This document shows, piece after piece, positions 1-64,000 of a stretch of DNA of 64,000 nt. The translations under genes were made by a program, and so were the position numbers. The notes below the pieces were generated by a model. That model was not told the DNA's origin and made no database searches. It saw only the letters and a program-made list of their open reading frames with translations. Where the stretch lies: positions 2,505,001-2,569,000 of the forward strand of contig NZ_CP121685.1 in assembly GCF_029760915.1 (NCBI RefSeq). The letters are read 5' to 3'. The DNA comes from Olleya sp. YS. GTDB taxonomy: Bacteria > Bacteroidota > Bacteroidia > Flavobacteriales > Flavobacteriaceae. Each line of letters starts with the position of its first letter. Positions within the stretch are counted from its first letter, which is position 1.

Positions 1-1
1 A

Positions 2-1888
2 TATTTAAAAAGTATTAGTTGGGAGCAAGGCGCACGTGCAAAAAATAAAGATAAAGACGCTAAAGACGAATCTATTTTATTATATCTGTCCAAAGCCAAT
101 AATGGATCATCGGTAGCAATTACTTCAGTATCAAAAACCATTTTAGCATTAAAAAAACGATTATTACCAGATTCTGTTGCTATTCCACTATTTTTAAATC
201 AAACTTTATTTGCAGTACAAGAAGGACTAACTTTAGGGATTTGGATAAAAGATAGTTACTATGATGCGTCTGGTTTATCTAGTCTTAACGAGCGTAAATC
301 CGCTTTAGATGCTAGTGGAAGACGCGAGTATGAAAGCAAAATGCAAACCGCAAGCGCCTTTATGCTATTTGCTTCAGCTTATAAAATTTTACATCTTTTA
401 AAACCACATGCTTCAGATGATTTAAGTGTGATGAAGCAGAAATTTGCAGGTATTCCTGAAGTGTCTTTAATGACTCCTTTAAAAGGAGTGTCTTGTGCTT
501 TATTTTACTATGACAAGTACTTAGCTCATCCAGAGATTATCAAAAGTGATAAAGACGTTGCCGATTTTACAGTTGTGTATTTTGAAGCGTTGATAGATGA
601 AATTAATCTTCGTAGAAGTAGCCTAGAATATACAGAGACCATATTAGACAGAACCTATAAGCTTGAAAATAGTGATTTTGCTATTTCTGGTTGGGAAAAC
701 ACCTTTCAGGGAACTGCTAAAAGTGTCGAGTTTAATAAAATACAATTCGACCAGATTGTTGGTAACAGAGATGCCAAGCATTTTGCACGTCGTTTAACTG
801 AGCGTATGCTAAGCTACGACTTTGAAGCAAAGAAAAACCCATTTCAAGAATTAGGTGGTTTTATGCCAGTGTTTATGGGTTATGGTATTCCTGGAACAGG
901 AAAAAGTATGCTGATTGCAGCAATAGCAACACGTTTAAAAGAGCATTGCGACCATTTAGATATTCCGTTTTTATTTCACCCAATGCCAGACACGTTGATT
1001 AGTACGTTTCAGGGTGGATCTGCGGAGAAAATGGTAGATTGGATGAAACCTTTACAAGATCCTAACAAGCTTATTTTTGCACCAATTGATGATGCAGAAA
1101 ATAACTTACAAGAGCGTACCACACAAGGTGTTTCTGCTGGAGTAAAAGAGGTAATTGGTGTGTTTTTAAGATACACAGAAGGTGCTTATGCAGTAAACTA
1201 TGGTAACAGTTCTATTGGGCTATTTACAAACTTACCTGAAATGTTAGACAAAGCAGTCATCTCTCGTGTACAAGGACGTTTTAAAATAGATGGTGCCAGA
1301 AACGAGCATGATTTTATAGATCAAGATCACTTATGGTGGCGAAAACTAGACAAGACTATGCCTAGTTTTGTGAACATGAGTAATCCAAACGATTATAACT
1401 ATTTAGATGCACAACAAGTGGCAAAAAACTTGGGCGAAATATTAGATAAAGTCGATAAGCCTACAGAACAACGCGTGTTAGATACGTTTAACAAAGTAGA
1501 GAGTAAATATAAAGATACAGAGCATATGTTTTATGCACATTTGTATACAGAGATTCAAAAGATATTTCCATTTTTCTCGTCTCGTGACGTGCGTAATATT
1601 CAAAAAGCAGTGTCTTTACGTTTAACCGATTTTGATTTAGAACCAGATTGGTTTGACAATCCAGACATCTACTTCAAAAAAGATTATGATACTAAATTTG
1701 GTATGTTGCAAGAGTTAATGCGTGCTAATATGAAAGGTTTAGACTTTTCAGACATAAGACGTCAAGAGGTTGTACGTTATTTAGATAATGTGGCAACTAT
1801 TGCAGATACCGACTTTAAACGAAAAGTAGATGCTAGAGTTAATCAATTAAACATTGAAACTGCTGCAAGAGAGCAGTTTGGTAAATAA
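2..1888 (+). CDS. AAA+ family ATPase, 5' end outside window
   Basis: The frame is open from base 2 with no start codon that must be used, so the gene begins upstream; the Met at 341 is internal. The Walker A motif GIPGTGKS is at 884-907. A Walker B-like stretch LIFAPIDDAEN follows about 60 residues later. A sensor-1/arginine-finger-like region (GLFTNLPEMLDKAVISRVQGR) follows, so this is an AAA+ ATPase core. The roughly 290 residues before Walker A are helical and unlike common AAA+ N-domains; the C-terminal part is alpha-helical. No signal peptide is visible, though the N-terminus is missing. It is followed at 11 bp by a membrane protein gene and then by a DUF6638-like gene, so the three are probably one operon. 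ATP-driven remodelling of a partner is inferred; the substrate is unknown. Confidence 0.85.
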   Translation, partial: YLKSISWEQGARAKNKDKDAKDESILLYLSKANNGSSVAITSVSKTILALKKRLLPDSVAIPLFLNQTLFAVQEGLTLGIWIKDSYYDASGLSSLNERKSALDASGRREYESKMQTASAFMLFASAYKILHLLKPHASDDLSVMKQKFAGIPEVSLMTPLKGVSCALFYYDKYLAHPEIIKSDKDVADFTVVYFEALIDEINLRRSSLEYTETILDRTYKLENSDFAISGWENTFQGTAKSVEFNKIQFDQIVGNRDAKHFARRLTERMLSYDFEAKKNPFQELGGFMPVFMGYGIPGTGKSMLIAAIATRLKEHCDHLDIPFLFHPMPDTLISTFQGGSAEKMVDWMKPLQDPNKLIFAPIDDAENNLQERTTQGVSAGVKEVIGVFLRYTEGAYAVNYGNSSIGLFTNLPEMLDKAVISRVQGRFKIDGARNEHDFIDQDHLWWRKLDKTMPSFVNMSNPNDYNYLDAQQVAKNLGEILDKVDKPTEQRVLDTFNKVESKYKDTEHMFYAHLYTEIQKIFPFFSSRDVRNIQKAVSLRLTDFDLEPDWFDNPDIYFKKDYDTKFGMLQELMRANMKGLDFSDIRRQEVVRYLDNVATIADTDFKRKVDARVNQLNIETAAREQFGK

Positions 1889-1899
1889 TAATAAAACAC

Positions 1900-2547
1900 A
1901 TGGAAGAACAATCAGACATCCCAATAGAAAAAAAAGAATCCAATCTTGGCATCCAAGATTATCTATCTTTAGGTTACGTATTCTTATTGGTTTTGGGTGT
2001 TTTCTATCAAACGATATATTTTAAATACTTAGGCGTTAATATTTTGGAATACTCTTCAATATTAGATGTATTAATTAGTCCAATTGCTGTATTAACAGGA
2101 GATTTAAAATTATTGTTAGGTGTTGTTATTTGTTGTGTTTTGGCATTAGTTTATGCAAAATACTTACCAAAATATTATGATTGGTTAAGTAAAAAGAAAA
2201 AGTATCAAACTGGAAAGAAAAAAGATAAGCTAGATAAAGTTAGACACTCACTTAAAAGTGGATCGAAAGTATTAGTTACTTTTCTGATTGCTTTATATAT
2301 CATGGGTGGATTTATTGGGTTTGGAATTGGACGTGGTCAAAGAACTAAAGAAAAAATAGAAAACGATGAAATTAAATTATCACATCAAATAACTTTTGAA
2401 GATGGACAATCCCAAAACATTAAAATGTTGGGTAAAAACAGTTTATATGTATTTTACATTACTAAAGGAGATCAAGAAGTATCTATTGCGCCAATTGACA
2501 GTAATATTAAAGTGATTAAAAAGTTGAAAAAAGAAAAAGACGATTAG
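1900..2547 (+). CDS. Membrane protein of unknown function
   Basis: The protein is 215 residues and I do not recognise a family. It has a charged N-terminus, hydrophobic segments near residues 22-42, 55-90 (probably two passes or a hairpin) and 124-145, a Lys-rich cytoplasmic-looking loop (around 95-118) and a soluble beta-rich C-terminal 65 residues. The gene starts 11 bp after the AAA+ ATPase stop and ends 5 bp before the next start, so it is cotranscribed with both. A membrane anchor or partner for the ATPase is a reasonable inference from context only. Confidence 0.75.
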   Translation: MEEQSDIPIEKKESNLGIQDYLSLGYVFLLVLGVFYQTIYFKYLGVNILEYSSILDVLISPIAVLTGDLKLLLGVVICCVLALVYAKYLPKYYDWLSKKKKYQTGKKKDKLDKVRHSLKSGSKVLVTFLIALYIMGGFIGFGIGRGQRTKEKIENDEIKLSHQITFEDGQSQNIKMLGKNSLYVFYITKGDQEVSIAPIDSNIKVIKKLKKEKDD

Positions 2548-2552
2548 TTTAC

Positions 2553-3788
2553 ATGCAAAAACTAAAACAAGCCAATTTATACAGAAGCGAGCTCATTCCA
2601 GTTAGTGGAAAATTAGTGGAGCGTTACAACCTATGCTTAAAAAAGTTAGGTTTTGCGCCAACTAATCTTACCAAATTTTCAATAGATGGTATAGGTTATA
2701 GTCCAGAAATAGCAGAAGAGAAAGGCACCACCATGTATTTAAACAATGGTGAAGCTAATCCGCATGCTATCATAATTTCACCTTTACAAAAAGGTAAACC
2801 TGTATATTCTCCTTTTCATAGTTTTGATAGAGAGATGATGAAGCAAGTGTTTCAGGTTCATGGTACAAAAATAAATGATATTACCAGAGATTCTGCTATT
2901 TGCATCGATTTTGATCAAGATATTGATGCATTTTACGAGCCACTTGATGTACTAAAATATGATAAGGTTTATATCAAATTCCATTTAATAAACAATTTAG
3001 ACCAAGTTCAAAAAGAACAACAAAAACTAATTGATACATTTAAACAAGGTAATAATTTTATAGATGAAGATTTGCACGCTCAACTTCTTGAATCTGCTAA
3101 AACATATGGCGATTTGCGAGGTAGAGATTTAAGTTTACATAGTTTACAATATCAAACAGATTCGTTTTATACCAAGTCTTTTGGAGGTGTTTATGTGCTA
3201 CGCGATTTTATTTCGCCAATTGTGGTTTTTGAGGACTTAAAATGGTACAAAAAAGCGATAAAAGATACGACTCATGATGTCATAATTTTTCATATCGAAC
3301 AACCTGAGTTAATGGTAAAATTACGCGATCATGTTATCATTGAGCATGATTTGGAGGAAGCGCTTAATACAGATAGATACCAACGTATTAAAAAAATGGA
3401 GTTTGCTATGGCTTTAAAAGATACGCAACATCCATTACGTGATATTTTAAGTGATCCTGTATTGTTTAAAAGTTATTTAAACAAATTAGATATAGATACC
3501 AGAAAGCGTGTGATGGGAGTGGAGTTATACTTAGACAAATTAGAAGTGAGTAACCAATATAAGATTGCAGATATTGTCGATAAAAATTTATTTAATGCAT
3601 TGCATACACCTCATTCTTCTTTGCAAGCCAATCACCAAGACTTGATATGGAAGTTGTTGATTAATGTCTCGCCTAGAGACGTGCTGTTTTTGTATTGGTA
3701 CGACAAAGAAGAGTTTTACAAACAATATGCTTCATGGGACGACTCCTTTAAAGATTGGGTTATTGAGACTATTAACAGTAATATATAA
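2553..3788 (+). CDS. Conserved protein resembling DUF6638
   Basis: This is a 411-residue soluble protein without signal peptide or membrane segment. The N-terminal pattern LIPVSGKLVERYN, then a Phe-x-Ile-Asp segment and GYSPEIAEE, matches what I remember of the DUF6638 family, which in other bacteria is encoded beside an AAA+ ATPase and toxic-anion-resistance (TelA) type genes. That assignment is from memory, not a search. The gene follows the membrane protein by 5 bp and ends the operon at a strong terminator (3797-3825). No catalytic motif is evident. The biochemical role is unknown. Confidence 0.75.
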   Translation: MQKLKQANLYRSELIPVSGKLVERYNLCLKKLGFAPTNLTKFSIDGIGYSPEIAEEKGTTMYLNNGEANPHAIIISPLQKGKPVYSPFHSFDREMMKQVFQVHGTKINDITRDSAICIDFDQDIDAFYEPLDVLKYDKVYIKFHLINNLDQVQKEQQKLIDTFKQGNNFIDEDLHAQLLESAKTYGDLRGRDLSLHSLQYQTDSFYTKSFGGVYVLRDFISPIVVFEDLKWYKKAIKDTTHDVIIFHIEQPELMVKLRDHVIIEHDLEEALNTDRYQRIKKMEFAMALKDTQHPLRDILSDPVLFKSYLNKLDIDTRKRVMGVELYLDKLEVSNQYKIADIVDKNLFNALHTPHSSLQANHQDLIWKLLINVSPRDVLFLYWYDKEEFYKQYASWDDSFKDWVIETINSNI

Positions 3789-3796
3789 ACAAAAAA

Positions 3797-3825
3797 ACCA
3801 GATGATAACATCTGGTTTTTTTTAT
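3797..3825. terminator. Intrinsic terminator, probably bidirectional
   Basis: A perfect hairpin (AACCAGATG, loop ATAA, CATCTGGTT) is flanked by A-tracts on the left and T-tracts on the right. It lies between the convergent DUF6638-like gene and the protease gene and can serve both. Confidence 0.85.
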
Positions 3826-3843
3826 TCATCTATAATTTAAAAT

Positions 3844-6657
3844 TTAACGTTTTATAAATTTCTTAACGTATTTGGAATTTTCAGATTCAATTTCAATAAA
3901 GTATAAACCTTGTGACAATGCAGTAACATCTAATTGATGTTTAAGTTGATTGCCTTGTAGTGATACACTATTAATTAATCGTCCATTGATATCGTAAATA
4001 GTCATGTTGTCAATAGTAAACTTAGCATCTATGGTAAGAATATTATTTACAGGATTTGGATATATTAAAAAGGCATCTACTTCAAAATTAGTAACAGATA
4101 ATGTTTGTTCAGGAGCAAAACTAAACACTCCGTCAATACCAGTAAAATTACCTGTCATTTTAATATCTCCATTATAATCCGTAATGGTTGGCACAACGGT
4201 TTCAGAGGTTCCAGATGTAGATTCTCTGAATATTCTTAGGTCACTTCTAGAGTAAGACCCTCCAGCATTAGCAACAGCAGTTTCCCAACCTGATACTTCA
4301 GCTTCTGTTAAATAAAAGATAATTGTTGCATCGCTAGATTGTGAAGGTTGCGTCGTAGTTATTGTAAATTGTTTATCCATTGCTAATAACGCACCTGTAC
4401 TACCTTGAAACGATTGTCCGCTAGTTCCTGATCTAGATACTGCAACATCAATACAATCGTAATCAGTGCCATCATTATTAACAATATCTGCCATTATACT
4501 TCCATCTCCAGTGTCGTAAGCATAAATCACACCTGTACTAGCTAATGGTAAAGTTGCATTAGTAGAACCATCATTAACATTAGTTCGGATAAGTGCATCA
4601 CCATTACCATCTACAGAAAAATTATCTATTGCAAAACCATAAGCCCAATTACCTAAGTCGTTATACAAAAAGGAAATCATAACACTTGACTGTCCAGCAT
4701 AAGCAGATAAATCTAAACTTAGATTGGTCCAAGTACTGTAAGTAATAAATTCGTTTCCTAAGTTGACCCAAGTAAGTCCATTATCTGTGGATACTTGCGC
4801 ATAAGTGTCTGATGCATATTGGTTGTTACTATCTGTGTGAATAATGTCAAAAGATACACTTGAAGAACTTACATTTGATAGATCAAAAACAGTATTATAC
4901 ATTAAACGTTCATTATCCATTGTACAATTACAAGCATCATCGTTTATAAACACAAAATCTGTTGCATTACCAGCAGCACTCCAAGAAGTAGAACTAGCTG
5001 TGGTTTCATTTCCAATAGCAAAAGGAGTTGTTGCATTTCCGGTTACCGTCCAATTAGATAAGGTGTTTTCAAAATCATCAAACGCAAAATTAATTAGGTT
5101 TCCAACAGACGGATCATAATCATCATCTTTAATAGTTACTGTTAATGTATCTTGAAGGCCAAGCTCAGCGTCTCCACCATTCGCGTTTAGTGCTAATTCA
5201 ACAACAATAGTTTCTTCACCTTCAACAAAAGCATCATTATATACTCTAATAGTACCCGTTTTATCTGTGTTATCACCTGCTAAAAAAGTAACAGTGCTTG
5301 GCGTAATTAATTCATAATCACTATTATTAGTAGCAGTACCTCCTTGAAATAAAAATGTGATATCAGCATCTTGAGTTGCAGGTAAAGCCATTCTTAAAGT
5401 AAAATCTATATCTTGATAATCACAACCTGTAGCTTCATTTACAGTCAAATTAGCGTTTCCAAATCCTATGGATGGTGATTCTGGGTTTGGATCATCGACA
5501 CCTCCATTAGGCATATTAGCACCAATAGCAGCTATTAACTCGTCACTACGCCCAAACGATCCATTTGGACAACCACCTGTATTATGTATGGCTACTACTA
5601 AGTTATCAGAATAACGTAGTACAGGAGAACCTGAACTACCACCTTCTGTATCACAATGGTATTCTACTCGTGAAGGTAATCCACCAGCGTTTGTTATTTG
5701 AGCAAAACCATTTACATCTCCATTAGTATCAGTATTCACAGCAATTTCTTTTCTACGTCCTCCTGGGTGTTGAGGAATATAAATTCGCTCACCTACAGAA
5801 GGTGGATTAGACGCTAAACTTAAATAACCATACGTAGGAACAGGATTAACAGGTAACATTACTAATGTAAAATCTAAGTTTGCATCTGTTTGGATAAACG
5901 TAGATGTTGTTGCTACCATATCTGATACTGCATCAGTAATACCTGCACATTCAGCATATTGATAATTAAATAAAAATTCGGTATTCAATGCATCATTCGC
6001 ATCACCAATACAGTGATTGTTTGTCATAATATTACCATCAGTACCTAAAAGCCATCCAGTACATAAACCACCACCACCAATCAAAAGTCTGCAAACAGCT
6101 TTGGCTTTTCTATACATTTCTGTTCCATTGTAACATTCTATAGCTTCTTTATCGTCCACACTACAAATAGATTCAAAATCAGATTGTACATATTGGAATG
6201 CATCATTAATTTTATCCATACTGTAACCATATGCTACCGTATCAATATCAAATCCGTAATGCGTATTATTACCTTGAGTACTGTATAGTTCTACAACAAT
6301 ATGGTCGCTCCAGATGGTTCTAGACCAAAAGCTACTAATCATTTCATTTTGAGAACCAATAACTTTTCCTTGGTTAGAATATGTAATTTCATCCAATGTT
6401 ATTGGACTGTAAACCTTGACATAGTCACCAGGTTTTAAATCGAAATTATTAAAATAAACTTTTACATAACCTGAACCGTTAGATCTAAACTCTTTTTGAT
6501 AGACCATTCCAGAATTGTTAGTGTTATAATCTAAGGTTGCTGACGCATTTACAGGAAATTCATCTGCAATTTTAAGCATACCACCATCATCTTGGGCATG
6601 TAATAAAGTAAAGTTAATAAATAAGGCTAGTGTTAGGAGTGTAATTTTCTTAATCAT
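3844..6657 (-). CDS. Secreted trypsin-like (lysyl endopeptidase-type) serine protease with T9SS sorting domain
   Basis: The 937-residue protein has a signal peptide ending near LLHAQ (residues 1-22). An S1 protease domain (about 185-385) carries the triad His215 (NNHC), Asp262 (NLDFTLVM) and Ser342 (GGSSGSP), in the style of Achromobacter lysyl endopeptidase. A Calx-beta domain (about 395-515) and a jelly-roll/MAM-like domain (about 520-690) follow. The last 75 residues (YPNP, then DINGR, then LSQGLYFIEI and a basic end) are a type A T9SS C-terminal sorting domain. The protein should be exported by Sec, moved across the outer membrane by T9SS and attached or released at the cell surface. The gene is monocistronic, convergent with the ATPase operon. 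Cleavage after Lys is inferred from the subfamily only. Confidence 0.9.
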   Translation of the reverse strand: MIKKITLLTLALFINFTLLHAQDDGGMLKIADEFPVNASATLDYNTNNSGMVYQKEFRSNGSGYVKVYFNNFDLKPGDYVKVYSPITLDEITYSNQGKVIGSQNEMISSFWSRTIWSDHIVVELYSTQGNNTHYGFDIDTVAYGYSMDKINDAFQYVQSDFESICSVDDKEAIECYNGTEMYRKAKAVCRLLIGGGGLCTGWLLGTDGNIMTNNHCIGDANDALNTEFLFNYQYAECAGITDAVSDMVATTSTFIQTDANLDFTLVMLPVNPVPTYGYLSLASNPPSVGERIYIPQHPGGRRKEIAVNTDTNGDVNGFAQITNAGGLPSRVEYHCDTEGGSSGSPVLRYSDNLVVAIHNTGGCPNGSFGRSDELIAAIGANMPNGGVDDPNPESPSIGFGNANLTVNEATGCDYQDIDFTLRMALPATQDADITFLFQGGTATNNSDYELITPSTVTFLAGDNTDKTGTIRVYNDAFVEGEETIVVELALNANGGDAELGLQDTLTVTIKDDDYDPSVGNLINFAFDDFENTLSNWTVTGNATTPFAIGNETTASSTSWSAAGNATDFVFINDDACNCTMDNERLMYNTVFDLSNVSSSSVSFDIIHTDSNNQYASDTYAQVSTDNGLTWVNLGNEFITYSTWTNLSLDLSAYAGQSSVMISFLYNDLGNWAYGFAIDNFSVDGNGDALIRTNVNDGSTNATLPLASTGVIYAYDTGDGSIMADIVNNDGTDYDCIDVAVSRSGTSGQSFQGSTGALLAMDKQFTITTTQPSQSSDATIIFYLTEAEVSGWETAVANAGGSYSRSDLRIFRESTSGTSETVVPTITDYNGDIKMTGNFTGIDGVFSFAPEQTLSVTNFEVDAFLIYPNPVNNILTIDAKFTIDNMTIYDINGRLINSVSLQGNQLKHQLDVTALSQGLYFIEIESENSKYVKKFIKR

Positions 6658-6828
6658 TTTTTTAGTATAATTTTAATAGCGCCTAAATATAAGGGGTATT
6701 ATTTTGTTTCTAAAATATTTAACTAATTTAATATCTAAAAGTTATTTAGGTCATCAAGTAACAACACTCATTAATGTTTGTTTTCTTGTAACAATTCTTA
6801 TAACTTTACTACATATAATAAAAAACTT

Positions 6829-7365
6829 ATGGGCTTAGACATTATCATATTTATTGGAGCAATTCTTTTCGGAATTTTTGTGTATTGGACAGAGTCTAAA
6901 AGTAATGGCTTATACCGTTTTTTTAATAAGCTTTTTAATAGTAAAGACTTACAAATGAAACCTACGGACAAAAAAGGTTTTATTTTTAAACAAGAATTCT
7001 TGCCAAGACTAGTTTACCTAGCAGTTGCTTTTTTAGTTATAGGGTTAATTATTCAGTTTTTAACACCAATTGAAATTTTTTCAAATTATTACGGTGTATC
7101 TGCTTTTGCTTCAGCTATTTTTGGAACTCTTATTGGGACTTATATTGCTAATTTTGTTCTAAAATCAGGAGAAGTTATTGAAGAACAGTCAGACTCTATA
7201 GAAGATGTAGTTAAAGAAGGTATCAATAAGGGAAAAGAATTTATTGAGGATTTAAAAAATAAAGATTCTAAAGTTGTTCAGGAAGCCAAAAAGGAAATTA
7301 AAGAAGAGTCTAAAGCACCAGAGAAAAGTGCTAGAGAACGCTTAAAGGATAAAGGCTTAATGTAA
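6829..7365 (+). CDS. Small membrane protein with charged C-terminal tail, unknown function
   Basis: I chose ATG 6829 (MGLDIII) rather than the in-frame ATG at 6778, because the extra 17 residues are polar and Asn/Tyr-rich and the hydrophobic segment starts directly at 6829. The 178-residue product has three hydrophobic stretches (about residues 3-20, 55-76 and 85-110) followed by a roughly 60-residue highly charged Lys/Glu helix, probably cytoplasmic coiled coil. No family is recognised. It is followed at 65 bp by another membrane protein on the same strand, so the two may be cotranscribed. Confidence 0.65.
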   Translation: MGLDIIIFIGAILFGIFVYWTESKSNGLYRFFNKLFNSKDLQMKPTDKKGFIFKQEFLPRLVYLAVAFLVIGLIIQFLTPIEIFSNYYGVSAFASAIFGTLIGTYIANFVLKSGEVIEEQSDSIEDVVKEGINKGKEFIEDLKNKDSKVVQEAKKEIKEESKAPEKSARERLKDKGLM

Positions 7366-7430
7366 TTTATCAATATCTTTATAAACCTTTTTAAATCACC
7401 AAAATATAATTTAGCCAATACCATATAACC

Positions 7431-9200
7431 ATGATAAAAAACTACTGGAATAGAGGAGGTAAACAAAAAATTATTGTCATAATACTATCCTTAATAGTCA
7501 TAGGTTTATTATTTTTTCTAAGAGACGATTATCAACCTTTACTATTATTTATCCGCAAATACATCTTTATCATTTTGCTCAGTGGTTTAGTTTTATTTTT
7601 AGGATTACGAAGTTTTAGAAGTTCTGCATCAACTGGAAAACGATTAGGGATTTTAGGTTTGCTTTTAGCTTTTTTTGGGTTACTATACGTTGCTGGATGG
7701 CATTTTCAATTGTATGATTACATGAAAACTTATAATGTGTTTAACAATTTAAATAAAGTTGAGATAGACGAGCTACCCTTAACACAAAACGAACGTATTC
7801 AACCACTTCGAAACATTTTTTCTATGGCTAATGAAAGTGTAGGAGAAACTAAAGATGTGTCCTTGCCTCATTTAGTTAGAATTGGTGATGAGAATAAATG
7901 GACTATGGCAATTCAACCTACAGAAAAATATGTTTGGCAAGGTATAAGTGATAATACAGAAGAAGTGTTTGCTGTGTCAAGCACCACACCTTTCCCTCGG
8001 TTTTCTAACGAAAATAGAATTCCTGTTACGTTTTCAATTGGTGAATCTTTAAAATTTAGTCGAAATACTTACAACGCAGTCGTACAGCGTTTTAACCCAT
8101 GGATGTTATTTAACTATGAACCAAGTGATACGTTTTACATGAAAGACGATAATGGTCAATGGGTGGAAGTAGTTAGTTTAATAAAATGGAAAGGTTTTTT
8201 CTTTCCTTATCCTACTTTTGGAGGTGTTATGGTTATTGATAACGGAGCACATGATTTTAATGATTATATCGAGCGTGTTACAATTGGAAAAGGGACCTTT
8301 ATTGCTCCAGAGGAATTGAAAAACCATACGTACCTAACACGACAAAATACATTATCCGAAAAAGTATCACGGCTTCAAGCTGAATCTTTAAAGTTTTTAG
8401 GTGGATTTAGCGATCCATTACCATGGAATATGGAAACTGCAGTTAAAATTCCAGACTTACCAGACGACCAAAACCAGCAACCGTTTGTAACAGATTTCGA
8501 TTTTTCAGATTCAAAATCTGATGCTTATAGTGGTTTGTATCACTGGTTTGGTTTAGAACCTGTCGGTGATGAGCGTACTAGTTTAACCTTTAGTGTATTT
8601 GTGCCAGCAGATGGTACTAACAAGTTATATTATTATGATCACGCGTCCAAAAAACAAGGATATGCAGGTGTATCAGCCATGCCTTTAAAGGTTATAGAAT
8701 CTAGAAAAGAATACGATTGGTCAGTTAATAAACCAGTAGAGTTTAGACCTTACATCAAAAATATTGCTGGTCGAAAACGTATGTTCTTTCTAGGAACTAT
8801 TTCATCAATTAAAGAAGAAGGATCTCAGTTTGATGGTTCTGCTACACCAGATTTAGCATTAATAGATAGCGAATATCGTGACGTGGTCTGGATTGATGCT
8901 AAACACCCAAGTCAGTGGGAAAAATCTGTTTATGACCAACTTAATGAAGCTTGGCGAGCAAGTGAAGGTATTGGAGAGTATTTTTTAGATGAGGATAGAG
9001 TAGTAGATTTTATTATCGAGGACCTTAACAATCAATACATGCAATTAGACAGCGTAAGCACGTCTAATAACACAAATAACGACAAAGCTTTAGAAGATTT
9101 GAAACGTAAATACGATTCTATTGTTAAGAAAAATCGTGATGATAAAATCAAGCGGTTACAACGTAAAATAGATTCTGCAAATGCAGTTAATAGCCAATAA
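7431..9200 (+). CDS. Large membrane protein of unknown function
   Basis: The protein is 589 residues. Three hydrophobic segments (about residues 11-28, 34-58 and 68-88) lead into a soluble part of roughly 490 residues. This part is rich in aromatic residues and contains a segment around residue 240 (VSLIKWKGFFFPYPTFGG) and a repeated theme of substrate-like beta strands; the last 45 residues are a Lys/Asp-rich coiled coil. No catalytic motif or known domain is recognised. It lies downstream of the small membrane protein at 6829 and converges with an acetyltransferase gene, with only 15 bp between stops and no clear terminator. Confidence 0.7.
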   Translation: MIKNYWNRGGKQKIIVIILSLIVIGLLFFLRDDYQPLLLFIRKYIFIILLSGLVLFLGLRSFRSSASTGKRLGILGLLLAFFGLLYVAGWHFQLYDYMKTYNVFNNLNKVEIDELPLTQNERIQPLRNIFSMANESVGETKDVSLPHLVRIGDENKWTMAIQPTEKYVWQGISDNTEEVFAVSSTTPFPRFSNENRIPVTFSIGESLKFSRNTYNAVVQRFNPWMLFNYEPSDTFYMKDDNGQWVEVVSLIKWKGFFFPYPTFGGVMVIDNGAHDFNDYIERVTIGKGTFIAPEELKNHTYLTRQNTLSEKVSRLQAESLKFLGGFSDPLPWNMETAVKIPDLPDDQNQQPFVTDFDFSDSKSDAYSGLYHWFGLEPVGDERTSLTFSVFVPADGTNKLYYYDHASKKQGYAGVSAMPLKVIESRKEYDWSVNKPVEFRPYIKNIAGRKRMFFLGTISSIKEEGSQFDGSATPDLALIDSEYRDVVWIDAKHPSQWEKSVYDQLNEAWRASEGIGEYFLDEDRVVDFIIEDLNNQYMQLDSVSTSNNTNNDKALEDLKRKYDSIVKKNRDDKIKRLQRKIDSANAVNSQ

Positions 9201-9215
9201 TATCGGTAATTAACA

Positions 9216-9692
9216 TTACTTGTATAAATCAAATTCCATTTTAATATTACTTCTTTTGTAAGGCGAATTTTGTTCTAGTTCGATCTCCTTAAAACCAAAT
9301 TTCCTATACAAGTAAATAGCGTTTTCTAATTTTTTACTAGAGTAGAGTAGTAGTCGTTTAAATTGATGTGATTTTGCATAATTTATGCAATGTTCTAATA
9401 GTTGTTGTCCTATTTTTTGTCCTCTTAAACTCGGTAAAACAGCCATTTTAGTTAGCTCAAAACCAACTTCATTTTTTAATGGCATAAACGCATAAGTCCC
9501 AACTATTTGATTATTTAATTTAGCAAAAAAAATGTGTCCACCTTTATCAATAATATAGTCATTGGGTTTGCTTAGGACCTCTTCATCAAAAGGTTCTACG
9601 TAAAAATAAGTTTGTAACCACTCTCTATTAAGAATATAGAAATCTTTAGAGTATTTTTTATCAAAGGGAATAATAACAACTTTATCAATCAT
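9216..9692 (-). CDS. GNAT family N-acetyltransferase
   Basis: This 158-residue protein has the size of a single GNAT domain. The acetyl-CoA pyrophosphate-binding motif A is visible as VLPSLRGQKIGQQLLEH (about residues 88-104, R/Q-x-x-G-x-G/A type), followed by the motif B region with LYRKFGFKEIE near residue 133. The acceptor substrate cannot be told. The gene is last of a probable hutG-TM protein-GNAT operon: it starts 2 bp after the stop of the small membrane protein gene. A role in histidine catabolism is not implied by its family. Confidence 0.85.
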   Translation of the reverse strand: MIDKVVIIPFDKKYSKDFYILNREWLQTYFYVEPFDEEVLSKPNDYIIDKGGHIFFAKLNNQIVGTYAFMPLKNEVGFELTKMAVLPSLRGQKIGQQLLEHCINYAKSHQFKRLLLYSSKKLENAIYLYRKFGFKEIELEQNSPYKRSNIKMEFDLYK

Positions 9693-9694
9693 AC

Positions 9695-9985
9695 TTAATT
9701 TAAAAAACTTATAGCAAAAAGTATTAATAATATGGAGATGACACAGATAAAAAACGTCAAGTTAAATATAGATTTATCGGCTACTTTTTTTCTAATTAAA
9801 TCTGTAATCATCCAAATAGGTATGATTATACTTAATATTAAAGCTGGAATTGTAAAAACTTCAGAAAATGTTTCAAACCAATGCAATTGTACCTGATTGA
9901 TATGCAAAAAGAGTAGTGTTATGATAAACACAAATACAATAAAGGTAATAGTTAGCCTTATATATTCAATATTAATTTTTGTCAT
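9695..9985 (-). CDS. Small integral membrane protein
   Basis: A 96-residue protein with three hydrophobic segments (about residues 11-28, 40-60 and 75-95) and a short basic loop (IRKK). No family is recognised. Its start overlaps the end of hutG by 14 bases, which points to translational coupling, and the GNAT gene follows at 2 bp. It may be a small accessory membrane protein, but nothing in the sequence shows what it does. Confidence 0.7.
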   Translation of the reverse strand: MTKINIEYIRLTITFIVFVFIITLLFLHINQVQLHWFETFSEVFTIPALILSIIIPIWMITDLIRKKVADKSIFNLTFFICVISILLILFAISFLN

Positions 9986-11006
9986 GTGTTTTAGAATTAG
10001 TACGGATAAAATCGGTTATTAAATAGCTAACTAACTTTCCAACTTGGTTCGCTTTTTTCTTTTTGGCTATTGCCTCACAAATATGCAAATAACTAGCCTG
10101 TTCTAATAATGCATAATAATGTAGAAATTGTCTTGCTTTTTCAGCAGAAAACCCACTTGGTGTTTGCGCACTACTTGGCGTATTGATAATAGCATCACAA
10201 TCTATTTCTATACCAAATTTGGTGTTATTTATATGCTTTTCTGCACGTTGTAATTCTTTTTTAAACTTTTGTTGTTTTCTTATTGCAATTGCTTCATATG
10301 TATTGTAATCAAGATGTTTATTATTCTTAAATTGCTTAAAGAGATTTGTAGAGGTATAATTTTCGTGTAGACCAAAAGCAAAATATCGTTTTAAAAACTT
10401 TTCAGCGTAAGCGTAACTAAAACCATTTCCGCTATGTCTACCTTCTAAAGCTCTAAAATCTGTATGCGCATCGAAATTGATACTATTAATAGGATGTTTA
10501 AATGCTAAACTAGTTCCTTTAATCATTCCATAAGCGTTATTGTGTCCTCCTCCAATTGCTATTGGGATTTTTCCAGCACTTACAATGGTTGAAACTAAAT
10601 CTACAACATGTTTGTCAATTTCTGCAACAAGCTTTCTAGCTTTATTAATATGTTTAGAATGGTCTTGTTTTAATTTAGATAGCTGCTCTTGTTCGATAGA
10701 AAAATCTAAATGACCAAGAACTAATACTTTTTTTGCATCGTTAAAACTATTGTTTTGTGTATTTAACAAAATTTTAATTGTGGCTTCCCAAGTAGTCGAA
10801 GCGCCTGATTTACCGTAGTTTGCAAACACACCAACAGATTCTGGAAGACCAAAAATTACATAAGTAACGTCCAAACTTTTAAGTGTGTCGTATATATTGG
10901 AAACACTGGTTAAAAACTGAACATGTTCACCAAATTTAGTTTCACCTGAACGTATATTGAGTAAATTGTTTACTATTGATTTATTGTATAAAACTAATTT
11001 ATCCAT
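9972..11006 (-). CDS. hutG: Formimidoylglutamase (arginase/ureohydrolase family)
   Basis: The 344-residue protein carries the Mn-binding signatures of the ureohydrolase fold: GGGHNNAYG (about residue 150), FDAHTDFR (about 180) and EIDCDAI (about 270). In histidine degradation this enzyme hydrolyses N-formimidoyl-glutamate to glutamate and formamide. Assignment as HutG rather than agmatinase or arginase rests on hutI 1.6 kb upstream and hutH in the same window. The gene overlaps the following membrane protein by 14 bases. A divergent gene begins 102 bp away at 11108. Confidence 0.8.
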   Translation of the reverse strand: MDKLVLYNKSIVNNLLNIRSGETKFGEHVQFLTSVSNIYDTLKSLDVTYVIFGLPESVGVFANYGKSGASTTWEATIKILLNTQNNSFNDAKKVLVLGHLDFSIEQEQLSKLKQDHSKHINKARKLVAEIDKHVVDLVSTIVSAGKIPIAIGGGHNNAYGMIKGTSLAFKHPINSINFDAHTDFRALEGRHSGNGFSYAYAEKFLKRYFAFGLHENYTSTNLFKQFKNNKHLDYNTYEAIAIRKQQKFKKELQRAEKHINNTKFGIEIDCDAIINTPSSAQTPSGFSAEKARQFLHYYALLEQASYLHICEAIAKKKKANQVGKLVSYLITDFIRTNSKTHDKN

Positions 11007-11107
11007 TTACTTTACATATAGTTTTGAAAAATTAAAATTACGTTTTTATTATTAAAGTTTTAACTAGAAAACAGAATTAACGTTTCACAATTAAAAAACA
11101 AATTATT

Positions 11108-11992
11108 ATGGCAAATAACACTGCAAATACAGGATTAAAAGTAGCATTAGGTATAGCTTTAGCATTATTTATTGGTACTGGTATTTACACTTCGTCTTTA
11201 TACAAAGACAAACAACAAACAGAACAACAATTAACGACTGAAAAAAATGACGTTCTAAAGGATTTAAATGGCTTAAAAGCTAAGTATGATGTTGCTTTAG
11301 GCGAAAACCAAGTGGCTAATCAAAGTCTAATTGACGCTAGAGAGCGTATACAGGGATTAATAGATTCTTTACAATTATCTGAAACTAACGTTAAAAGTTT
11401 ATGGAGATACAAAAAGAAGTATTTAGCATTACAAGATGAAATGGACGTATTATTGGCTGAAAACGATAGACTTAAAGTTGAAAACATGCAGTTAGCAACT
11501 AACTTAGATAGTACTAGAGTGCAATATGAGCAAAGCAAGATGTTTAACGATTCTTTATTAGTGCAAAATACAGCACTTGCTACAGTGGTTGAAAATGCTG
11601 CAGTATTAACAACTGCTAACTTGAAAGGGTTTGGAGTTATTGAGCGTAGTAATGGTAAACTTATACCAACAGAAAGAGCAAGACGAAGTGATAAAATTAG
11701 AGTATGCTACACGGTTGCAAAAAATAAGCTAGTACAAGCAGGAGACAAAGAGTTATTTGTCCAAGTTATAGATCCAAAAAATAATATTTTAGGAGCCAAT
11801 GCGCAGGTCAAATTTGGTGAACAAACCCTTAATTATAGTATTATTAGTAAGTTTAATTATGAAAATGGAAACTTGGATATTTGCGAGTTTGTTACGAATA
11901 CTACAGACGACGATTTTGAAAAAGGGCGTTATCAAGTGAATGTATTTAACGGAAAAGAATTGGTTTCAAGCTCTGAATTTACCCTCAAATAA
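11108..11992 (+). CDS. Membrane-anchored coiled-coil protein
   Basis: The 294-residue protein has one N-terminal transmembrane helix (residues about 11-28). A long heptad-rich coiled coil follows, with many Gln, Glu, Lys and Leu (about 35-165). The C-terminal domain of roughly 120 residues is probably beta-rich (from GFGVIERSNGK onward). It resembles uncharacterised Flavobacteriaceae proteins with the same plan, but I cannot name a family. It probably faces the periplasm. It is transcribed alone, divergent from hutG, and ends at the terminator at 12028-12060. Confidence 0.75.
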   Translation: MANNTANTGLKVALGIALALFIGTGIYTSSLYKDKQQTEQQLTTEKNDVLKDLNGLKAKYDVALGENQVANQSLIDARERIQGLIDSLQLSETNVKSLWRYKKKYLALQDEMDVLLAENDRLKVENMQLATNLDSTRVQYEQSKMFNDSLLVQNTALATVVENAAVLTTANLKGFGVIERSNGKLIPTERARRSDKIRVCYTVAKNKLVQAGDKELFVQVIDPKNNILGANAQVKFGEQTLNYSIISKFNYENGNLDICEFVTNTTDDDFEKGRYQVNVFNGKELVSSSEFTLK

Positions 11993-12027
11993 AAGCTTGA
12001 GCTAGTATTAGTTAATTATTTCATTAA

Positions 12028-12060
12028 AAAACCTGAAAGTGAATAGCTTTCAGGTTTTTT
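12028..12060. terminator. Intrinsic terminator between convergent genes
   Basis: The hairpin AAACCTGAAAG...CTTTCAGGTTT has an 11-bp stem and is followed by T residues on both strands. It overlaps the last codons of the transglutaminase-like gene, whose stop is at 12050-12052. Confidence 0.8.
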
Positions 12061-12625
12061 GGTTTAAAGCGTTAATACAGGCTTCTCTAATGGTCCAAAT
12101 TTCTTCTAGTGTATAGGTTATTTTTACCGACTTTAACCAATGTTTTAAATAATTTTGGTGGTAATTAATTTTATATTTTCCAATTTGATATGGTAAGATA
12201 ACTTCTTCATGCAAAATGGAATCTGTAAATGAATGTGAGGATGAGTCCGTTCTGGTTACATCTACAATTCTATCTTCAATCTTAAGATAGGTATGTGCTT
12301 CTGGAATATAGTCTAAATTGTACTGTTGTAATACTGAAGCTATTCCACTTGTATTCAGACCATTCATTTTATAAATACTTAAATATAACTTAACGTTGTC
12401 TTGTTTATTATCTATGGCTAGTTGCTTTAATAATGCATGTTTGGTAGAACAGGTTCCTATTTGTTCTTTTAATACCAAATTATAATCGCTTCTATCTGTG
12501 TTTCTTCCGTAAGGTAATTGATGGATATAATGTAAAGCAGATTGAAACGTTGAGATTTCTAAATCTACAAAAGCTTTAGACGTTAAGTAGCTGGTATTCA
12601 GTTTAAAATCAAATAACTTCTCCAT
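12050..12625 (-). CDS. Transglutaminase-like superfamily protein
   Basis: In this 191-residue protein the papain-like triad of transglutaminase-core proteins is visible: Cys in IGTCSTKHALLKQLA (about residue 59), His in EAHTYLKI (about 111) and Asp in the following RIVDVTR. No signal peptide is seen, so the protein is probably cytoplasmic. Its start overlaps the 3' end of hutI by 17 bases, so translation is probably coupled. A peptidase or amidase activity is the family expectation; a direct part in histidine breakdown is only suggested by the coupling. Confidence 0.75.
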   Translation of the reverse strand: MEKLFDFKLNTSYLTSKAFVDLEISTFQSALHYIHQLPYGRNTDRSDYNLVLKEQIGTCSTKHALLKQLAIDNKQDNVKLYLSIYKMNGLNTSGIASVLQQYNLDYIPEAHTYLKIEDRIVDVTRTDSSSHSFTDSILHEEVILPYQIGKYKINYHQNYLKHWLKSVKITYTLEEIWTIREACINALNQKT

Positions 12626-13844
12626 TAATAATTACAGATTCTATATGGTTATCTCCAAACGCATAAGGTAAATAATTGTAGCTTGACAATGGTTTGGTAA
12701 TTATTAAATTAGCCTTTTTACCTTTTGTAATACTACCATATTGATTAGCTATTCCCATTGCATAAGCCCCATTAATAGTGGCAGCATTAATAGCTTCTTC
12801 TGGTGTTAATTTCATTTTAATACAAGCAGTACTGACTACAAAATTCATGTTTCCAGACGGTGTAGATCCTGGATTATAATCTGTTGCTAACGCTAAAGGT
12901 AGTCCTGCGTCAATTAATTGACGTCCAGGAGTGTATGGAATGCTTAAAAAATATGAACATGAAGGTAAAGCAACAGGCATAGTATTGCTATCTTTTAATA
13001 CATCAATATCTTCTTGATTTAACTCTTCTAAATGATCTACACTTAAGGCTTTATGTTTAACTGCTAAAGCTACGCCTCCAAATGCATTAAATTGATTGAC
13101 ATGTATTTTTGGTGTTAAACTGTACTTTTTTCCAGCAGATAAAATTTGATTGACATCATCCAAATCAAAATACCCTTTTTCACAAAAAACATCTATGTAA
13201 TGTGCTAAACCTTCTTTAGCTATTTGAGGTAGCATCTCATTGATGATTAGATCTAAGTATCCTTGTTTATTATCTTTAAATGCAAGCGGAAGTGCATGAG
13301 CACCTAAAAATGTTGCTTTTACTTTTATAGGAAAATCTTTTTTAATTCGCTTTATTACTCGTAACATCTTAAGTTCTGCTTCAGGTGTTAATCCATAGCC
13401 TGACTTAATTTCTATTGCTCCTGTACCAAGTTTCATTACGTTCTTTACTCGTGCAATAGATTGATTGTAAAGTTCGTCTTCACTGGTATTTTGTAATGTT
13501 TTTGCACTATTCAAAATACCACCACCACGATTTGCAATGTCTTCATAACTTAATCCATTAATTCGATCTACAAACTCTTGAGATCTATCTCCTGCATACA
13601 CAATGTGCGTATGAGAGTCGCACCAAGCTGGTAGCACTAATTTACCAGTTGCATCTAATGTTTGGTCAGCTTCAATACCATTGCTGTTAACCATTAATCC
13701 ATAGTCAACAATCGTATCGTTATCAATTAGCAAGTAAGCATTTTTAAGTGTTGGTAATTCACTCATTTTATTACCAGATACCTTGGTAATGTTCTTGTCT
13801 CTAACTTGTATTAATTCTTTGATATTTTTAATAAGTAATGACAT
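12609..13844 (-). CDS. hutI: Imidazolonepropionase
   Basis: The 411-residue protein has the usual length of the amidohydrolase HutI, which opens 4-imidazolone-5-propionate to N-formimidoyl-glutamate. Metal and substrate motifs are visible: DSHTHIVYAGDR (His78, His80), KSGYGLT (about 147-153), HVNQFNAFGG (about 245) and LATDYNPGSTPSGNMN (about 320). It is the first gene of a two-gene unit with the overlapping transglutaminase-like gene. A TAnnTTTG-type element is 24 bp upstream of the start (13868-13875). The product is the substrate of hutG (9972-11006), although the genes are not adjacent. Confidence 0.95.
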   Translation of the reverse strand: MSLLIKNIKELIQVRDKNITKVSGNKMSELPTLKNAYLLIDNDTIVDYGLMVNSNGIEADQTLDATGKLVLPAWCDSHTHIVYAGDRSQEFVDRINGLSYEDIANRGGGILNSAKTLQNTSEDELYNQSIARVKNVMKLGTGAIEIKSGYGLTPEAELKMLRVIKRIKKDFPIKVKATFLGAHALPLAFKDNKQGYLDLIINEMLPQIAKEGLAHYIDVFCEKGYFDLDDVNQILSAGKKYSLTPKIHVNQFNAFGGVALAVKHKALSVDHLEELNQEDIDVLKDSNTMPVALPSCSYFLSIPYTPGRQLIDAGLPLALATDYNPGSTPSGNMNFVVSTACIKMKLTPEEAINAATINGAYAMGIANQYGSITKGKKANLIITKPLSSYNYLPYAFGDNHIESVIINGEVI

Positions 13845-13867
13845 ATCAGTTTGGCTATAATTTTACT

Positions 13868-13875
13868 CAAATATA
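13868..13875 (-). promoter_or_regulatory. Bacteroidota -7 element for hutI
   Basis: TATATTTG on the minus strand matches TAnnTTTG exactly, 24 bp before the hutI start. A clear -33 TTG at the usual distance is not seen. Confidence 0.45.
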
Positions 13876-13951
13876 GATAAAATGATAGTATTGAATAATT
13901 CTTACTAGTTTACTTATCATTACTTTTTTATTGCGCTACATCGAAAAATTA

Positions 13952-13981
13952 TTGAGACAATAAATTAAAACAATACATTTA
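13952..13981 (+). promoter_or_regulatory. Promoter of the Crp/Fnr-type gene
   Basis: TTG (13952-13954), 19 bases, then TACATTTA (13974-13981) fits the Bacteroidota housekeeping consensus with one mismatch. The start codon is 22 bp downstream. Confidence 0.55.
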
Positions 13982-14003
13982 GCCTGTGTGTAAATAAAAA
14001 TTT

Positions 14004-14594
14004 ATGATAGCTGTAAAGCCAAAGTATTATAACGAGATTTATTCTTATATATCTTCATTTTATCCTGTTTCAGAATCTTCTTTTGAATTGATGATTGGTG
14101 CAGCACAGTTAAAAGAGGTTAAAGCTGGGACAATTTTAGATAACATTGGTGATATACCAAATAAAATCTATTTACTAAATAGAGGTGTGATGCGCTCTTA
14201 TGTTAGATTAGAAAATGGAAAAGAAGTAACTAAATCAATATTTGTTCCTATTATCATATTAGCTTCGTTTGATGCGTTAATAAACCAAACAACTTCGGAA
14301 AGTATTTATGAAACCTTAACAGACTGTGAGATATATGAAATTGATTATATTACTTATAAAAAGTTATGTGAAAATAACTTAGACATTTTATTTTTTCATA
14401 CTAAGTTTTTAGAATTTTTGTTATGTCAAAACGATAAGAAGCATATCGAGCTATTGACCTTAAACGCTAAGGGTAGATACTTGAAGTTAAGAAAGATGAT
14501 TCCCAATATTGACAACCTTATACCGCAGTATCAAATTGCAGCTTATTTAAGTATTACTCCTGTACAATTAAGTAGAATACGATCAAAGCTATAA
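14004..14594 (+). CDS. Crp/Fnr family transcriptional regulator
   Basis: The 196-residue protein has a cyclic-nucleotide-binding-like beta barrel at about 20-120 (VKAGTILDNIGDIPNKIYLLNRG) and a short C-terminal helix-turn-helix (QIAAYLSITPVQLSRIRSKL). The DNA-binding domain is abbreviated, as in many Bacteroidota members of this family, and the consensus cAMP phosphate-binding residues are not obvious, so the effector is unknown. It sits between hutI (divergent) and fumC (convergent); whether it controls hut genes is not shown. Confidence 0.85.
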   Translation: MIAVKPKYYNEIYSYISSFYPVSESSFELMIGAAQLKEVKAGTILDNIGDIPNKIYLLNRGVMRSYVRLENGKEVTKSIFVPIIILASFDALINQTTSESIYETLTDCEIYEIDYITYKKLCENNLDILFFHTKFLEFLLCQNDKKHIELLTLNAKGRYLKLRKMIPNIDNLIPQYQIAAYLSITPVQLSRIRSKL

Positions 14595-14689
14595 GATTTA
14601 TTAACATATGTTAATGTTAAAGCTTAATATTAGTTATAAACTTGTATTGGTTAAATAAGCCATCCCTATTATAATTAATAACTAACGAA

Positions 14690-14726
14690 CAAAAAAACCG
14701 ATAAGTTTACTTATCGGTTTTTTTAT
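14690..14726. terminator. Bidirectional intrinsic terminator
   Basis: The perfect 9-bp stem ACCGATAAG/CTTATCGGT with loop TTTA is flanked by an A-tract and a T-tract, between the regulator and convergent fumC. Confidence 0.85.
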
Positions 14727-14744
14727 TTATAAATCATTGACTAG

Positions 14745-16142
14745 TTACTTTAAACTACCAACCATATCTTCTGGTTTTACCCATTGGTCATAGTCTTCTG
14801 CACTAACATAACCTAAATTTACTGCTTCTTCTTTTAACGTGGTACCATTTTTATGTGCAGTGTTTGCAATTTCTGCAGCTTTATAGTAACCAATTTTGGT
14901 GTTTAAAGCGGTTACAAGCATTAGGGAATTGTTTAGTAATTCTTTAATAACTTCATGATTAGGCTCTATGCCTTCTGCACAATTGAGGTCAAAGCTTACA
15001 CAAGCATCTCCAATAAGTTGTGCAGATTGTAAAATATTAGCTGCCATCATTGGTTTAAATACGTTTAGCTCGTAGTGTCCTTGAGTGCCACCAACGGTAA
15101 TAGCAACATCATTACCCATAACTTGAGCGCAAACCATAGTTAAGGCTTCGCATTGAGTAGGGTTTACTTTTCCTGGCATTATAGAACTTCCTGGTTCGTT
15201 TGCAGGAATTATAATCTCTCCAATTCCAGATCGTGGTCCTGATGCCATCATACGTATATCGTTAGCAATTTTATTTAACGATACCGCTAATTGTTTTAAA
15301 GCACCATGGCTCTCTACAATAGCATCATGTGCAGCTAACGCTTCAAATTTATTAGGTGCAGTTATGAATGGTAATCCAGTAAATTCTGCAATATATTCTG
15401 CAACACGTTTAGAATAGCCTTTAGGCGTGTTTAAACCAGTACCTACTGCTGTTCCACCTAAAGCTATTTCGCTTAAATGGGGTAAGGTATTTTCTAAAGC
15501 TTGTAATCCATGATCTAATTGTGATACGTATCCAGAAAACTCCTGTCCTAAGGTTAATGGTGTTGCATCCATTAAATGCGTACGACCAATTTTAACGACG
15601 TTTTTAAAGGCTTCAGATTTCTTTTTTAGGGTATCACGTAATTGCTTAACACCAGGAATTGTATTTTTTACAATTTTGGTGTAAGCTGCAATATGCATTC
15701 CAGTTGGAAACGTGTCGTTTGATGATTGTGATTTATTGACATCATCATTTGGCTGAATTGTTTTTTCACCTTCACCAATAGTTTTTCCTGCCAATTGATG
15801 TGCTCTATTTGCAATAACCTCATTAACATTCATATTGGATTGTGTACCAGAACCAGTTTGCCAAATCACTAATGGAAATTGATTATCGTGTTGACCATTT
15901 AAAATCTCATCACATACTTGCGCAATTAAATCTCGTTTTTCAATATTTAAAACTCCTAGCTCACAGTTAGTATACGCAGCAGCTTTTTTAAGATAAGCAA
16001 AACCATAGACTACTTCAAGAGGCATTGAGGCAGCATTACCAATTTTAAAGTTGTTTCTAGAACGTTCTGTTTGCGCACCCCAAAGCTTGTCTGTAGGCAC
16101 TTTAACGTCTCCCATGGTATCTTTTTCTATTCTGTAGTCCAT
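14745..16142 (-). CDS. fumC: Fumarate hydratase, class II
   Basis: The 465-residue protein has the fumarase/aspartase signature [15 protein letters not shown] (about residues 317-331) and the conserved [13 protein letters not shown] (about 96-108). QSSNDTFPT (about 138) and [10 protein letters not shown] (about 186) separate class II fumarase from aspartase. It reversibly hydrates fumarate to malate in the TCA cycle, as a cytosolic homotetramer. The gene is monocistronic. Confidence 0.96.
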
Positions 16143-16360
16143 ATGTAATGATGATTAATTTTAAGACTGTAAAATTACGAAAATTTGGCTTTAAATTTAA
16201 AGTAATACAGTAATAAAAAGTTTTAAAATATTACATTTGTAGCACCTTTTAATTAGACTTACCAAGTTTATACTTCCTACTTAAAAATGTTTATTTTAAT
16301 AGTGTTAACCTAGTATAATTAATACCAAATTAGTCTATCTTTAAATTTAGAATTTTGTAA

Positions 16361-17956
16361 ATGTTTCTCCTAAACTTAAAAAATAAACTAAAGTATTATG
16401 TAATTGCATTGACAATTATAATTATTGGTGCTTATTTTTTAAATAATATTATAGTCAGTAATACAGTTTTAGAAACTCAAAAAATTGAAGCGCAACTCAA
16501 AAAAACGCATAATGACGCATTGATAAACGCTAAAGCTGGTATTGAGGTGTATGCTACTATTGTCTCTTCACTAAAAAGTTTTACGATTAATTATAATGAG
16601 TTTCCTAGTGAGTTAAAACTCCAAAACTATCTTAATGATATTCTAAAAGACATACAATTTAACGATTCGATTTTGATAAATTATATTGATAAAAATCACG
16701 AATTTAAATATGTTATTACACCTAATAGTATTGATCCAAAAAATTTAAAAGGTATTAACGTTAAGTCATTTAGATCTGAAGAGCGAATAGAAGAATTGGA
16801 TAGATTAATGCTGACTAACGATATTAAAATTTTCAGTCCAATAAACTTAAGAGAAGGATGGACAGGTTTTCCTTTTAATTTTTCTGCCAGAAATGCTAAC
16901 AATGAAGTTATTGGATACTTTGCACCTATAATAAACGTCAAATACTTACTAGACTTTTTTTACGAAAATAATAAGGAAAAAAATTACATACATAAATTTG
17001 TTGTCAATGACTCTTTAGATTTAACACGTGAGGGTTTTTATAATGGATCTGAAATTTACAATAATAAAAAAGACGAAGAATATTATAAAAATTTTGACAT
17101 CAAAGAGTCTGATTTTATTTACTCTACTATTGAATTATTTGGGTTAAAATTGAAAGTAGGTAGTGCTTACAAAGACAAACCAGTAATAGAGAAAAGCATT
17201 TATAATTTAGCGTATATTAGTTATGGCTTAGTTTCAGTATTATTATTTATAGCACTGTCGCAATATCTAAGGAATAGATACTTAAATAAAAGTCTAAAAA
17301 TTGCTAATCAAGATTTAGAAAATAATTTGTTTAAAATTCAAACTTTAATTAAAGAAATACATCATAGAATTAAAAATAATATGCAAATGGTGTCCGGAAT
17401 TTTACTAATGCAGGAAGCAGAGTATGAAGATGAAAATATAAAGAAGGCTTTACGAGATAGTCAAAGTAGAATACAATCTATGTCATTGGTTCATGAAAAA
17501 CTATACGGAAATAGAACTTTAAAAGAAGTTAAAACCAAAGACTATATTGAGCAACTTATTAAGTTTGTTGAAGACACTGTAAAAAATAAATCTACAGAAA
17601 TTTCAAAACGTATTAAAATAGATAAGCAATTAAGTTTTGATGCCGATACAACATCAAATTTAGGATTAATTGTAAATGAATTAATTACCAACTCTTTTAA
17701 ATATGCATTTAACGATACAAAAGAAAATACTTTGAGTATCGAAATAATTAATGACTCTGAATATTATAAATTAATTTATAAAGACAGTGGTATTGGCTTG
17801 CCTGATGATTTTGATATTAAAACCTCTAAATCTTTAGGGATGCAATTAATTAATATCTTGACAGAACAGCTTGGAGGTTATTTAATATATAATAAAGCAC
17901 CAGAAAGTACTTTTACTATCTATTTTAAACCATTAGAGAAAAGTTTTCATGGTTAA
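16361..17956 (+). CDS. Membrane sensor histidine kinase, HisKA_2 type
   Basis: The protein is 531 residues. An N-terminal membrane helix (about 12-30) is followed by a periplasmic sensor domain of about 240 residues, probably Cache-like, and a second helix (about 282-300). After a short coiled coil comes the HisKA_2 phosphoacceptor segment KEIHHRIKNNMQMVSG (His334/335). The HATPase_c domain follows, with N-box NELITNSFKYAF (about 439) and DSGIGLP (475-481). HisKA_2 kinases usually act with LytTR or PP2C-type partners, but no response regulator is adjacent, so it is an orphan. The ligand is unknown. A TACATTTG element lies far upstream (16232-16239). Confidence 0.92.
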   Translation: MFLLNLKNKLKYYVIALTIIIIGAYFLNNIIVSNTVLETQKIEAQLKKTHNDALINAKAGIEVYATIVSSLKSFTINYNEFPSELKLQNYLNDILKDIQFNDSILINYIDKNHEFKYVITPNSIDPKNLKGINVKSFRSEERIEELDRLMLTNDIKIFSPINLREGWTGFPFNFSARNANNEVIGYFAPIINVKYLLDFFYENNKEKNYIHKFVVNDSLDLTREGFYNGSEIYNNKKDEEYYKNFDIKESDFIYSTIELFGLKLKVGSAYKDKPVIEKSIYNLAYISYGLVSVLLFIALSQYLRNRYLNKSLKIANQDLENNLFKIQTLIKEIHHRIKNNMQMVSGILLMQEAEYEDENIKKALRDSQSRIQSMSLVHEKLYGNRTLKEVKTKDYIEQLIKFVEDTVKNKSTEISKRIKIDKQLSFDADTTSNLGLIVNELITNSFKYAFNDTKENTLSIEIINDSEYYKLIYKDSGIGLPDDFDIKTSKSLGMQLINILTEQLGGYLIYNKAPESTFTIYFKPLEKSFHG

Positions 17957-18001
17957 TTATTAAGACGATTAATAACCTTGTTAATAAATTTTTACTTTGT
18001 A

Positions 18002-18032
18002 TTGTATAAAAAACAAGTTTGCTTTATCTTTG
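18002..18032 (+). promoter_or_regulatory. Promoter of the 55-residue membrane protein gene
   Basis: TTG (18002-18004), 20 bases, then TATCTTTG (18025-18032), an exact TAnnTTTG match 31 bp upstream of the start codon. It supports the short gene being expressed. Confidence 0.6.
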
Positions 18033-18063
18033 CAATAATTAAAACCACGAAATTAAACGTATT

Positions 18064-18231
18064 ATGTTCGAATTTGACCAATATTTAGGCTTTTTAGCAT
18101 TTTTAACTATTTTAACCATAGGCTTTTGGTTAATGATTTTTTTAATCACTTTTGTTGTTCCTTATTGGATTGGTGGAAGTTTATTAGAGCGTTTAAATGA
18201 AATTAAAGAAGAGAAAAAAGCTAAAAAATAA
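18064..18231 (+). CDS. Small single-helix membrane protein (55 aa)
   Basis: This short ORF encodes MFEFDQYLGF..., with a hydrophobic core of about 28 residues (around 9-38) and a Lys/Glu-rich C-terminus (NEIKEEKKAKK). It has its own good promoter (18002-18032) and a strong terminator (18255-18290), so it is very probably a real monocistronic gene. Similar tiny membrane proteins are common in Flavobacteriaceae. The function is unknown. Confidence 0.7.
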   Translation: MFEFDQYLGFLAFLTILTIGFWLMIFLITFVVPYWIGGSLLERLNEIKEEKKAKK

Positions 18232-18254
18232 ATTTAGTCTTAATTCATTATACT

Positions 18255-18290
18255 AAAAAGGGAAACTCAATGAGTTTCCCTTTTTTATTT
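18255..18290. terminator. Strong intrinsic terminator
   Basis: GGGAAACTCA at 18260-18269 is the exact reverse complement of TGAGTTTCCC at 18271-18280. It is flanked by an A-run and a T-run and separates the small membrane gene from the convergent receptor gene. Confidence 0.85.
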
Positions 18291-18343
18291 TACTAGTATG
18301 AGTAAAACTTCTTACTAAATACTATTTACTTTACACTAAACAA

Positions 18344-20764
18344 TTATCCTTCAAAATCATCGTCTCCACCATAATCACCACGTTGCGTACGTTTCTTTTT
18401 CTGATTAAATCGGTAAGTAAATGATAGGTTAAAACTTCGTTCTCTCCATTGAAACTCGCTATAAGCGTTAAAAGTTGGAGTAGTAGTAGTTTGTCTTCGT
18501 TTACGACTATTAAATAAGTCATTAACGTTAAATGCTAATGAAGCACGCTCGTTAAACAAATCTTTACTAAATGCCATAGATGTTGTAAAGATTCCCTCTC
18601 TGTCATTTTGAGCATCTTGACCTGGTCCTCTATAATTTAAATTTGTTTGCCAATCAATTTGTCCTGGTAATGTGTATTTATTATTGATACGTGCAAACCA
18701 ACTAGAATTGGTGTTGTCAAGAGCTAACCCGTTTGGAGTTGTCCCTTTTATTTCGTTTTGAAAAAAGTTGAAATTACCATTTACTCTCCATTTTCTAGAT
18801 GGGTTATAGGTTAATGTAAATTCAAATCCATAACGGTCTTCTGTTGCCAGGTTTATTGGAGTACGAATAATAACGGGAAGTTCTTCACCGTTAACATTTG
18901 CAGTCTCACCAGAATCAAAACTAATAAAGCTAAATCCATCTGTTGCGTGAGAGTAATATGCAGAACCGTTTAAAGTGAATTTATTAAATCGTTTTAAATA
19001 CCCTAAATCGAATTGTCCAGAATAACTTGGATTTAAGTTTGGATTACCTTGAAAAAAATTAGTAGCACTAGAGAAAGAACGAAACGGATTTAGAAAAAAG
19101 CCTCTTGGTCGTCTTAATCGCCTTGCATATCCTAAGGTAATGTTTTCATTATCGCTTATTTCATAGTTTAAATTAACTGTAGGAAATAGTCCTGTGAAGT
19201 TTTTTTTATTGATATCACCAGAAGTAGGCTGGTCTATGGTAATTTGAGTGTTTTCCATACGTAACCCTAATAAGTAAGAAAATTTACCAAATTTACTTCC
19301 AAATTGAGAATACACCGCATTTAGATATTGTCTAAAGTTTAAGGTATTAGTTAAACCTAAGTCAACTTCTAAAGTATTGGTGTTTTCATCTAAGCTTAAC
19401 ACATTTAAATCTGTTGATGTATTGTCAAAATTACCTCTATATCCAGCTTCAAATTGACTGTTTTCTCCAATAGGCAACACATAATCAGACTGTAATAGGA
19501 TTTGTGTTTGGTCTTCTAAGGTTGTAATGTCATTGGTTAATAGATTATCAACTTGTATCATAGAGTTTTCGTCTTCAGAGCTTTCTTCGTACTGAAAATC
19601 GAATGTAAATACATGACCACTATCATTAAAATTCTTCTGAAAATTTAAGGCATACTGTATGTTTTTGTCATCTTCAAGCTCTGGATCTAGACGTACAGTT
19701 GAGGATATTAGATTTCTGTTAGCATCAAATTGATTTAATAGGTTTACGGTGTTTCTTTCATTATCACTATCTCTGTATAAAAAAGATCCAGTTAGCGAAG
19801 CAGAATCGTTGATATACCACTCTACACCAAAATTTGAAGTCAATCCTTTTCTAACACGATTAAACTCATTGCTTTCATCTAAAAACTCACCCGAAGAATT
19901 AAATAATGTTGAAGAATTTGAGTTACCAGGTGACTCTCTGTAACTATATCCAGAGGTGTTAAAAATATTTATGTCACCAGTTCTATAGTTTATATTTCCG
20001 TTAATACCTGCAGATGGATTATAACCAACATTAGTCGTTATTGCACCATTTAAACCTTGTAATTTGCTTCGTTTTAATATAATGTTTAATATACCAGCGG
20101 TACCTTCCGACTCATATCTAGCTGATGGTGACGTGATAACTTCTACTTTTTCTATAGATTCTGCTGGTAGCTGACGTAATGCATCTGTCGAATTTAAACC
20201 AACTAAGCCGGATGGTTTACCATTAATTAAAATACGTACGTTGTCATTACCACGTAAAGCGACATTACCTTCTACATCTACAGATACCGATGGTACATTG
20301 TCTAAGACATCACTTACGGTTCCTCCACGAACTGTTAAATCTTTACCAACGTTATAGATTTTTTTATCTAAACGAATTTCGACAGTTGTTTTTTCTGCAA
20401 CTATTTCTACTTCGTCTAAAGCTTCAGCATCTATTGATAGATAAATAGTGTCAAAACTCTGGTCTTTTGTTATAGTTTTATTTGGAATAGTTTCAGTTTT
20501 AAAACCTATGTATTCAAAACTTACTACATAAGTCCCAGTTTTGACTTCTACAGAATAATTACCATTTGCATCTGTAATGCCTCCTGAAATTTCTGAAGGA
20601 TTATTTGCGTTTTTTAATACAATGGTAGCGTATTCTAATGGTGCATTAGTATCTTTCTCTAATACCTTACCAGTAATAGTTACTAAATTTTCGGTAGTAT
20701 TTTGAGAAAATGATACATTAAAAAATAACACTAAAAGGCAACAAGTGATAATATTCTTGGTCAT
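18344..20764 (-). CDS. TonB-dependent receptor-like outer membrane protein
   Basis: The 806-residue protein has a signal peptide ending near NVSFSQ (about residue 21). A carboxypeptidase-regulatory-like beta domain (VTGKVLEKDTNAPLEYATIVL, about 29-115) and a TonB plug with RGNDNVRILINGKPSG (about 165-190) follow, then a barrel of the outer-membrane beta-barrel family-3 type. The C-terminus ends in a strand (SFNLSFTYRF) followed by an unusual Lys/Arg then Asp/Gly tail. It probably imports or binds a substrate at the outer membrane with TonB energy; no SusD partner is present, so the substrate is unknown. A -7 element lies at 20791-20798. Confidence 0.9.
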   Translation of the reverse strand: MTKNIITCCLLVLFFNVSFSQNTTENLVTITGKVLEKDTNAPLEYATIVLKNANNPSEISGGITDANGNYSVEVKTGTYVVSFEYIGFKTETIPNKTITKDQSFDTIYLSIDAEALDEVEIVAEKTTVEIRLDKKIYNVGKDLTVRGGTVSDVLDNVPSVSVDVEGNVALRGNDNVRILINGKPSGLVGLNSTDALRQLPAESIEKVEVITSPSARYESEGTAGILNIILKRSKLQGLNGAITTNVGYNPSAGINGNINYRTGDINIFNTSGYSYRESPGNSNSSTLFNSSGEFLDESNEFNRVRKGLTSNFGVEWYINDSASLTGSFLYRDSDNERNTVNLLNQFDANRNLISSTVRLDPELEDDKNIQYALNFQKNFNDSGHVFTFDFQYEESSEDENSMIQVDNLLTNDITTLEDQTQILLQSDYVLPIGENSQFEAGYRGNFDNTSTDLNVLSLDENTNTLEVDLGLTNTLNFRQYLNAVYSQFGSKFGKFSYLLGLRMENTQITIDQPTSGDINKKNFTGLFPTVNLNYEISDNENITLGYARRLRRPRGFFLNPFRSFSSATNFFQGNPNLNPSYSGQFDLGYLKRFNKFTLNGSAYYSHATDGFSFISFDSGETANVNGEELPVIIRTPINLATEDRYGFEFTLTYNPSRKWRVNGNFNFFQNEIKGTTPNGLALDNTNSSWFARINNKYTLPGQIDWQTNLNYRGPGQDAQNDREGIFTTSMAFSKDLFNERASLAFNVNDLFNSRKRRQTTTTPTFNAYSEFQWRERSFNLSFTYRFNQKKKRTQRGDYGGDDDFEG

Positions 20765-20790
20765 AAGGTTTGGTTTTCCGTATATGACAG

Positions 20791-20798
20791 CAAAAATA
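20791..20798 (-). promoter_or_regulatory. -7 element for the receptor gene
   Basis: TATTTTTG on the minus strand is an exact TAnnTTTG match 27 bp upstream of the start. No clear -33 TTG is seen. Confidence 0.45.
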
Positions 20799-20851
20799 CC
20801 GATAGGTTTAAGCTTGTTTGGTTAAAGCTTTGTTAAATAAAATATAACTAA

Positions 20852-21217
20852 TTAGCGTTGTGGAATAATATCAAAAATACGCTTGGCAGGTTTACCTATG
20901 ACTGCTTTCTCACCATTTATTACTATTGGACGTTCAATAAGATCTTGATATTCAATCATGATATCTATTAAACTATCATCGTTAAATATGTGTCCATCAT
21001 CTTCTAGATGTTTAAAATGTTCTATCCAAATTTTACTTTCTTTTCTAATTAAAGTTTTTGGCTTAACATTTAATACTTTAATTATTTTTATTAGTTTTTC
21101 TTTATCTAGTGGCTTTTCTTGGTATTTAATAACCTCATGGTCGTGTTTATGGGTTTCTAATATTTCTAGGCATGTGTTTGAGTCAGAAGACTCTGGATTG
21201 TGATAAATTACTATCAT
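20852..21217 (-). CDS. ArsC/Spx-family thioredoxin-fold protein lacking the catalytic Cys
   Basis: The 121-residue protein has the ArsC/YffB fold: IVIYHNP at the start, and IERPIVINGEKAVIGKP near the end with the conserved Arg-Pro. The canonical catalytic site Asn-Pro-x-Cys is here Asn-Pro-Glu-Ser (residues 7-10), so the arsenate-reductase Cys is replaced by Ser; a Cys occurs six residues later (Cys16). The neighbour at 21261 keeps the Cys. The two are probably a tandem duplication (43 bp apart) downstream of prfB. Arsenate reduction by this copy is unlikely; a binding or regulatory role is inference. Confidence 0.8.
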   Translation of the reverse strand: MIVIYHNPESSDSNTCLEILETHKHDHEVIKYQEKPLDKEKLIKIIKVLNVKPKTLIRKESKIWIEHFKHLEDDGHIFNDDSLIDIMIEYQDLIERPIVINGEKAVIGKPAKRIFDIIPQR

Positions 21218-21260
21218 TTAGTTTAAGGGAAAATTAAGTGTTGCTATTAATTTGTTTGTT

Positions 21261-21602
21261 TTATAAAATAGTTTTAATTAATTCTGGAGGTCTACCAATA
21301 ACTGCTTTATTGTTGTTAACTACAATAGGTCGTTCAATTAGCTTTGGATGGGTAGCTAAAGCTTCAATAATTTGTTTGTCTGTTAGTACTTTGTTTTTAT
21401 AATTATCTTTCCAAATAGTTTCGTTTTTTCTTACTAAATCTATTGGTTTAATGTTTAAAAGTGAAATTATCTTTTCTAGTTCTTTTACAGTTAGGAGGTC
21501 TTCTAGATATTTAATTAGTTCAAATTCTTGATTAGCTTGTTCTAATATTTGTAAGCCTTCTCTAGATTTTCTACATCTTGGATTGTGATATATTGTAATC
21601 AT
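21261..21602 (-). CDS. ArsC-like reductase (glutaredoxin-dependent arsenate reductase family)
   Basis: In this 113-residue protein the motif HNPRCRKSREGL (residues 6-17) has the catalytic Cys10, and IERPIVVNNNKAVIGRPPE near the C-terminus has the family Arg-Pro. The length is typical. It starts 3 bp after the prfB stop, so it is cotranscribed with prfB and followed by its Cys-less paralogue. Members annotated arsC in Bacteroidota often have no shown arsenate activity and may act on other thiol substrates. There is no arsenic operon here (no arsR, acr3 or arsB). Confidence 0.82.
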   Translation of the reverse strand: MITIYHNPRCRKSREGLQILEQANQEFELIKYLEDLLTVKELEKIISLLNIKPIDLVRKNETIWKDNYKNKVLTDKQIIEALATHPKLIERPIVVNNNKAVIGRPPELIKTIL

Positions 21603-21605
21603 GGA

Positions 21606-22719
21606 TTATAAATTTTGTTCATCTTCAATATTTTGTTGCCCCATCATCATTAAATATGCTTTTAAAAAAGGTTCAATATGTCCATCTAATACTGCATCTA
21701 CATTTCCGGTTTCATGACCACTTCTAACATCTTTAATTAATTTGTATGGATGCAATACATAGTTACGGATTTGACTTCCCCATTCTATTTTCATTTTGCT
21801 AGCTTCAATATCTTCACGCTGTGCTAATTGTTTTTGTAGCTCTATTTCATATAGCTGTGACTTTAGCATTTGTAAGGCTCTAGATCTATTATCGTGTTGT
21901 GATCGTGTTTCTGAGCATGATATTTGTATTCCGGTTGGTTTGTGTGTTAATTGGACTTTAGTTTCTACTTTATTAACATTTTGTCCTCCAGCACCACTAG
22001 AACGTGCAGTAGTTATTTCGATATCTGCAGGATTTATCTCTATTTCAATAGTATCATCCACTAAGGGATAAACATAAACAGATGCAAAGCTAGTATGACG
22101 TTTGGCATTACTGTCAAAAGGAGAGATGCGTACTAATCTATGTACACCATTTTCACCTTTAAGCCAACCAAACGCATAATCACCTTCTATCTCTAAAGTT
22201 ACAGTTTTTATACCAGCAACATCTCCTTCTTGAAAATTAAGCTCTTTGACTTTAAAGTTGTTTTTTTCGGCATACATCAAATACATTCTCATAAGCATAT
22301 TTGCCCAATCACAACTTTCTGTTCCACCTGCACCAGCAGTAATTTGGAGTACTGCACTAAGACTATCGCCTTCTTCAGACAACATATTTCTAAACTCTAG
22401 GTCTTCAATTTGAGACAGCGCTTTTTCATATCTAGTTTCAACATCAGATAGATTGGCTTCGTCTTCTTTATAAAATTCATAAATAACCTCTAAATCCTCA
22501 ATAAGGGTTTTAGAAGTTTCATAGTCTGTAATCCATTTTTTCTTTTCTCGAATGGATTTCATGACTATCTCAGCTTGTTGAGAATCGTTCCAAAAGTTGG
22601 GATCAAAGGTTTGCTCTTCTTCATTTTGAAGCGCAATTAATTTGGCATCAATGTCAAAGATATTGCCTTAATTTATTAAGGCGTGTATTAAGGTTTTTTA
22701 TATTATCTGATGTAATCAT
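21606..22719 (-). CDS. prfB: Peptide chain release factor 2, programmed +1 frameshift
   Basis: Release of peptides at UGA/UAA codons. Translation starts at ATG 22719 and reads 21 codons to an in-frame TGA (22656-22654). The main frame continues only if the ribosome shifts +1 at CTT-TGA-C, so the CDS is a join of 22719-22657 and 22655-21606, giving 370 residues, close to the usual RF2 length. The SPF codon-recognition tripeptide ([11 protein letters not shown]) and the GGQ motif ([12 protein letters not shown]) are present. Without the shift an ATG at 22562 would start a truncated protein. The arsC-like gene follows at 3 bp. Confidence 0.96.
22653..22668 (-). promoter_or_regulatory. prfB +1 recoding site
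   Basis: On the minus strand the order is AGG CAA TAT CTT TGA C. This matches the classical RF2 autoregulatory site (slippery CTT, stop TGA followed by C, and an upstream AGG that can pair with the 16S anti-SD). Low RF2 lets the ribosome shift and make more RF2. Confidence 0.93.
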
Positions 22720-22817
22720 TATTTACTTTGGGTTTGAAACAAAAATAGAATTATTACTAAGATTTAAAAACTTTTACCAAGTATTTTTAATAGTTTTATA
22801 TTGAAAAAAAATTAAAG

Positions 22818-23837
22818 ATGATTATAGATTTAAGAAGTGACACTGTTACTCAGCCAACTACAGAAATGATGGAAGCAATTATGCAAGCAAAAGTTGGTGA
22901 TGATGTGTACAAAGAAGACGAAACTATTAATGTATTAGAAGAAAAAATAGCTAAACAATTTGGAAAATCTCATGCGTTATTTTTTCCTAGCGGAACTATG
23001 GCTAATCAAACAGCAATTAAGTTGCATACAAATCCAGGTGATCAGGTAATTTGTGATAAATATGCACATATATATAATTATGAAGGTGGAGGTGCATCAT
23101 TTAATAGTGGTGTCTCTTGTAAATTAATTGATGGTCACAGAGGGATGTTTACAGCACAACAAGTTATTGAAGCTATCAATCCACCAGATTTTTATCATAG
23201 TCCATTAACAAAATTAGTAGAAATTGAAAACACAACCAATAAAGGAGGAGGTGCCTGTTGGGATTTTGATGAAATACTAAAAATTAAACAAGTTTGTAAA
23301 GAAAATAATTTAGGTTTTCATTTAGATGGTGCAAGACTATGGAACGCTTTAGTTGCTAAAAACGAAACCACAATGCAATATGGAGAAGTATTTGATACTA
23401 TTTCTGTATGTTTAAGTAAAGGTTTAGGTTGCCCAGTTGGGTCTGTTTTGGTTGGTGATGAAGCCATAATGCAACATGCCACAAGAATTAGAAAAATATT
23501 AGGAGGAGGTATGCGACAAGCAGGTTTTTTAGCAGCTGCAGGATTATATGCTTTAGAACATAATATTGACAGGTTAAAAGACGATCATAAAAAAGCTAAA
23601 GAATTAGGTGACACATTAGCAAAAGCTAGTTTTATTGAAAAGGTAGAACCTATTGAAACTAATATTGTCATTTTTGAGCTTAATAAAAAATATTCAGAAA
23701 ATACTTTCTTAAAGTTACTTTCTGATAAAAATGTTAAGATTATTGGTATGGGAAGTAATAAATTACGACTTGTTACTCATATGGATTACGATGATAATCA
23801 ACATAATAGAGTGTTGGATATTATTCAAGCATTATAA
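22818..23837 (+). CDS. ltaE: Low-specificity L-threonine aldolase (PLP)
   Basis: The 339-residue PLP enzyme of the beta-eliminating lyase/threonine aldolase group opens with the family hallmark DLRSDTVTQPT (4-14). GDDVYKEDETINVLE (32-46), FFPSGTMAN (about 56) and HLDGARLWNA (about 168-177) follow. The PLP lysine lies in CLSKGLGCPVGS (about 197). It splits threonine/allo-threonine to glycine and acetaldehyde. It is a single gene, divergent from prfB, with no terminator visible before the next promoter. The window also encodes threonine synthesis (54806-59822). Confidence 0.9.
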   Translation: MIIDLRSDTVTQPTTEMMEAIMQAKVGDDVYKEDETINVLEEKIAKQFGKSHALFFPSGTMANQTAIKLHTNPGDQVICDKYAHIYNYEGGGASFNSGVSCKLIDGHRGMFTAQQVIEAINPPDFYHSPLTKLVEIENTTNKGGGACWDFDEILKIKQVCKENNLGFHLDGARLWNALVAKNETTMQYGEVFDTISVCLSKGLGCPVGSVLVGDEAIMQHATRIRKILGGGMRQAGFLAAAGLYALEHNIDRLKDDHKKAKELGDTLAKASFIEKVEPIETNIVIFELNKKYSENTFLKLLSDKNVKIIGMGSNKLRLVTHMDYDDNQHNRVLDIIQAL

Positions 23838-23980
23838 AATTAATATAAAGTGTTTTTAGTTGATAGTTGAGAATAATTAAAAGCAAAAGTAATTAATCCG
23901 AATTTTACTACACTTCATCGAATTGTTAACTCAAATTTAAGAATAAATAGGGTGAATTGTTTGATATGTATTTTTTTTGC

Positions 23981-24010
23981 TTGAAATTAGTAAACAGTCG
24001 TTTATTTTCG
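23981..24010 (+). promoter_or_regulatory. Promoter of the OmpA-repeat gene
   Basis: TTG (23981-23983), 19 bases, then TATTTTCG (24003-24010) is one mismatch from the Bacteroidota consensus, 40 bp upstream of the start. The rest of the 212-bp gap shows nothing else. Confidence 0.55.
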
Positions 24011-24049
24011 GCTTAATATTTAATCAAATAACCATTTAATTCAACAAAA

Positions 24050-26281
24050 ATGAAAAAAGTATTACTAACAATCTTATCTTTTGTAGTCTGTTCTGCAGTA
24101 TTTGCACAAGATTTACCGACAAATCCTGAACCTGGGAAATGTTACGTACGTTGTGTGACACCTGACGTTTGGGTAAACCAAGACATTACAGTACAAGTAG
24201 CACCAGCTTACAAAAAACTAAAAGTTGTTCCTGCACAGTACAGAACAGAAAATGAAGAAGTTGTTATCCAATCTGGAGGACAAGAGTTATCAGTTGTTCC
24301 TGCACAGTACGAAAATCAAACTTTTGAGGTTGTAACACAAGAAGCTTCACAACGTTTAGAAAAAGTAGCTGGATCTACAGATACAACTACTGAAGAAATC
24401 GTAACACAACCAGCTTACCAAGAGTTATCTGTTGTACCAGCAAAATATGCAACTGAAAATTTTGATGTTGTAACTGCTGAAGCTGGACAGACATTATCTG
24501 TTGTTCCTGCTAAATTAGGAACAGAAAGCTTTGAAGTTGTAGTACAAGAAGCAAGTCAACGTTTAGAAGTTGTACCTGCTCAATACGAAAACAGAACAGA
24601 AACTGTAGTAGTACAAGCTGCTTACACTAAATTACAAACTGTCCCTGCACAATATGAAACAAGAACTGAGACTGTAGTAGTACAATCTGCTGGTCAACGT
24701 TTAGAAGTTGTTCCTGCAAAATGGGCTACAGAAAGTGTACAGGTTGTTACTCAACCAGCTTCTTCAAGAGTAGAAATAGTTCCTGCTCAATACGAAACTC
24801 AAACTGTTGAAGTCGTTGTTCAAGAAGCTTCTCAACGTTTAGAAGTTATCCCAGCAAAATGGGGAACAGAGACAATGTCTTATAAAAAGCAAGAATATGG
24901 TTCTACATTAACTGTAGTACCAGCTAAGTTTACTTCTGGTTACCAAACTATCGAAGTTAAGCCAGCAACAGCTAAATGGGGAATGAGTGATACACCTGCT
25001 GCAGACTGCCAGTCAAGTGATCCTAATGACTGTAGATACTGGTGTTACAAAAATGTGCCAGCGCAGAATATTACAATAAACACTACTGAATTAGCATCTG
25101 ATGCACAAGTAATTACTAAGCCAGGATGTGATCAAGGTGGAAACAATTCTGCAGATTGTGGTATGGGAACATATACAAGACGTGTTGTTCAAACTCCAGC
25201 AACAACTAGAGTAATTGATATTCCTGCTGTAACTAAAACAGTTAAGAAAACAGTAATGGTAACACCTCCTACAACTAGAGTAGTAGAAATTCCTGCTGTA
25301 ACTAAAACTATTAAGAAAACAGTATTAGTTTCTCCTGCAACAACAAGAGTAGTAGATATTCCTGCAGTGACTAAAGAAGTTACTAGAAAAGTAATGGTAA
25401 CACCTCCTACAACAAGAGTAGTAGATGTACCTGCTGTAACTAAAGAAGTAACAAGAACTGTAATGGTAACGCCTCCTACAACAAGAGTTATCGAAATTCC
25501 TGCTGTAACTAAAACTATGAAGCGCACTGTAGTACTAGAGCCAGCTACAACAAGAGTTTCTGAAATTCCTGCTGTAACTAAAACTATGAAGCGTACAGTA
25601 ATGGCTACACCTCCTACGACAAGAGCTATAGACATTCCTGCTAAAACAACTACAGTTAGAAAAACTATTATTTCTCCAGAAACAACAAGAGTTGTAGAAA
25701 TACCTGCTGTAACAACAACTATGAAGCGTACAGTAATGACTGCACCTCCAACAACAAGAGTTATTGATGTACCTCAAAAAACAACTACTTTAAAGCGTAC
25801 AGTTTTGGCTAGTGATGCTAGAGTAGAAGAAGTAACTGTTCCTGCTGTTAACAAAACAGTAACTAAGGAAGTATTACAGAAAAAAGGTGGATTAACAACT
25901 TGGAAAGAAGTAGATTGTAAAATCGTTGAGTATAACGATCTTAACATAAACTGGAACTTAGGTTCTGCAACATTAACAAATGCTGCTAAAGCTGAAATTG
26001 ATGCTAAATTATTACCAGTATTAGCTGATGGTGTATCTGTAGAGATTGCTTCTCATACTGATTCTAGAGGTTCTAAAGAATCTAACAGAGCATTATCTGA
26101 AAGAAGAGCTCAAGCTGTAACTAACTACCTAATTTCTAAAGGAATCAATTCTTCAAGAATTGTATCTAATGGATATGGTGAGTCAAGATTAACTAACAGA
26201 TGTTCTGATGGTGTATCTTGTACAGAAAGAGAGCACTTAGCAAACAGACGTACTCAATTTAGAGTAATCAACGCTAACTAA
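24050..26281 (+). CDS. OmpA-family outer membrane protein with two 23-residue repeat arrays
   Basis: The 743-residue protein has a signal peptide ending near AVFAQ (residue 20). Eleven repeats of 23 residues with a Val-Pro-Ala core lie at about 57-305. A linker has Cys at 320, 328, 332, 360 and 370. Ten repeats of 22-23 residues with an Ile-Pro-Ala core and Thr-Thr-Arg lie at about 380-604. The OmpA C-terminal peptidoglycan-binding domain is at about 625-743 (HTDSRGSKESN, LSERRAQAV). It probably spans or lines the periplasm or surface and grips peptidoglycan; the arrays may form an extended beta stalk. The gene has its own promoter and terminator. Closest relatives are expected only in Flavobacteriia. 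The function is unknown beyond envelope anchoring. Confidence 0.88.
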   Translation: MKKVLLTILSFVVCSAVFAQDLPTNPEPGKCYVRCVTPDVWVNQDITVQVAPAYKKLKVVPAQYRTENEEVVIQSGGQELSVVPAQYENQTFEVVTQEASQRLEKVAGSTDTTTEEIVTQPAYQELSVVPAKYATENFDVVTAEAGQTLSVVPAKLGTESFEVVVQEASQRLEVVPAQYENRTETVVVQAAYTKLQTVPAQYETRTETVVVQSAGQRLEVVPAKWATESVQVVTQPASSRVEIVPAQYETQTVEVVVQEASQRLEVIPAKWGTETMSYKKQEYGSTLTVVPAKFTSGYQTIEVKPATAKWGMSDTPAADCQSSDPNDCRYWCYKNVPAQNITINTTELASDAQVITKPGCDQGGNNSADCGMGTYTRRVVQTPATTRVIDIPAVTKTVKKTVMVTPPTTRVVEIPAVTKTIKKTVLVSPATTRVVDIPAVTKEVTRKVMVTPPTTRVVDVPAVTKEVTRTVMVTPPTTRVIEIPAVTKTMKRTVVLEPATTRVSEIPAVTKTMKRTVMATPPTTRAIDIPAKTTTVRKTIISPETTRVVEIPAVTTTMKRTVMTAPPTTRVIDVPQKTTTLKRTVLASDARVEEVTVPAVNKTVTKEVLQKKGGLTTWKEVDCKIVEYNDLNINWNLGSATLTNAAKAEIDAKLLPVLADGVSVEIASHTDSRGSKESNRALSERRAQAVTNYLISKGINSSRIVSNGYGESRLTNRCSDGVSCTEREHLANRRTQFRVINAN
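24218..24964 (+). repeat. Coding tandem repeat, 69-base unit, array 1
   Basis: Eleven units encode the pattern L-x-V-V-P-A-x-x-x-x-T-x-x-x-V-V. The Val-Pro prolines fall at residues 61, 84, 130, 153, 176, 199, 222, 245, 268 and 291, always 23 or a multiple apart; unit three is degenerate (VAG). Confidence 0.9.
25187..25861 (+). repeat. Coding tandem repeat, 69-base unit, array 2
   Basis: Ten units carry T-T-R-V-x-x-I-P-A-V-T-K-T. The prolines at residues 392, 415, 438, 461, 484, 507, 530, 552, 575 and 598 are 23 apart except one spacing of 22. Units are more alike at the DNA level than in array 1. Confidence 0.9.
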
Positions 26282-26303
26282 ACTTAGTAAATACTTTTCA
26301 TAT

Positions 26304-26337
26304 AAAAAAAGGAAGCCAATTTTGGCTTCCTTTTTTG
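26304..26337. terminator. Bidirectional intrinsic terminator
   Basis: GGAAGCCAA and TTGGCTTCC form the stem, flanked by seven As and six Ts, between the OmpA gene and convergent ybaB. Confidence 0.85.
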
Positions 26338-26354
26338 TTTTAAATCAACTAATA

Positions 26355-26678
26355 TTATTTAAATAAATCCAAACCAGGAATATTAGGTATTCCATCTTTT
26401 GCAACAGCAGCTACTTCTGTTTCATGAATGTTAGTAGCTTTTTCAATAGCTTTATTAAGTGTTAGGATTAAATAATCTTCTAATTGTTCTTTATCTTCTA
26501 ATAAAGCGTCATTGATAGTTATTGATTTGATTGTTCTATTAGCCGTTAAAGTTACACTTAACAAACCGTCATTACTTTTTTCATCAACTAAAACAGTGTC
26601 TAATCGTTTTTTAGTCTCTTCTACTTTTTGTTGGGTTTCTTTAAGTTTACCCATCATTCCCATTAAGTCTCCAAACAT
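26355..26678 (-). CDS. ybaB: YbaB/EbfC family nucleoid-associated protein
   Basis: The 107-residue protein has the usual size. The N-terminal Met/Gly-rich start ([21 protein letters not shown]) is characteristic. A helical segment and the central beta sheet with [15 protein letters not shown] follow, then a C-terminal helix ([14 protein letters not shown]). Family members form dimers that bind DNA with little sequence preference. Unlike the common arrangement it is not beside dnaX or recR. Confidence 0.92.
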
Positions 26679-26765
26679 TTTAATTTATTTTAAAGTTATA
26701 TCTGCAAATTTATTAAATTCATTAATTAATATATAAAAACTAATAGTGCTAATACTATTAAATTT

Positions 26766-26773
26766 TACCTTTG
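26766..26773 (+). promoter_or_regulatory. -7 element for the oligopeptidase gene
   Basis: TACCTTTG, an exact TAnnTTTG match, is 26 bp upstream of the start codon; no clear -33 TTG. Confidence 0.5.
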
Positions 26774-26799
26774 CTGTGTCTTGAAAAACACAAAATAGT

Positions 26800-28863
26800 A
26801 TGACTAAACCTAATATTAAACCTCCAATAGCTAAAAAAACTGAAAAAAAATTAATTATTCATAACGATACAAGAATTGATAACTACTATTGGTTAAATCA
26901 GCGAGAAAATCAAGACGTTTTAGATTACTTAAGTGCTGAAAATGATTATACTACATCAGTATTAAAACACACAGAACCTTTTCAACAGTCTTTATTTGAA
27001 GAGATGAAATCTCGAATCAAAGAAAATGACCAAAGCGTACCTTATAAGCAAAATGGCTATTGGTATATAACTAGATACGAAGAAGGTAAAGATTATCCAA
27101 TTTACACTAGAAAAAAAGAGAGTTTAGAGGCTGAAGAAGAAATTATGTTTGATTGCAACAAAATGGCAGAAGGACATAGTTATTTTAAGTTAGGAGGCAT
27201 TTCAATAAGTGCAGATAATACCTTAGCAGCTTTTTCTGTAGATACTGTCAGTAGAAGGCAATACACTATTTATATTAAAAATCTAAGAACAGGAGAAATC
27301 TATCAGGATAAAATAGAAAACACTTCTGGAAGTTCGACTTGGGCTAATGATAATAAAACCTTGTTTTATAGTAAAAAAGATAAGGTCACGCTTCGTTCCG
27401 ATAAAATCTATAAGCATCAATTAAATACAAATGAAAAAGAAGATGTATTAGTTTTTCATGAAAAAGATGAAACTTTTAATACTTATGTATATAAGTCAAA
27501 GTCTAAAAAGTATTTAGTAATTGGAAGCTCTAGTACATTGACTACAGAATATAGAATATTAGAAGCGGATAAACCTGATGGTAATTTTAGAATATTTAAT
27601 AAAAGAACTAGAGATCTTGAATACTCAATAGCACATTTTAATGATAGTTTTTATATAATAACCAATAAAGATGGTGCAACAAATTTTAAGCTTCAAAAAA
27701 CGAGTGTAAATAATACTAGTGTTGAAAATTGGAAAGACGTCATATCTCACAGAGCTGATGTGTTATTGGAAGATATCGAAATTTTTGAAAACTATTTGGT
27801 TTTAAACGAACGCCAAAATGGACTTAACAAATTGCGTATTATAAGCTGGGATAAGACAGAAGATTATTATTTAGATTTTGAAAGCGAAACCTATACTGTT
27901 CAAATAGGAAATAACCCAGATTTTGAAAGTCATACGCTTCGTTATGTTTTTAATTCTCTGACAACTCCAAGTTCGGTCATTGATTACAATTTTAAAACCA
28001 AACAAAAAGATATTAAAAAACAGCAAGAGGTTTTAGATAAAAATTTCGACAAGGATAATTATACATCTAAACGTGTTTGGGCTACAGCTAGAGATGGAGC
28101 TAAAATACCAATGTCTATTGTGCATAGAAAAGACATTGTAATAAATGGTCAAAATCCTGTGCTTCAATATGCATATGGGTCTTATGGATCTACAATAGAC
28201 CCCTATTTTTCATCTATTCGCTTAAGTCTTTTAGATAGAGGATTTATTTATGTCATTACTCACGTCAGAGGAAGTGAATATTTAGGAAGACCTTGGTATG
28301 AAAGTGGAAAGTTGTTAACCAAAATAAATACATTCACAGATTTTATAGATTGTTCAAAATATTTAATTGATAATAAATATACATCAAAAGCGCATTTGTA
28401 CGCAATGGGTGGAAGTGCTGGTGGATTATTAATGGGAGTAATTATAAATATGAATCCAGAGCTATATAATGGTGTTATTGCTGCAGTTCCTTTTGTGGAT
28501 GTAGTGACTACAATGCTAGACGATTCTATACCATTAACTACAGGAGAGTATGATGAATGGGGAAATCCTAATGATAAGGACTATTATTTTTATATGAAAT
28601 CTTATTCGCCTTATGATAATGTTGAAGCAAAAGCCTATCCAAATTTGTTAGTCACCACTGGTTTGCATGATTCTCAAGTGCAATATTGGGAACCAGCAAA
28701 ATGGGTTGCTAAACTTAGAAATTTAAAAACCGATAACAATTTATTGTTACTAAAAACCGATATGGATACTGGACATGGTGGCGCATCTGGACGTTTTGAA
28801 GCCTTAAAAGAAGTAGCATTAGAATATGCTTTTTTATTCAATTTGGAAGGGATAAATAAATAA
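26800..28863 (+). CDS. ptrB: S9 family oligopeptidase (oligopeptidase B-like)
   Basis: The 687-residue protein has no signal peptide. It has an N-terminal propeller of about 400 residues and a C-terminal alpha/beta hydrolase domain. The triad is Ser539 (GGSAGG), Asp624 (GLHDSQVQY) and His659 (GHGGASGRF). RGSEYLGRPWYESGKL (about 488-503) is typical of oligopeptidase B, which cuts short peptides after basic residues in the cytoplasm. It could equally be a related prolyl oligopeptidase, but the RGSEYLGRPWYE region favours type B. Confidence 0.88.
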   Translation: MTKPNIKPPIAKKTEKKLIIHNDTRIDNYYWLNQRENQDVLDYLSAENDYTTSVLKHTEPFQQSLFEEMKSRIKENDQSVPYKQNGYWYITRYEEGKDYPIYTRKKESLEAEEEIMFDCNKMAEGHSYFKLGGISISADNTLAAFSVDTVSRRQYTIYIKNLRTGEIYQDKIENTSGSSTWANDNKTLFYSKKDKVTLRSDKIYKHQLNTNEKEDVLVFHEKDETFNTYVYKSKSKKYLVIGSSSTLTTEYRILEADKPDGNFRIFNKRTRDLEYSIAHFNDSFYIITNKDGATNFKLQKTSVNNTSVENWKDVISHRADVLLEDIEIFENYLVLNERQNGLNKLRIISWDKTEDYYLDFESETYTVQIGNNPDFESHTLRYVFNSLTTPSSVIDYNFKTKQKDIKKQQEVLDKNFDKDNYTSKRVWATARDGAKIPMSIVHRKDIVINGQNPVLQYAYGSYGSTIDPYFSSIRLSLLDRGFIYVITHVRGSEYLGRPWYESGKLLTKINTFTDFIDCSKYLIDNKYTSKAHLYAMGGSAGGLLMGVIINMNPELYNGVIAAVPFVDVVTTMLDDSIPLTTGEYDEWGNPNDKDYYFYMKSYSPYDNVEAKAYPNLLVTTGLHDSQVQYWEPAKWVAKLRNLKTDNNLLLLKTDMDTGHGGASGRFEALKEVALEYAFLFNLEGINK

Positions 28864-28877
28864 TCAAAAAAAATGCT

Positions 28878-28885
28878 TATTTTTG
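28878..28885 (+). promoter_or_regulatory. -7 element upstream of the cysteine synthase-like gene
   Basis: TATTTTTG matches TAnnTTTG, 51 bp before the start. It lies in the left arm of an imperfect dyad (28876-28885 with 28908-28916). Confidence 0.4.
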
Positions 28886-28935
28886 CGAGGTTTTGAGTTT
28901 TAAAGCCCAAAATAAGTAGCTTTTAAATAGCATTT

Positions 28936-29976
28936 ATGAAAGACAACAAACAAGTTTTTGATAGCGTATTAGACCTTATTGGTCAAACACCAATGATAAA
29001 ACTAAAAAAAATGACTTCAGGATTTAAAGGGAATTACCTAGCAAAGGTAGAAGCTTTTAATCCAGGACATTCTTCAAAAGATAGAATTGCATTATACATT
29101 ATTGAACAAGCTGAAAAGCAAGGCATCATCAAACCAGGTGATACCATTATAGAAACCACTTCTGGAAACACAGGATTTAGCATAGCTATGGTTAGTGTAA
29201 TTAAAGGATATGATTGTATTTTGGCTGTAAGTTCTAAATCATCTGGAGATAAAATTGACATGCTAAAAAATATGGGCGCAAAAGTCTATGTTTGTCCAGC
29301 TAATGTTACTGCAGACGACCCAAGGAGTTATTACCAAGTAGCAAAACGATTACATGATGAGATTAAAGGATCTGTTTATATTAATCAATACTTTAATCAG
29401 TTAAATATAGACGCACATTACCAATCTACAGGTCCAGAAATATGGAATCAAACCGATGGTAAAATTACGCATTTAGTAGCTTGTAGTGGTACAGGAGGAA
29501 CAATTTCTGGAACTGCTAAATACTTAAAAGAACAAAATCCAAATATTAAGATTATTGGTGTAGATGCTTACGGTTCTGTACTAAAAAAGTACCACGAAAC
29601 AAGAGAGTTTGATGATAAAGAAATTTATCCTTATAGAATTGAAGGTTTAGGTAAAAATTTAATTCCTACAGCTACAGATTTTGATACTATAGATGAGTTT
29701 GTTAAAGTAACAGATGAGGAAAGTGCACATACTGCAAGAGAAATATCTCAAACAGAAGGATTGTTTGTAGGTTACACCTCAGGAGCAGCAATGCAAGCTA
29801 TCAAGCAATTAAATGAAAGTGGAGAATTTAAAGAAGATGATAATATTGTTGTGATTTTTCCAGATCATGGGTCAAGGTATATGAGTAAAATTTACAGTGA
29901 TAAATGGATGAATGAGCAAGGATTTTTTGACAGTAAAAACGAAGCTGCTGCACAAAGTATCCAGTATATAAAATAA
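28936..29976 (+). CDS. PLP-dependent cysteine synthase-family enzyme, candidate cysteate synthase
   Basis: The 346-residue protein belongs to the fold-type II group (CysK/CBS catalytic domain). The PLP lysine is in NPGHSSKDR (Lys48), the substrate loop is TTSGNTGFS (76-82), and the phosphate loop is [10 protein letters not shown]. The usual CysK motif PGGSVKDR is altered to PGHSSKDR, so the substrate may not be O-acetylserine. No CBS domain follows. The neighbour at 30162 is an alpha-oxoamine synthase; in sulfonolipid makers a PLP cysteate synthase feeds such an enzyme. That link is inference; a plain cysteine synthase remains possible. A terminator separates the two genes. Confidence 0.8.
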
Positions 29977-29996
29977 TAATAACAATAAATATCATT

Positions 29997-30034
29997 AAAG
30001 TTAATCTTAATTTTAATTAAGATTAACTTTTTTG
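29997..30034 (+). terminator. Intrinsic terminator
   Basis: The 14-bp stem AAAGTTAATCTTAA/TTAAGATTAACTTT with a six-base loop is followed by Ts, 21 bp after the stop codon. Confidence 0.75.
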
Positions 30035-30080
30035 TTGATAATAGATGAACTATTTATTATGCACGTATAGTAAAAATGCC

Positions 30081-30088
30081 TAATTTTG
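30081..30088 (+). promoter_or_regulatory. -7 element upstream of the alpha-oxoamine synthase
   Basis: TAATTTTG matches TAnnTTTG exactly and would give a leader of about 70 bases. No -33 TTG at the right distance. Confidence 0.4.
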
Positions 30089-30161
30089 TAGCATCTAACT
30101 AAATTTTAATAGCTTAAGCCAATTATTTTAAACTATAATAGCTTAATAATAGCGTTTTACA

Positions 30162-31421
30162 ATGAAAGATTTATTTGAAAAAATATACAAAGACAAAGGA
30201 CCATTAGGTAAATGGGCAGCACAAGCAGAAGGTTACTTTGTGTTTCCTAAATTAGAAGGAGAAATTTCTAATAGAATGAAATTTCAAGGAAAAGAGGTTA
30301 TCACTTGGAGTATAAACGATTATTTAGGATTAGCAAATCACCCTGAAGTTAGAAAAGTTGATGCTGAAGCTGCTGCACAATACGGATCTGCCTACCCTAT
30401 GGGTGCACGTATGATGTCTGGTCACACAGATTTACACGAGCAATTACAACAGGAACTAGCAGAATTTGTACACAAAGAAGCTGCTTATTTATTAAACTTT
30501 GGTTACCAAGGAATGGTATCTACAGTCGATGCATTAGTAGGTAAAGATGATATTATTGTATATGATGTTGATGCACACGCTTGTATTATAGATGGTGTAA
30601 GATTACACCATGGTAAACGTTTTACCTACAAGCATAATGATATTGAAAGTTTAGAAAAAAATCTAGAGCGTGCTACTAAAATGGCAGAGCAAACAGGTGG
30701 AGGAATACTTGTTATTTCTGAAGGTGTGTTTGGAATGCGAGGAGAACAAGGACGTTTAAAAGAGATTGTAGCATTAAAACAAAAATTTAACTTTAGATTG
30801 TTTGTAGATGATGCTCATGGTTTTGGAACTCTTGGTAAAACAGGAGCAGGAGCAGGAGAAGAGCAAGGTGTTCAAGATGATATCGACGTGTATTTTGCAA
30901 CATTTGCTAAATCTTTAGCAAGTACAGGAGCCTTCATTGCAGCAGATCAAGAAATTATAGATTATTTAAAGTATAACCTACGTTCTCAAATGTTTGCTAA
31001 ATCATTGCAAATGCAGTTGGTAGTTGGTGCTTTAAAGCGTTTAGATATGTTACGTACCATGCCTGAGTTGAAACAAAACTTATGGAAAATTGTTGATGCG
31101 TTACAGTCTGGATTAAAAGATAGAGGGTTTGATATTGGTACCACACAAAGTTGTGTAACTCCTGTATACTTAAATGGTAGTATTCCAGAAGCTATGGCTT
31201 TAGTACGTGATTTAAGAGAAAACTACGGGATTTTCTGCTCTATTGTAGTGTACCCTGTTATACCTAAAGGGCTTATTTTACTAAGAATGATTCCTACAGC
31301 AACTCACACTCTAGAAGATGTATCAGAAACTTTAGATGCTTTTGATGCTATTAGAGACCGACTAGAAAATGGAACTTACAAGCGTATGTCTGCTGCTTTA
31401 ATAAAGGCAATGGGAGAATAA
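30162..31421 (+). CDS. Alpha-oxoamine synthase (serine palmitoyltransferase/KBL type), candidate cysteate acyltransferase
   Basis: The 419-residue PLP fold-type I enzyme condenses an amino acid with an acyl thioester with loss of CO2. The domain shows SINDYLGLANHPEV (50-63), the nucleotide-like VDDAHGFGTLG (215-225) and the PLP lysine in FATFAKSLASTGAF (Lys250). Alternatives by sequence are serine palmitoyltransferase, glycine acetyltransferase, 8-amino-7-oxononanoate synthase and the cysteate fatty acyltransferase that makes the capnine base of sulfonolipids. The cysteine synthase-like gene directly upstream and the GNAT-like acyltransferase at 33978 favour a lipid role. No biotin genes are near. 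Confidence 0.85.
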   Translation: MKDLFEKIYKDKGPLGKWAAQAEGYFVFPKLEGEISNRMKFQGKEVITWSINDYLGLANHPEVRKVDAEAAAQYGSAYPMGARMMSGHTDLHEQLQQELAEFVHKEAAYLLNFGYQGMVSTVDALVGKDDIIVYDVDAHACIIDGVRLHHGKRFTYKHNDIESLEKNLERATKMAEQTGGGILVISEGVFGMRGEQGRLKEIVALKQKFNFRLFVDDAHGFGTLGKTGAGAGEEQGVQDDIDVYFATFAKSLASTGAFIAADQEIIDYLKYNLRSQMFAKSLQMQLVVGALKRLDMLRTMPELKQNLWKIVDALQSGLKDRGFDIGTTQSCVTPVYLNGSIPEAMALVRDLRENYGIFCSIVVYPVIPKGLILLRMIPTATHTLEDVSETLDAFDAIRDRLENGTYKRMSAALIKAMGE

Positions 31422-31442
31422 CGCTTCCACATTACATTTTAT

Positions 31443-31476
31443 AAAAAAATCTGATTCTAATGAATCGGATTTTTTT
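31443..31476. terminator. Bidirectional intrinsic terminator
   Basis: AATCTGATTC and GAATCGGATT form a stem with one G-U pair, flanked by A and T runs. It abuts the stop codon of the convergent WG-repeat gene. Confidence 0.8.
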
Positions 31477-33943
31477 AGTTCCTATAAAATCGTCTATCCA
31501 TAAAAAAACTACTTATCCAGTAGCCATTAATTTTAATGGACTTTCTTAACAATTTTTCTAATATTCTAGTATCACCATAAGCTGGATCACTTCTTCTAGT
31601 ATTTGTTACTATAGAATGTCCATAATAAGTTCTGTGATACGTAAACTCGTCTATACGCATTAATCTACTTTTGTCATAAAACCTTTCGTCATTCCAAGTT
31701 CTATATTTAAATTCTAATAATAAATCATAATATCGTTTAACAGCGTAATCTGTGTCTATTGTTGAGAGTGGTTTATCATTAAAAATGTTTTTTGAAACAT
31801 ACCTTAGTAAGTGCTTAGATGGCGCTATTTTTTTAGCAAATAACTTTAAAGCGTCATCATTTTTATCATTTAAAGCATCTATCAATTCTAATTTGAGTGC
31901 TTCAAAAGTATCAAAACCATTATGTGGTTGCATAGCAATATTAGGCGTTAAAAACTTTCCATCTTTATTTATAACACGCATTTCTCCATTATAGAATGTT
32001 TGAGCTTCATTAGATTCAAAATTAGCTATTTGATCAAATGGTCCTGCGTTTAATGTTTTATCTTCTAAATTGATTAATTTATAATGTTCTCCAGCTTTTG
32101 CTTTAAATAAATTATCTAAGCTAATTTTAGTTAAAGCTTTGTACTTAAATGGTATTAATTGATTGCCTTTAAGATCTAAAAGACCAAATTTATTATTCTT
32201 TTTAGCAACAAAATTAATTGATTCAATGATATAAGAACTCATAAAGCCAAACTCTATAAACTGATAATCAAAAGGAATAATAGTTTTGTTTTGATGATTT
32301 ATTACTCCAAATTTATGTCCTTTTTTTGCTATATAATACGTTGCATTATCTGTTTCAAATTTTTGTAAAATTTGGTCATATATTAATGGGATATTTATAG
32401 TCAAGTTTGTTTCGTCAATAACTCCAAATTTTTCTCTCATACTTTGGACTAATAAAAATGTTTTACCATTTTCATTAAACGGATTGATAAGTTTGTTTTG
32501 GTTATATATATATCCAAAACCTTTAAAACCTTGGTCAAATAATTGTGTTCCTGTCTTCTTATTTATGAATATTGTGGAATTAGTATTAGTCGCATACAAA
32601 AGATTACTTTGCTTAGTACTTGTTTCATTGATGGAGTTATACTCGACAGGTAGTATTTGTTTTCCTTGTTTATTGTAAAGTCCTCTTTTATCATCTTTCA
32701 TCGCTATAAAAAAGTTTGATTTTGGAAATACATATTCAAACTCAACTGGTAAAATAGTTTCACCGTTTTTAGCTATAATACCTTTTTGTTTTCCTATTCT
32801 AACTTCATAAAAGTTACTAAATCCACTTTGATAAAAATCATCCATTTCATCATATAATGGAGGGATGATAACTTCCCCTTTGTTATTATACCAACCTACC
32901 TTTTTGTTTTTTGAGACCTTAAAACTAGTACTAAGACCATGAACGCTTATATTGTCAAATTCTATTGGCAAAATAATTTCTCCATTATAATTTATAGCTC
33001 CTTTTAATTTGTCTTTTGTAAGTATAACAAAGCGTCTTCCACTTGTATAAGTATTGTCATAAATAGTTGGTAACAGTGTTTTACTAGTTTTGAAATAAAT
33101 ACCTTTTTTGTCTTCTTTTGTCAAATTATACAAGTTTCTACCAGAATCAAAAGCTATTTTGTTATATATAGTTGGTAGGATCTCTTTACCTTCGGGAGTT
33201 ATTAATCCATATTTATCTTCTTTGTAAACGGTTAATAAATTAATGTCATAATTACTTTTATTTAACATCAATTCTGTTTTATTTAACCTCAAGTTTTTCA
33301 AATTTTCTGCAATAGCATCAAATTCAAATGGGATAATAATTCCGGATTCACCTAAAACACCGAACTTATTATCTGTTCTAGCAATAATTGCATTTTTATA
33401 AACAGAAACTTTACTTAAAGGTGCTTTTAACTTTTTTTCATTTTTATAAATAAAAAAAATGTTTTCATCTTCATCTTTTATTAAGCCAATATTTAGTTCT
33501 GGATTACAATACACTATATTGTTGTATTTAACAGATAGGATTTTTTTTCCATCTATATCAAAAGTACCTTGCTTATTGTTTTTGGTGGCTAAAATATAAT
33601 TGCCAAAATATTTTTTCTCTAATTTATCATATTTTATAGGTATTATTGGATGGAATGTTTTATCAATAACACCATAAAACTGTCCTTTTTTTACAATAAA
33701 GCTCTCTTTATTTAGATAATATACTTCATCATAAATGGGCTGTACAACCACTTGTTTATTAACCTTAAATCCAATTTTACCATTTTCTTTGAACTGCCAA
33801 ATTGTATTTTCGTCCGTTTTGACTTCTTCTATTGGGACTTCCATAAGTTCTTCTTCCATCAATTCCTGATCGCTGCCAATGGTTTGAGCTGTCACTGAAA
33901 TAATAAAATTGAAACACAATAGCAGCAGGAGATAAGCTCTCAT
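31475..33943 (-). CDS. Secreted WG-repeat protein
   Basis: I place the start at 33943 (MRAYLLLLLC), because it opens a good signal peptide ending near VTAQ. An in-frame ATG at 34057 would lie inside the preceding GNAT gene. The 822-residue product carries about 15 WG/KWG repeats of about 40-45 residues (pattern K-x-G-x-x-x-x-x-G-K-x-x-L/I-P-x-x-Y-D) over about 60-680, then a non-repeat domain of roughly 130 residues. WG proteins are usually envelope-located and their role is poorly known. It is the last gene of an operon with the barrel and GNAT genes. Confidence 0.85.
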   Translation of the reverse strand: MRAYLLLLLCFNFIISVTAQTIGSDQELMEEELMEVPIEEVKTDENTIWQFKENGKIGFKVNKQVVVQPIYDEVYYLNKESFIVKKGQFYGVIDKTFHPIIPIKYDKLEKKYFGNYILATKNNKQGTFDIDGKKILSVKYNNIVYCNPELNIGLIKDEDENIFFIYKNEKKLKAPLSKVSVYKNAIIARTDNKFGVLGESGIIIPFEFDAIAENLKNLRLNKTELMLNKSNYDINLLTVYKEDKYGLITPEGKEILPTIYNKIAFDSGRNLYNLTKEDKKGIYFKTSKTLLPTIYDNTYTSGRRFVILTKDKLKGAINYNGEIILPIEFDNISVHGLSTSFKVSKNKKVGWYNNKGEVIIPPLYDEMDDFYQSGFSNFYEVRIGKQKGIIAKNGETILPVEFEYVFPKSNFFIAMKDDKRGLYNKQGKQILPVEYNSINETSTKQSNLLYATNTNSTIFINKKTGTQLFDQGFKGFGYIYNQNKLINPFNENGKTFLLVQSMREKFGVIDETNLTINIPLIYDQILQKFETDNATYYIAKKGHKFGVINHQNKTIIPFDYQFIEFGFMSSYIIESINFVAKKNNKFGLLDLKGNQLIPFKYKALTKISLDNLFKAKAGEHYKLINLEDKTLNAGPFDQIANFESNEAQTFYNGEMRVINKDGKFLTPNIAMQPHNGFDTFEALKLELIDALNDKNDDALKLFAKKIAPSKHLLRYVSKNIFNDKPLSTIDTDYAVKRYYDLLLEFKYRTWNDERFYDKSRLMRIDEFTYHRTYYGHSIVTNTRRSDPAYGDTRILEKLLRKSIKINGYWISSFFMDRRFYRN

Positions 33944-33977
33944 AATTTTTAATTGATTAAAATTGAAGAAAAATGTT

Positions 33978-35096
33978 TTAAAGCGTCTTTTTGAAAGTAC
34001 AACGTCTAATGTAAACTTCAGGGTTAAAATGTTTCCATATTTTATGTATGGCTTCATTATCTTCTAATTCTGGAGTACGATAGCACGTTTTGATGTCTTT
34101 TTTACGAAATGTATTGTAATATTCATTAAAAATAACAGCATGTACACCTTTATTTTGATATTCTGGATGTACACCTATTAAGTAAAACATAACGTCTTTA
34201 CTTTCTTTTTTAGCTTTAAGTAACTTTAGAAACCCTAATGGGAAAAGTTTTCCATTAATTTGTTGTAATGCTTCTGCAAATCTTGGCATAACAATAGCAA
34301 ATGCTACTAATTTATCTTCTTTGTCAACAACAAATTTGATATACTCTGGATTTATAAAACTGATAAATTTTTTCTTAAAATATTCCTTTTGTATATCAGT
34401 AATAGCAACAAATGAAGATAACGCAGAATAACTTTCATTAAATAAATCAAACATCATATCTGCATAAGGCATGACTTGTGCTGTTTTTGTAAAAGTTAAA
34501 GGTTTAAGTTGATAGCGTCTCTTAATTAATTCTTGTGCTTTAAGGAAAAATTCAGGTTTTACATTGGCAAAAGGAAACCTGCTTTCAGAATATTTTTTTT
34601 CAATATCAAAACCTAATGCCTCGTAATGATTGATATAATATGGATGATTGTACCAAGTTATCATATTACCAACTTGCTTATATCCTTCTGTCATTACACC
34701 AACTTTATCTAAATTAGAAAACCCAACAGGACCCTCTGTATACTCTAAATTATTGGCTTTTCCTATGTTGTAAACCTCAGTGATTAATGCTTTACTGACG
34801 TCTTTGTCATCTATAAAATCAAACCAACCAAAACGCATTTTTTTAATGTTTTGATCTTTAACTTCCAACCAATTAATTATTGCAGCTATTCGACCAACTA
34901 GCTTATTATTTTTATAAGCTAAAAATAATGTAGCTTCTGCATCATTAAATATTGGATTTTTACTTTTATTGAAAGTGGCTAATTCTTGACTAACAATAGG
35001 AGGTACCCAATATTTGGAATCCTTATAAATTTTAAAAGGGAAAGTAACAAATGCTTTATAATCTGCTTTTGAAACTACTTTTTTGGTTGTAATCAT
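33978..35096 (-). CDS. GNAT-like acyltransferase, family close to bacterial ceramide synthase
   Basis: The 372-residue protein is cytoplasmic, with no signal. The N-terminal pattern FPFKIYKDSKYWVPP, then LATFNKSKNPIFNDAEATLFLAYKNN and VGRIAAIIN (about 65-75), recalls a GNAT-like family. A member of that family in Caulobacter has been described as an N-acyltransferase making ceramide; I rely on memory for this. A second GNAT motif is visible as GVHPEYQNKGVHAVIFNEY (about 320-338). It sits 15 bp after a barrel gene and 2.5 kb from the alpha-oxoamine synthase. N-acylation of capnine or dihydrosphingosine is a plausible role, not shown. Confidence 0.75.
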   Translation of the reverse strand: MITTKKVVSKADYKAFVTFPFKIYKDSKYWVPPIVSQELATFNKSKNPIFNDAEATLFLAYKNNKLVGRIAAIINWLEVKDQNIKKMRFGWFDFIDDKDVSKALITEVYNIGKANNLEYTEGPVGFSNLDKVGVMTEGYKQVGNMITWYNHPYYINHYEALGFDIEKKYSESRFPFANVKPEFFLKAQELIKRRYQLKPLTFTKTAQVMPYADMMFDLFNESYSALSSFVAITDIQKEYFKKKFISFINPEYIKFVVDKEDKLVAFAIVMPRFAEALQQINGKLFPLGFLKLLKAKKESKDVMFYLIGVHPEYQNKGVHAVIFNEYYNTFRKKDIKTCYRTPELEDNEAIHKIWKHFNPEVYIRRCTFKKTL

Positions 35097-35110
35097 ATAA
35101 AAAGAAAGGG

Positions 35111-36175
35111 TTAGTCTTCGTCATCAAAATCTATTACTTGCGATTCTTTTTTACGTTTACCTGAATCCTCAGGATTATCATCAGAATCTTCGTCTTTTTT
35201 CTTTTTCTTCTTTTTCTTGTTTGCTTTTCTTTCGTATTCTTCTAAAACGTCAGTGCCATTATCTTGATCTGCTTCGGGATCTTTATGAAAATCCAATCGG
35301 TATGACGCTCCAAAATTGACACTAAAAACAGAAGGTGTGTCTTTTGTGTTGAAGGTTAACGCAGTATCTAACTGAAAATTTTTACTCCATAGATAGGCAC
35401 CTCCAAATCTAAATAGATTATCCGCATAATAATCACTTTTTATACCTTGAGTTTCTCCAAAAAGTACCCACTGTGTGTTTATTGCTTTGGTTAATGTTAC
35501 TATATATTGAAAATCTGAATAATCAGAACCAATTCTGTCTTTAGCAAAATTCATAACCAAAACCCAACCGCTATTAAAATTATGTTGTGTCGCAACCATT
35601 ACTTTAGGTGTAAAACCACCTTCATAACTTGGTCTGGTAAATGGATTGGTGTAAGGGATATAAGTGTTATTTTCTGCATCATAATGAGCACCAACATAAA
35701 CTGCTACCGCAGGAATTAAATAGCTCCATTTAAACTTTCTGTTAGCGTGGTAGCTATATAAGTTTGGTTTTTCCTCACCACGATTCTTGTATGGATCGTA
35801 TACTAAGTATTTTGCACCTAAAGTTAAATATCTAAAATTAGCACGATCAGTTTCAGAGGGGAAAGATGCAGAACGATTATCTGTAAATGTATCATTTTGA
35901 TAAGTGCCTTCAACATTTAATTCTAATTGTTCCCAAACTAAACCATATCTAACAGCAAAATCAATTCCAAATCCTGAAGCTTCGTTTTTTAGTGGTGTAT
36001 GCTCTTCTTTTACAATGTATGGACCAGCTTCAAACTGTACTACATTTTTTCCGACAGAAAAAGCACTTCTAGATACACCAGGTCTGTTAGAATTAATAAC
36101 TTCTGTATATTGTGCTGTAGCTGTAAAACCAACTAAAAGTAGGAGGTAGTGTAATATTGTTTTTGGGTTAAGCAT
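35111..36175 (-). CDS. Outer membrane beta-barrel protein, transporter-like (MetA-pathway phenol group)
   Basis: The 354-residue protein has a signal peptide ending near TATAQ (residue 21). About 12-14 alternating strands follow (NRPGVSRSAFSVGKNVVQFEAG at the start, LTFNTKDTPSVFSVNFGASYRLDF at the end), in the style of the barrel group annotated as MetA-pathway phenol degradation. The last 60 residues are an unusual tail: a run of nine Lys, then Asp/Ser/Glu-rich. It is the first gene of the operon to 31475, with an exact TATATTTG element 18 bp upstream. The substrate is unknown. Confidence 0.8.
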   Translation of the reverse strand: MLNPKTILHYLLLLVGFTATAQYTEVINSNRPGVSRSAFSVGKNVVQFEAGPYIVKEEHTPLKNEASGFGIDFAVRYGLVWEQLELNVEGTYQNDTFTDNRSASFPSETDRANFRYLTLGAKYLVYDPYKNRGEEKPNLYSYHANRKFKWSYLIPAVAVYVGAHYDAENNTYIPYTNPFTRPSYEGGFTPKVMVATQHNFNSGWVLVMNFAKDRIGSDYSDFQYIVTLTKAINTQWVLFGETQGIKSDYYADNLFRFGGAYLWSKNFQLDTALTFNTKDTPSVFSVNFGASYRLDFHKDPEADQDNGTDVLEEYERKANKKKKKKKKDEDSDDNPEDSGKRKKESQVIDFDDED

Positions 36176-36192
36176 AATTTAATGTTTGAAGT

Positions 36193-36200
36193 CAAATATA
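36193..36200 (-). promoter_or_regulatory. -7 element for the barrel-GNAT-WG operon
   Basis: TATATTTG on the minus strand matches TAnnTTTG, 18 bp before the barrel start. Confidence 0.5.
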
Positions 36201-36253
36201 AGATTTTATATTTTTTTTAAGTATTTAAAACTTAATTTAAAAATGAAGTATTG

Positions 36254-36261
36254 TATTTTTG
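36254..36261 (+). promoter_or_regulatory. -7 element for the DUF4834-YfhO operon
   Basis: TATTTTTG matches TAnnTTTG, 33 bp before the DUF4834 start. It is back to back with the barrel promoter. Confidence 0.45.
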
Positions 36262-36293
36262 TTATACAGTTAAATATATAATTAAATTAATAT

Positions 36294-36545
36294 ATGGGTT
36301 TATTAAGAACCATACTTATAATTGCCTTAATTTATTACGGTATAAAAATCTTATCACGATTATTTGCTCCAATGCTTTTTAAGTATGCAGCAAAAAAGGC
36401 TGAAGAACGTTTTGGTGGTGCCTTCAACCAACACAGACAAGAGCCTATCCAAAAAGAGGGTGAAATATCCATAGACAAAATGCCTGAAAATAAATCTTCA
36501 AATAAAAATGTTGGTGAGTATGTAGATTACGAAGAAATTGAGTAA
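36294..36545 (+). CDS. DUF4834-like small membrane protein
   Basis: The 83-residue protein has one N-terminal helix (about 4-26) followed by a polar tail ending in an acidic stretch (YVDYEEIE). The size, motif and position directly before a YfhO gene match the DUF4834 family of Flavobacteriia. It is first in the surface-glycan operon and starts 30 bp before yfhO. The function is unknown. Confidence 0.75.
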   Translation: MGLLRTILIIALIYYGIKILSRLFAPMLFKYAAKKAEERFGGAFNQHRQEPIQKEGEISIDKMPENKSSNKNVGEYVDYEEIE

Positions 36546-36575
36546 TTTTCAACCTCACAGTTTTTAAAGATATTT

Positions 36576-39014
36576 ATGCAATTTTCGTTTAAAAAAATCA
36601 TACCACATGTTATTATTTTGGTAGGATTTATTATCTGCTCTCTAGCTTATTTTAGCCCAGTTTTACAAGGTAAAGTTATTTTCCAGAGTGATATTGTTCA
36701 CTACACTGGAATGGCTAAGCAACAAAAAGATTTTAGAGCTAATACAGGAGAAGAAACATATTGGACCAATAGTGCGTTTGGAGGTATGCCTACCTATCAA
36801 TTAGGTGCTAAGTATCCACACAATTACATTAAAAAGTTAGATTTAACGCTTCGATTTTTACCTAGGCCTGCAGATTATCTGTTTCTCTATTTTTTAGGCT
36901 TTTATGTACTGTTATTAGTACTTAAAGTAGATTGGAAACTGGCTGGATTGGGTGCTTTGGCATTTGGATTTTCTACCTATCTCATAATAATTTTGGGCGT
37001 AGGACATAATAGCAAAGCGCATGCAATTGCTTATATGCCTTTAGTCTTAAGTGGTATTTTACTCACCTTTAGAGGTAAATACCTAGCTGGTTTTTTATTA
37101 ACAGCAGTAGCTATGGGATTAGAGTTGGTAGCTAATCACTTTCAAATGACTTACTATCTAATGTTACTTGTTTTGGTGTTAGGTGCCTCTTATTTGATTG
37201 ATGCTTATAGAAAGAAAATGTTACCACATTTTTTTAAATCGGTTGGAATTTTAAGTGCAGCAGTACTATTAGCTATTGGTTTAAATGCTACTAATATTTT
37301 AGCCACTCAAGACTACGTTAAAGAGAGTACACGAGGTAAAAGCGAGTTGACTATTAATGCAGATGGTAGTCCACGTGAAAATACAGATGGACTTAGCAAA
37401 GATTATATTACAGAATACAGTTACGGATTACTAGAAACTTTTAATTTATACATTCCAAGATTTTTAGGAGGTGGAAGTGGAGAAGATGTAGGAGAAAATT
37501 CTGCGATGTATGACTTTTTTGTAAAACAAGGTGTATCACCTGTAGAGGCTAGAGAGTATACAAAAGGATTACCAACCTATTGGGGAAATCAAACTATAGT
37601 TGAAGCACCAGCTTACATTGGTGCAGTGGTCATTTTCTTATTTGTTTTAGGGTTGTTTTTAGTTAGAGGACGTCTAAAATGGTGGTTAGTTGGTGGTACT
37701 ATTCTGTCCTTATTACTTTCCTATGGAAAAAATTTAGAGTTTTTAACCGATTTCTTCATTAATTACATTCCGCTTTACAACAAGTTTAGAGCAGTAAGTT
37801 CTATACAAGTGATTTTAGAATTATGTATTCCTGTATTAGCTGTATTTGCTTTAGTTAGATTGTTTAATGATGTTGTTAAAACTGAAGAAAAAATAAATGC
37901 TTTAAAATATACAGTTGCCATTACATGTGGATTAGCAATTTTGTTTTTATTTGGGAGATTTACTGGAATTATTGATTTTGTAGGAGGTACAGATGGAAGA
38001 ATTAGAGACAGTTATGGTCAGCCTTTTTTAGATGCCTTAAGAGACGATAGAGCAAGTTTATTTACTACTGATACTTTAAGAACATTGTTTTTTGTGCTTT
38101 TAGCTGCTGGAGTAATTTATTTCTTTTTGAAGGCAAAGTTGTCAGAAACTAAAGTCGTCATAATAATAGGATTACTTATAGTTGTCGATTTGGTTAGTGT
38201 TAACAAACGCTATGTTAATAATGATGATTTTGTGTCAAAACTAACGATGCAAAAACCGTATCAGCCTAATCAAGCCGATTTACAAATCTTAAAGGACAAT
38301 TCTATTTTTAGAGTATACGACTTGACCTCTGGAGCTGCAAAAGCGAGCTATTATCATAATGCATTAGGTGGTTACCATGCAGCTAAACCTAAACGTTTCC
38401 AAGATTTATACGAGTTTTATATCTCTAGAAATAACATTAATGTACTAAATATGCTTAACGCAAAATACATTATTGGAGAAGGTGAAGATGGTCAACCCTT
38501 TCCATATGTTAATAACGATGCCAATGGAAATACTTGGTTTATAGAAAATTTATTAAGTTTTGATTCTGCTGACGAAGAAATTAAGTCATTAGATACACTA
38601 TCTAATAAAAAAGTTGCGGTGTATTCAAAATCAGCAAAAACTAAGATCAATCTTCCTAATACTTTTAAAAAGGATTCACTTTCAACCATAAAAGTTGTTG
38701 ATTACAAACCAAATTACATAAAATACGAATCTGAAAACACAAACGATGGATTTGCAGTGTTTTCTGAGATGTATTATGGTAGTGGATGGAATGCTTACAT
38801 TGATGGTGATTTAAGACCTCATATAAAAGTTAATTACGCTTTAAGAGGAATGGAAGTCCCAAAAGGTAAGCATACCATAGAGTTTAAATTTGAGCCTGAA
38901 GTAGTCAAAACAGGAAGTACAATTGCTTTAGCAAGTTCTATTCTTCTTGGACTATTGGTGCTAAGTGGTTTGTTTTTTGGTTTCAAAAGTTTAAAACAAA
39001 CTCAAAAAGATTAA
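36576..39014 (+). CDS. YfhO family polytopic membrane protein
   Basis: The 812-residue protein has about 12 hydrophobic segments spread over residues 5-560 and a final one (about 785-805), with a long extracytoplasmic part between. YfhO-like proteins are GT-C type enzymes; in Gram-positives YfhO is needed for lipoteichoic acid glycosylation. The C-terminal YYGSGWNAYIDG followed by a VNYALRGMEVPKGKH segment is typical of the family. It is expected to move sugars on lipid carriers at the membrane; the substrate is unknown. It is cotranscribed with a GT4 and a flippase. Confidence 0.88.
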   Translation: MQFSFKKIIPHVIILVGFIICSLAYFSPVLQGKVIFQSDIVHYTGMAKQQKDFRANTGEETYWTNSAFGGMPTYQLGAKYPHNYIKKLDLTLRFLPRPADYLFLYFLGFYVLLLVLKVDWKLAGLGALAFGFSTYLIIILGVGHNSKAHAIAYMPLVLSGILLTFRGKYLAGFLLTAVAMGLELVANHFQMTYYLMLLVLVLGASYLIDAYRKKMLPHFFKSVGILSAAVLLAIGLNATNILATQDYVKESTRGKSELTINADGSPRENTDGLSKDYITEYSYGLLETFNLYIPRFLGGGSGEDVGENSAMYDFFVKQGVSPVEAREYTKGLPTYWGNQTIVEAPAYIGAVVIFLFVLGLFLVRGRLKWWLVGGTILSLLLSYGKNLEFLTDFFINYIPLYNKFRAVSSIQVILELCIPVLAVFALVRLFNDVVKTEEKINALKYTVAITCGLAILFLFGRFTGIIDFVGGTDGRIRDSYGQPFLDALRDDRASLFTTDTLRTLFFVLLAAGVIYFFLKAKLSETKVVIIIGLLIVVDLVSVNKRYVNNDDFVSKLTMQKPYQPNQADLQILKDNSIFRVYDLTSGAAKASYYHNALGGYHAAKPKRFQDLYEFYISRNNINVLNMLNAKYIIGEGEDGQPFPYVNNDANGNTWFIENLLSFDSADEEIKSLDTLSNKKVAVYSKSAKTKINLPNTFKKDSLSTIKVVDYKPNYIKYESENTNDGFAVFSEMYYGSGWNAYIDGDLRPHIKVNYALRGMEVPKGKHTIEFKFEPEVVKTGSTIALASSILLGLLVLSGLFFGFKSLKQTQKD

Positions 39015-39025
39015 TATTTCATGGC

Positions 39026-39042
39026 TTAATTTCCGCGAAAGC
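39026..39042. repeat. Copy 1 of a 17-base dispersed motif
   Basis: TTAATTTCCGCGAAAGC occurs here in the yfhO-GT4 gap and exactly again at 57142-57158 in the thrA-thrB gap. The GC-rich palindromic core (CCGCGAAAGCG here) is typical of dispersed intergenic repeats of marine Flavobacteriaceae. Confidence 0.6.
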
Positions 39043-39051
39043 GATATTGTA

Positions 39052-40335
39052 ATGAATAAAAAAAAAGTACTCATTATTACATATTATTGGCCACCAGCTG
39101 GAGGTCCAGGAGTACAACGTTGGCTTAAATTTGTAAAATACCTTCCAGAGTTTGGTGTAGAGCCTATTGTGTATTGTCCCTCTAATGCTAATTACCCAAT
39201 TATAGATCAATCTTTGCTAAACGAAGTACCTTCGGTTACTATAATTAAACAACCGATAACAGAACCTTATAAGTTAGCACAACTATTTTCTAAAAAAAGT
39301 AAAACGATTAGTAAAGGGATAATTGCGCAGAAAGAAAAACAAAATTTATTAGAGCGCTTAATGCTATATGTAAGAGGAAACTTTTTTATTCCAGACGCTA
39401 GAAAAAAATGGGTAAAACCATCTGTTAGATATTTGTCAACTTATATGTCTGATTTTAATATAGATACTGTTATTACTAGTGGTCCGCCACATAGCATACA
39501 TTTAATTGGATTAAAATTACAAGAAAAATTAGGTGTGACTTGGCTTGCAGATTTTAGAGATCCTTGGACAAGTATTGGCTACCATAAACAATTAAAATTA
39601 AATAAAGCCTCTAAAGCAAAACACAAAAATTTAGAGAAGCAAGTGCTAAATAATGCAGATCAAATAATTGTTACTAGTCCTAGCACTAAGTCAGAATTTG
39701 AAGATATTACCAATAGACCTATCCACGTTATTACTAATGGTTATGATTCTGAATTAGTAAATGTAAAAGAATTAGATAGCAAATTTACATTGTCACATAT
39801 TGGGTCTTTATTATCTAAAAGAAACCCAGAAGTACTTTGGAAAGTTTTACAAGATTTAGTTGAAAATGATAAAGATATTGCTGCTCAATTTCAATTAAAT
39901 TTGGTGGGTGAAGTAGGAGAAGAAGTTATACAGTCTATTAAAAATAATAATTTAATTAATTATTTAAATAGAATAGGTTATGTTTCACACAATGAAGCAG
40001 TTAAATTTCAAAAAAAATCACAACTATTATTGTTAATTGAGATAGATTCTGAAGATACTAAAGCTATCATACCAGGAAAATTATTTGAATATATGGTGTC
40101 TAACAGGCCAATAATTGCAATTGGACCTAAAGGAGCAGATGTTGCTTCTATTATAAAAGAAACCAATACAGGACAGTATTTTAATTATGATAATTACGAG
40201 GGAATAAAACAGATTATTCTTCATCATTTTGAAAGTTATAAGCAAGGCAACTTGAAAACCAATCCTATTGGACTTCAACAATATTCTAGAAAGCAATTAA
40301 CAAAATCTTTAGCAGAATTAATAAATCCTTCCTAA
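39052..40335 (+). CDS. Glycosyltransferase family 4-like protein
   Basis: The 427-residue protein has a GT-B plan: the N-terminal domain has YYWPPAGGPGVQRWLKFVKYLPEFG (about 12-36), with the donor domain at about 240-400 (HIGSLLSKRNPEVLW, IPGKLFEYMVSNRPIIAIGP). The E-x7-E type signature is present in modified form (KLFEYM...KGAD). It is probably cytoplasmic and adds a sugar to a lipid-linked precursor of a surface polysaccharide. It lies between yfhO (37 bp) and the flippase (29 bp). Confidence 0.88.
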   Translation: MNKKKVLIITYYWPPAGGPGVQRWLKFVKYLPEFGVEPIVYCPSNANYPIIDQSLLNEVPSVTIIKQPITEPYKLAQLFSKKSKTISKGIIAQKEKQNLLERLMLYVRGNFFIPDARKKWVKPSVRYLSTYMSDFNIDTVITSGPPHSIHLIGLKLQEKLGVTWLADFRDPWTSIGYHKQLKLNKASKAKHKNLEKQVLNNADQIIVTSPSTKSEFEDITNRPIHVITNGYDSELVNVKELDSKFTLSHIGSLLSKRNPEVLWKVLQDLVENDKDIAAQFQLNLVGEVGEEVIQSIKNNNLINYLNRIGYVSHNEAVKFQKKSQLLLLIEIDSEDTKAIIPGKLFEYMVSNRPIIAIGPKGADVASIIKETNTGQYFNYDNYEGIKQIILHHFESYKQGNLKTNPIGLQQYSRKQLTKSLAELINPS

Positions 40336-40364
40336 ATTAGAATTTTAAATCCTTTTTAAATGTT

Positions 40365-41816
40365 ATGGGAATAGTTATTAACCAATCTATCAAAAACACT
40401 GTAATAACTTACATTGGTTTTGCTATTGGAGCTATTAACGTCATTTTTTTATATACCAAATTTTTAAGTGAAGCTTATTTTGGATTAATCACATTTATCT
40501 TATCTACAGCAAATATATTAATGCCATTAATGGCATTTGGTACGCATAATACCATTGTTAAATTTTATTCTGCTTTTAAAACTAGACAGTCTCAAAATGG
40601 GTTTTTAACATTAATGTTAATATTACCGCTTGTAATAATTATACCTGCTGGTTTAATTACACATGTTGCCTATGATACTATTTCTAATTGGCTGGCAAAA
40701 GAAAATATCGTAATTAAAGATTACACTTGGTTAATCTACATTTGCGCTATAATGTTTGCTTACTTTGAGGTTTTTTATGCTTGGAGTAGAGTACAATTGC
40801 AAAGTGTGTTTGGTAATTTTATGAAAGAGGTATTTCATAGAGTTTGCATAACTATTTTACTACTATTACTTCATTTTGGATATTTAAATGTAGAGCAACT
40901 CATTTATGGAATTGTAATCGTGTATGTATTCAGAACATTTATAATGAAACTCTACGCATTTAGCTTGAGACTACCAGTTTTAAAATGGTCAAAAATCCCT
41001 AATCTACAATCAGTTTTAAAATATTCTGCATTAATTATTATTGCAGGTTCTATTGCTAATATCATATTAGAGATAGACAAATTTATGTTAGGTCAATTTA
41101 AAGCACTAAATAATGTTGCTTACTACGGTGTGGCAATATATATAGCGACCGTTATAGGTGTTCCTGCAAGGTCTATGCACTTAATAACGCATCCATTGAC
41201 TGCTAAATTATTAAATGATAAAGATAAATTTGGTTTAAAATCACTATACCAAAAAAGCTCACTTAATTTATTTATCATCAGCGGTTTTATTTTTTTGTGT
41301 ATCATTATTAACATCAACCAATTATACTTACTTATACCACAAAATTATAGTGATGGGTTTACGGTAGTATTAGTCATTGGTTTAGCCAAGTTATTTGATA
41401 ACCTTTTAGGTAATAATAATGCCATTTTGTTTAACAGCGATTATTACAGAATTGTACTTGTATTTGGTGTGGTTTTAGCTGTTATGACTGTAGTTTTGAA
41501 TTTTTTATTGATACCAAAATTTGGTATCAATGGTGCAGCCTATGCAAGTTGTATTACCATATTTGTTTACAATACTATTAAGCTGATGTTTGTCTACAAT
41601 AAATTTAATATACAACCTTTTACTTTAAGTACAATTAAGACCATGTTGCTTATAACTTTTTGTGGCTTATTATTATTTTATTGGGAATTTCCTTTTCATC
41701 CTATTATAAATATTGGCTTAAAAAGTATGATTTTAATATTTATTTATGGATGGTCTGTTTATAAGTTTAATTTATCTGAAGATATTACTAGTATATTAAA
41801 ACGTTTTATTCCATAA
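40365..41816 (+). CDS. Polysaccharide flippase (Wzx/MATE-like)
   Basis: The 483-residue protein has 12-14 hydrophobic helices along the whole length, and the MOP-superfamily arrangement of a first half (about 1-220) and second half (about 230-480). No soluble domain is seen. It is expected to flip lipid-linked glycans across the inner membrane. It is the last gene of the DUF4834-YfhO-GT4-flippase operon, which ends at the terminator 41818-41863. The family is clear; the substrate is not. Confidence 0.86.
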   Translation: MGIVINQSIKNTVITYIGFAIGAINVIFLYTKFLSEAYFGLITFILSTANILMPLMAFGTHNTIVKFYSAFKTRQSQNGFLTLMLILPLVIIIPAGLITHVAYDTISNWLAKENIVIKDYTWLIYICAIMFAYFEVFYAWSRVQLQSVFGNFMKEVFHRVCITILLLLLHFGYLNVEQLIYGIVIVYVFRTFIMKLYAFSLRLPVLKWSKIPNLQSVLKYSALIIIAGSIANIILEIDKFMLGQFKALNNVAYYGVAIYIATVIGVPARSMHLITHPLTAKLLNDKDKFGLKSLYQKSSLNLFIISGFIFLCIIININQLYLLIPQNYSDGFTVVLVIGLAKLFDNLLGNNNAILFNSDYYRIVLVFGVVLAVMTVVLNFLLIPKFGINGAAYASCITIFVYNTIKLMFVYNKFNIQPFTLSTIKTMLLITFCGLLLFYWEFPFHPIINIGLKSMILIFIYGWSVYKFNLSEDITSILKRFIP

Positions 41817-41817
41817 A

Positions 41818-41863
41818 AAAACCTACAGCAATTGTTTTAGGGCAAACAACCGTTGTAGGTTTT
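41818..41863. terminator. Bidirectional terminator with long stem
   Basis: Outer arms AAACCTACA/TGTAGGTTT with an inner TTGTTT/AAACAA stem, and A- and T-runs on both sides. It serves the flippase operon and the convergent gene at 41887. Confidence 0.8.
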
Positions 41864-41886
41864 GACTAATCAACTAAAATAGTTGT

Positions 41887-43143
41887 TTATTGTCTTCTTG
41901 ATCTTGTACTTCTTGAATTAGAAGATGATGACCTAGATTTGTTTACTTTGTCTGTGCTTCTAGATCTACTAGCCTGAGGCTTACTATTTGTTCTGTTAGA
42001 TCTATTACTAACTGTACTTCTAGTTCTAGGCTTAGATGTCGTAGCTTGATTATTTCTACTGGTTCTAGGCGCACTGTTAACGGTTCTATTACTTCGTGTT
42101 TTAGGTTTAGTTACCGTATTGTTTCTAGAAGTTCTAGGTTTGGTATTAGCATTACTATTACCTCTAGATCTAGGTTTACTAGTAGTTGTACTGTTTCCTC
42201 TAGTTCTTGGTGTACTATTAATGGTACCGTTGTTTCTAGTTTTGGGTTTTACAGTATTATTACCTCTATTTCGCGGTGTGCTATTAACACCAGTATTGTT
42301 TCTAGATCTAGGTTTACTGTTTACAGTACTATTTCCTCTAGTTCTAGGCGTAGAGTTTGTTGCTGTTGTACCTCTTTTTCTAGGTTTTGCAGCAGTAGTA
42401 CTATTTCCCCTTGTACGAGGTGTACTGTTAACTCTAGGTTTTCTACCTTCGGTTCTAGATGCTAAAGCTCTGTTTCTCTTTATAATGTTACCTCTTCTAC
42501 TAGCTACTGCAGTTCTACGTCTAAAGTTATTTACGTAAGGTCTATCAAATCTATATCTAATAGGTGTATAGAATTGTCTATAAGGTGTAGAATATAATAC
42601 ACAGTAGTTTACAGGTGGAATAACGTAATATGAGTGCCAAGGTCTAAACACATAAGCTCTGTTATATATGTTTATAAATCCAGTACAGTGAGAAAAACGG
42701 TTGTAACGGTTGTAGTGTACATAAAGTCCACCAACACGACTAACATAACCTCGAGTGTTGTAGTTTATAAATACGTTACCTACTTGAGTTACACGACCAT
42801 AATAATCATAATATACTGGAGTGTTTTCAACTTGAATAACAGCACCAAACTCATCATACTGCACGTAAGCACCATAATCGTAACCCGTGTTAAAGCTAAT
42901 ACTTGTGTTTCGGTTTCTTATTGATACGTTTACATTAGGTCCATAATTTGGCATGTAAAAATCAAATTGACCATCTGGAAAAACAGAAAACTCAATGCCA
43001 TCTTCTACAAAAATAAAAGTATTGCCATACCCTCTAATGTAAGAGTTGTTAATGATACCATCGTCTAGAGTAGTATTTGTGTCTGCATTAACAGAAAACC
43101 CACTAAGGAGAATTGCTGATAATAAAAGGAATAAATGTTTCAT
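41887..43143 (-). CDS. Secreted Arg/Ser/Thr-rich repeat protein with conserved N-domain
   Basis: The 418-residue protein has a signal peptide ending near SVNA (residue 20). A domain at about 40-160, shared with the neighbour at 43300 (FVEDGIEFSVFPDGQFDF and GRVTQVGNVFINYN...GGLYVHYNRYNR), and an aromatic/Tyr-rich stretch follow. A basic low-complexity tail runs from residue 239 to the end, with units like NSTPRTRGNST then KPRSRG. The pI is very high. It is probably surface or periplasmic, binding polyanions such as nucleic acid, LPS or acidic polysaccharide; that is inference. A sigma-54-type promoter lies at 43178-43194. Confidence 0.75.
   Translation of the reverse strand: MKHLFLLLSAILLSGFSVNADTNTTLDDGIINNSYIRGYGNTFIFVEDGIEFSVFPDGQFDFYMPNYGPNVNVSIRNRNTSISFNTGYDYGAYVQYDEFGAVIQVENTPVYYDYYGRVTQVGNVFINYNTRGYVSRVGGLYVHYNRYNRFSHCTGFINIYNRAYVFRPWHSYYVIPPVNYCVLYSTPYRQFYTPIRYRFDRPYVNNFRRRTAVASRRGNIIKRNRALASRTEGRKPRVNSTPRTRGNSTTAAKPRKRGTTATNSTPRTRGNSTVNSKPRSRNNTGVNSTPRNRGNNTVKPKTRNNGTINSTPRTRGNSTTTSKPRSRGNSNANTKPRTSRNNTVTKPKTRSNRTVNSAPRTSRNNQATTSKPRTRSTVSNRSNRTNSKPQASRSRSTDKVNKSRSSSSNSRSTRSRRQ
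41950..42429 (-). repeat. Coding low-complexity repeat, about 24-residue unit
   Basis: Units begin NSTPRTRGN or variants (NSTPRNRGN, NSAPRTSRN) and contain a K-P-R/K-x-R half. Five or six recognisable units cover the basic tail. The repetition creates long open frames on the opposite strand, which are artefacts. Confidence 0.8.
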
Positions 43144-43177
43144 AACTAAATGTTTTAAGATTGAACAATTACTTAAT

Positions 43178-43194
43178 TACAAGCATCGTGCCAA
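43178..43194 (-). promoter_or_regulatory. Sigma-54-type (-24/-12) promoter of the Arg-rich gene
   Basis: The minus strand reads TTGGCACGATGCTTGTA. Against TGGCACG-N4-TTGCW, 11 of 12 fixed positions match, with the GG and TTG spaced correctly. The start codon is at 43143, giving a leader of about 25 bases. Confidence 0.6.
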
Positions 43195-43233
43195 ACTACG
43201 AAAACGTTGTAGTGACAAGAGTTTTCGTAGTTT
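43193..43233. promoter_or_regulatory. 13-bp dyad upstream of the sigma-54-type promoter
   Basis: AAACTACGAAAAC (43193-43205) and GTTTTCGTAGTTT (43221-43233) are perfect inverted repeats around a 15-base spacer. They overlap the upstream edge of the -24 element by two bases. There is no T-tract, and the real terminator of the upstream gene is a separate hairpin at 43252-43284, so an operator is more likely. Confidence 0.45.
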
Positions 43234-43251
43234 AATATTTCATAAAATAAA

Positions 43252-43284
43252 AAAGTCCAATAAACAATCTGCTTATTGGACTTT
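43252..43284 (-). terminator. Terminator of the acidic-tail paralogue
   Basis: Perfect 12-bp stem AAAGTCCAATAA/TTATTGGACTTT, loop of 9, followed on the minus strand by Ts; 16 bp past the stop codon at 43300. Confidence 0.8.
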
Positions 43285-43299
43285 AATTTGAGGCAAAAC

Positions 43300-44001
43300 T
43301 TATTTGTCTCTGCTGTAGTTTTTCAACTTAGGCTTCTTAATTTTCTTGCCTTTTCTATAATAGTAATAGTCATCATTATCATTGTAATCAAAATCAAAGT
43401 CGTCATCATAGTCATTATGGTTATGTCCACCTATATGATCGGCGTCACATACTGTATTTCCACAAAAACCACAATTAGCATTATATCTGTTAACATGACC
43501 TTTAACTTTAATTAATTTTCCACGCTTATTGTATTTTAAACGCATACCACCAATTTGATTGACTAGACCTCTTTTATTATAACCAATGTATACTGAACCA
43601 ACACGTTTAATTTGATCAAATCGGTTATAATTTAAAAACACATTACCTATACGTCTAACTTTTCCACTTCTGTCGTGTAAAATAATCATACCTCTATCTC
43701 TTGGATTAGAAAAGGTAACTTGTGTTCCTGGTGCACCAAAGGTTGCATTTATGGATCTACGTCTTGTAGTATTACGTCTGTAATAATTATCACCTTGTGT
43801 ATAATCTAGTTGTGTGTTAAAATCAAAGCTTCCGTCAGGAAAGATTAAAAATTCTACACCACGCTCTACAAACAAGATTGGTTGCACAAAATGATTTCTG
43901 TTTGATACTAAATCTTCACCTTGCGATGCAGATTTAACTTCTGCTGTTACGGTTGTTAATCCCATTAACAAACCTGTAAATAATAGTACTAATTTTTTCA
44001 T
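43300..44001 (-). CDS. Secreted acidic-tail paralogue of the Arg-rich protein
   Basis: The 233-residue protein has a signal peptide ending near TTVTA (about 20). The domain shared with the downstream neighbour follows: FVERGVEFLIFPDGSFDF (about 44-61), then GKVRRIGNVFLNYNRFDQIKRVGSVYIGYNKRG (about 115-147). A Cys-containing stretch (NCGFCGNTVCD) and a tail of consecutive Asp, Tyr and His (about 190-215) ending basic come after. The acidic tail could bind cations such as Ca; this is inference. It has its own sigma-54-type promoter (44069-44085) and a terminator, so it is not simply cotranscribed with the neighbour. Confidence 0.75.
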   Translation of the reverse strand: MKKLVLLFTGLLMGLTTVTAEVKSASQGEDLVSNRNHFVQPILFVERGVEFLIFPDGSFDFNTQLDYTQGDNYYRRNTTRRRSINATFGAPGTQVTFSNPRDRGMIILHDRSGKVRRIGNVFLNYNRFDQIKRVGSVYIGYNKRGLVNQIGGMRLKYNKRGKLIKVKGHVNRYNANCGFCGNTVCDADHIGGHNHNDYDDDFDFDYNDNDDYYYYRKGKKIKKPKLKNYSRDK

Positions 44002-44068
44002 AGTATTAAGGATTTAGATTTTGCCTACTAATTAAGCGTTTCGGCTATCGCTATTTTGATGAAATAGT

Positions 44069-44085
44069 TTCAATAGCTGTGCCAA
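44069..44085 (-). promoter_or_regulatory. Sigma-54-type promoter of the acidic-tail paralogue
   Basis: The minus strand reads TTGGCACAGCTATTGAA: TGGCAC, five bases, TTG, in correct -24/-12 spacing, with 10 of 12 consensus positions. AGTTTGGCAC is shared with the other promoter. The start codon is at 44001, giving a leader of about 60 bases. Confidence 0.5.
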
Positions 44086-44141
44086 ACTTGTAAAGTGTTG
44101 ATTTTGTTGGTGGTTTGAAGTGTGTAGAGAAGACTAATAAT

Positions 44142-44729
44142 TTATACTTTCCAAATAGGAACATTTAAAAAAGTACTTAATGTATTAGTGTCTTTAGTTA
44201 TGATATCTAATTTAGCATAATCAATTAAATTGATTCTAAATCCATTCTGTAAAACTAAATTGACTTCGTAACTTATATATTCATTTTCATTAGATTCTCC
44301 ATTTGGGACTAATTCACCTAAAATTTGTAGGGCAACAATATCTTTAAAATGAGCACTCTTCTTTTTGTGATTAGTATTAAAACTTCTGTAAAATCTATTA
44401 ATGGATGTATCAAATTTTATTGGAATACATAAAAAGTAAATAACATAGATGCCAACAATAAAAAATAGAGTAGCAATTCCGGTCATTATATAACTTTCTT
44501 TTAAAATTGAAAAGGAATTAGTAGTTACTATTTTAAAAATGGCATAACCAACTAATAATAAACCAATTAAAAACATTAATAAATAGGCTGAAACTAACAG
44601 AAGAGTAGGTTTATAGGCATAACCGTCTTTTACCTTTTGTAATCGATGCGTGACAATATTAGAGCCACTACTTCTTAAAGGTTTGGTTGACACATTGTTT
44701 TTTATATCTTCAATACTAAAGTCTTCCAT
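44142..44729 (-). CDS. Membrane protein of unknown function
   Basis: The 195-residue protein has two strong hydrophobic helices (about 42-64 and 80-102) in the N-terminal half, preceded by a polar 40-residue segment, and a soluble C-terminal domain of about 90 residues. This two-helix-then-soluble plan resembles PH-like bacterial proteins, but I cannot assign a family. It lies between uvrA and the acidic-tail gene on the same strand, 43 bp after uvrA upstream on this strand, so it may be cotranscribed with uvrA. Confidence 0.65.
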   Translation of the reverse strand: MEDFSIEDIKNNVSTKPLRSSGSNIVTHRLQKVKDGYAYKPTLLLVSAYLLMFLIGLLLVGYAIFKIVTTNSFSILKESYIMTGIATLFFIVGIYVIYFLCIPIKFDTSINRFYRSFNTNHKKKSAHFKDIVALQILGELVPNGESNENEYISYEVNLVLQNGFRINLIDYAKLDIITKDTNTLSTFLNVPIWKV

Positions 44730-44772
44730 TATAGATAATTAACAGTAATTAGTAGAAGATTAAATAAATATG

Positions 44773-47556
44773 TTACAACTTTTCTTTTAAATATTGACTA
44801 GTCACACTAGTTTTAACTTTAATAACTTCTTCTGGAGTACCAAAAGCTACAAGTTGCCCACCATTTTCACCTCCTTCTGGACCTAAATCTATAATGTGAT
44901 CTGCACATTTAATGAGTTCTAAATTGTGCTCGACAACAATAATAGAATGGCCTTTAGCAATTAACGCATAAAAGGATTTTAATAATTTCTGGATGTCATG
45001 AAAATGTAATCCAGTTGTTGGTTCATCAAAAATGAATAATGTTTTGTCTTTTGTGTTTCCTTTACCTAAGAAAGTAGCCAGTTTTATACGCTGAGCTTCA
45101 CCACCAGACAGGGTAGAAGAGCTTTGCCCTAATGTTACATAACCTAAACCTACATCTTGTAGCGGTTGTAGTTTGTTCTTAATTTTACTTGCACCATTAT
45201 TATCAAAAAAAGTAATTGCATCATCAATAGTGAGGTTTAAAATATCATCAATATTTTTATCTGCAAATGTAACTTCTAGAACTTCTTTTTTAAATCGTTT
45301 GCCTTTACAAGTCTCACATTCTAAATGGACATCTGCCATAAATTGCATTTCTATAGTCACTTCACCTTCACCTTTACAGGTTTCGCAACGTCCACCATCC
45401 ACATTAAAGCTAAAGTGTTTAGCAGCATAATTACGGATTGTGCTTAGCTTTTGCTTAGCATACAACGCTCTAATATCGTCATAAGCTTTAACGTAAGTTA
45501 CTGGATTAGATCGTGATGAACGACCAATTGGATTTTGATCAATAAATTCAATATTTTGAATATTACTAAAGTTTCCTTTTAACTCGGTAAATTGCCCAGC
45601 TTTATCACTAAATCCAGTTAGTTGCTTTTGTATAGCAGGATATAATATTTTTTTAACTAAAGTACTTTTACCACTACCAGAAACACCTGTAATAACGGTC
45701 AACATTTCTAAAGGAAAGCTAACATCAATATTTTTTAAGTTATTTTCTCTAGCTCCAATAACATCAACACTATATTTACTAGTTCGACGTTTTTTAGGGA
45801 CTTCTATTTTGAGAGTTTCATTTAAGTATTGCGCAGTTAAAGACTTTGATTTTAAAATATCTTTATATGTGCCTGTTGCAACGACTTCACCACCAAATGT
45901 TCCAGCTTCTGGACCAATATCTATAATTTGATCGGCTTCTTTCATGATGTCTTCATCATGCTCTACAACTATAACTGTATTACCTAAGTCGCGTAAGGAC
46001 TGTAAGACTTTAATTAAACGCTCTGTGTCTTTAGGGTGTAATCCAATACTAGGTTCATCAAGAATATACATAGAACCTACTAAGCTACTTCCTAAAGATG
46101 TGGCTAAATTTATACGCTGACTCTCACCACCAGATAATGTGTTCGATTTTCTGTTTAGAGTTAAATAGTCCAACCCAACGTTATGTAAGAAGCTTAATCT
46201 GTTTTTGATTTCAACTAGTAAGCGCTCTGCAATTTTGGTGTCGTAATCATTTAATTCTAGTTGGTTAAAGAAGTTAGCTAACTTGTTTAATGGTAATTCT
46301 ACTAAATCTGTTATAGTTGCATTTCCAATTTTCACGTAATTAGCTTCTTTGCGTAAGCGCTTACCATTACAGGTTTTGCATTTTGTTTTTCCTCTATAAC
46401 GTGATAGCATCACACGGTTTTGAATCTTGTAGGCTTTACTTTCAAGCTCAGCGAAAAAGCTATTCAATCCTTCAAAATATTGGTTTCCATTCCAAATTAA
46501 GTTTTTGTGCTCATCACTCAACTCAAAATACGGTTTATGAATAGGAAAATCAAACTTATGAGAATTATTCACCAATTGATCTCTGTACCAACTCATGCTT
46601 TCTCCTCTCCAAGGGAATATAGCATTTTCATACACTGAAAGTGCTGTGTTTGGGATCACTAAATCATCATCAATACCAATAACATCACCATAACCTTCAC
46701 ATTTAGGACAAGCTCCATAAGGATTATTAAAACTAAATAAATGTACATTTGGCTCTAGAAAGTCGATACTATCCAGCTCAAATTTATTACTAAAATGTCT
46801 AATTGTGTTGTCCGCTAATGTTTCAATGAAACAATTTCCTTTACCTTCATAAAAAGCAGTTTGAACAGCATCTGCTAGTCTGTTGTAAAAATCTTCATCA
46901 TTTTTAGTGACAATTCTATCCACAACTAAAAATAAATCTTTAGCATGTTTTAAACTGTTAGCTTCATCTAAGCGGATAACTTTGTTATTAGCTTTAACCC
47001 TTGCATAACCTTGTGCATTTAAGGCTTTAAGTTTGTCTTGCAATTCTCGACCTTCCTCTAAAATTATTGGTGATAACAGTAATAATTTTTCGCCTTCAGC
47101 TAAGGTTTTAATATAATTTAAAACATCAGTAACCGTATCTTTTCTAACCTCTTGGCCAGAAATAGGAGAGTAAGTATGTCCAATTCTTGCAAATAGTAGT
47201 TTTAAATAATCATAAATCTCTGTAGTGGTTCCAACCGTGGATCTTGGATTGGTGCTATTTACTTTCTGTTCAATAGCTATTGCTGGTGCAATTCCCTTAA
47301 TATAATCTACCTTGGGTTTGTTTAATCGTCCTAGAAACTGTCTAGCATAACTGGATAAGCTTTCTACATAACGTCTTTGTCCTTCAGCATATAAGGTATC
47401 GAAAGCCAAACTTGATTTTCCAGAACCAGATAATCCTGTAATAACAACTAATTTTCTTCTAGGAATAACAACATCTATATTTTTAAGATTGTGCAATTTT
47501 GCACCTTTAATAATAATGTTCTCTTTTGGATTTACTTCGGAAAGCGTGGTACTCAT
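44773..47556 (-). CDS. uvrA: Excinuclease ABC subunit A
   Basis: The 927-residue protein fits UvrA length (about 940). It has two ABC ATPase halves: Walker A GLSGSGKSSLAF (about 44-55) and GVSGSGKSTLV (about 625). Signature motifs are LSGGESQRI and LSGGEAQRI, and zinc-binding cysteine clusters CPKCEGYGDV, CKTCNGKR, CETCKGEGEV and CETCKGKR are present. The DEPSIGLHPKD and DEPTTGLHFHD Walker B segments are also seen. It finds bulky DNA lesions in nucleotide excision repair with UvrB. A TAnnTTTG-type element is at 47580-47587. Confidence 0.97.
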   Translation of the reverse strand: MSTTLSEVNPKENIIIKGAKLHNLKNIDVVIPRRKLVVITGLSGSGKSSLAFDTLYAEGQRRYVESLSSYARQFLGRLNKPKVDYIKGIAPAIAIEQKVNSTNPRSTVGTTTEIYDYLKLLFARIGHTYSPISGQEVRKDTVTDVLNYIKTLAEGEKLLLLSPIILEEGRELQDKLKALNAQGYARVKANNKVIRLDEANSLKHAKDLFLVVDRIVTKNDEDFYNRLADAVQTAFYEGKGNCFIETLADNTIRHFSNKFELDSIDFLEPNVHLFSFNNPYGACPKCEGYGDVIGIDDDLVIPNTALSVYENAIFPWRGESMSWYRDQLVNNSHKFDFPIHKPYFELSDEHKNLIWNGNQYFEGLNSFFAELESKAYKIQNRVMLSRYRGKTKCKTCNGKRLRKEANYVKIGNATITDLVELPLNKLANFFNQLELNDYDTKIAERLLVEIKNRLSFLHNVGLDYLTLNRKSNTLSGGESQRINLATSLGSSLVGSMYILDEPSIGLHPKDTERLIKVLQSLRDLGNTVIVVEHDEDIMKEADQIIDIGPEAGTFGGEVVATGTYKDILKSKSLTAQYLNETLKIEVPKKRRTSKYSVDVIGARENNLKNIDVSFPLEMLTVITGVSGSGKSTLVKKILYPAIQKQLTGFSDKAGQFTELKGNFSNIQNIEFIDQNPIGRSSRSNPVTYVKAYDDIRALYAKQKLSTIRNYAAKHFSFNVDGGRCETCKGEGEVTIEMQFMADVHLECETCKGKRFKKEVLEVTFADKNIDDILNLTIDDAITFFDNNGASKIKNKLQPLQDVGLGYVTLGQSSSTLSGGEAQRIKLATFLGKGNTKDKTLFIFDEPTTGLHFHDIQKLLKSFYALIAKGHSIIVVEHNLELIKCADHIIDLGPEGGENGGQLVAFGTPEEVIKVKTSVTSQYLKEKL

Positions 47557-47579
47557 AGTTGTTTTTAGAAATAAGAATG

Positions 47580-47587
47580 CAAAGATA
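47580..47587 (-). promoter_or_regulatory. -7 element for uvrA
   Basis: TATCTTTG on the minus strand matches TAnnTTTG, 24 bp upstream of the uvrA start. Confidence 0.5.
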
Positions 47588-47652
47588 ACACAACTTGATC
47601 ACCTTTTAAAACAGATTATTGTGCAATAAAATGTTAAAACTTCAGTTTTTTT

Positions 47653-47684
47653 TTGCTTTTTCGGAATGATTGTTGTTATATTTG
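47653..47684 (+). promoter_or_regulatory. Promoter of the ECF sigma factor gene
   Basis: TTG (47653-47655), 21 bases, then TATATTTG (47677-47684), an exact TAnnTTTG match. The leader would be about 95 bases. Confidence 0.55.
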
Positions 47685-47785
47685 GAACATATCAATAACC
47701 TAATTAAGCTTTTTGCCTATAGTAAAACATTACTTTTTAATTTATAAACCCCAAGCCAAAACCTGTTTTTGGTGCTTTAAAAGTA

Positions 47786-48376
47786 ATGATTATGCAAAAA
47801 GAAACAATCACAGACGCTGTTCTAGTAAGTAACTATATCAAAGGTGATGAAACTGCTTTAGAAGTTTTAATTACTAGACACAAACAACGTATTTACAGTT
47901 TTATTTATTCAAAAGTTTACGACAGAGATGTCACTGAAGATGTTTTTCAGGACACTTTTATCAAGGTTATTCGTACCTTAAAACGAGGAAAATATAACGA
48001 AGAGGGTAAATTTTTACCTTGGGTTATGCGTATTGCACATAATTTAGTCATTGACTATTTTAGAAAGAATAAAAGAATGCCAAAATTTGATAATTCTGGC
48101 GAGTTTAACATCTTTTCGGTAATTAGTGATAGTTCATTAAATGCTGAAAAAACTATGGTAAAAGAACAAGTTGAAGCAGATGTACGTCGATTGATTGAAG
48201 AATTACCAGAAGACCAAAAAGAAGTTTTAATGATGCGTATGTACAATGATATGAGTTTTAAAGAAATCTCAGAGCGTACAGGTGTTAGTATCAATACTGC
48301 ATTGGGACGTATGCGTTATGCTTTAATAAACATGAGAAAGGTGATTGAAAAACATAATATTGTATTAACTAATTAG
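47786..48376 (+). CDS. ECF-type RNA polymerase sigma factor (sigma-70 family)
   Basis: The 196-residue protein has sigma region 2 (YSFIYSKVYDRDVTEDVFQDTFIKV, about 31-55) and region 4 with the helix-turn-helix (LPEDQKEVLMMRMYNDMSFKEISERTGVSINTALGRMRYAL, about 132-172). There are no regions 1 or 3. Either ATG 47786 or 47792 could start it. The next ORF is a 51-residue protein rather than a typical anti-sigma with a membrane helix, so control of the factor is unclear. Confidence 0.92.
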   Translation: MIMQKETITDAVLVSNYIKGDETALEVLITRHKQRIYSFIYSKVYDRDVTEDVFQDTFIKVIRTLKRGKYNEEGKFLPWVMRIAHNLVIDYFRKNKRMPKFDNSGEFNIFSVISDSSLNAEKTMVKEQVEADVRRLIEELPEDQKEVLMMRMYNDMSFKEISERTGVSINTALGRMRYALINMRKVIEKHNIVLTN

Positions 48377-48432
48377 TGATACAATAAAGTAAAAGTTAGC
48401 TCGTTATCTGTGTAAACCTTAAACACAAATAA

Positions 48433-48588
48433 ATGGCAAAAATTTACTCTAAACATTCGAAAACCCCTAAAAAACAAGATTTTAAATTGAATCCCAAAGA
48501 TGAAACAGTAAGTTTTATTCTTAATTACTCTAAGGCTTTAAGTGTTATAAATTATAAAAATTTGAAGTTTGAAGCACTTCAAAACTAA
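48433..48588 (+). CDS. 51-residue protein downstream of the sigma factor
   Basis: This short ORF encodes MAKIYSKHSKTPKKQDFKLN..., a basic N-terminus and a hydrophobic-mixed C-terminal half ending EALQN, with no membrane helix or zinc ligands. It begins 56 bp after the sigma factor stop and ends at the terminator 48595-48626, so it probably shares the transcript. It does not look like an anti-sigma factor. The function is unknown. Confidence 0.6.
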   Translation: MAKIYSKHSKTPKKQDFKLNPKDETVSFILNYSKALSVINYKNLKFEALQN

Positions 48589-48594
48589 ACTTTG

Positions 48595-48626
48595 AAACGT
48601 CCTAATGATAATTAGGACGTTTTTTA
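48595..48626. terminator. Bidirectional intrinsic terminator
   Basis: The 12-bp perfect stem AAACGTCCTAAT/ATTAGGACGTTT with loop GATA is followed by Ts, between the small ORF and convergent nth. Confidence 0.88.
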
Positions 48627-49271
48627 TTTATAATACGCTTTTAAAACAGAAGCTCTACCAATGGTTTTAGTAATTATATCTTTTTCTAAATCCCAACCTC
48701 TAGCTGGAGAGTATTCACGACCATACCAAATAATTTGAAGATGAAGGTCATTCCATAAATCTTTTGGAAATAAGCGTTTAGCATCTTTTTCTGTTTGTTG
48801 TACGTTTTTTCCATTACTTAAATTCCAACGATACATCAATCTGTGTATATGTGTATCTACAGGAAATGCAGGTACACCAAAAGCTTGACTCATAACAACA
48901 CTAGCAGTTTTGTGTCCAACAGCTGGTAAAGCTTCTAAAGCTTCAAACGATTGTGGGACTTTACCATCATGCTTATCAATTAAAATATGAGACAAGCCAT
49001 AAATACCCTTACTTTTCATAGGTGACAAGCCACAAGGCCTTATAATGTCTTTGATTTCCTCTTGACTCATTTTAATCATGTCATGAGGATTGTCCGCTTT
49101 TGCAAATAATAATGGTGTGATTTGATTTACTCTAACGTCAGTACACTGCGCAGATAATAACACAGCAACTAATAAGGTGTAAGGATCTTTATGGTCTAAC
49201 GGAATTGGGATTTCTGGGTATAAGCGATTTAACGTATTTATAACAAAATCTACCTTTTCTTGCTTAGTCAT
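48624..49271 (-). CDS. nth: Endonuclease III without the iron-sulfur cluster motif
   Basis: I prefer ATG 49271 (MTKQEKVDF) over the in-frame ATG at 49307, because a TAnnTTTG-type promoter element (49305-49312) sits between them. The 215-residue enzyme removes oxidised pyrimidines and nicks the AP site. The helix-hairpin-helix is seen as LPAVGHKTASVV, with the Schiff-base lysine in GHKTA, and the catalytic Asp is in FPVDTHIHRL. The C-terminal four-Cys [4Fe-4S] loop of E. coli Nth is absent; the segment reads YGREYSPARGWDLEKD. Only two Cys occur in the whole protein. It is divergent from bcp. Confidence 0.9.
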   Translation of the reverse strand: MTKQEKVDFVINTLNRLYPEIPIPLDHKDPYTLLVAVLLSAQCTDVRVNQITPLLFAKADNPHDMIKMSQEEIKDIIRPCGLSPMKSKGIYGLSHILIDKHDGKVPQSFEALEALPAVGHKTASVVMSQAFGVPAFPVDTHIHRLMYRWNLSNGKNVQQTEKDAKRLFPKDLWNDLHLQIIWYGREYSPARGWDLEKDIITKTIGRASVLKAYYK

Positions 49272-49277
49272 TAGTCG

Positions 49278-49312
49278 TATTTTTGAGAGGTAATCAATTA
49301 AAATCAAAATTA
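49278..49312. promoter_or_regulatory. Overlapping divergent promoter elements, nth and bcp
   Basis: TATTTTTG (49278-49285, plus) points to bcp, and TAATTTTG (49305-49312, minus) points to nth. Both are exact TAnnTTTG matches and the two transcripts would start in opposite directions within about 30 bp. Confidence 0.5.
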
Positions 49313-49317
49313 CGACT

Positions 49318-49773
49318 ATGAATACATTAAAGCAAGGTGATACAGTACCAAATTTTACAGTTAATGATCAAGACGGAAACCCAGTATCATTATCAGATTA
49401 TAAAGGAAAAAAATTAGTAGTTTTTTTCTATCCTAAAGCAAGCACACCAGGTTGTACTGCTGAAGCTTGTAATTTAACAGACAATTACAAAGCATTACAA
49501 GATAAAGGCTATGAAATTTTAGGAGTAAGTGCAGATTCTGAAAAACGCCAAGCTAATTTTAAAGCTAAATACAATTTTCCGTTTCCACTTTTAGCAGATG
49601 AAAACAAAGAGGTTATCAATGCGTTTGGTGTTTGGGGTTTAAAAAAGTTTATGGGTAGAGAATATGATGGAATCCACCGTAAAACATTTTTAGTGGATGA
49701 AAAAGGTGTAGTAGCTCATGTTATAGATAAGGTAAAAACAAAAGACCATGCTGCACAAATTTTAGCACTTTAA
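49318..49773 (+). CDS. bcp: Thioredoxin-dependent thiol peroxidase (Bcp/PrxQ)
   Basis: The 151-residue peroxiredoxin reduces hydroperoxides with thioredoxin. The peroxidatic site PKASTPGCTAEACNLTDNY has the peroxidatic Cys and the resolving Cys five residues later, as in alpha-type BCP. GVSADSEKRQANFKAKYNFPFPLLAD and RKTFLVDEKG are typical of the family. It shares a 46-bp divergent control region with nth. Confidence 0.94.
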   Translation: MNTLKQGDTVPNFTVNDQDGNPVSLSDYKGKKLVVFFYPKASTPGCTAEACNLTDNYKALQDKGYEILGVSADSEKRQANFKAKYNFPFPLLADENKEVINAFGVWGLKKFMGREYDGIHRKTFLVDEKGVVAHVIDKVKTKDHAAQILAL

Positions 49774-49845
49774 TAAGTAATTAAATTTTAATAGTAATTA
49801 AAAAAGTTTAAATTAGCATTAACTAAACTAAATTAACCCTTACAT

Positions 49846-50361
49846 ATGAAAAAAATGATTTCGCTAGTATTTATAGCTTTTTTATCTATAAATGCTTTTG
49901 CACAAGATGACATGATGGAAGAAGAGACACCAAAGACTGATGACGTAAGATTAGGTGTAAATATTGGTACTACGTCTGGAGATGAAATGTCTAGGGACCG
50001 ATTTTCTACAAATTTTACTGTTGATTTTACTTATTTATTACCAGTAACTAGCAACTTAAAAGTTGGTGGTCATTTGGCTTATACTAGATTAGCAATAAAT
50101 GATAACAAAACTATAAGTACTGAATTTGATGAAGGATTTTTATCTTTTAGTGGTACATTTAGATTATATAATGATTCTGGAAAATTTTTCATAGGAAGTG
50201 ACTTTGGCTATGGTTATGGTTTGGAAGATGGTGGTTTTTTATATAGACCAAGAGTCGGTTTTCAAATTTCAGAATGCTCTGGATTAAACATATCGTACAT
50301 AGACTTAAACGACACTGTTAAGTATAATGCTGTAACCATTGGTTATGAATTTATTTTCTAA
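49846..50361 (+). CDS. Small outer membrane beta-barrel protein
   Basis: The 171-residue protein has a signal peptide ending near INAFAQ (about 20), an acidic linker (DDMMEEETPKTDD), and about eight amphipathic strands ending in an aromatic C-terminal strand (VTIGYEFIF). This is an OmpW/OprF-like eight-stranded barrel of the outer-membrane-protein type. It is a single gene with its own terminator. The role is unknown; structural or small-solute functions are typical. Confidence 0.82.
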   Translation: MKKMISLVFIAFLSINAFAQDDMMEEETPKTDDVRLGVNIGTTSGDEMSRDRFSTNFTVDFTYLLPVTSNLKVGGHLAYTRLAINDNKTISTEFDEGFLSFSGTFRLYNDSGKFFIGSDFGYGYGLEDGGFLYRPRVGFQISECSGLNISYIDLNDTVKYNAVTIGYEFIF

Positions 50362-50381
50362 TAACCATTTGCATATAAATT

Positions 50382-50411
50382 AAAAAAGCGACCTAACGGG
50401 TCGCTTTTTTA
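50382..50411. terminator. Bidirectional intrinsic terminator
   Basis: AAAAAAGCGACC and GGTCGCTTTTTT form a GC-rich stem flanked by A and T runs, between the barrel gene and yebC. Confidence 0.85.
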
Positions 50412-50427
50412 TATGATAAAATCGAGA

Positions 50428-51144
50428 TTACTCGGTTTCTTCCATAGTATGATAAACGTTTTGCACATCATCATCTTCCTCTAATTTTTCTAAGAGTTTT
50501 TCTACATCTGCAGCTTGTTCTGGAGTTAGTGGTTTAGTGACTTGCGGAATACGCTCAAAACCAGAAGATAATATTTCAATCTCACGACGCTCTAATTCTG
50601 CTTGTATAGCACCGAAACTCTCAAAAGGCGCATAAATTAAAATACCATCATCATCAACAAATACTTCTTCAGCACCAAAATCTATAAATTCTAATTCTAA
50701 TTCTTCTGCATCTAATCCTTCTGCATTAACTCTAAAATTACAGGTGTGATCAAACATAAATACTACAGATCCTGAAGTACCTAAACTACCATCACATTTA
50801 TTAAAATAGCTTCTAACATTTGCAACAGTACGTGTGTTGTTATCTGTAGCAGTCTCTACTAATACCGCAATTCCATGTGGAGCATAGCCTTCAAAAATTA
50901 CTTCTTTAAAATCGCCTTGACTTTTATCGCTTGCTTTTTTTATAGCACGCTCTACATTATCCTTAGGCATATTTACCGCTTTGGCATTTTGTATGACAGC
51001 TCTTAAACGCGAGTTACTAGCTGGATCTGGTCCACCTTCTTTAACTGCCATTACAATATCTTTTCCAATACGTGTAAATGCCTTGCTCATTGCAGACCAA
51101 CGCTTCATTTTACGTGCTTTTCTAAACTCAAAAGCTCTTCCCAT
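50428..51144 (-). CDS. yebC: YebC/PmpR family protein
   Basis: The 238-residue protein has the N-terminal MGRAFEFRKARKMKRWSAMSKAFTRIGKDI and the TACO1/YebC domains (NMPKDNVERAIKKAS, GYAPHGIAVLVETATDNNNRT-like). The length matches the family. Older work describes a DNA-binding regulator; newer work places such proteins on the ribosome as helpers at difficult stretches. It may be the last gene of the gcvT-reductase-phhB-yebC run on this strand, or have its own promoter: TAAATTTG lies at 51175-51182. Confidence 0.93.
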   Translation of the reverse strand: MGRAFEFRKARKMKRWSAMSKAFTRIGKDIVMAVKEGGPDPASNSRLRAVIQNAKAVNMPKDNVERAIKKASDKSQGDFKEVIFEGYAPHGIAVLVETATDNNTRTVANVRSYFNKCDGSLGTSGSVVFMFDHTCNFRVNAEGLDAEELELEFIDFGAEEVFVDDDGILIYAPFESFGAIQAELERREIEILSSGFERIPQVTKPLTPEQAADVEKLLEKLEEDDDVQNVYHTMEETE

Positions 51145-51174
51145 AATTAGTTTGTTATATTTTTATTTGTGTCA

Positions 51175-51182
51175 CAAATTTA
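51175..51182 (-). promoter_or_regulatory. -7 element for yebC
   Basis: TAAATTTG on the minus strand matches TAnnTTTG exactly, 31 bp before the yebC start. Confidence 0.4.
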
Positions 51183-51205
51183 AAAAAATAAGTGAATTTA
51201 ATATG

Positions 51206-51499
51206 CTATTCTTCGTCCTCTTCAACAATATGTTCTATTGCTAATGCTAGCTTGAAATCTTTCTCTGTAACACCACCTGCATCATGTGTGGTTATGGATA
51301 TTTTAAGTACATTATACTCGTTAGTCCATTCTGGATGATGGTTTAGTGCTTCACACTCAAAAGCCATTCTGCTCATAGCGCTAAAGCAATCTTTAAAGTT
51401 TCCAAATTCAAACTCAGCGTGTATCGCGTTATCATAGTATTCCCATTCTGGTAATCTTAATAAGCGTTGTTCAATTTCTGTTTGTGTAAGTTTTGACAT
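51206..51499 (-). CDS. phhB: 4a-hydroxytetrahydrobiopterin dehydratase (pterin-4a-carbinolamine dehydratase)
   Basis: This 97-residue protein has the normal PCD/DCoH size. The active-site motif ALNHHPEWTNEYNVLKISITTHDAGG carries the conserved His-His-Pro-x-Trp and Asp, and the typical start is LxxxW (RLPEWEYYD). It regenerates pterin cofactor after aromatic amino acid hydroxylation; no phenylalanine hydroxylase is in the window. It sits 25 bp after the RmlD-like reductase. Confidence 0.92.
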   Translation of the reverse strand: MSKLTQTEIEQRLLRLPEWEYYDNAIHAEFEFGNFKDCFSAMSRMAFECEALNHHPEWTNEYNVLKISITTHDAGGVTEKDFKLALAIEHIVEEDEE

Positions 51500-51524
51500 G
51501 TTTTTTTATTTAAAAATAAGGAAT

Positions 51525-52358
51525 TTAAACTTCTAATTCATTTAAAATATCTTGACTTAATAATTGCAAATGTTTTGGAAGCTTATTTTCTTTTGGTAAT
51601 ACTGCTAGATATCTATCGTCGTTAGTAGTAAATACTTGCTTAAATAAAGGGTTTTTTATACCAAGTGATAAAATAATTTCTCTTATAAAATCGTCGTGAT
51701 GTACCAAATCTTGACTCCCTAAATGATAAATACCAGTTTTATTTCTGTTTATCATATAATGAATTTGTTGCGTGACTTTAGAGTCTGTAGTCACATTCAT
51801 TATTAAATTAGGAAACACCTCTATAGGTAGTTTTTCTCTTAAATGAAGCTTAATTTCTTGTAATCTTGGTGATTGTGCGCCAAAAACCATTGGTAGTCTA
51901 ATAATGGCTACATGTGCTTTTGGCAAGCGTAACAGCATGTTTTCAATTTTGATTTTAAAATGCCCATACATACTGTGACTTAATGTTTTATCATCTTCAT
52001 AACTCGGGAATTTACTATACGCATCAAACACATTAGCAGACGACAAGAAAAATAATTTACTATTGGTTGCTAAGATATATTCAGCAATATGATAATGCGC
52101 AATCACCTGTGCCGAAAAATTACCACGAATAGCAGAAATAATAATGGTAGGTTTGACAATATCTAAGATTTCAAAAATATCGTCTTCTTCAATGTTATAT
52201 TGAAAATAATGTTGGTTCTTACTAAAGGCACGATTATCTCTACAATAGGTACCAAACGTTCTAAAATAACCACAGAGTTCTTTATAGATGGCTTGACCTA
52301 AAAACCCACTGGCTCCAAGAATAAGTATACGATGTTTGTTATCTTTTTTCTTCCTCAT
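51525..52358 (-). CDS. RmlD-like NAD(P)-dependent sugar-nucleotide reductase family protein
   Basis: The 277-residue protein is a Rossmann-fold extended short-chain dehydrogenase. It has GASGFLGQAIYKEL near the N-terminus (about 14-27), the SSANVFDAY segment and the Tyr-x-x-x-Lys pair (MYGHFKIK). It resembles dTDP-4-dehydrorhamnose reductase but no dTDP-rhamnose genes are near, so the substrate is unknown. It is in a tight run with gcvT (31 bp) and phhB (25 bp). Confidence 0.85.
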   Translation of the reverse strand: MRKKKDNKHRILILGASGFLGQAIYKELCGYFRTFGTYCRDNRAFSKNQHYFQYNIEEDDIFEILDIVKPTIIISAIRGNFSAQVIAHYHIAEYILATNSKLFFLSSANVFDAYSKFPSYEDDKTLSHSMYGHFKIKIENMLLRLPKAHVAIIRLPMVFGAQSPRLQEIKLHLREKLPIEVFPNLIMNVTTDSKVTQQIHYMINRNKTGIYHLGSQDLVHHDDFIREIILSLGIKNPLFKQVFTTNDDRYLAVLPKENKLPKHLQLLSQDILNELEV

Positions 52359-52389
52359 TAATCTTTACTTCTCAAAAAGAATACCATAT

Positions 52390-53460
52390 TTACCCTTTAT
52401 AAAATGGTAACTTAACAACCGTTGCTGGAACTGCGTTTTTACGAATCTGGATATTTATTTTACTGTTAACATCTGCAAAAACAGTTGGCACATACCCTAA
52501 GCCAATACCTTTATTCAACATTGGTGACATGGTGCCAGAAGTAACCTCTCCAATTTTTTTACCTTGTCCATCTACAATATCATACCCTTGTCTTGGGATG
52601 CCACGCTCATCCAGCTCGAAAGCGACTAACTTACGGTCAACACCACGACGTTTTTGGTCTTCTAATGCTTCACTATTGGTAAATGGTTTAGTAAACTTTG
52701 TAATCCAACCTAAACCAGCTTCAAGAGGTGAAGTAGTATCGTCAATATCATTACCATACAAGCAGTAACCCATTTCTAAACGTAAAGTATCACGTGCAGC
52801 CAAACCTATTGGTTTTGCTCCAGCGTCTACCACTTTATCCCAAATTTGTTTAACCTCATTGTTTTTACAATAGATTTCAAAACCACCACTACCTGTGTAA
52901 CCTGTTGCTGAGATGATTACGTGTTCTATACCAGCAAAATCTCCAACTTCAAAATTATAAAACTTGATAGCAGACAAATCTAAACTGGATAAAGCTTGCA
53001 TTTTTTGTACTGCATTAGGACCTTGTATAGCAAGTAAGGAGTAGTCTTCGGACAAATCGCGCATCTCTGCACCAACAGTGTTTTTAGAGCTAATCCAGTT
53101 CCAATCCTTTTCTATATTACTAGCATTAACCACTAAAAGGTATTGCTCTTCTTTAATTTTATAAATAATTAAGTCGTCCACAATTCCACCAGTATCATTA
53201 GGTAAACAACTATACTGTGCCTTACCAACGGTTAGTTTTGACGCATCGTTACTAGATATGCTTTGTATTAAGTCTAACGCATGTGGTCCAGAGATTAAAA
53301 ATTCTCCCATATGACTAACATCAAAGACACCACAATCTGTTCTAACTGCTTCGTGTTCTATGTTAACACCATCATACTGTACAGGCATATTGTAACCTGC
53401 AAATGGGACCATTTTTGCACCAAGTGCTTCGTGAGTTGCTGTTAACGCTGTATTTTTCAT
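52390..53460 (-). CDS. gcvT: Glycine cleavage system aminomethyltransferase
   Basis: The 356-residue protein has the usual length. Its N-terminal segment [41 protein letters not shown] (48-59) and [11 protein letters not shown] (about 190-200) are family hallmarks. The C-terminal barrel starts near [12 protein letters not shown]. It moves the aminomethyl carbon of glycine, carried on GcvH, to tetrahydrofolate. gcvH and gcvP are not in the window. It is first of a run gcvT-reductase-phhB-yebC. Confidence 0.96.
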
Positions 53461-53644
53461 TAAATATATTTTTGTTTTACCGTCAAGCGGAAATTTTGTA
53501 AAATTTAGTCAAACAAAAGTATTGAAAAATATTGAGTTGATTTAAGGAAAGAAAATAATAAAAGGTGAAAGTTATTTTTAGTCAATAAAACGAAAAATAT
53601 CTAAAGTTTTATTGAATAAAAATTTTGATGTTTTGAATAAAAAC

Positions 53645-53772
53645 TAACGTTGTTGTATATGGTTTGTTGCGTATTTAAACACCTAATTTAGCAAATAAAA
53701 CCCAATAGAAAATCCGCAAGGATTTTCGTAAGTAGGCTAAAACTAGCAATAAATTATATACTTTGTTATAGC
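53645..53772. repeat. Palindromic attC-like element
   Basis: The 332-bp gap 53461-53792 holds one structured element. Outer arms GTATATGGTTTGTTGC (53655-53670) and GCAATAAATTATATAC (53746-53761) pair with G-T wobbles only. An inner hairpin AAAATCC-GCAA-GGATTTT lies at 53709-53726, and a middle TTTAGC/GCTAAA pair between. GTTATAGC at 53765-53772 resembles an integron core site (GTTRRRY-like). It follows the 3' end of the TonB_C gene at 53793, as attC follows a cassette gene. No integrase is in the window. The rest of the gap (53461-53644) shows nothing. Confidence 0.5.
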
Positions 53773-53792
53773 ACGTTTTTTTAATCAAAGCA

Positions 53793-54302
53793 CTATAGGG
53801 AAAAATTTATTTTAGTCTCAATTTTAAATTCAATCCCTTTTCCTCGATATTTTGCTGGTGTAATTTGAGGAAGAGAATTTAATAACCTTATAGCTTCATC
53901 TAGTAGATGTTCGTTTCCTGTAGCAGATATATGAGAAATATTTCCATTTGGATCAACTCTAAATTTAGCTTTTACAATTCCTTCAATTCTATTTTTTTGG
54001 GCAATTTTTGGATAAGAGATGTTTTTTTCAAAGTGTGATTTAATGGTTTCATTGAAACAATTTTCACGTTCGCTATTTTTACCTTCAGGACAATTTACAA
54101 AAGATAAACTTTTGCGAATTACGAACCATTCATTACCATCAGAATCTACAACCCTATTAGGGTATATTTGGATTTCAGGGAATTGTATATCAGACGGGTA
54201 GGTTTTTGTTTTTTCAATTCCAGTTAAAGGAATTTTTTTTAAAGTTGAACAGGAAGCGCAAACTAATAAGACAAAAATGTATTTAAAGTAAGATAGTTTC
54301 AT
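53793..54302 (-). CDS. Lipoprotein with TonB C-terminal domain
   Basis: The 169-residue protein has an N-terminal lipoprotein signal (VLLVCASC, Cys about 18). A TonB_C-type domain occupies about residues 90-165 (AKFRVDPNGNISHISATG, then LLDEAIRLLNSLP and PAKYRGKGIEFKI). There is no transmembrane anchor with a proline-rich span, so it is not a normal TonB energy transducer; it may be a stand-alone periplasmic TonB_C protein. The gene is followed by the attC-like element (53645-53772), which suggests a mobile cassette. Confidence 0.78.
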   Translation of the reverse strand: MKLSYFKYIFVLLVCASCSTLKKIPLTGIEKTKTYPSDIQFPEIQIYPNRVVDSDGNEWFVIRKSLSFVNCPEGKNSERENCFNETIKSHFEKNISYPKIAQKNRIEGIVKAKFRVDPNGNISHISATGNEHLLDEAIRLLNSLPQITPAKYRGKGIEFKIETKINFSL

Positions 54303-54415
54303 ATAAGGTTATAAATGTATGCCGACTTTATGATGATAAGGAATCGTTTCAATGTTCTTTATCAGAAGTTAGTTTTAATTCGAAGTTAATTGAAAAAAAT
54401 GATAAAGTCAAATGG

Positions 54416-54796
54416 TCAAACTTGATTATTAACCTCTATCCAATAGCCATCTGGATCTTGAAAATACACTTGTAGTATACCATCTTTTCTAATGTAATCT
54501 TTGTTTGGTGTATTTTTCCAATCTGAATAGGCTATATCTAGGTTGTTAAGATGTGTAATGAATGCTTCAAAATGAGGCGTTGATAACGCAAAATGAACTG
54601 CTTTATTGGTTACGACTTTTAATTCTGGTCTTGGTATAAGGTGTAATTGTCTACCATCATCAAACGATAACCATCTTGTTTTTGAGTTTGAAGCTGTATT
54701 TTCAATCTCTTGTAGTTGAAACACTTTTTTATAAAAATCTATAGACTGATTGACATCTTGTACAGAAATGGCTATATGATTTAAGCTAAAAGTCAT
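54416..54796 (-). CDS. VOC superfamily (glyoxalase-like) protein
   Basis: The 126-residue protein has the glyoxalase/bleomycin-resistance fold: start MTFSLNHIAISVQDVNQSIDFYKKVFQLQEI, His8, and later HFALSTPHFE and YFQDPDGYWIEV, where metal-binding His and Glu positions fall. It probably binds a divalent metal, but no substrate can be given. It begins 9 bp after thrC on the same strand, so it may be translated from the thr transcript. Confidence 0.82.
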   Translation of the reverse strand: MTFSLNHIAISVQDVNQSIDFYKKVFQLQEIENTASNSKTRWLSFDDGRQLHLIPRPELKVVTNKAVHFALSTPHFEAFITHLNNLDIAYSDWKNTPNKDYIRKDGILQVYFQDPDGYWIEVNNQV

Positions 54797-54805
54797 AGTA
54801 TTTAA

Positions 54806-56098
54806 TTACTTTAATAAAAATGCTTTTAAATGGTTGTAACTACTAATTTTAGTCGCCACTTTGTTTTTACCCATAACCGATTGTATTTGCTTTGGTAACG
54901 ATTGTTTTTCTATAATAACGTCTTCAACCACATCTAAAAACTTGGTTGGATGTGCAGTTTCTAAAAACACACAATGTGCATTAGGATTAGATTTTAAATA
55001 GGCTTTACATCCTAAATATCCAACTGCTCCATGTGGATCTGCTACGTAGTTATAGTTGTCGTATATCTCTTTTAAAGCCACCTTAGTTTCGTCGTCTGTA
55101 AAACTATAAGAGGATAAATTGTCCTTTAAACTATTAAAGTTGTTGTTATAGATTTCTTGGATACGAATAAAATTACTCGGATTGCCAACATCCATAGCAT
55201 TACTAATAGTTTGAACAGATGGTTTTGGATTATAAATTTCTGTTTTTAGATAATTAGTTACAACGTTATTTTGGTTATTTGACGCAATAAAATGTTTAAT
55301 AGGTAAGCCTAATTGTTGTGCCATCATACCAGCACACACGTTTCCAAAGTTTCCACTTGGTACAGAAAATACAATCTCTTTATGTGTATTATGTAATTGT
55401 TTGTAGGCAAACATAAAGTAGAGTAGTTGTGGTAACCATCGTGCTACATTAATAGAGTTTGCAGAGGTCAATTGCATTTTGCTAGTTAATTCCTCATCTA
55501 AAAACGCACGTTTAACCATGTCTTGGCAATCGTCAAAAACACCATCGACTTCTAATGCTTTAATGTTTTGTCCTAACGTAGTCAGTTGTTTTTCTTGTAT
55601 CTCACTTACCTTTCCAGAAGGATAAAGGATAACTACATTAACACCTTTAACGCCCAAAAACCCATTGGCAACTGCACCACCTGTATCACCAGAAGTGGCT
55701 ACTAAAACCGTCACTTCGTTAGTATTATTTTGATTAAAATAACCTAAACATCTAGCCATAAATCGTGCGCCAACATCTTTAAAAGCCATAGTTGGTCCAT
55801 GAAACAACTCTAAAGTAGATATATTGTCGTTTAATTTTACCACAGGAAAATCAAACGATAACGTTTCCTTAATAATTGTTTTTAAGACATCTTTTGGGAT
55901 ATCTGGAAAGACAAATTGTTGTAAGGCTTCAAAAGCAATCTCGTTATAACTTAAATCATAAATATTTTCAAAAAATGAAGCAGGTAAAGGTGTAATACGT
56001 TCAGGAAAATATAAACCTTTATCTGGTGCTAATCCTTTGATGACTGCATCTTTAAACGTGGTGTTTGGTGCTTTATGGTTGAGACTGTAGTAATTCAT
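54806..56098 (-). CDS. thrC: Threonine synthase
   Basis: The 430-residue protein is fold-type II PLP. The PLP lysine lies in LFHGPTMAFKDVGARFM (about 98-114), the phosphate loop is TSGDTGGAVANGF, and the length fits the E. coli-type enzyme. It turns O-phosphohomoserine to threonine. It is third in the minus-strand run thrA-thrB-thrC. A dispersed repeat remnant lies between thrB and thrC. Confidence 0.95.
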   Translation of the reverse strand: MNYYSLNHKAPNTTFKDAVIKGLAPDKGLYFPERITPLPASFFENIYDLSYNEIAFEALQQFVFPDIPKDVLKTIIKETLSFDFPVVKLNDNISTLELFHGPTMAFKDVGARFMARCLGYFNQNNTNEVTVLVATSGDTGGAVANGFLGVKGVNVVILYPSGKVSEIQEKQLTTLGQNIKALEVDGVFDDCQDMVKRAFLDEELTSKMQLTSANSINVARWLPQLLYFMFAYKQLHNTHKEIVFSVPSGNFGNVCAGMMAQQLGLPIKHFIASNNQNNVVTNYLKTEIYNPKPSVQTISNAMDVGNPSNFIRIQEIYNNNFNSLKDNLSSYSFTDDETKVALKEIYDNYNYVADPHGAVGYLGCKAYLKSNPNAHCVFLETAHPTKFLDVVEDVIIEKQSLPKQIQSVMGKNKVATKISSYNHLKAFLLK

Positions 56099-56142
56099 TA
56101 CTGAATTTAGTTGATTTGTTTTTTTTGTTAATTCGTTGATTT

Positions 56143-56171
56143 GAGATTCTTCACTATGTTCAGAATGACAA
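56143..56171 (-). repeat. Dispersed intergenic repeat remnant
   Basis: The top strand reads GAGATTCTTCACTATGTTCA followed by GAATGACA. This matches from memory a very common intergenic repeat in Bacteroidota (reverse form TGTCATTCTGAACATAGTGA then AGAATCTC). It is in the thrC-thrB gap. Confidence 0.5.
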
Positions 56172-56186
56172 ATTCATCATTATAAA

Positions 56187-57116
56187 TTATTCATTTTTCA
56201 TTATTCTAATTCCTTCTGTATTAATTTTAGACACATAAGTATTAAAATTAATCTCTGTTTTAGAATAAACTTTTTGCATCGCTTTAGCAACAGCTTCAGC
56301 AGTTTTTTTACTTTTAGATAATGTGAATATAGAAGGTCCAGAACCTGAAATTCCTGCTCCTAAAGCACCTGCTTTTATAACTTCAGATTTAACCACATCA
56401 AAATTTGGAATCAGTTGACTTCTGTAAGGTTCAACCACAACATCTTTTAATGCATTGCTTAATAAATTATAATTATTGGTGTGTAATGCATGAACTAAAC
56501 TTCCAACGTTAGACCATTGGGTTATGGCGTCTTGTAACGGAATGTTTTTTGGTAATATAGCACGTGCTTCAGACGTTTTAATTTCTATTTGAGGATGAAT
56601 GATGGTTGCATATAAATCGTCAGGAGTTGGTAATTGTAACACTTGTAATGGTGTTGTGCTTTTAACTAAAGTGAAACCACCAAAAATACCTGGTGCAATA
56701 TTATCTGCATGCTCACAACCACTAGCAATAGCTTCTCCTTTCATAGCAAACTGGGTGAGTTGTGTCTTATTATATGGTCGTCCTAATAACTCATTAATAG
56801 CAAAAACACTACCAGAAGCACTCGCAGAACTGCTACCAATACCACTTCCAGGTTTAATGTTTTTATAGATGTCTATCTCAAAACCACAATCTGGTTGTGC
56901 ATCATTATATAAGGCTAATGCAGATACACTTGCAACATTCTTATCAGTTTCAAAAGGTAAATCAGCTCCAACAATTTTAGAGATTCTAATCCCTTTTTCA
57001 GTCGTTTTTCTAATCACCATGTCGTCACCAATAGTGTCTAAGCAAAAGCCCAAGACGTCAAATCCACAGGAAACATTAGCAACAGTTGCTGGTGAAAATA
57101 TTTTGATTTCGTTCAT
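56187..57116 (-). CDS. thrB: Homoserine kinase
   Basis: I start it at 57116 (MNEIKIFSPATVANVSCG), the usual GHMP-kinase beginning, not at the in-frame ATG 57200, which would add 28 unlikely residues. The 309-residue protein has the ATP-binding motif KPGSGIGSSSASASG (about 84-98), typical of the GHMP family. A C-terminal GAGISGSGPSIF segment is the third motif. It phosphorylates homoserine for ThrC. Confidence 0.95.
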   Translation of the reverse strand: MNEIKIFSPATVANVSCGFDVLGFCLDTIGDDMVIRKTTEKGIRISKIVGADLPFETDKNVASVSALALYNDAQPDCGFEIDIYKNIKPGSGIGSSSASASGSVFAINELLGRPYNKTQLTQFAMKGEAIASGCEHADNIAPGIFGGFTLVKSTTPLQVLQLPTPDDLYATIIHPQIEIKTSEARAILPKNIPLQDAITQWSNVGSLVHALHTNNYNLLSNALKDVVVEPYRSQLIPNFDVVKSEVIKAGALGAGISGSGPSIFTLSKSKKTAEAVAKAMQKVYSKTEINFNTYVSKINTEGIRIMKNE

Positions 57117-57141
57117 GTTTTTTACCACGAATTCACGAATG

Positions 57142-57158
57142 TTAATTTCCGCGAAAGC
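57142..57158. repeat. Copy 2 of the 17-base dispersed motif
   Basis: This is the exact copy of 39026-39042 (TTAATTTCCGCGAAAGC), in the thrA-thrB gap. Just before it is ACCACGAATTCACGAAT, another motif common in intergenic repeats of this group; further left the gap (57200-57257) has short CTGCAACTG/ACTGCAAACT type repeats. Confidence 0.6.
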
Positions 57159-57257
57159 ATTATTTTTAATTTTAATGTCTACAAGGTATTTAAACCTCAC
57201 AAGAGTATTTATTTGAGTGAGTCACTGACTACTGCAACTGAACACTGCAAACTTATT

Positions 57258-59699
57258 TTATTTATTTCCAATTCTGATAATATCTGCAAACAAACCAGAC
57301 GCAGTAACATCTGCTCCAGCACCAGCACCTTTAACAATTAACGGTTGTTCTGGATAGCGTTGTGTGTAAAACATGACAATGTTATCCTTTCCCTTTAAAT
57401 TGTAAAACGGATGACCTTCTGGCACTTCTTGTAAGCCTACTTTTGCTTTACCATTTTTATATTCAGCAACATATTTTAACTGATAATTATTTGCTTTTGC
57501 AGATGCGTAAAGCTTTTGAAAATGAGCCTCGTCTGTAATTAAAGTTTCATAAAAATCATCTACAGAATCACTTTCTAAATTAGCTTTAGTTAAAAACGAC
57601 TCATTTACAATGTCATCTATTTCCATTGGTACTCCGTTTTCACGAGCTAATATTAATATTTTTCTAGCCACATCAATTCCGCTTAAATCAATGCGAGGAT
57701 CTGGTTCTGTGTACCCTTCAAATTGTGCTTGCTTAACGGTATCATGAAAATTCTTTTTATCACTAAAATTATTAAAGACAAAATTTAAGCTTCCAGACAA
57801 TACTGCTTGAATACTTATCACTTTGTCACCTGAAGCAACTAAGTTATTTAGTGTATTAATTATTGGTAATCCTGCACCAACATTAGTTTCGTATAAAAAT
57901 GGCGCATTGTATTTAAGTGATAAATCTTGTAAGTTTTTATACTCGGCATAACTCCCAGAACAGGCTATTTTATTACACGCAACCACAGCTACACTTTGCT
58001 TTAAATAGTTTTCGTAAACTTTAGAAACGTCATGGTTTGCAGTTATGTCTACAAAAATGCTATTTCTTAAGTTTAACTCGATGACTTTTTGGTAGAAACC
58101 TTCAATACTTGATTTATCAGCATGATGAAATTGTGCTGCCCAATTGTTTAAATCGATTCCTTTTGGATTAAAAATCATTTTTCTAGAATTGGCCATACCC
58201 ACAATTTTGACATCCAATTTTAAGTTTTTCTTTAAAAAAGAATGTTGCTGCTGGATTTGATCGATTAGTTTTTCACCAACATTACCAATTCCAGTAATAA
58301 AGACATTAAGTTGTTTGGTGTTAACTTCAAAAAAGCGTTCGTGAACACTATTTAAAGCTTTTTTTACATCACTTGCATTGATTACTGCAGAGATGTTTTT
58401 TTCTGAAGCACCTTGTGCTATCGCTCTGACATTAATATTGTTTTTACCAAGCGTGCTAAATAATTTACCACTAATACCTTGATGACTTTTCATATTGTCG
58501 CCAATTAAGGCTATAATGGATAAGCCTTTTTCAACAGTAATAGGATTGATTTTATGTAAAGAGATTTCGTTTTCAAAGGTAGAATTTATGGCTTGTTCTG
58601 CTTGTTCTGCATTGCTTTCATCAATACCAAAACAAATTGAGTGTTCTGAAGATGCTTGCGTAATAAAAATAATGTTGATTTTTTCGTTAGCTAAAGTTTC
58701 AAACAAACGTTTTGAAAACCCAGGTATACCAACCATTCCGCTACCTTCTAAAGTCAATAATGCAACATTGTCAATATGACTAATACCTTTTACAGTTAAA
58801 TTGTTTCCATTATTTTGATTAGAAATAATTGTACCAGTAGCTTCTGGTTGTAACGTGTTTTTTATATGTATTGGGATTGCTAAATCTAAAACTGGTTGAA
58901 CCGTTGGAGGGTATAGTACTTTAGCACCAAAATGTGACAATTCCATAGCCTCTTGATACGATAAATTAGAAATCGGATAGGCTTGTTTTACTAATTTTGG
59001 ATTAGTTGTATACATACCACTAACGTCTGTCCAGATTTCTAGCTGTTCCACCTTTAGAGCTGCTGCAATAATAGCAGCAGTAAAGTCTGATCCACCACGT
59101 CCTAAAGTGGTCGTTTCACCCAATTGTGATTTTGATACAAAACCTGGAAGTATAGTAATTTGCTGATTTGCTTTATTAAAGTAATCGGTTATATTTTTGT
59201 TAGTCACTTTGTAATTAACTTCTGCTTTTGAGAAATTAGAATTAGTTATAATAAGCTCTTGACTATTTTTTAAAACTGTATTTAAACCCATATCTTCCAT
59301 TGTTTTAGCAATGATAAACGAAGATAGTAGCTCACCAAAACTGACTAGCTTATCTGAGGTTTTTGGAGATAATTCGTTAATTAAATAGATGCCATTTAGC
59401 AGTTGCTTTAAGTCGTTAAATTTGTTTTCTACTTCAGATAAAATAGATTTAGAATTTGGTGCTAATTCTTCAATAGCTTTAAAATGAATGGATTTAATAG
59501 TATCAAATACTGTCAAATACGCTTCATCTTTTTGTTTTGCTAATTCTCCAGCCTGTAATAGCTTATCAGTTATTCCACCAATAGCAGAAACCACACAAAC
59601 TATAGGACTAGTCAATGCTTCTTTTTGAAGAATATCGATGACTCTTTTTATGTTTTGAGCTGAACCTACAGAGGTTCCGCCAAATTTTAATACTTTCAT
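57258..59699 (-). CDS. thrA: Bifunctional aspartokinase / homoserine dehydrogenase
   Basis: The 813-residue fusion has an aspartokinase domain (KFGGTSVGSAQN at the start, GRGGSDFTA about 204-212), two ACT-like regulatory regions (about 320-465), and a homoserine dehydrogenase domain with FITGIGNVGEKLIDQI (about 476) and YTEPDPRIDLSGIDVARK. It catalyses the first and third steps of threonine/methionine synthesis, normally feedback-regulated by threonine through ACT domains. It is first structural gene of thrA-thrB-thrC; a candidate leader peptide lies 66 bp upstream. Confidence 0.96.
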   Translation of the reverse strand: MKVLKFGGTSVGSAQNIKRVIDILQKEALTSPIVCVVSAIGGITDKLLQAGELAKQKDEAYLTVFDTIKSIHFKAIEELAPNSKSILSEVENKFNDLKQLLNGIYLINELSPKTSDKLVSFGELLSSFIIAKTMEDMGLNTVLKNSQELIITNSNFSKAEVNYKVTNKNITDYFNKANQQITILPGFVSKSQLGETTTLGRGGSDFTAAIIAAALKVEQLEIWTDVSGMYTTNPKLVKQAYPISNLSYQEAMELSHFGAKVLYPPTVQPVLDLAIPIHIKNTLQPEATGTIISNQNNGNNLTVKGISHIDNVALLTLEGSGMVGIPGFSKRLFETLANEKINIIFITQASSEHSICFGIDESNAEQAEQAINSTFENEISLHKINPITVEKGLSIIALIGDNMKSHQGISGKLFSTLGKNNINVRAIAQGASEKNISAVINASDVKKALNSVHERFFEVNTKQLNVFITGIGNVGEKLIDQIQQQHSFLKKNLKLDVKIVGMANSRKMIFNPKGIDLNNWAAQFHHADKSSIEGFYQKVIELNLRNSIFVDITANHDVSKVYENYLKQSVAVVACNKIACSGSYAEYKNLQDLSLKYNAPFLYETNVGAGLPIINTLNNLVASGDKVISIQAVLSGSLNFVFNNFSDKKNFHDTVKQAQFEGYTEPDPRIDLSGIDVARKILILARENGVPMEIDDIVNESFLTKANLESDSVDDFYETLITDEAHFQKLYASAKANNYQLKYVAEYKNGKAKVGLQEVPEGHPFYNLKGKDNIVMFYTQRYPEQPLIVKGAGAGADVTASGLFADIIRIGNK

Positions 59700-59765
59700 T
59701 GTTTTAATATTTATTATGGGACTTGTAGCTTTTAAAACTACTCAAACAGGAGAAATATATAGCGA

Positions 59766-59822
59766 TTAACCCAAAAGGGTAATGGTCATAATTGATGTAA
59801 AAATAGTATGTGTTTTTTTCAT
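59766..59822 (-). CDS. thrL: Candidate thr operon leader peptide (18 aa)
   Basis: A minus-strand ORF begins 66 bp upstream of thrA and encodes MKKTHTIFTSIMTITLLG. Five Thr and three Ile occur in 18 residues, the composition expected of a leader that senses threonine and isoleucine supply (E. coli thrL has the same logic). The ATG lies about 13 bases from the predicted transcription start (promoter element 59842-59849). I do not see a U-tract terminator before thrA; only weak stems (CCC/GGG at the end of the ORF and AUUAUG/CAUAAU) could compete. Real leader function is inference. Confidence 0.55.
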   Translation of the reverse strand: MKKTHTIFTSIMTITLLG

Positions 59823-59841
59823 TTTATGCGTCTATACTTAT

Positions 59842-59849
59842 CAAATGTA
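59842..59849 (-). promoter_or_regulatory. -7 element for thrL-thrA
   Basis: TACATTTG on the minus strand matches TAnnTTTG exactly. A TTG lies 25 bases upstream, longer than the usual 19-23. The start would fall near 59835. Confidence 0.5.
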
Positions 59850-59926
59850 TTACTTTTACTTTTATGAAAAAAACCAAAAGTCAATTTTTATGAGATTGAC
59901 AATTAATAGCCAATATTTTATTAAAA

Positions 59927-61483
59927 ATGAAAATATTTTCGAAAGAACAAATTTATGAAGGAGATGCATTAACCTCTAAAAAACAAGGGATTACTTCTAC
60001 CGAGTTGATGGAGCGTGCAGGAACACAAATTTTTAATTGGTTGCATTTGCGTATGCAAGGTGCACAAGTACCCATTCATATTTTTTGTGGTATTGGTAAT
60101 AATGGAGGTGATGGATTAGTAGTTGCTAGACATTTAATTACGCATGGTTATAATGTTAAAACCTATATAGTTAACTATAGTAAAACACGATCTAAAGACT
60201 TTTTAGTTAATTACGAGCGTATTAAAAGCACGACTAAAGATTGGCCTTTATTACTAAATGATGCTAAAGAATTACCAGAAATAGACGAAAAAGATATCAT
60301 TGTTGATGCTATATTTGGTATTGGTTTAAATAGACCCATTGTGACATGGGTGAAGCAATTATTTAATCATTTTAGAGATACAAAAGCATTTGTCTTATCT
60401 ATTGATGTACCCTCTGGATTAGAAACAGATGCAGTGCCAAAAGATGAAGAATGTGTTGTAAATGCTGGATATACATTAAGTTTTCAGACTCCAAAGCTAG
60501 TTTTTTTTCTACCAGAAACAGCCAAATATACTGTACAATGGGAAGTTTTAGATATTGGGATTGATCCAGAATACTTATTTACAACGCCAACAGAAGCTGA
60601 TTTAATTGGTAAAAACGAAGTTTTACCAATTTACAAACCAAGAGAAAAGTACAGTCATAAAGGTCATTTTGGTCATGCGTTAGTTATAGGTGGAAGTTAT
60701 GGTAAAATTGGTGCAGTCACACTTGCCAGTCGTGGAGTTTTAACCATTGGAGCTGGAAAAGTGACAGCTTACATGCCTAAATGTGGTTATATACCTTTAC
60801 AATCGAGTTTTCCTGAAGCAATGGTTATTACTGATATTGATGATGAAAAACTAACAAAAATAGACTTTAAGATAGAGCCTGATGTTGTGGCATTTGGAGT
60901 AGGAGCTGGAACAGATACCAAAACAATGTCTGCTTTTGAAGCGTTTTTAAAAACAAACACCAAACCATTAGTAATTGATGCAGATGGAATAAATATATTG
61001 GCTAAAAAGAAAACACTATTAAAATTACTACCTGAAAACACAGTGTTAACACCACATCCAAAAGAGTTGGAAGGATTAATAGGAAAGTGGACAGACGATT
61101 TTGATAAACTTAAAAAAACTAAAGCCTTATCTAAAAAATACAAATGTATAGTCGTAATAAAAGGTGCAAATACCATAACGGTTTATGGTGATAAATTATA
61201 TGTTAACGCTACAGGAAATCCAAGTTTAGCTACTGCAGGAACAGGAGATGTATTAACAGGAATGATAACAGGATTAATCGCTCAAGGTTATGATGCGTTA
61301 GCAGCAAGCATTTTTGGTGTGTATTTACATGGTAAATCTGCAGATTTGCTAGTAGAAGAGTTAGGTTATCAAAGCTTTATTGCTAGTCATGTTATTGAAG
61401 GTATTCCGTTAGCTTATTTAGATTTATTTAAACAACCAGAACCACCACAAGTGGAAGAGGCTAATGAAAAAGAAAAGAAATAG
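59927..61483 (+). CDS. nnr: Bifunctional NAD(P)HX epimerase / ADP-dependent dehydratase
   Basis: The 518-residue fusion has an N-terminal YjeF_N epimerase domain (about 1-215; FCGIGNNGGDGLVVARHL) and a C-terminal ribokinase-like dehydratase (about 230-500; GHALVIGGSYGKIGA, VIDADGINIL, and LATAGTGDVLTGMITGLI). It repairs hydrated NADH/NADPH made by heat or dehydrogenase side reactions. It is a single gene, divergent from the thr operon and ended by a strong terminator. Confidence 0.94.
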   Translation: MKIFSKEQIYEGDALTSKKQGITSTELMERAGTQIFNWLHLRMQGAQVPIHIFCGIGNNGGDGLVVARHLITHGYNVKTYIVNYSKTRSKDFLVNYERIKSTTKDWPLLLNDAKELPEIDEKDIIVDAIFGIGLNRPIVTWVKQLFNHFRDTKAFVLSIDVPSGLETDAVPKDEECVVNAGYTLSFQTPKLVFFLPETAKYTVQWEVLDIGIDPEYLFTTPTEADLIGKNEVLPIYKPREKYSHKGHFGHALVIGGSYGKIGAVTLASRGVLTIGAGKVTAYMPKCGYIPLQSSFPEAMVITDIDDEKLTKIDFKIEPDVVAFGVGAGTDTKTMSAFEAFLKTNTKPLVIDADGINILAKKKTLLKLLPENTVLTPHPKELEGLIGKWTDDFDKLKKTKALSKKYKCIVVIKGANTITVYGDKLYVNATGNPSLATAGTGDVLTGMITGLIAQGYDALAASIFGVYLHGKSADLLVEELGYQSFIASHVIEGIPLAYLDLFKQPEPPQVEEANEKEKK

Positions 61484-61510
61484 TTTTAGTGCTGTATAAT
61501 AGAATTCAAT

Positions 61511-61543
61511 AAAAAAAGCGAACTTAAAAGTTCGCTTTTTTTA
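61511..61543. terminator. Bidirectional intrinsic terminator
   Basis: AAAAAAAGCGAACTT and AGTTCGCTTTTTTT form the stem with a three-base loop, flanked by A and T runs, between nnr and the convergent thioredoxin-like gene. Confidence 0.88.
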
Positions 61544-61561
61544 TTATGCAGTATTATTTTT

Positions 61562-62614
61562 TTAAATTCCGTAAGCCTCAAAATAGGCTTTTATATTTGG
61601 ATAAGAAGGTCTTGGTGCATCAGCATCTGCAATATTACCATTTGGATCTATTAAAATAAATCTTGGAATCGAGTTAATTTTATAACCCGTTACGAAATCA
61701 GATTCAAACGCTTTATCAGAAAATAACTGAATTCCACTCATCTCTTTGTCTTCAATCATCTTTCTCCAACCTTCTTTTGCTAGTGCAAAAGATTCTTCTT
61801 TACTGTTAGCTCTATAACCTCTTCCGTTATCTGTAGATATACTTACAAAAGCAATATTTTTTCCTTCGTAATCTTTTTCTAAAGTTTGTAATGACGGTAT
61901 TTCACCAATACAAGGTCCACACCAAGTAGCCCAAACATCAATATACACATATTTTCCTTTTAAGTCAGATAAAGATGTTGTTCCACCTTTAAAGTTTTCA
62001 TAGTTTTCAAACGTAGGTGATGGTGACCCAACAGGAAATTGCTCTTTTAATTTAATACTTCCTAAAACATAACTTTTTAAACCATTTAAATTTGGTTCTA
62101 CTTGTTTTATAGAATTAGCAATAATAGTAGAATCTACAGCTTTATTTTTATCATAAAATGCTAACATTTGTTTTTTAATGTCTTCTATTTTGCTCTCTAA
62201 TCCAGTAGAATCTAAGCTTTTTAAAGCTTCAATATCTACTAGTTTATCTTCAAATTTATTTTTTTCGATTAAAAAGTTAGATTTTTCTGCACCTTTACCA
62301 GAAAATGAAGCAGATTCTTTAAAATCTTTTGCATCAATTGTCATTTTAACATCCATATCATTTTCTAAAAAGATATAAGTTTGACTTTTCCCATCATACA
62401 CGCCATATAATCCTGGATTAACTTTTAAGGTATCACTAAAAGTACCATCTTCATTAACTTTAATAGTTTTATTAAATGTTCTTCCTTGATAAACAACTAA
62501 AGAATCACTGTTTTTATTTTCTATTTTACCAGAAAAGGTTGCATAATCTTTTGGTGCTTCTTTTTTGCAAGCAATTATAGATACTATTGCTAAACAAACT
62601 AATAGTTTTTTCAT
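61562..62614 (-). CDS. DUF4369-type TlpA-like thioredoxin-fold lipoprotein
   Basis: I start it at 62614 (MKKLLVCLAIV); an in-frame ATG at 62638 would overlap the -7 element at 62636-62643. The 350-residue protein has a lipoprotein signal with lipobox SIIAC (Cys about 16). A DUF4369-like domain covers about 25-120, and a C-terminal TlpA/AhpC-TSA thioredoxin fold has the active site WCGPC in VDVWATWCGPCIGEIP. It is probably anchored in the envelope and active in thiol-disulfide exchange. It is a single gene. Confidence 0.88.
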   Translation of the reverse strand: MKKLLVCLAIVSIIACKKEAPKDYATFSGKIENKNSDSLVVYQGRTFNKTIKVNEDGTFSDTLKVNPGLYGVYDGKSQTYIFLENDMDVKMTIDAKDFKESASFSGKGAEKSNFLIEKNKFEDKLVDIEALKSLDSTGLESKIEDIKKQMLAFYDKNKAVDSTIIANSIKQVEPNLNGLKSYVLGSIKLKEQFPVGSPSPTFENYENFKGGTTSLSDLKGKYVYIDVWATWCGPCIGEIPSLQTLEKDYEGKNIAFVSISTDNGRGYRANSKEESFALAKEGWRKMIEDKEMSGIQLFSDKAFESDFVTGYKINSIPRFILIDPNGNIADADAPRPSYPNIKAYFEAYGI

Positions 62615-62635
62615 TGTTTTAGTTTTAATTTTTGC

Positions 62636-62643
62636 CAAAAATA
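62636..62643 (-). promoter_or_regulatory. -7 element for the thioredoxin-like gene
   Basis: TATTTTTG on the minus strand matches TAnnTTTG exactly, 22 bp before the chosen start. Confidence 0.45.
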
Positions 62644-62742
62644 TAGAGAATAAAACTAGTTTTAAAGATTTTGTTTAATTATTAACAATTCCTTGCATAT
62701 TATTAATGTAATGATGATTTTTGAAAAGAGATAAAAAACGAC

Positions 62743-64000
62743 ATGAATTCTGCACATATAATATCCACAAAGTCATTAGATTTGGAAGCTATCCAAACTA
62801 TAATTTTAGAGCAAAAGCAATTAAAATTATCTGATGAATCTGTTGATAAAATTAAAAACTGTAGATTATATCTAGACAAAAAATTAAAAGCAGAAACAAG
62901 ACCAATATATGGTATAAACACTGGCTTTGGGTCTTTATACAACGTTAAGATTTCTAAAGAAAACTTAACAAAACTTCAAGAAAATTTAATGATGTCTCAT
63001 GCTTGTGGTACTGGAGATTTAGTGCCAAATGAGATAGTTAAACTCATGTTGTTGTTAAAAATTCAGTCAATAAGTTATGGACATTCTGGAGTGCAATTAC
63101 AAACTGTACAAAGACTTATCGATTTTTACAATAATGATATCTTACCATTAGTTTACACACAAGGATCGCTTGGTGCATCTGGAGATTTAGCACCTTTAGC
63201 ACATTTGTCTTTACCCATAATTGGAAAAGGTAAAGTGTATTATAAAGATGCTGTTTTAGAAGCAGAAGATGTATTAAAGCATTTTGGTTGGCAACCAATT
63301 ACATTACAATCTAAAGAAGGATTAGCATTGTTAAATGGTACTCAGTTTATGAGTGCTTACGGTATTTTTTTGCTTATAAAATCTTATAAATTATCTTATT
63401 TAGCAGATCTTATTGGAAGTATATCTATTGATGCTTTTGATGGTAGAATAGAGCCATTCAATCAGTTAATTCATCTAGTTAGACCGCATAACGGACAATT
63501 AAAAACAGCAGCACGTGTAAGTGAGTTTTTGGAAGGAAGTGAAATTATAAACCAAGAAAAACAGCATGTACAAGATCCATATAGTTTTAGATGTATTCCG
63601 CAAGTTCATGGCGCAACTAAAGATACATTAGAATTTGTACGAAAGACTTTTGTTATAGAAATTAATTCGGTTACAGATAATCCAAATATTTTTGCAAATG
63701 AGGATGAAATTATTTCTGGAGGAAATTTTCATGGTCAACCTTTAGCTTTAGCATTAGACTATTTAAAAATAGCTATGGCAGAATTAGGTAACATTTCTGA
63801 ACGTCGAGTGTTTCAATTAGTATCAGGATTAAGAGGATTACCAGCATTTTTAGTAAATAATCCAGGATTAAATTCTGGGTTTATGATTCCGCAATACACA
63901 GCTGCAAGTATAGTTAGTGCCAATAAGCAATTAGCTACTCCAGCCTCTATAGATAGTATTGTGTCTAGTAACGGACAGGAAGATCACGTTAGTATGGGAG
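62743..64000 (+). CDS. hutH: Histidine ammonia-lyase, 3' end outside window
   Basis: The frame is open to the last base of the window. The first 419 codons are present from ATG 62743 (MNSAHIIST). YGINTGFG (about 58-65) is the substrate loop and GSLGASGDLAPLAHLSL (about 141-157) holds the Ala-Ser-Gly that forms the MIO cofactor. NGTQFMSAYG and IPQVHGATKD follow. The enzyme makes urocanate from histidine, the step before HutU; HutI and HutG are encoded at 12609 and 9972. It is divergent from the thioredoxin-like gene. Confidence 0.95.
   Translation, partial: MNSAHIISTKSLDLEAIQTIILEQKQLKLSDESVDKIKNCRLYLDKKLKAETRPIYGINTGFGSLYNVKISKENLTKLQENLMMSHACGTGDLVPNEIVKLMLLLKIQSISYGHSGVQLQTVQRLIDFYNNDILPLVYTQGSLGASGDLAPLAHLSLPIIGKGKVYYKDAVLEAEDVLKHFGWQPITLQSKEGLALLNGTQFMSAYGIFLLIKSYKLSYLADLIGSISIDAFDGRIEPFNQLIHLVRPHNGQLKTAARVSEFLEGSEIINQEKQHVQDPYSFRCIPQVHGATKDTLEFVRKTFVIEINSVTDNPNIFANEDEIISGGNFHGQPLALALDYLKIAMAELGNISERRVFQLVSGLRGLPAFLVNNPGLNSGFMIPQYTAASIVSANKQLATPASIDSIVSSNGQEDHVSMG

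Follow-up and report, generated by a model that had tools for sequence, protein, structure and literature searches.

Textbook accounts of leader-peptide attenuation usually end in an intrinsic terminator as the output, and in enterobacteria a Thr/Ile-rich leader peptide, thrL, lies directly ahead of thrABC. The thrA locus of Olleya sp. YS raises the question of whether a leader of this kind acts in Bacteroidota and, if so, through which output. In the window, the whole stretch of 64,000 nucleotides that was analysed, a leader peptide ORF translated as MKKTHTIFTSIMTITLLG runs from 59822 to 59766 on the minus strand, with 5 Thr and 3 Ile among its 18 codons, and 66 nt separate its end from the ATG of thrA (59699). 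An earlier note on this DNA had described such an ORF at this distance 5' of thrA, and the description was confirmed, with the minus strand, which it had not given, now added. The TAnnTTTG element that it had placed just before the ORF was also found. It reads TACATTTG (59849-59842, minus strand), is promoter-like (-7) and sits 19 nt 5' of the leader ATG. Directly behind the leader, and likewise on the minus strand, lie thrA (57258-59699, bifunctional aspartate kinase/homoserine dehydrogenase I, 813 aa), thrB (56187-57200, homoserine kinase, listed from a GTG and scanned from 57119) and thrC (54806-56098, threonine synthase), all three with NCBIfam scores above the cut-off, so that the Thr/Ile-rich ORF precedes an operon that makes threonine. 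The nearest relatives of this thrA were found in Olleya species.

By composition alone, the leader ORF is unusual but not unique. With a threshold of an ATG-started ORF of 10-30 codons containing at least 5 Thr and at least 8 Thr plus Ile, the 227-nt intergenic region, when shuffled 20,000 times, yielded a passing ORF in 28 cases. Of all 686 ORFs of that length on the two strands of the window, nested starts included, 7 passed as well. These seven correspond to 4 places, the thrA leader among them, and the similar Thr/Ile-rich short ORFs at the 3 other places would be in line with a chance ORF that has no function. It is therefore conservation that decides whether the leader is real.

Upstream regions of thrA were collected from the genus (10 genomes, one with a partial gene), from named relatives (80 loci kept of 223), from a family sample (90 genomes; 137 of the 149 sampled genomes matched) and from a phylum sample (49 regions; 155 of the 198 sampled genomes matched). 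The pooled set held 208 distinct regions, including two of a paralogous enzyme (L014 and L015), and the rows L013 (partial gene), L188 and L233 (start unreadable in both) were left out. In L014 and L015 the second aspartate kinase/homoserine dehydrogenase-like gene lies in a longer frame (1132 aa) and carries no Thr leader. A palindrome of the form ACCC-loop-GGGT, named P2, was present in 153 of the 208 regions. In the window it is ACCCTTTTGGGT (59769-59780, minus strand), which extends over the last codons of the leader, with its ACC in frame as the last Thr codon. The 153 loci were obtained with a corrected filter; a first filter, in which perfect palindromes were left out, gave 139 loci and is the basis of the Thr/Ile profile by codon, the P3 survey, the total GGG pairing, the thrA-start pairing, the pair tests, the gap lengths, the G/C profile, the pairing with the leader 5' part and the TAnnTTTG count.

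An ATG-started ORF reads in frame through the ACC (Thr) codon of P2 in 145 of the 153 palindrome loci, so that the Thr/Ile leader is kept far beyond the genus. In these 145 loci, the six codons ahead of P2 (870 in all) are 48.9% Thr and 22.0% Ile, while the other two frames over the same codons give 1.1% Thr and 2.3% Ile, and 0% Thr and 1.5% Ile, respectively. Every Thr codon is used within the last ten codons (ACT 204, ACA 196, ACC 72, ACG 48), which indicates that the amino acid is kept and not a string of bases. Enrichment in a single frame together with synonymous codons means that the ORF has been maintained as a coding sequence. The frequency of Thr and Ile peaks at codons -6 to -1, where a stalled ribosome would cover ACCC. 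At 18 codons the leader of Olleya is among the shorter ones, given a median of 34 codons in the first-filter set, and TAnnTTTG occurs 30-170 nt 5' of P2 in 90 of 103 non-redundant loci versus a shuffled mean of 9.9. This frame-specific conservation, along with the promoter-like element in front and the matching operon behind, makes it extremely improbable that the ORF arose by chance, and the comparison of sequences argues strongly that a Thr/Ile leader peptide serves as an amino-acid sensor before thrABC, which we regard as very probable.

The alignment that the earlier note had proposed was thus borne out with respect to the conserved short ORF, and the lack of conservation in close relatives that would have refuted the note was not observed. 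The covarying stems that were to accompany the ORF did not emerge from the pooled loci, where there is little variation in the core of the palindrome. Because the search for P2 relied on its sequence, the constancy of that core is not independent evidence. Among six pairs tested outside the P2 core (first filter), only -1:+1 exceeded the shuffles. A small hairpin inside the leader ORF, P1, recurs with changed letters in several relatives, such as L129, L131-L133 and L036 (for example CAACTC..GAGTTG and CAGCTC..GAGCTG), and it is absent or unclear in Olleya.

If the leader senses amino acids, the next question is what it acts upon. A terminator-pattern scan of 59600-60000 gave no match, which agrees with the earlier observation that no U-tract terminator lies between the ORF and thrA. 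From P2, included, to thrA, terminator-like sites were found in 3 of the 153 palindrome loci versus a shuffled mean of 5.0, and behind P2 only, in 0 of the 139 loci of the first filter. The same scan was applied to hisG leaders, for which 30 loci were fetched of 33 matches in 41 genomes (L235-L264, the locus of the own genome being L236). Upstream of hisG in each of them, the most His-rich short ORF was picked and contains 2 to 6 His codons, and the scan was positive in 30 of 30, the own genome included. There, the hisG leader (MNFIQSHHHHFHICTQAN) has a hairpin of -13.3 kcal/mol that ends in a T-tract. The absence of a terminator is therefore a property of the thr leader and not of transcription in the family.

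These counts also bear on a weak or unusual intrinsic terminator, in which P2 or a second hairpin with an AU-rich tail would end transcription. The second hairpin, P3, is AT-rich (GTAGTTTTAAAAGCTAC, 59725-59741, minus strand), folds in the minimum free energy structure, has no U-tract behind it and occurs before thrA in part of the loci (first filter). The RNA behind P2 is AU-rich, and P2 plus its tail passes the terminator pattern in L140, L209 and L211; however, 3 in 153 is below the shuffled mean, at least 6 T within the 8 nt behind P2 were seen in only 1 of 153 loci, and the same family has strong U-tract terminators at every hisG locus scanned. An intrinsic terminator was therefore rejected on the scan of the window locus and on the counts in the palindrome loci, and even its weak or unusual form is very unlikely. 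The thr leader probably resembles a thr attenuator in its working, but it lacks the terminator that belongs to the classical family. As far as can be judged from sequence, this points to a different off switch, and the proposal of the earlier note that Bacteroidota could use the amino-acid logic of thrL with another RNA switch is supported by a conserved leader and by the difference between 3/153 at thrA and 30/30 at hisG.

Classical thrA attenuators do exist among the relatives. In the family sample, L181 and L199 have a Thr-rich leader and a terminator without the palindrome, and in the phylum sample L220, L225 and L228 have a Thr-rich leader and a terminator-like site, again without it. Arms 1:2, 2:3 and a 3:4 terminator are present in L181, L199, L225 and L228, with values in L199 of -14.1, -10.1 and -10.0 kcal/mol, respectively. 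These four have in common with the Olleya thr leader the Thr-rich ORF, arms 1:2 and a 2:3 pairing that is a candidate in Olleya; unlike it, they have a U-tract terminator and no ACCC..GGGT palindrome. In the palindrome type, arms 1 and 2 are retained along with a candidate arm 3, and 3:4 is missing. Read in the simplest way, arm 3 would itself be the off signal when exposed.

The region that would provide arm 3 follows the stop codon. In 139 of 145 loci this codon begins at a distance of 6, 12 or 15 nt, counted from where P2 starts. In the window, a conserved AU-rich motif, TATATATT (59754-59761, minus strand), lies behind the stop codon and is followed by a C/U-rich, G-poor stretch, TCTCCTG (59747-59753, minus strand), which is proposed to be the off signal and to pair alternatively with the GGGT arm. 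ATAT was counted across the relatives at +5 to +24 behind P2 in 77% of 122 non-redundant loci versus 16% of shuffled sequences, and UCCG in the C-rich post-stop stretch in 33% versus 5% of the same set; the window locus has AUAU and lacks UCCG. In 108 loci of the first filter, G made up 1-3% at +7 to +18 and C 35-44% at +16 to +21. The G-poverty near the start codon may simply serve translation initiation.

When the ACCC arm was left out of the folding, to mimic its cover by a ribosome, GGG paired with +12 to +30 at 0.53, versus 0.26 in shuffled sequences (n=122). The total downstream pairing of the GGG arm was not above that of shuffles (0.84 versus 0.83, p 0.13, first filter). At the window locus P2 folds with -5.3 kcal/mol and the 2:3 pairing of the GGGT arm with the C/U stretch reaches only -0.3 kcal/mol, and the fold of the window locus was no more stable than its shuffles (z -0.59). 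A long-range pairing of the post-stop element with the 5' part of the leader was rejected as a candidate, with -8.76 versus -8.80 kcal/mol for shuffled sequences (n=108). ACGGAC near the leader start matches a post-stop GTCCGT in L200, L204 and L213; the match is not general.

The sequences themselves show a conserved leader with Thr/Ile enrichment in one frame, P2, no terminator and a conserved post-stop element. From these features we infer a chain of stalling, alternative pairing in the cell and Rho action. When Thr or Ile is scarce, the ribosome would stall on the Thr/Ile codons just ahead of P2 and cover the ACCC arm; the GGGU arm, now free, could then mask the C/U-rich stretch that lies 12-30 nt behind P2 by pairing with it, and thrABC would be transcribed. 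With a good supply, the ribosome would finish and leave, P2 would form and the C/U-rich stretch would stay exposed, whereupon Rho, as the most likely agent, would end transcription ahead of thrA or in its first part. We put forward this full chain, a ribosome-mediated thrABC attenuator that senses charged tRNA-Thr and tRNA-Ile with an output other than an intrinsic terminator, as a tentative but serious possibility. Of the factors that read exposed C-rich, G-poor RNA, Rho is the best known, and its gene is present in the own genome. RNA of this kind is found behind the leader stop, a feature that is not specific to Rho. The gap between the leader stop and thrA has a median of 80 nt (103 loci, first filter), which leaves Rho little room for loading and acting ahead of thrA translation and thus speaks against Rho.

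With the same sensor, the exposed AUAU/C-rich stretch might instead be read by another factor, either an RNase that cuts the leader or an RNA-binding protein. Its conservation lies in sequence rather more than in pairing, as the AUAU and UCCG frequencies indicate, and the failure of the stretch to pair generally with the leader 5' part agrees with this reading, which we nevertheless consider rather doubtful. Equally speculative is a broader view that would cover the phylum, an amino-acid attenuator in which the terminator is replaced by a conserved single-stranded code (AUAU, often UCCG) that is read in trans and is masked or exposed by the GGGU arm, terminator and code being interchangeable outputs on one Thr/Ile sensor.

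The short median gap and the lack of a terminator would also suit a translational output, in which the position of the ribosome alters folding at the thrA start without premature termination. In PMC6847099, Bacteroidota mRNAs are described as lacking Shine-Dalgarno sequences and initiation in Flavobacterium johnsoniae as tuned by mRNA structure, and a few single pairing registers between the post-stop stretch and the thrA codons exceeded shuffles, at about 0.05. Overall, however, pairing of the element with the thrA start was not clearly above that of shuffled gaps (0.188 versus 0.177, n=129), and it was rejected as a candidate structure; the thrA start was also less paired than in shuffles (unpaired 0.53 versus 0.48), and gaps longer than 120 nt occur in 5 of 103 non-redundant loci, which fits a local switch poorly unless thrA starts are misplaced. 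A translational output is rather unlikely.

The enterobacterial element (RF00506, Thr_leader) and the Olleya locus are alike in having a Thr/Ile-rich leader before thrABC and differ in that the latter has no intrinsic terminator. The Rfam Thr_leader model gave no match at 59700-59850, even at E<=1, and five loci searched against Rfam at gathering scores gave no match either, so that the regulatory element is new to Rfam at the places searched. A hairpin-rich stretch between two genes at 61413-61594 of the window holds a cluster of sub-threshold Rfam matches, including a lone Thr_leader match at 61413-61544 (27.3 bits, cut-off 55), which is probably a terminator hairpin. A model of the element, R1, which recovers 4 of 17 genera and thus has a limited reach, found one place in the own genome, before thrA (150 of 1843 candidates scored); a weak second match appeared in G005 (E 0.5). 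Among 30 loci inspected, no clear case of a branched-chain leader before ilvD was seen.

In the open-access literature searched we found no description of a thrA leader of Bacteroidota; a comparative study by Vitreschak et al. in 2004 reportedly mentions attenuators in Bacteroidetes, and a thr leader may already be noted there. Escherichia coli tnaC senses free tryptophan through the nascent peptide, whereas the Olleya thr leader is proposed to sense codon starvation ahead of the stop. In tnaC the leader peptide governs the access of Rho behind its stop codon, according to a statement cited in PMC1262725. The mycobacterial cys leaders have, in the account given by that paper, a leader ORF and no terminator hairpin, with Rho proposed; they concern another amino acid and another phylum, and their polyY motifs are there called not conserved, while the thr post-stop element is conserved. 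PMC9723704 outlines how amino-acid operons of Flavobacterium psychrophilum are attenuated through leader peptides and names pheA and hisG 5' elements as conserved, the one at hisG being described for this species and its relatives. The his and thr leaders of Flavobacteriaceae are both leader peptides before amino-acid operons in the same genome, and the his leader has the U-tract terminator. One genome therefore has a classical attenuator at his and, at thr, a probable attenuator that lacks the terminator. This makes the output step testable with an internal control, and the thr leader could reveal the way in which Rho or some other factor acts in the phylum.

The palindrome, the conserved post-stop element, the relatives with classical terminators and the relatives without a leader all go beyond the earlier note, and the thr leader palindrome recurs across much of the sampled Bacteroidota. 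It was found in 74 of 90 loci of the family sample (one unreadable), and a Thr-rich leader with the palindrome in 28 of 49 regions of the phylum sample under a looser filter, eight of which (L148, L150-L154, L215 and L219) belong to one family outside the class. The looser filter scanned the last 140 nt for terminators, and its rows with both palindrome and terminator include matches inside the leader. In L147 a GC-rich, terminator-looking stretch lies behind the leader, and the palindrome assigned to this locus may reflect a stray match. The palindrome is present in 61 of the 80 named loci and absent from 19. In 14 of these 19 a TAnnTTT[GC] element starts 37-66 nt 5' of thrA, in 2 it lies at 21 nt, and 3 have none within 75 nt; its closeness to thrA looks like the outcome of a leader loss that spared the promoter. 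On a quick thrA tree, 5 state changes are required, at least 4 of them forced by well-supported branches. L022-L028, L033-L035, L037, L038 and others are leaderless, with a TAnnTTTG-like element near the thrA ATG, the arrangement that deletion of a leader would leave, and L030, from the same region of the tree, retains its leader.
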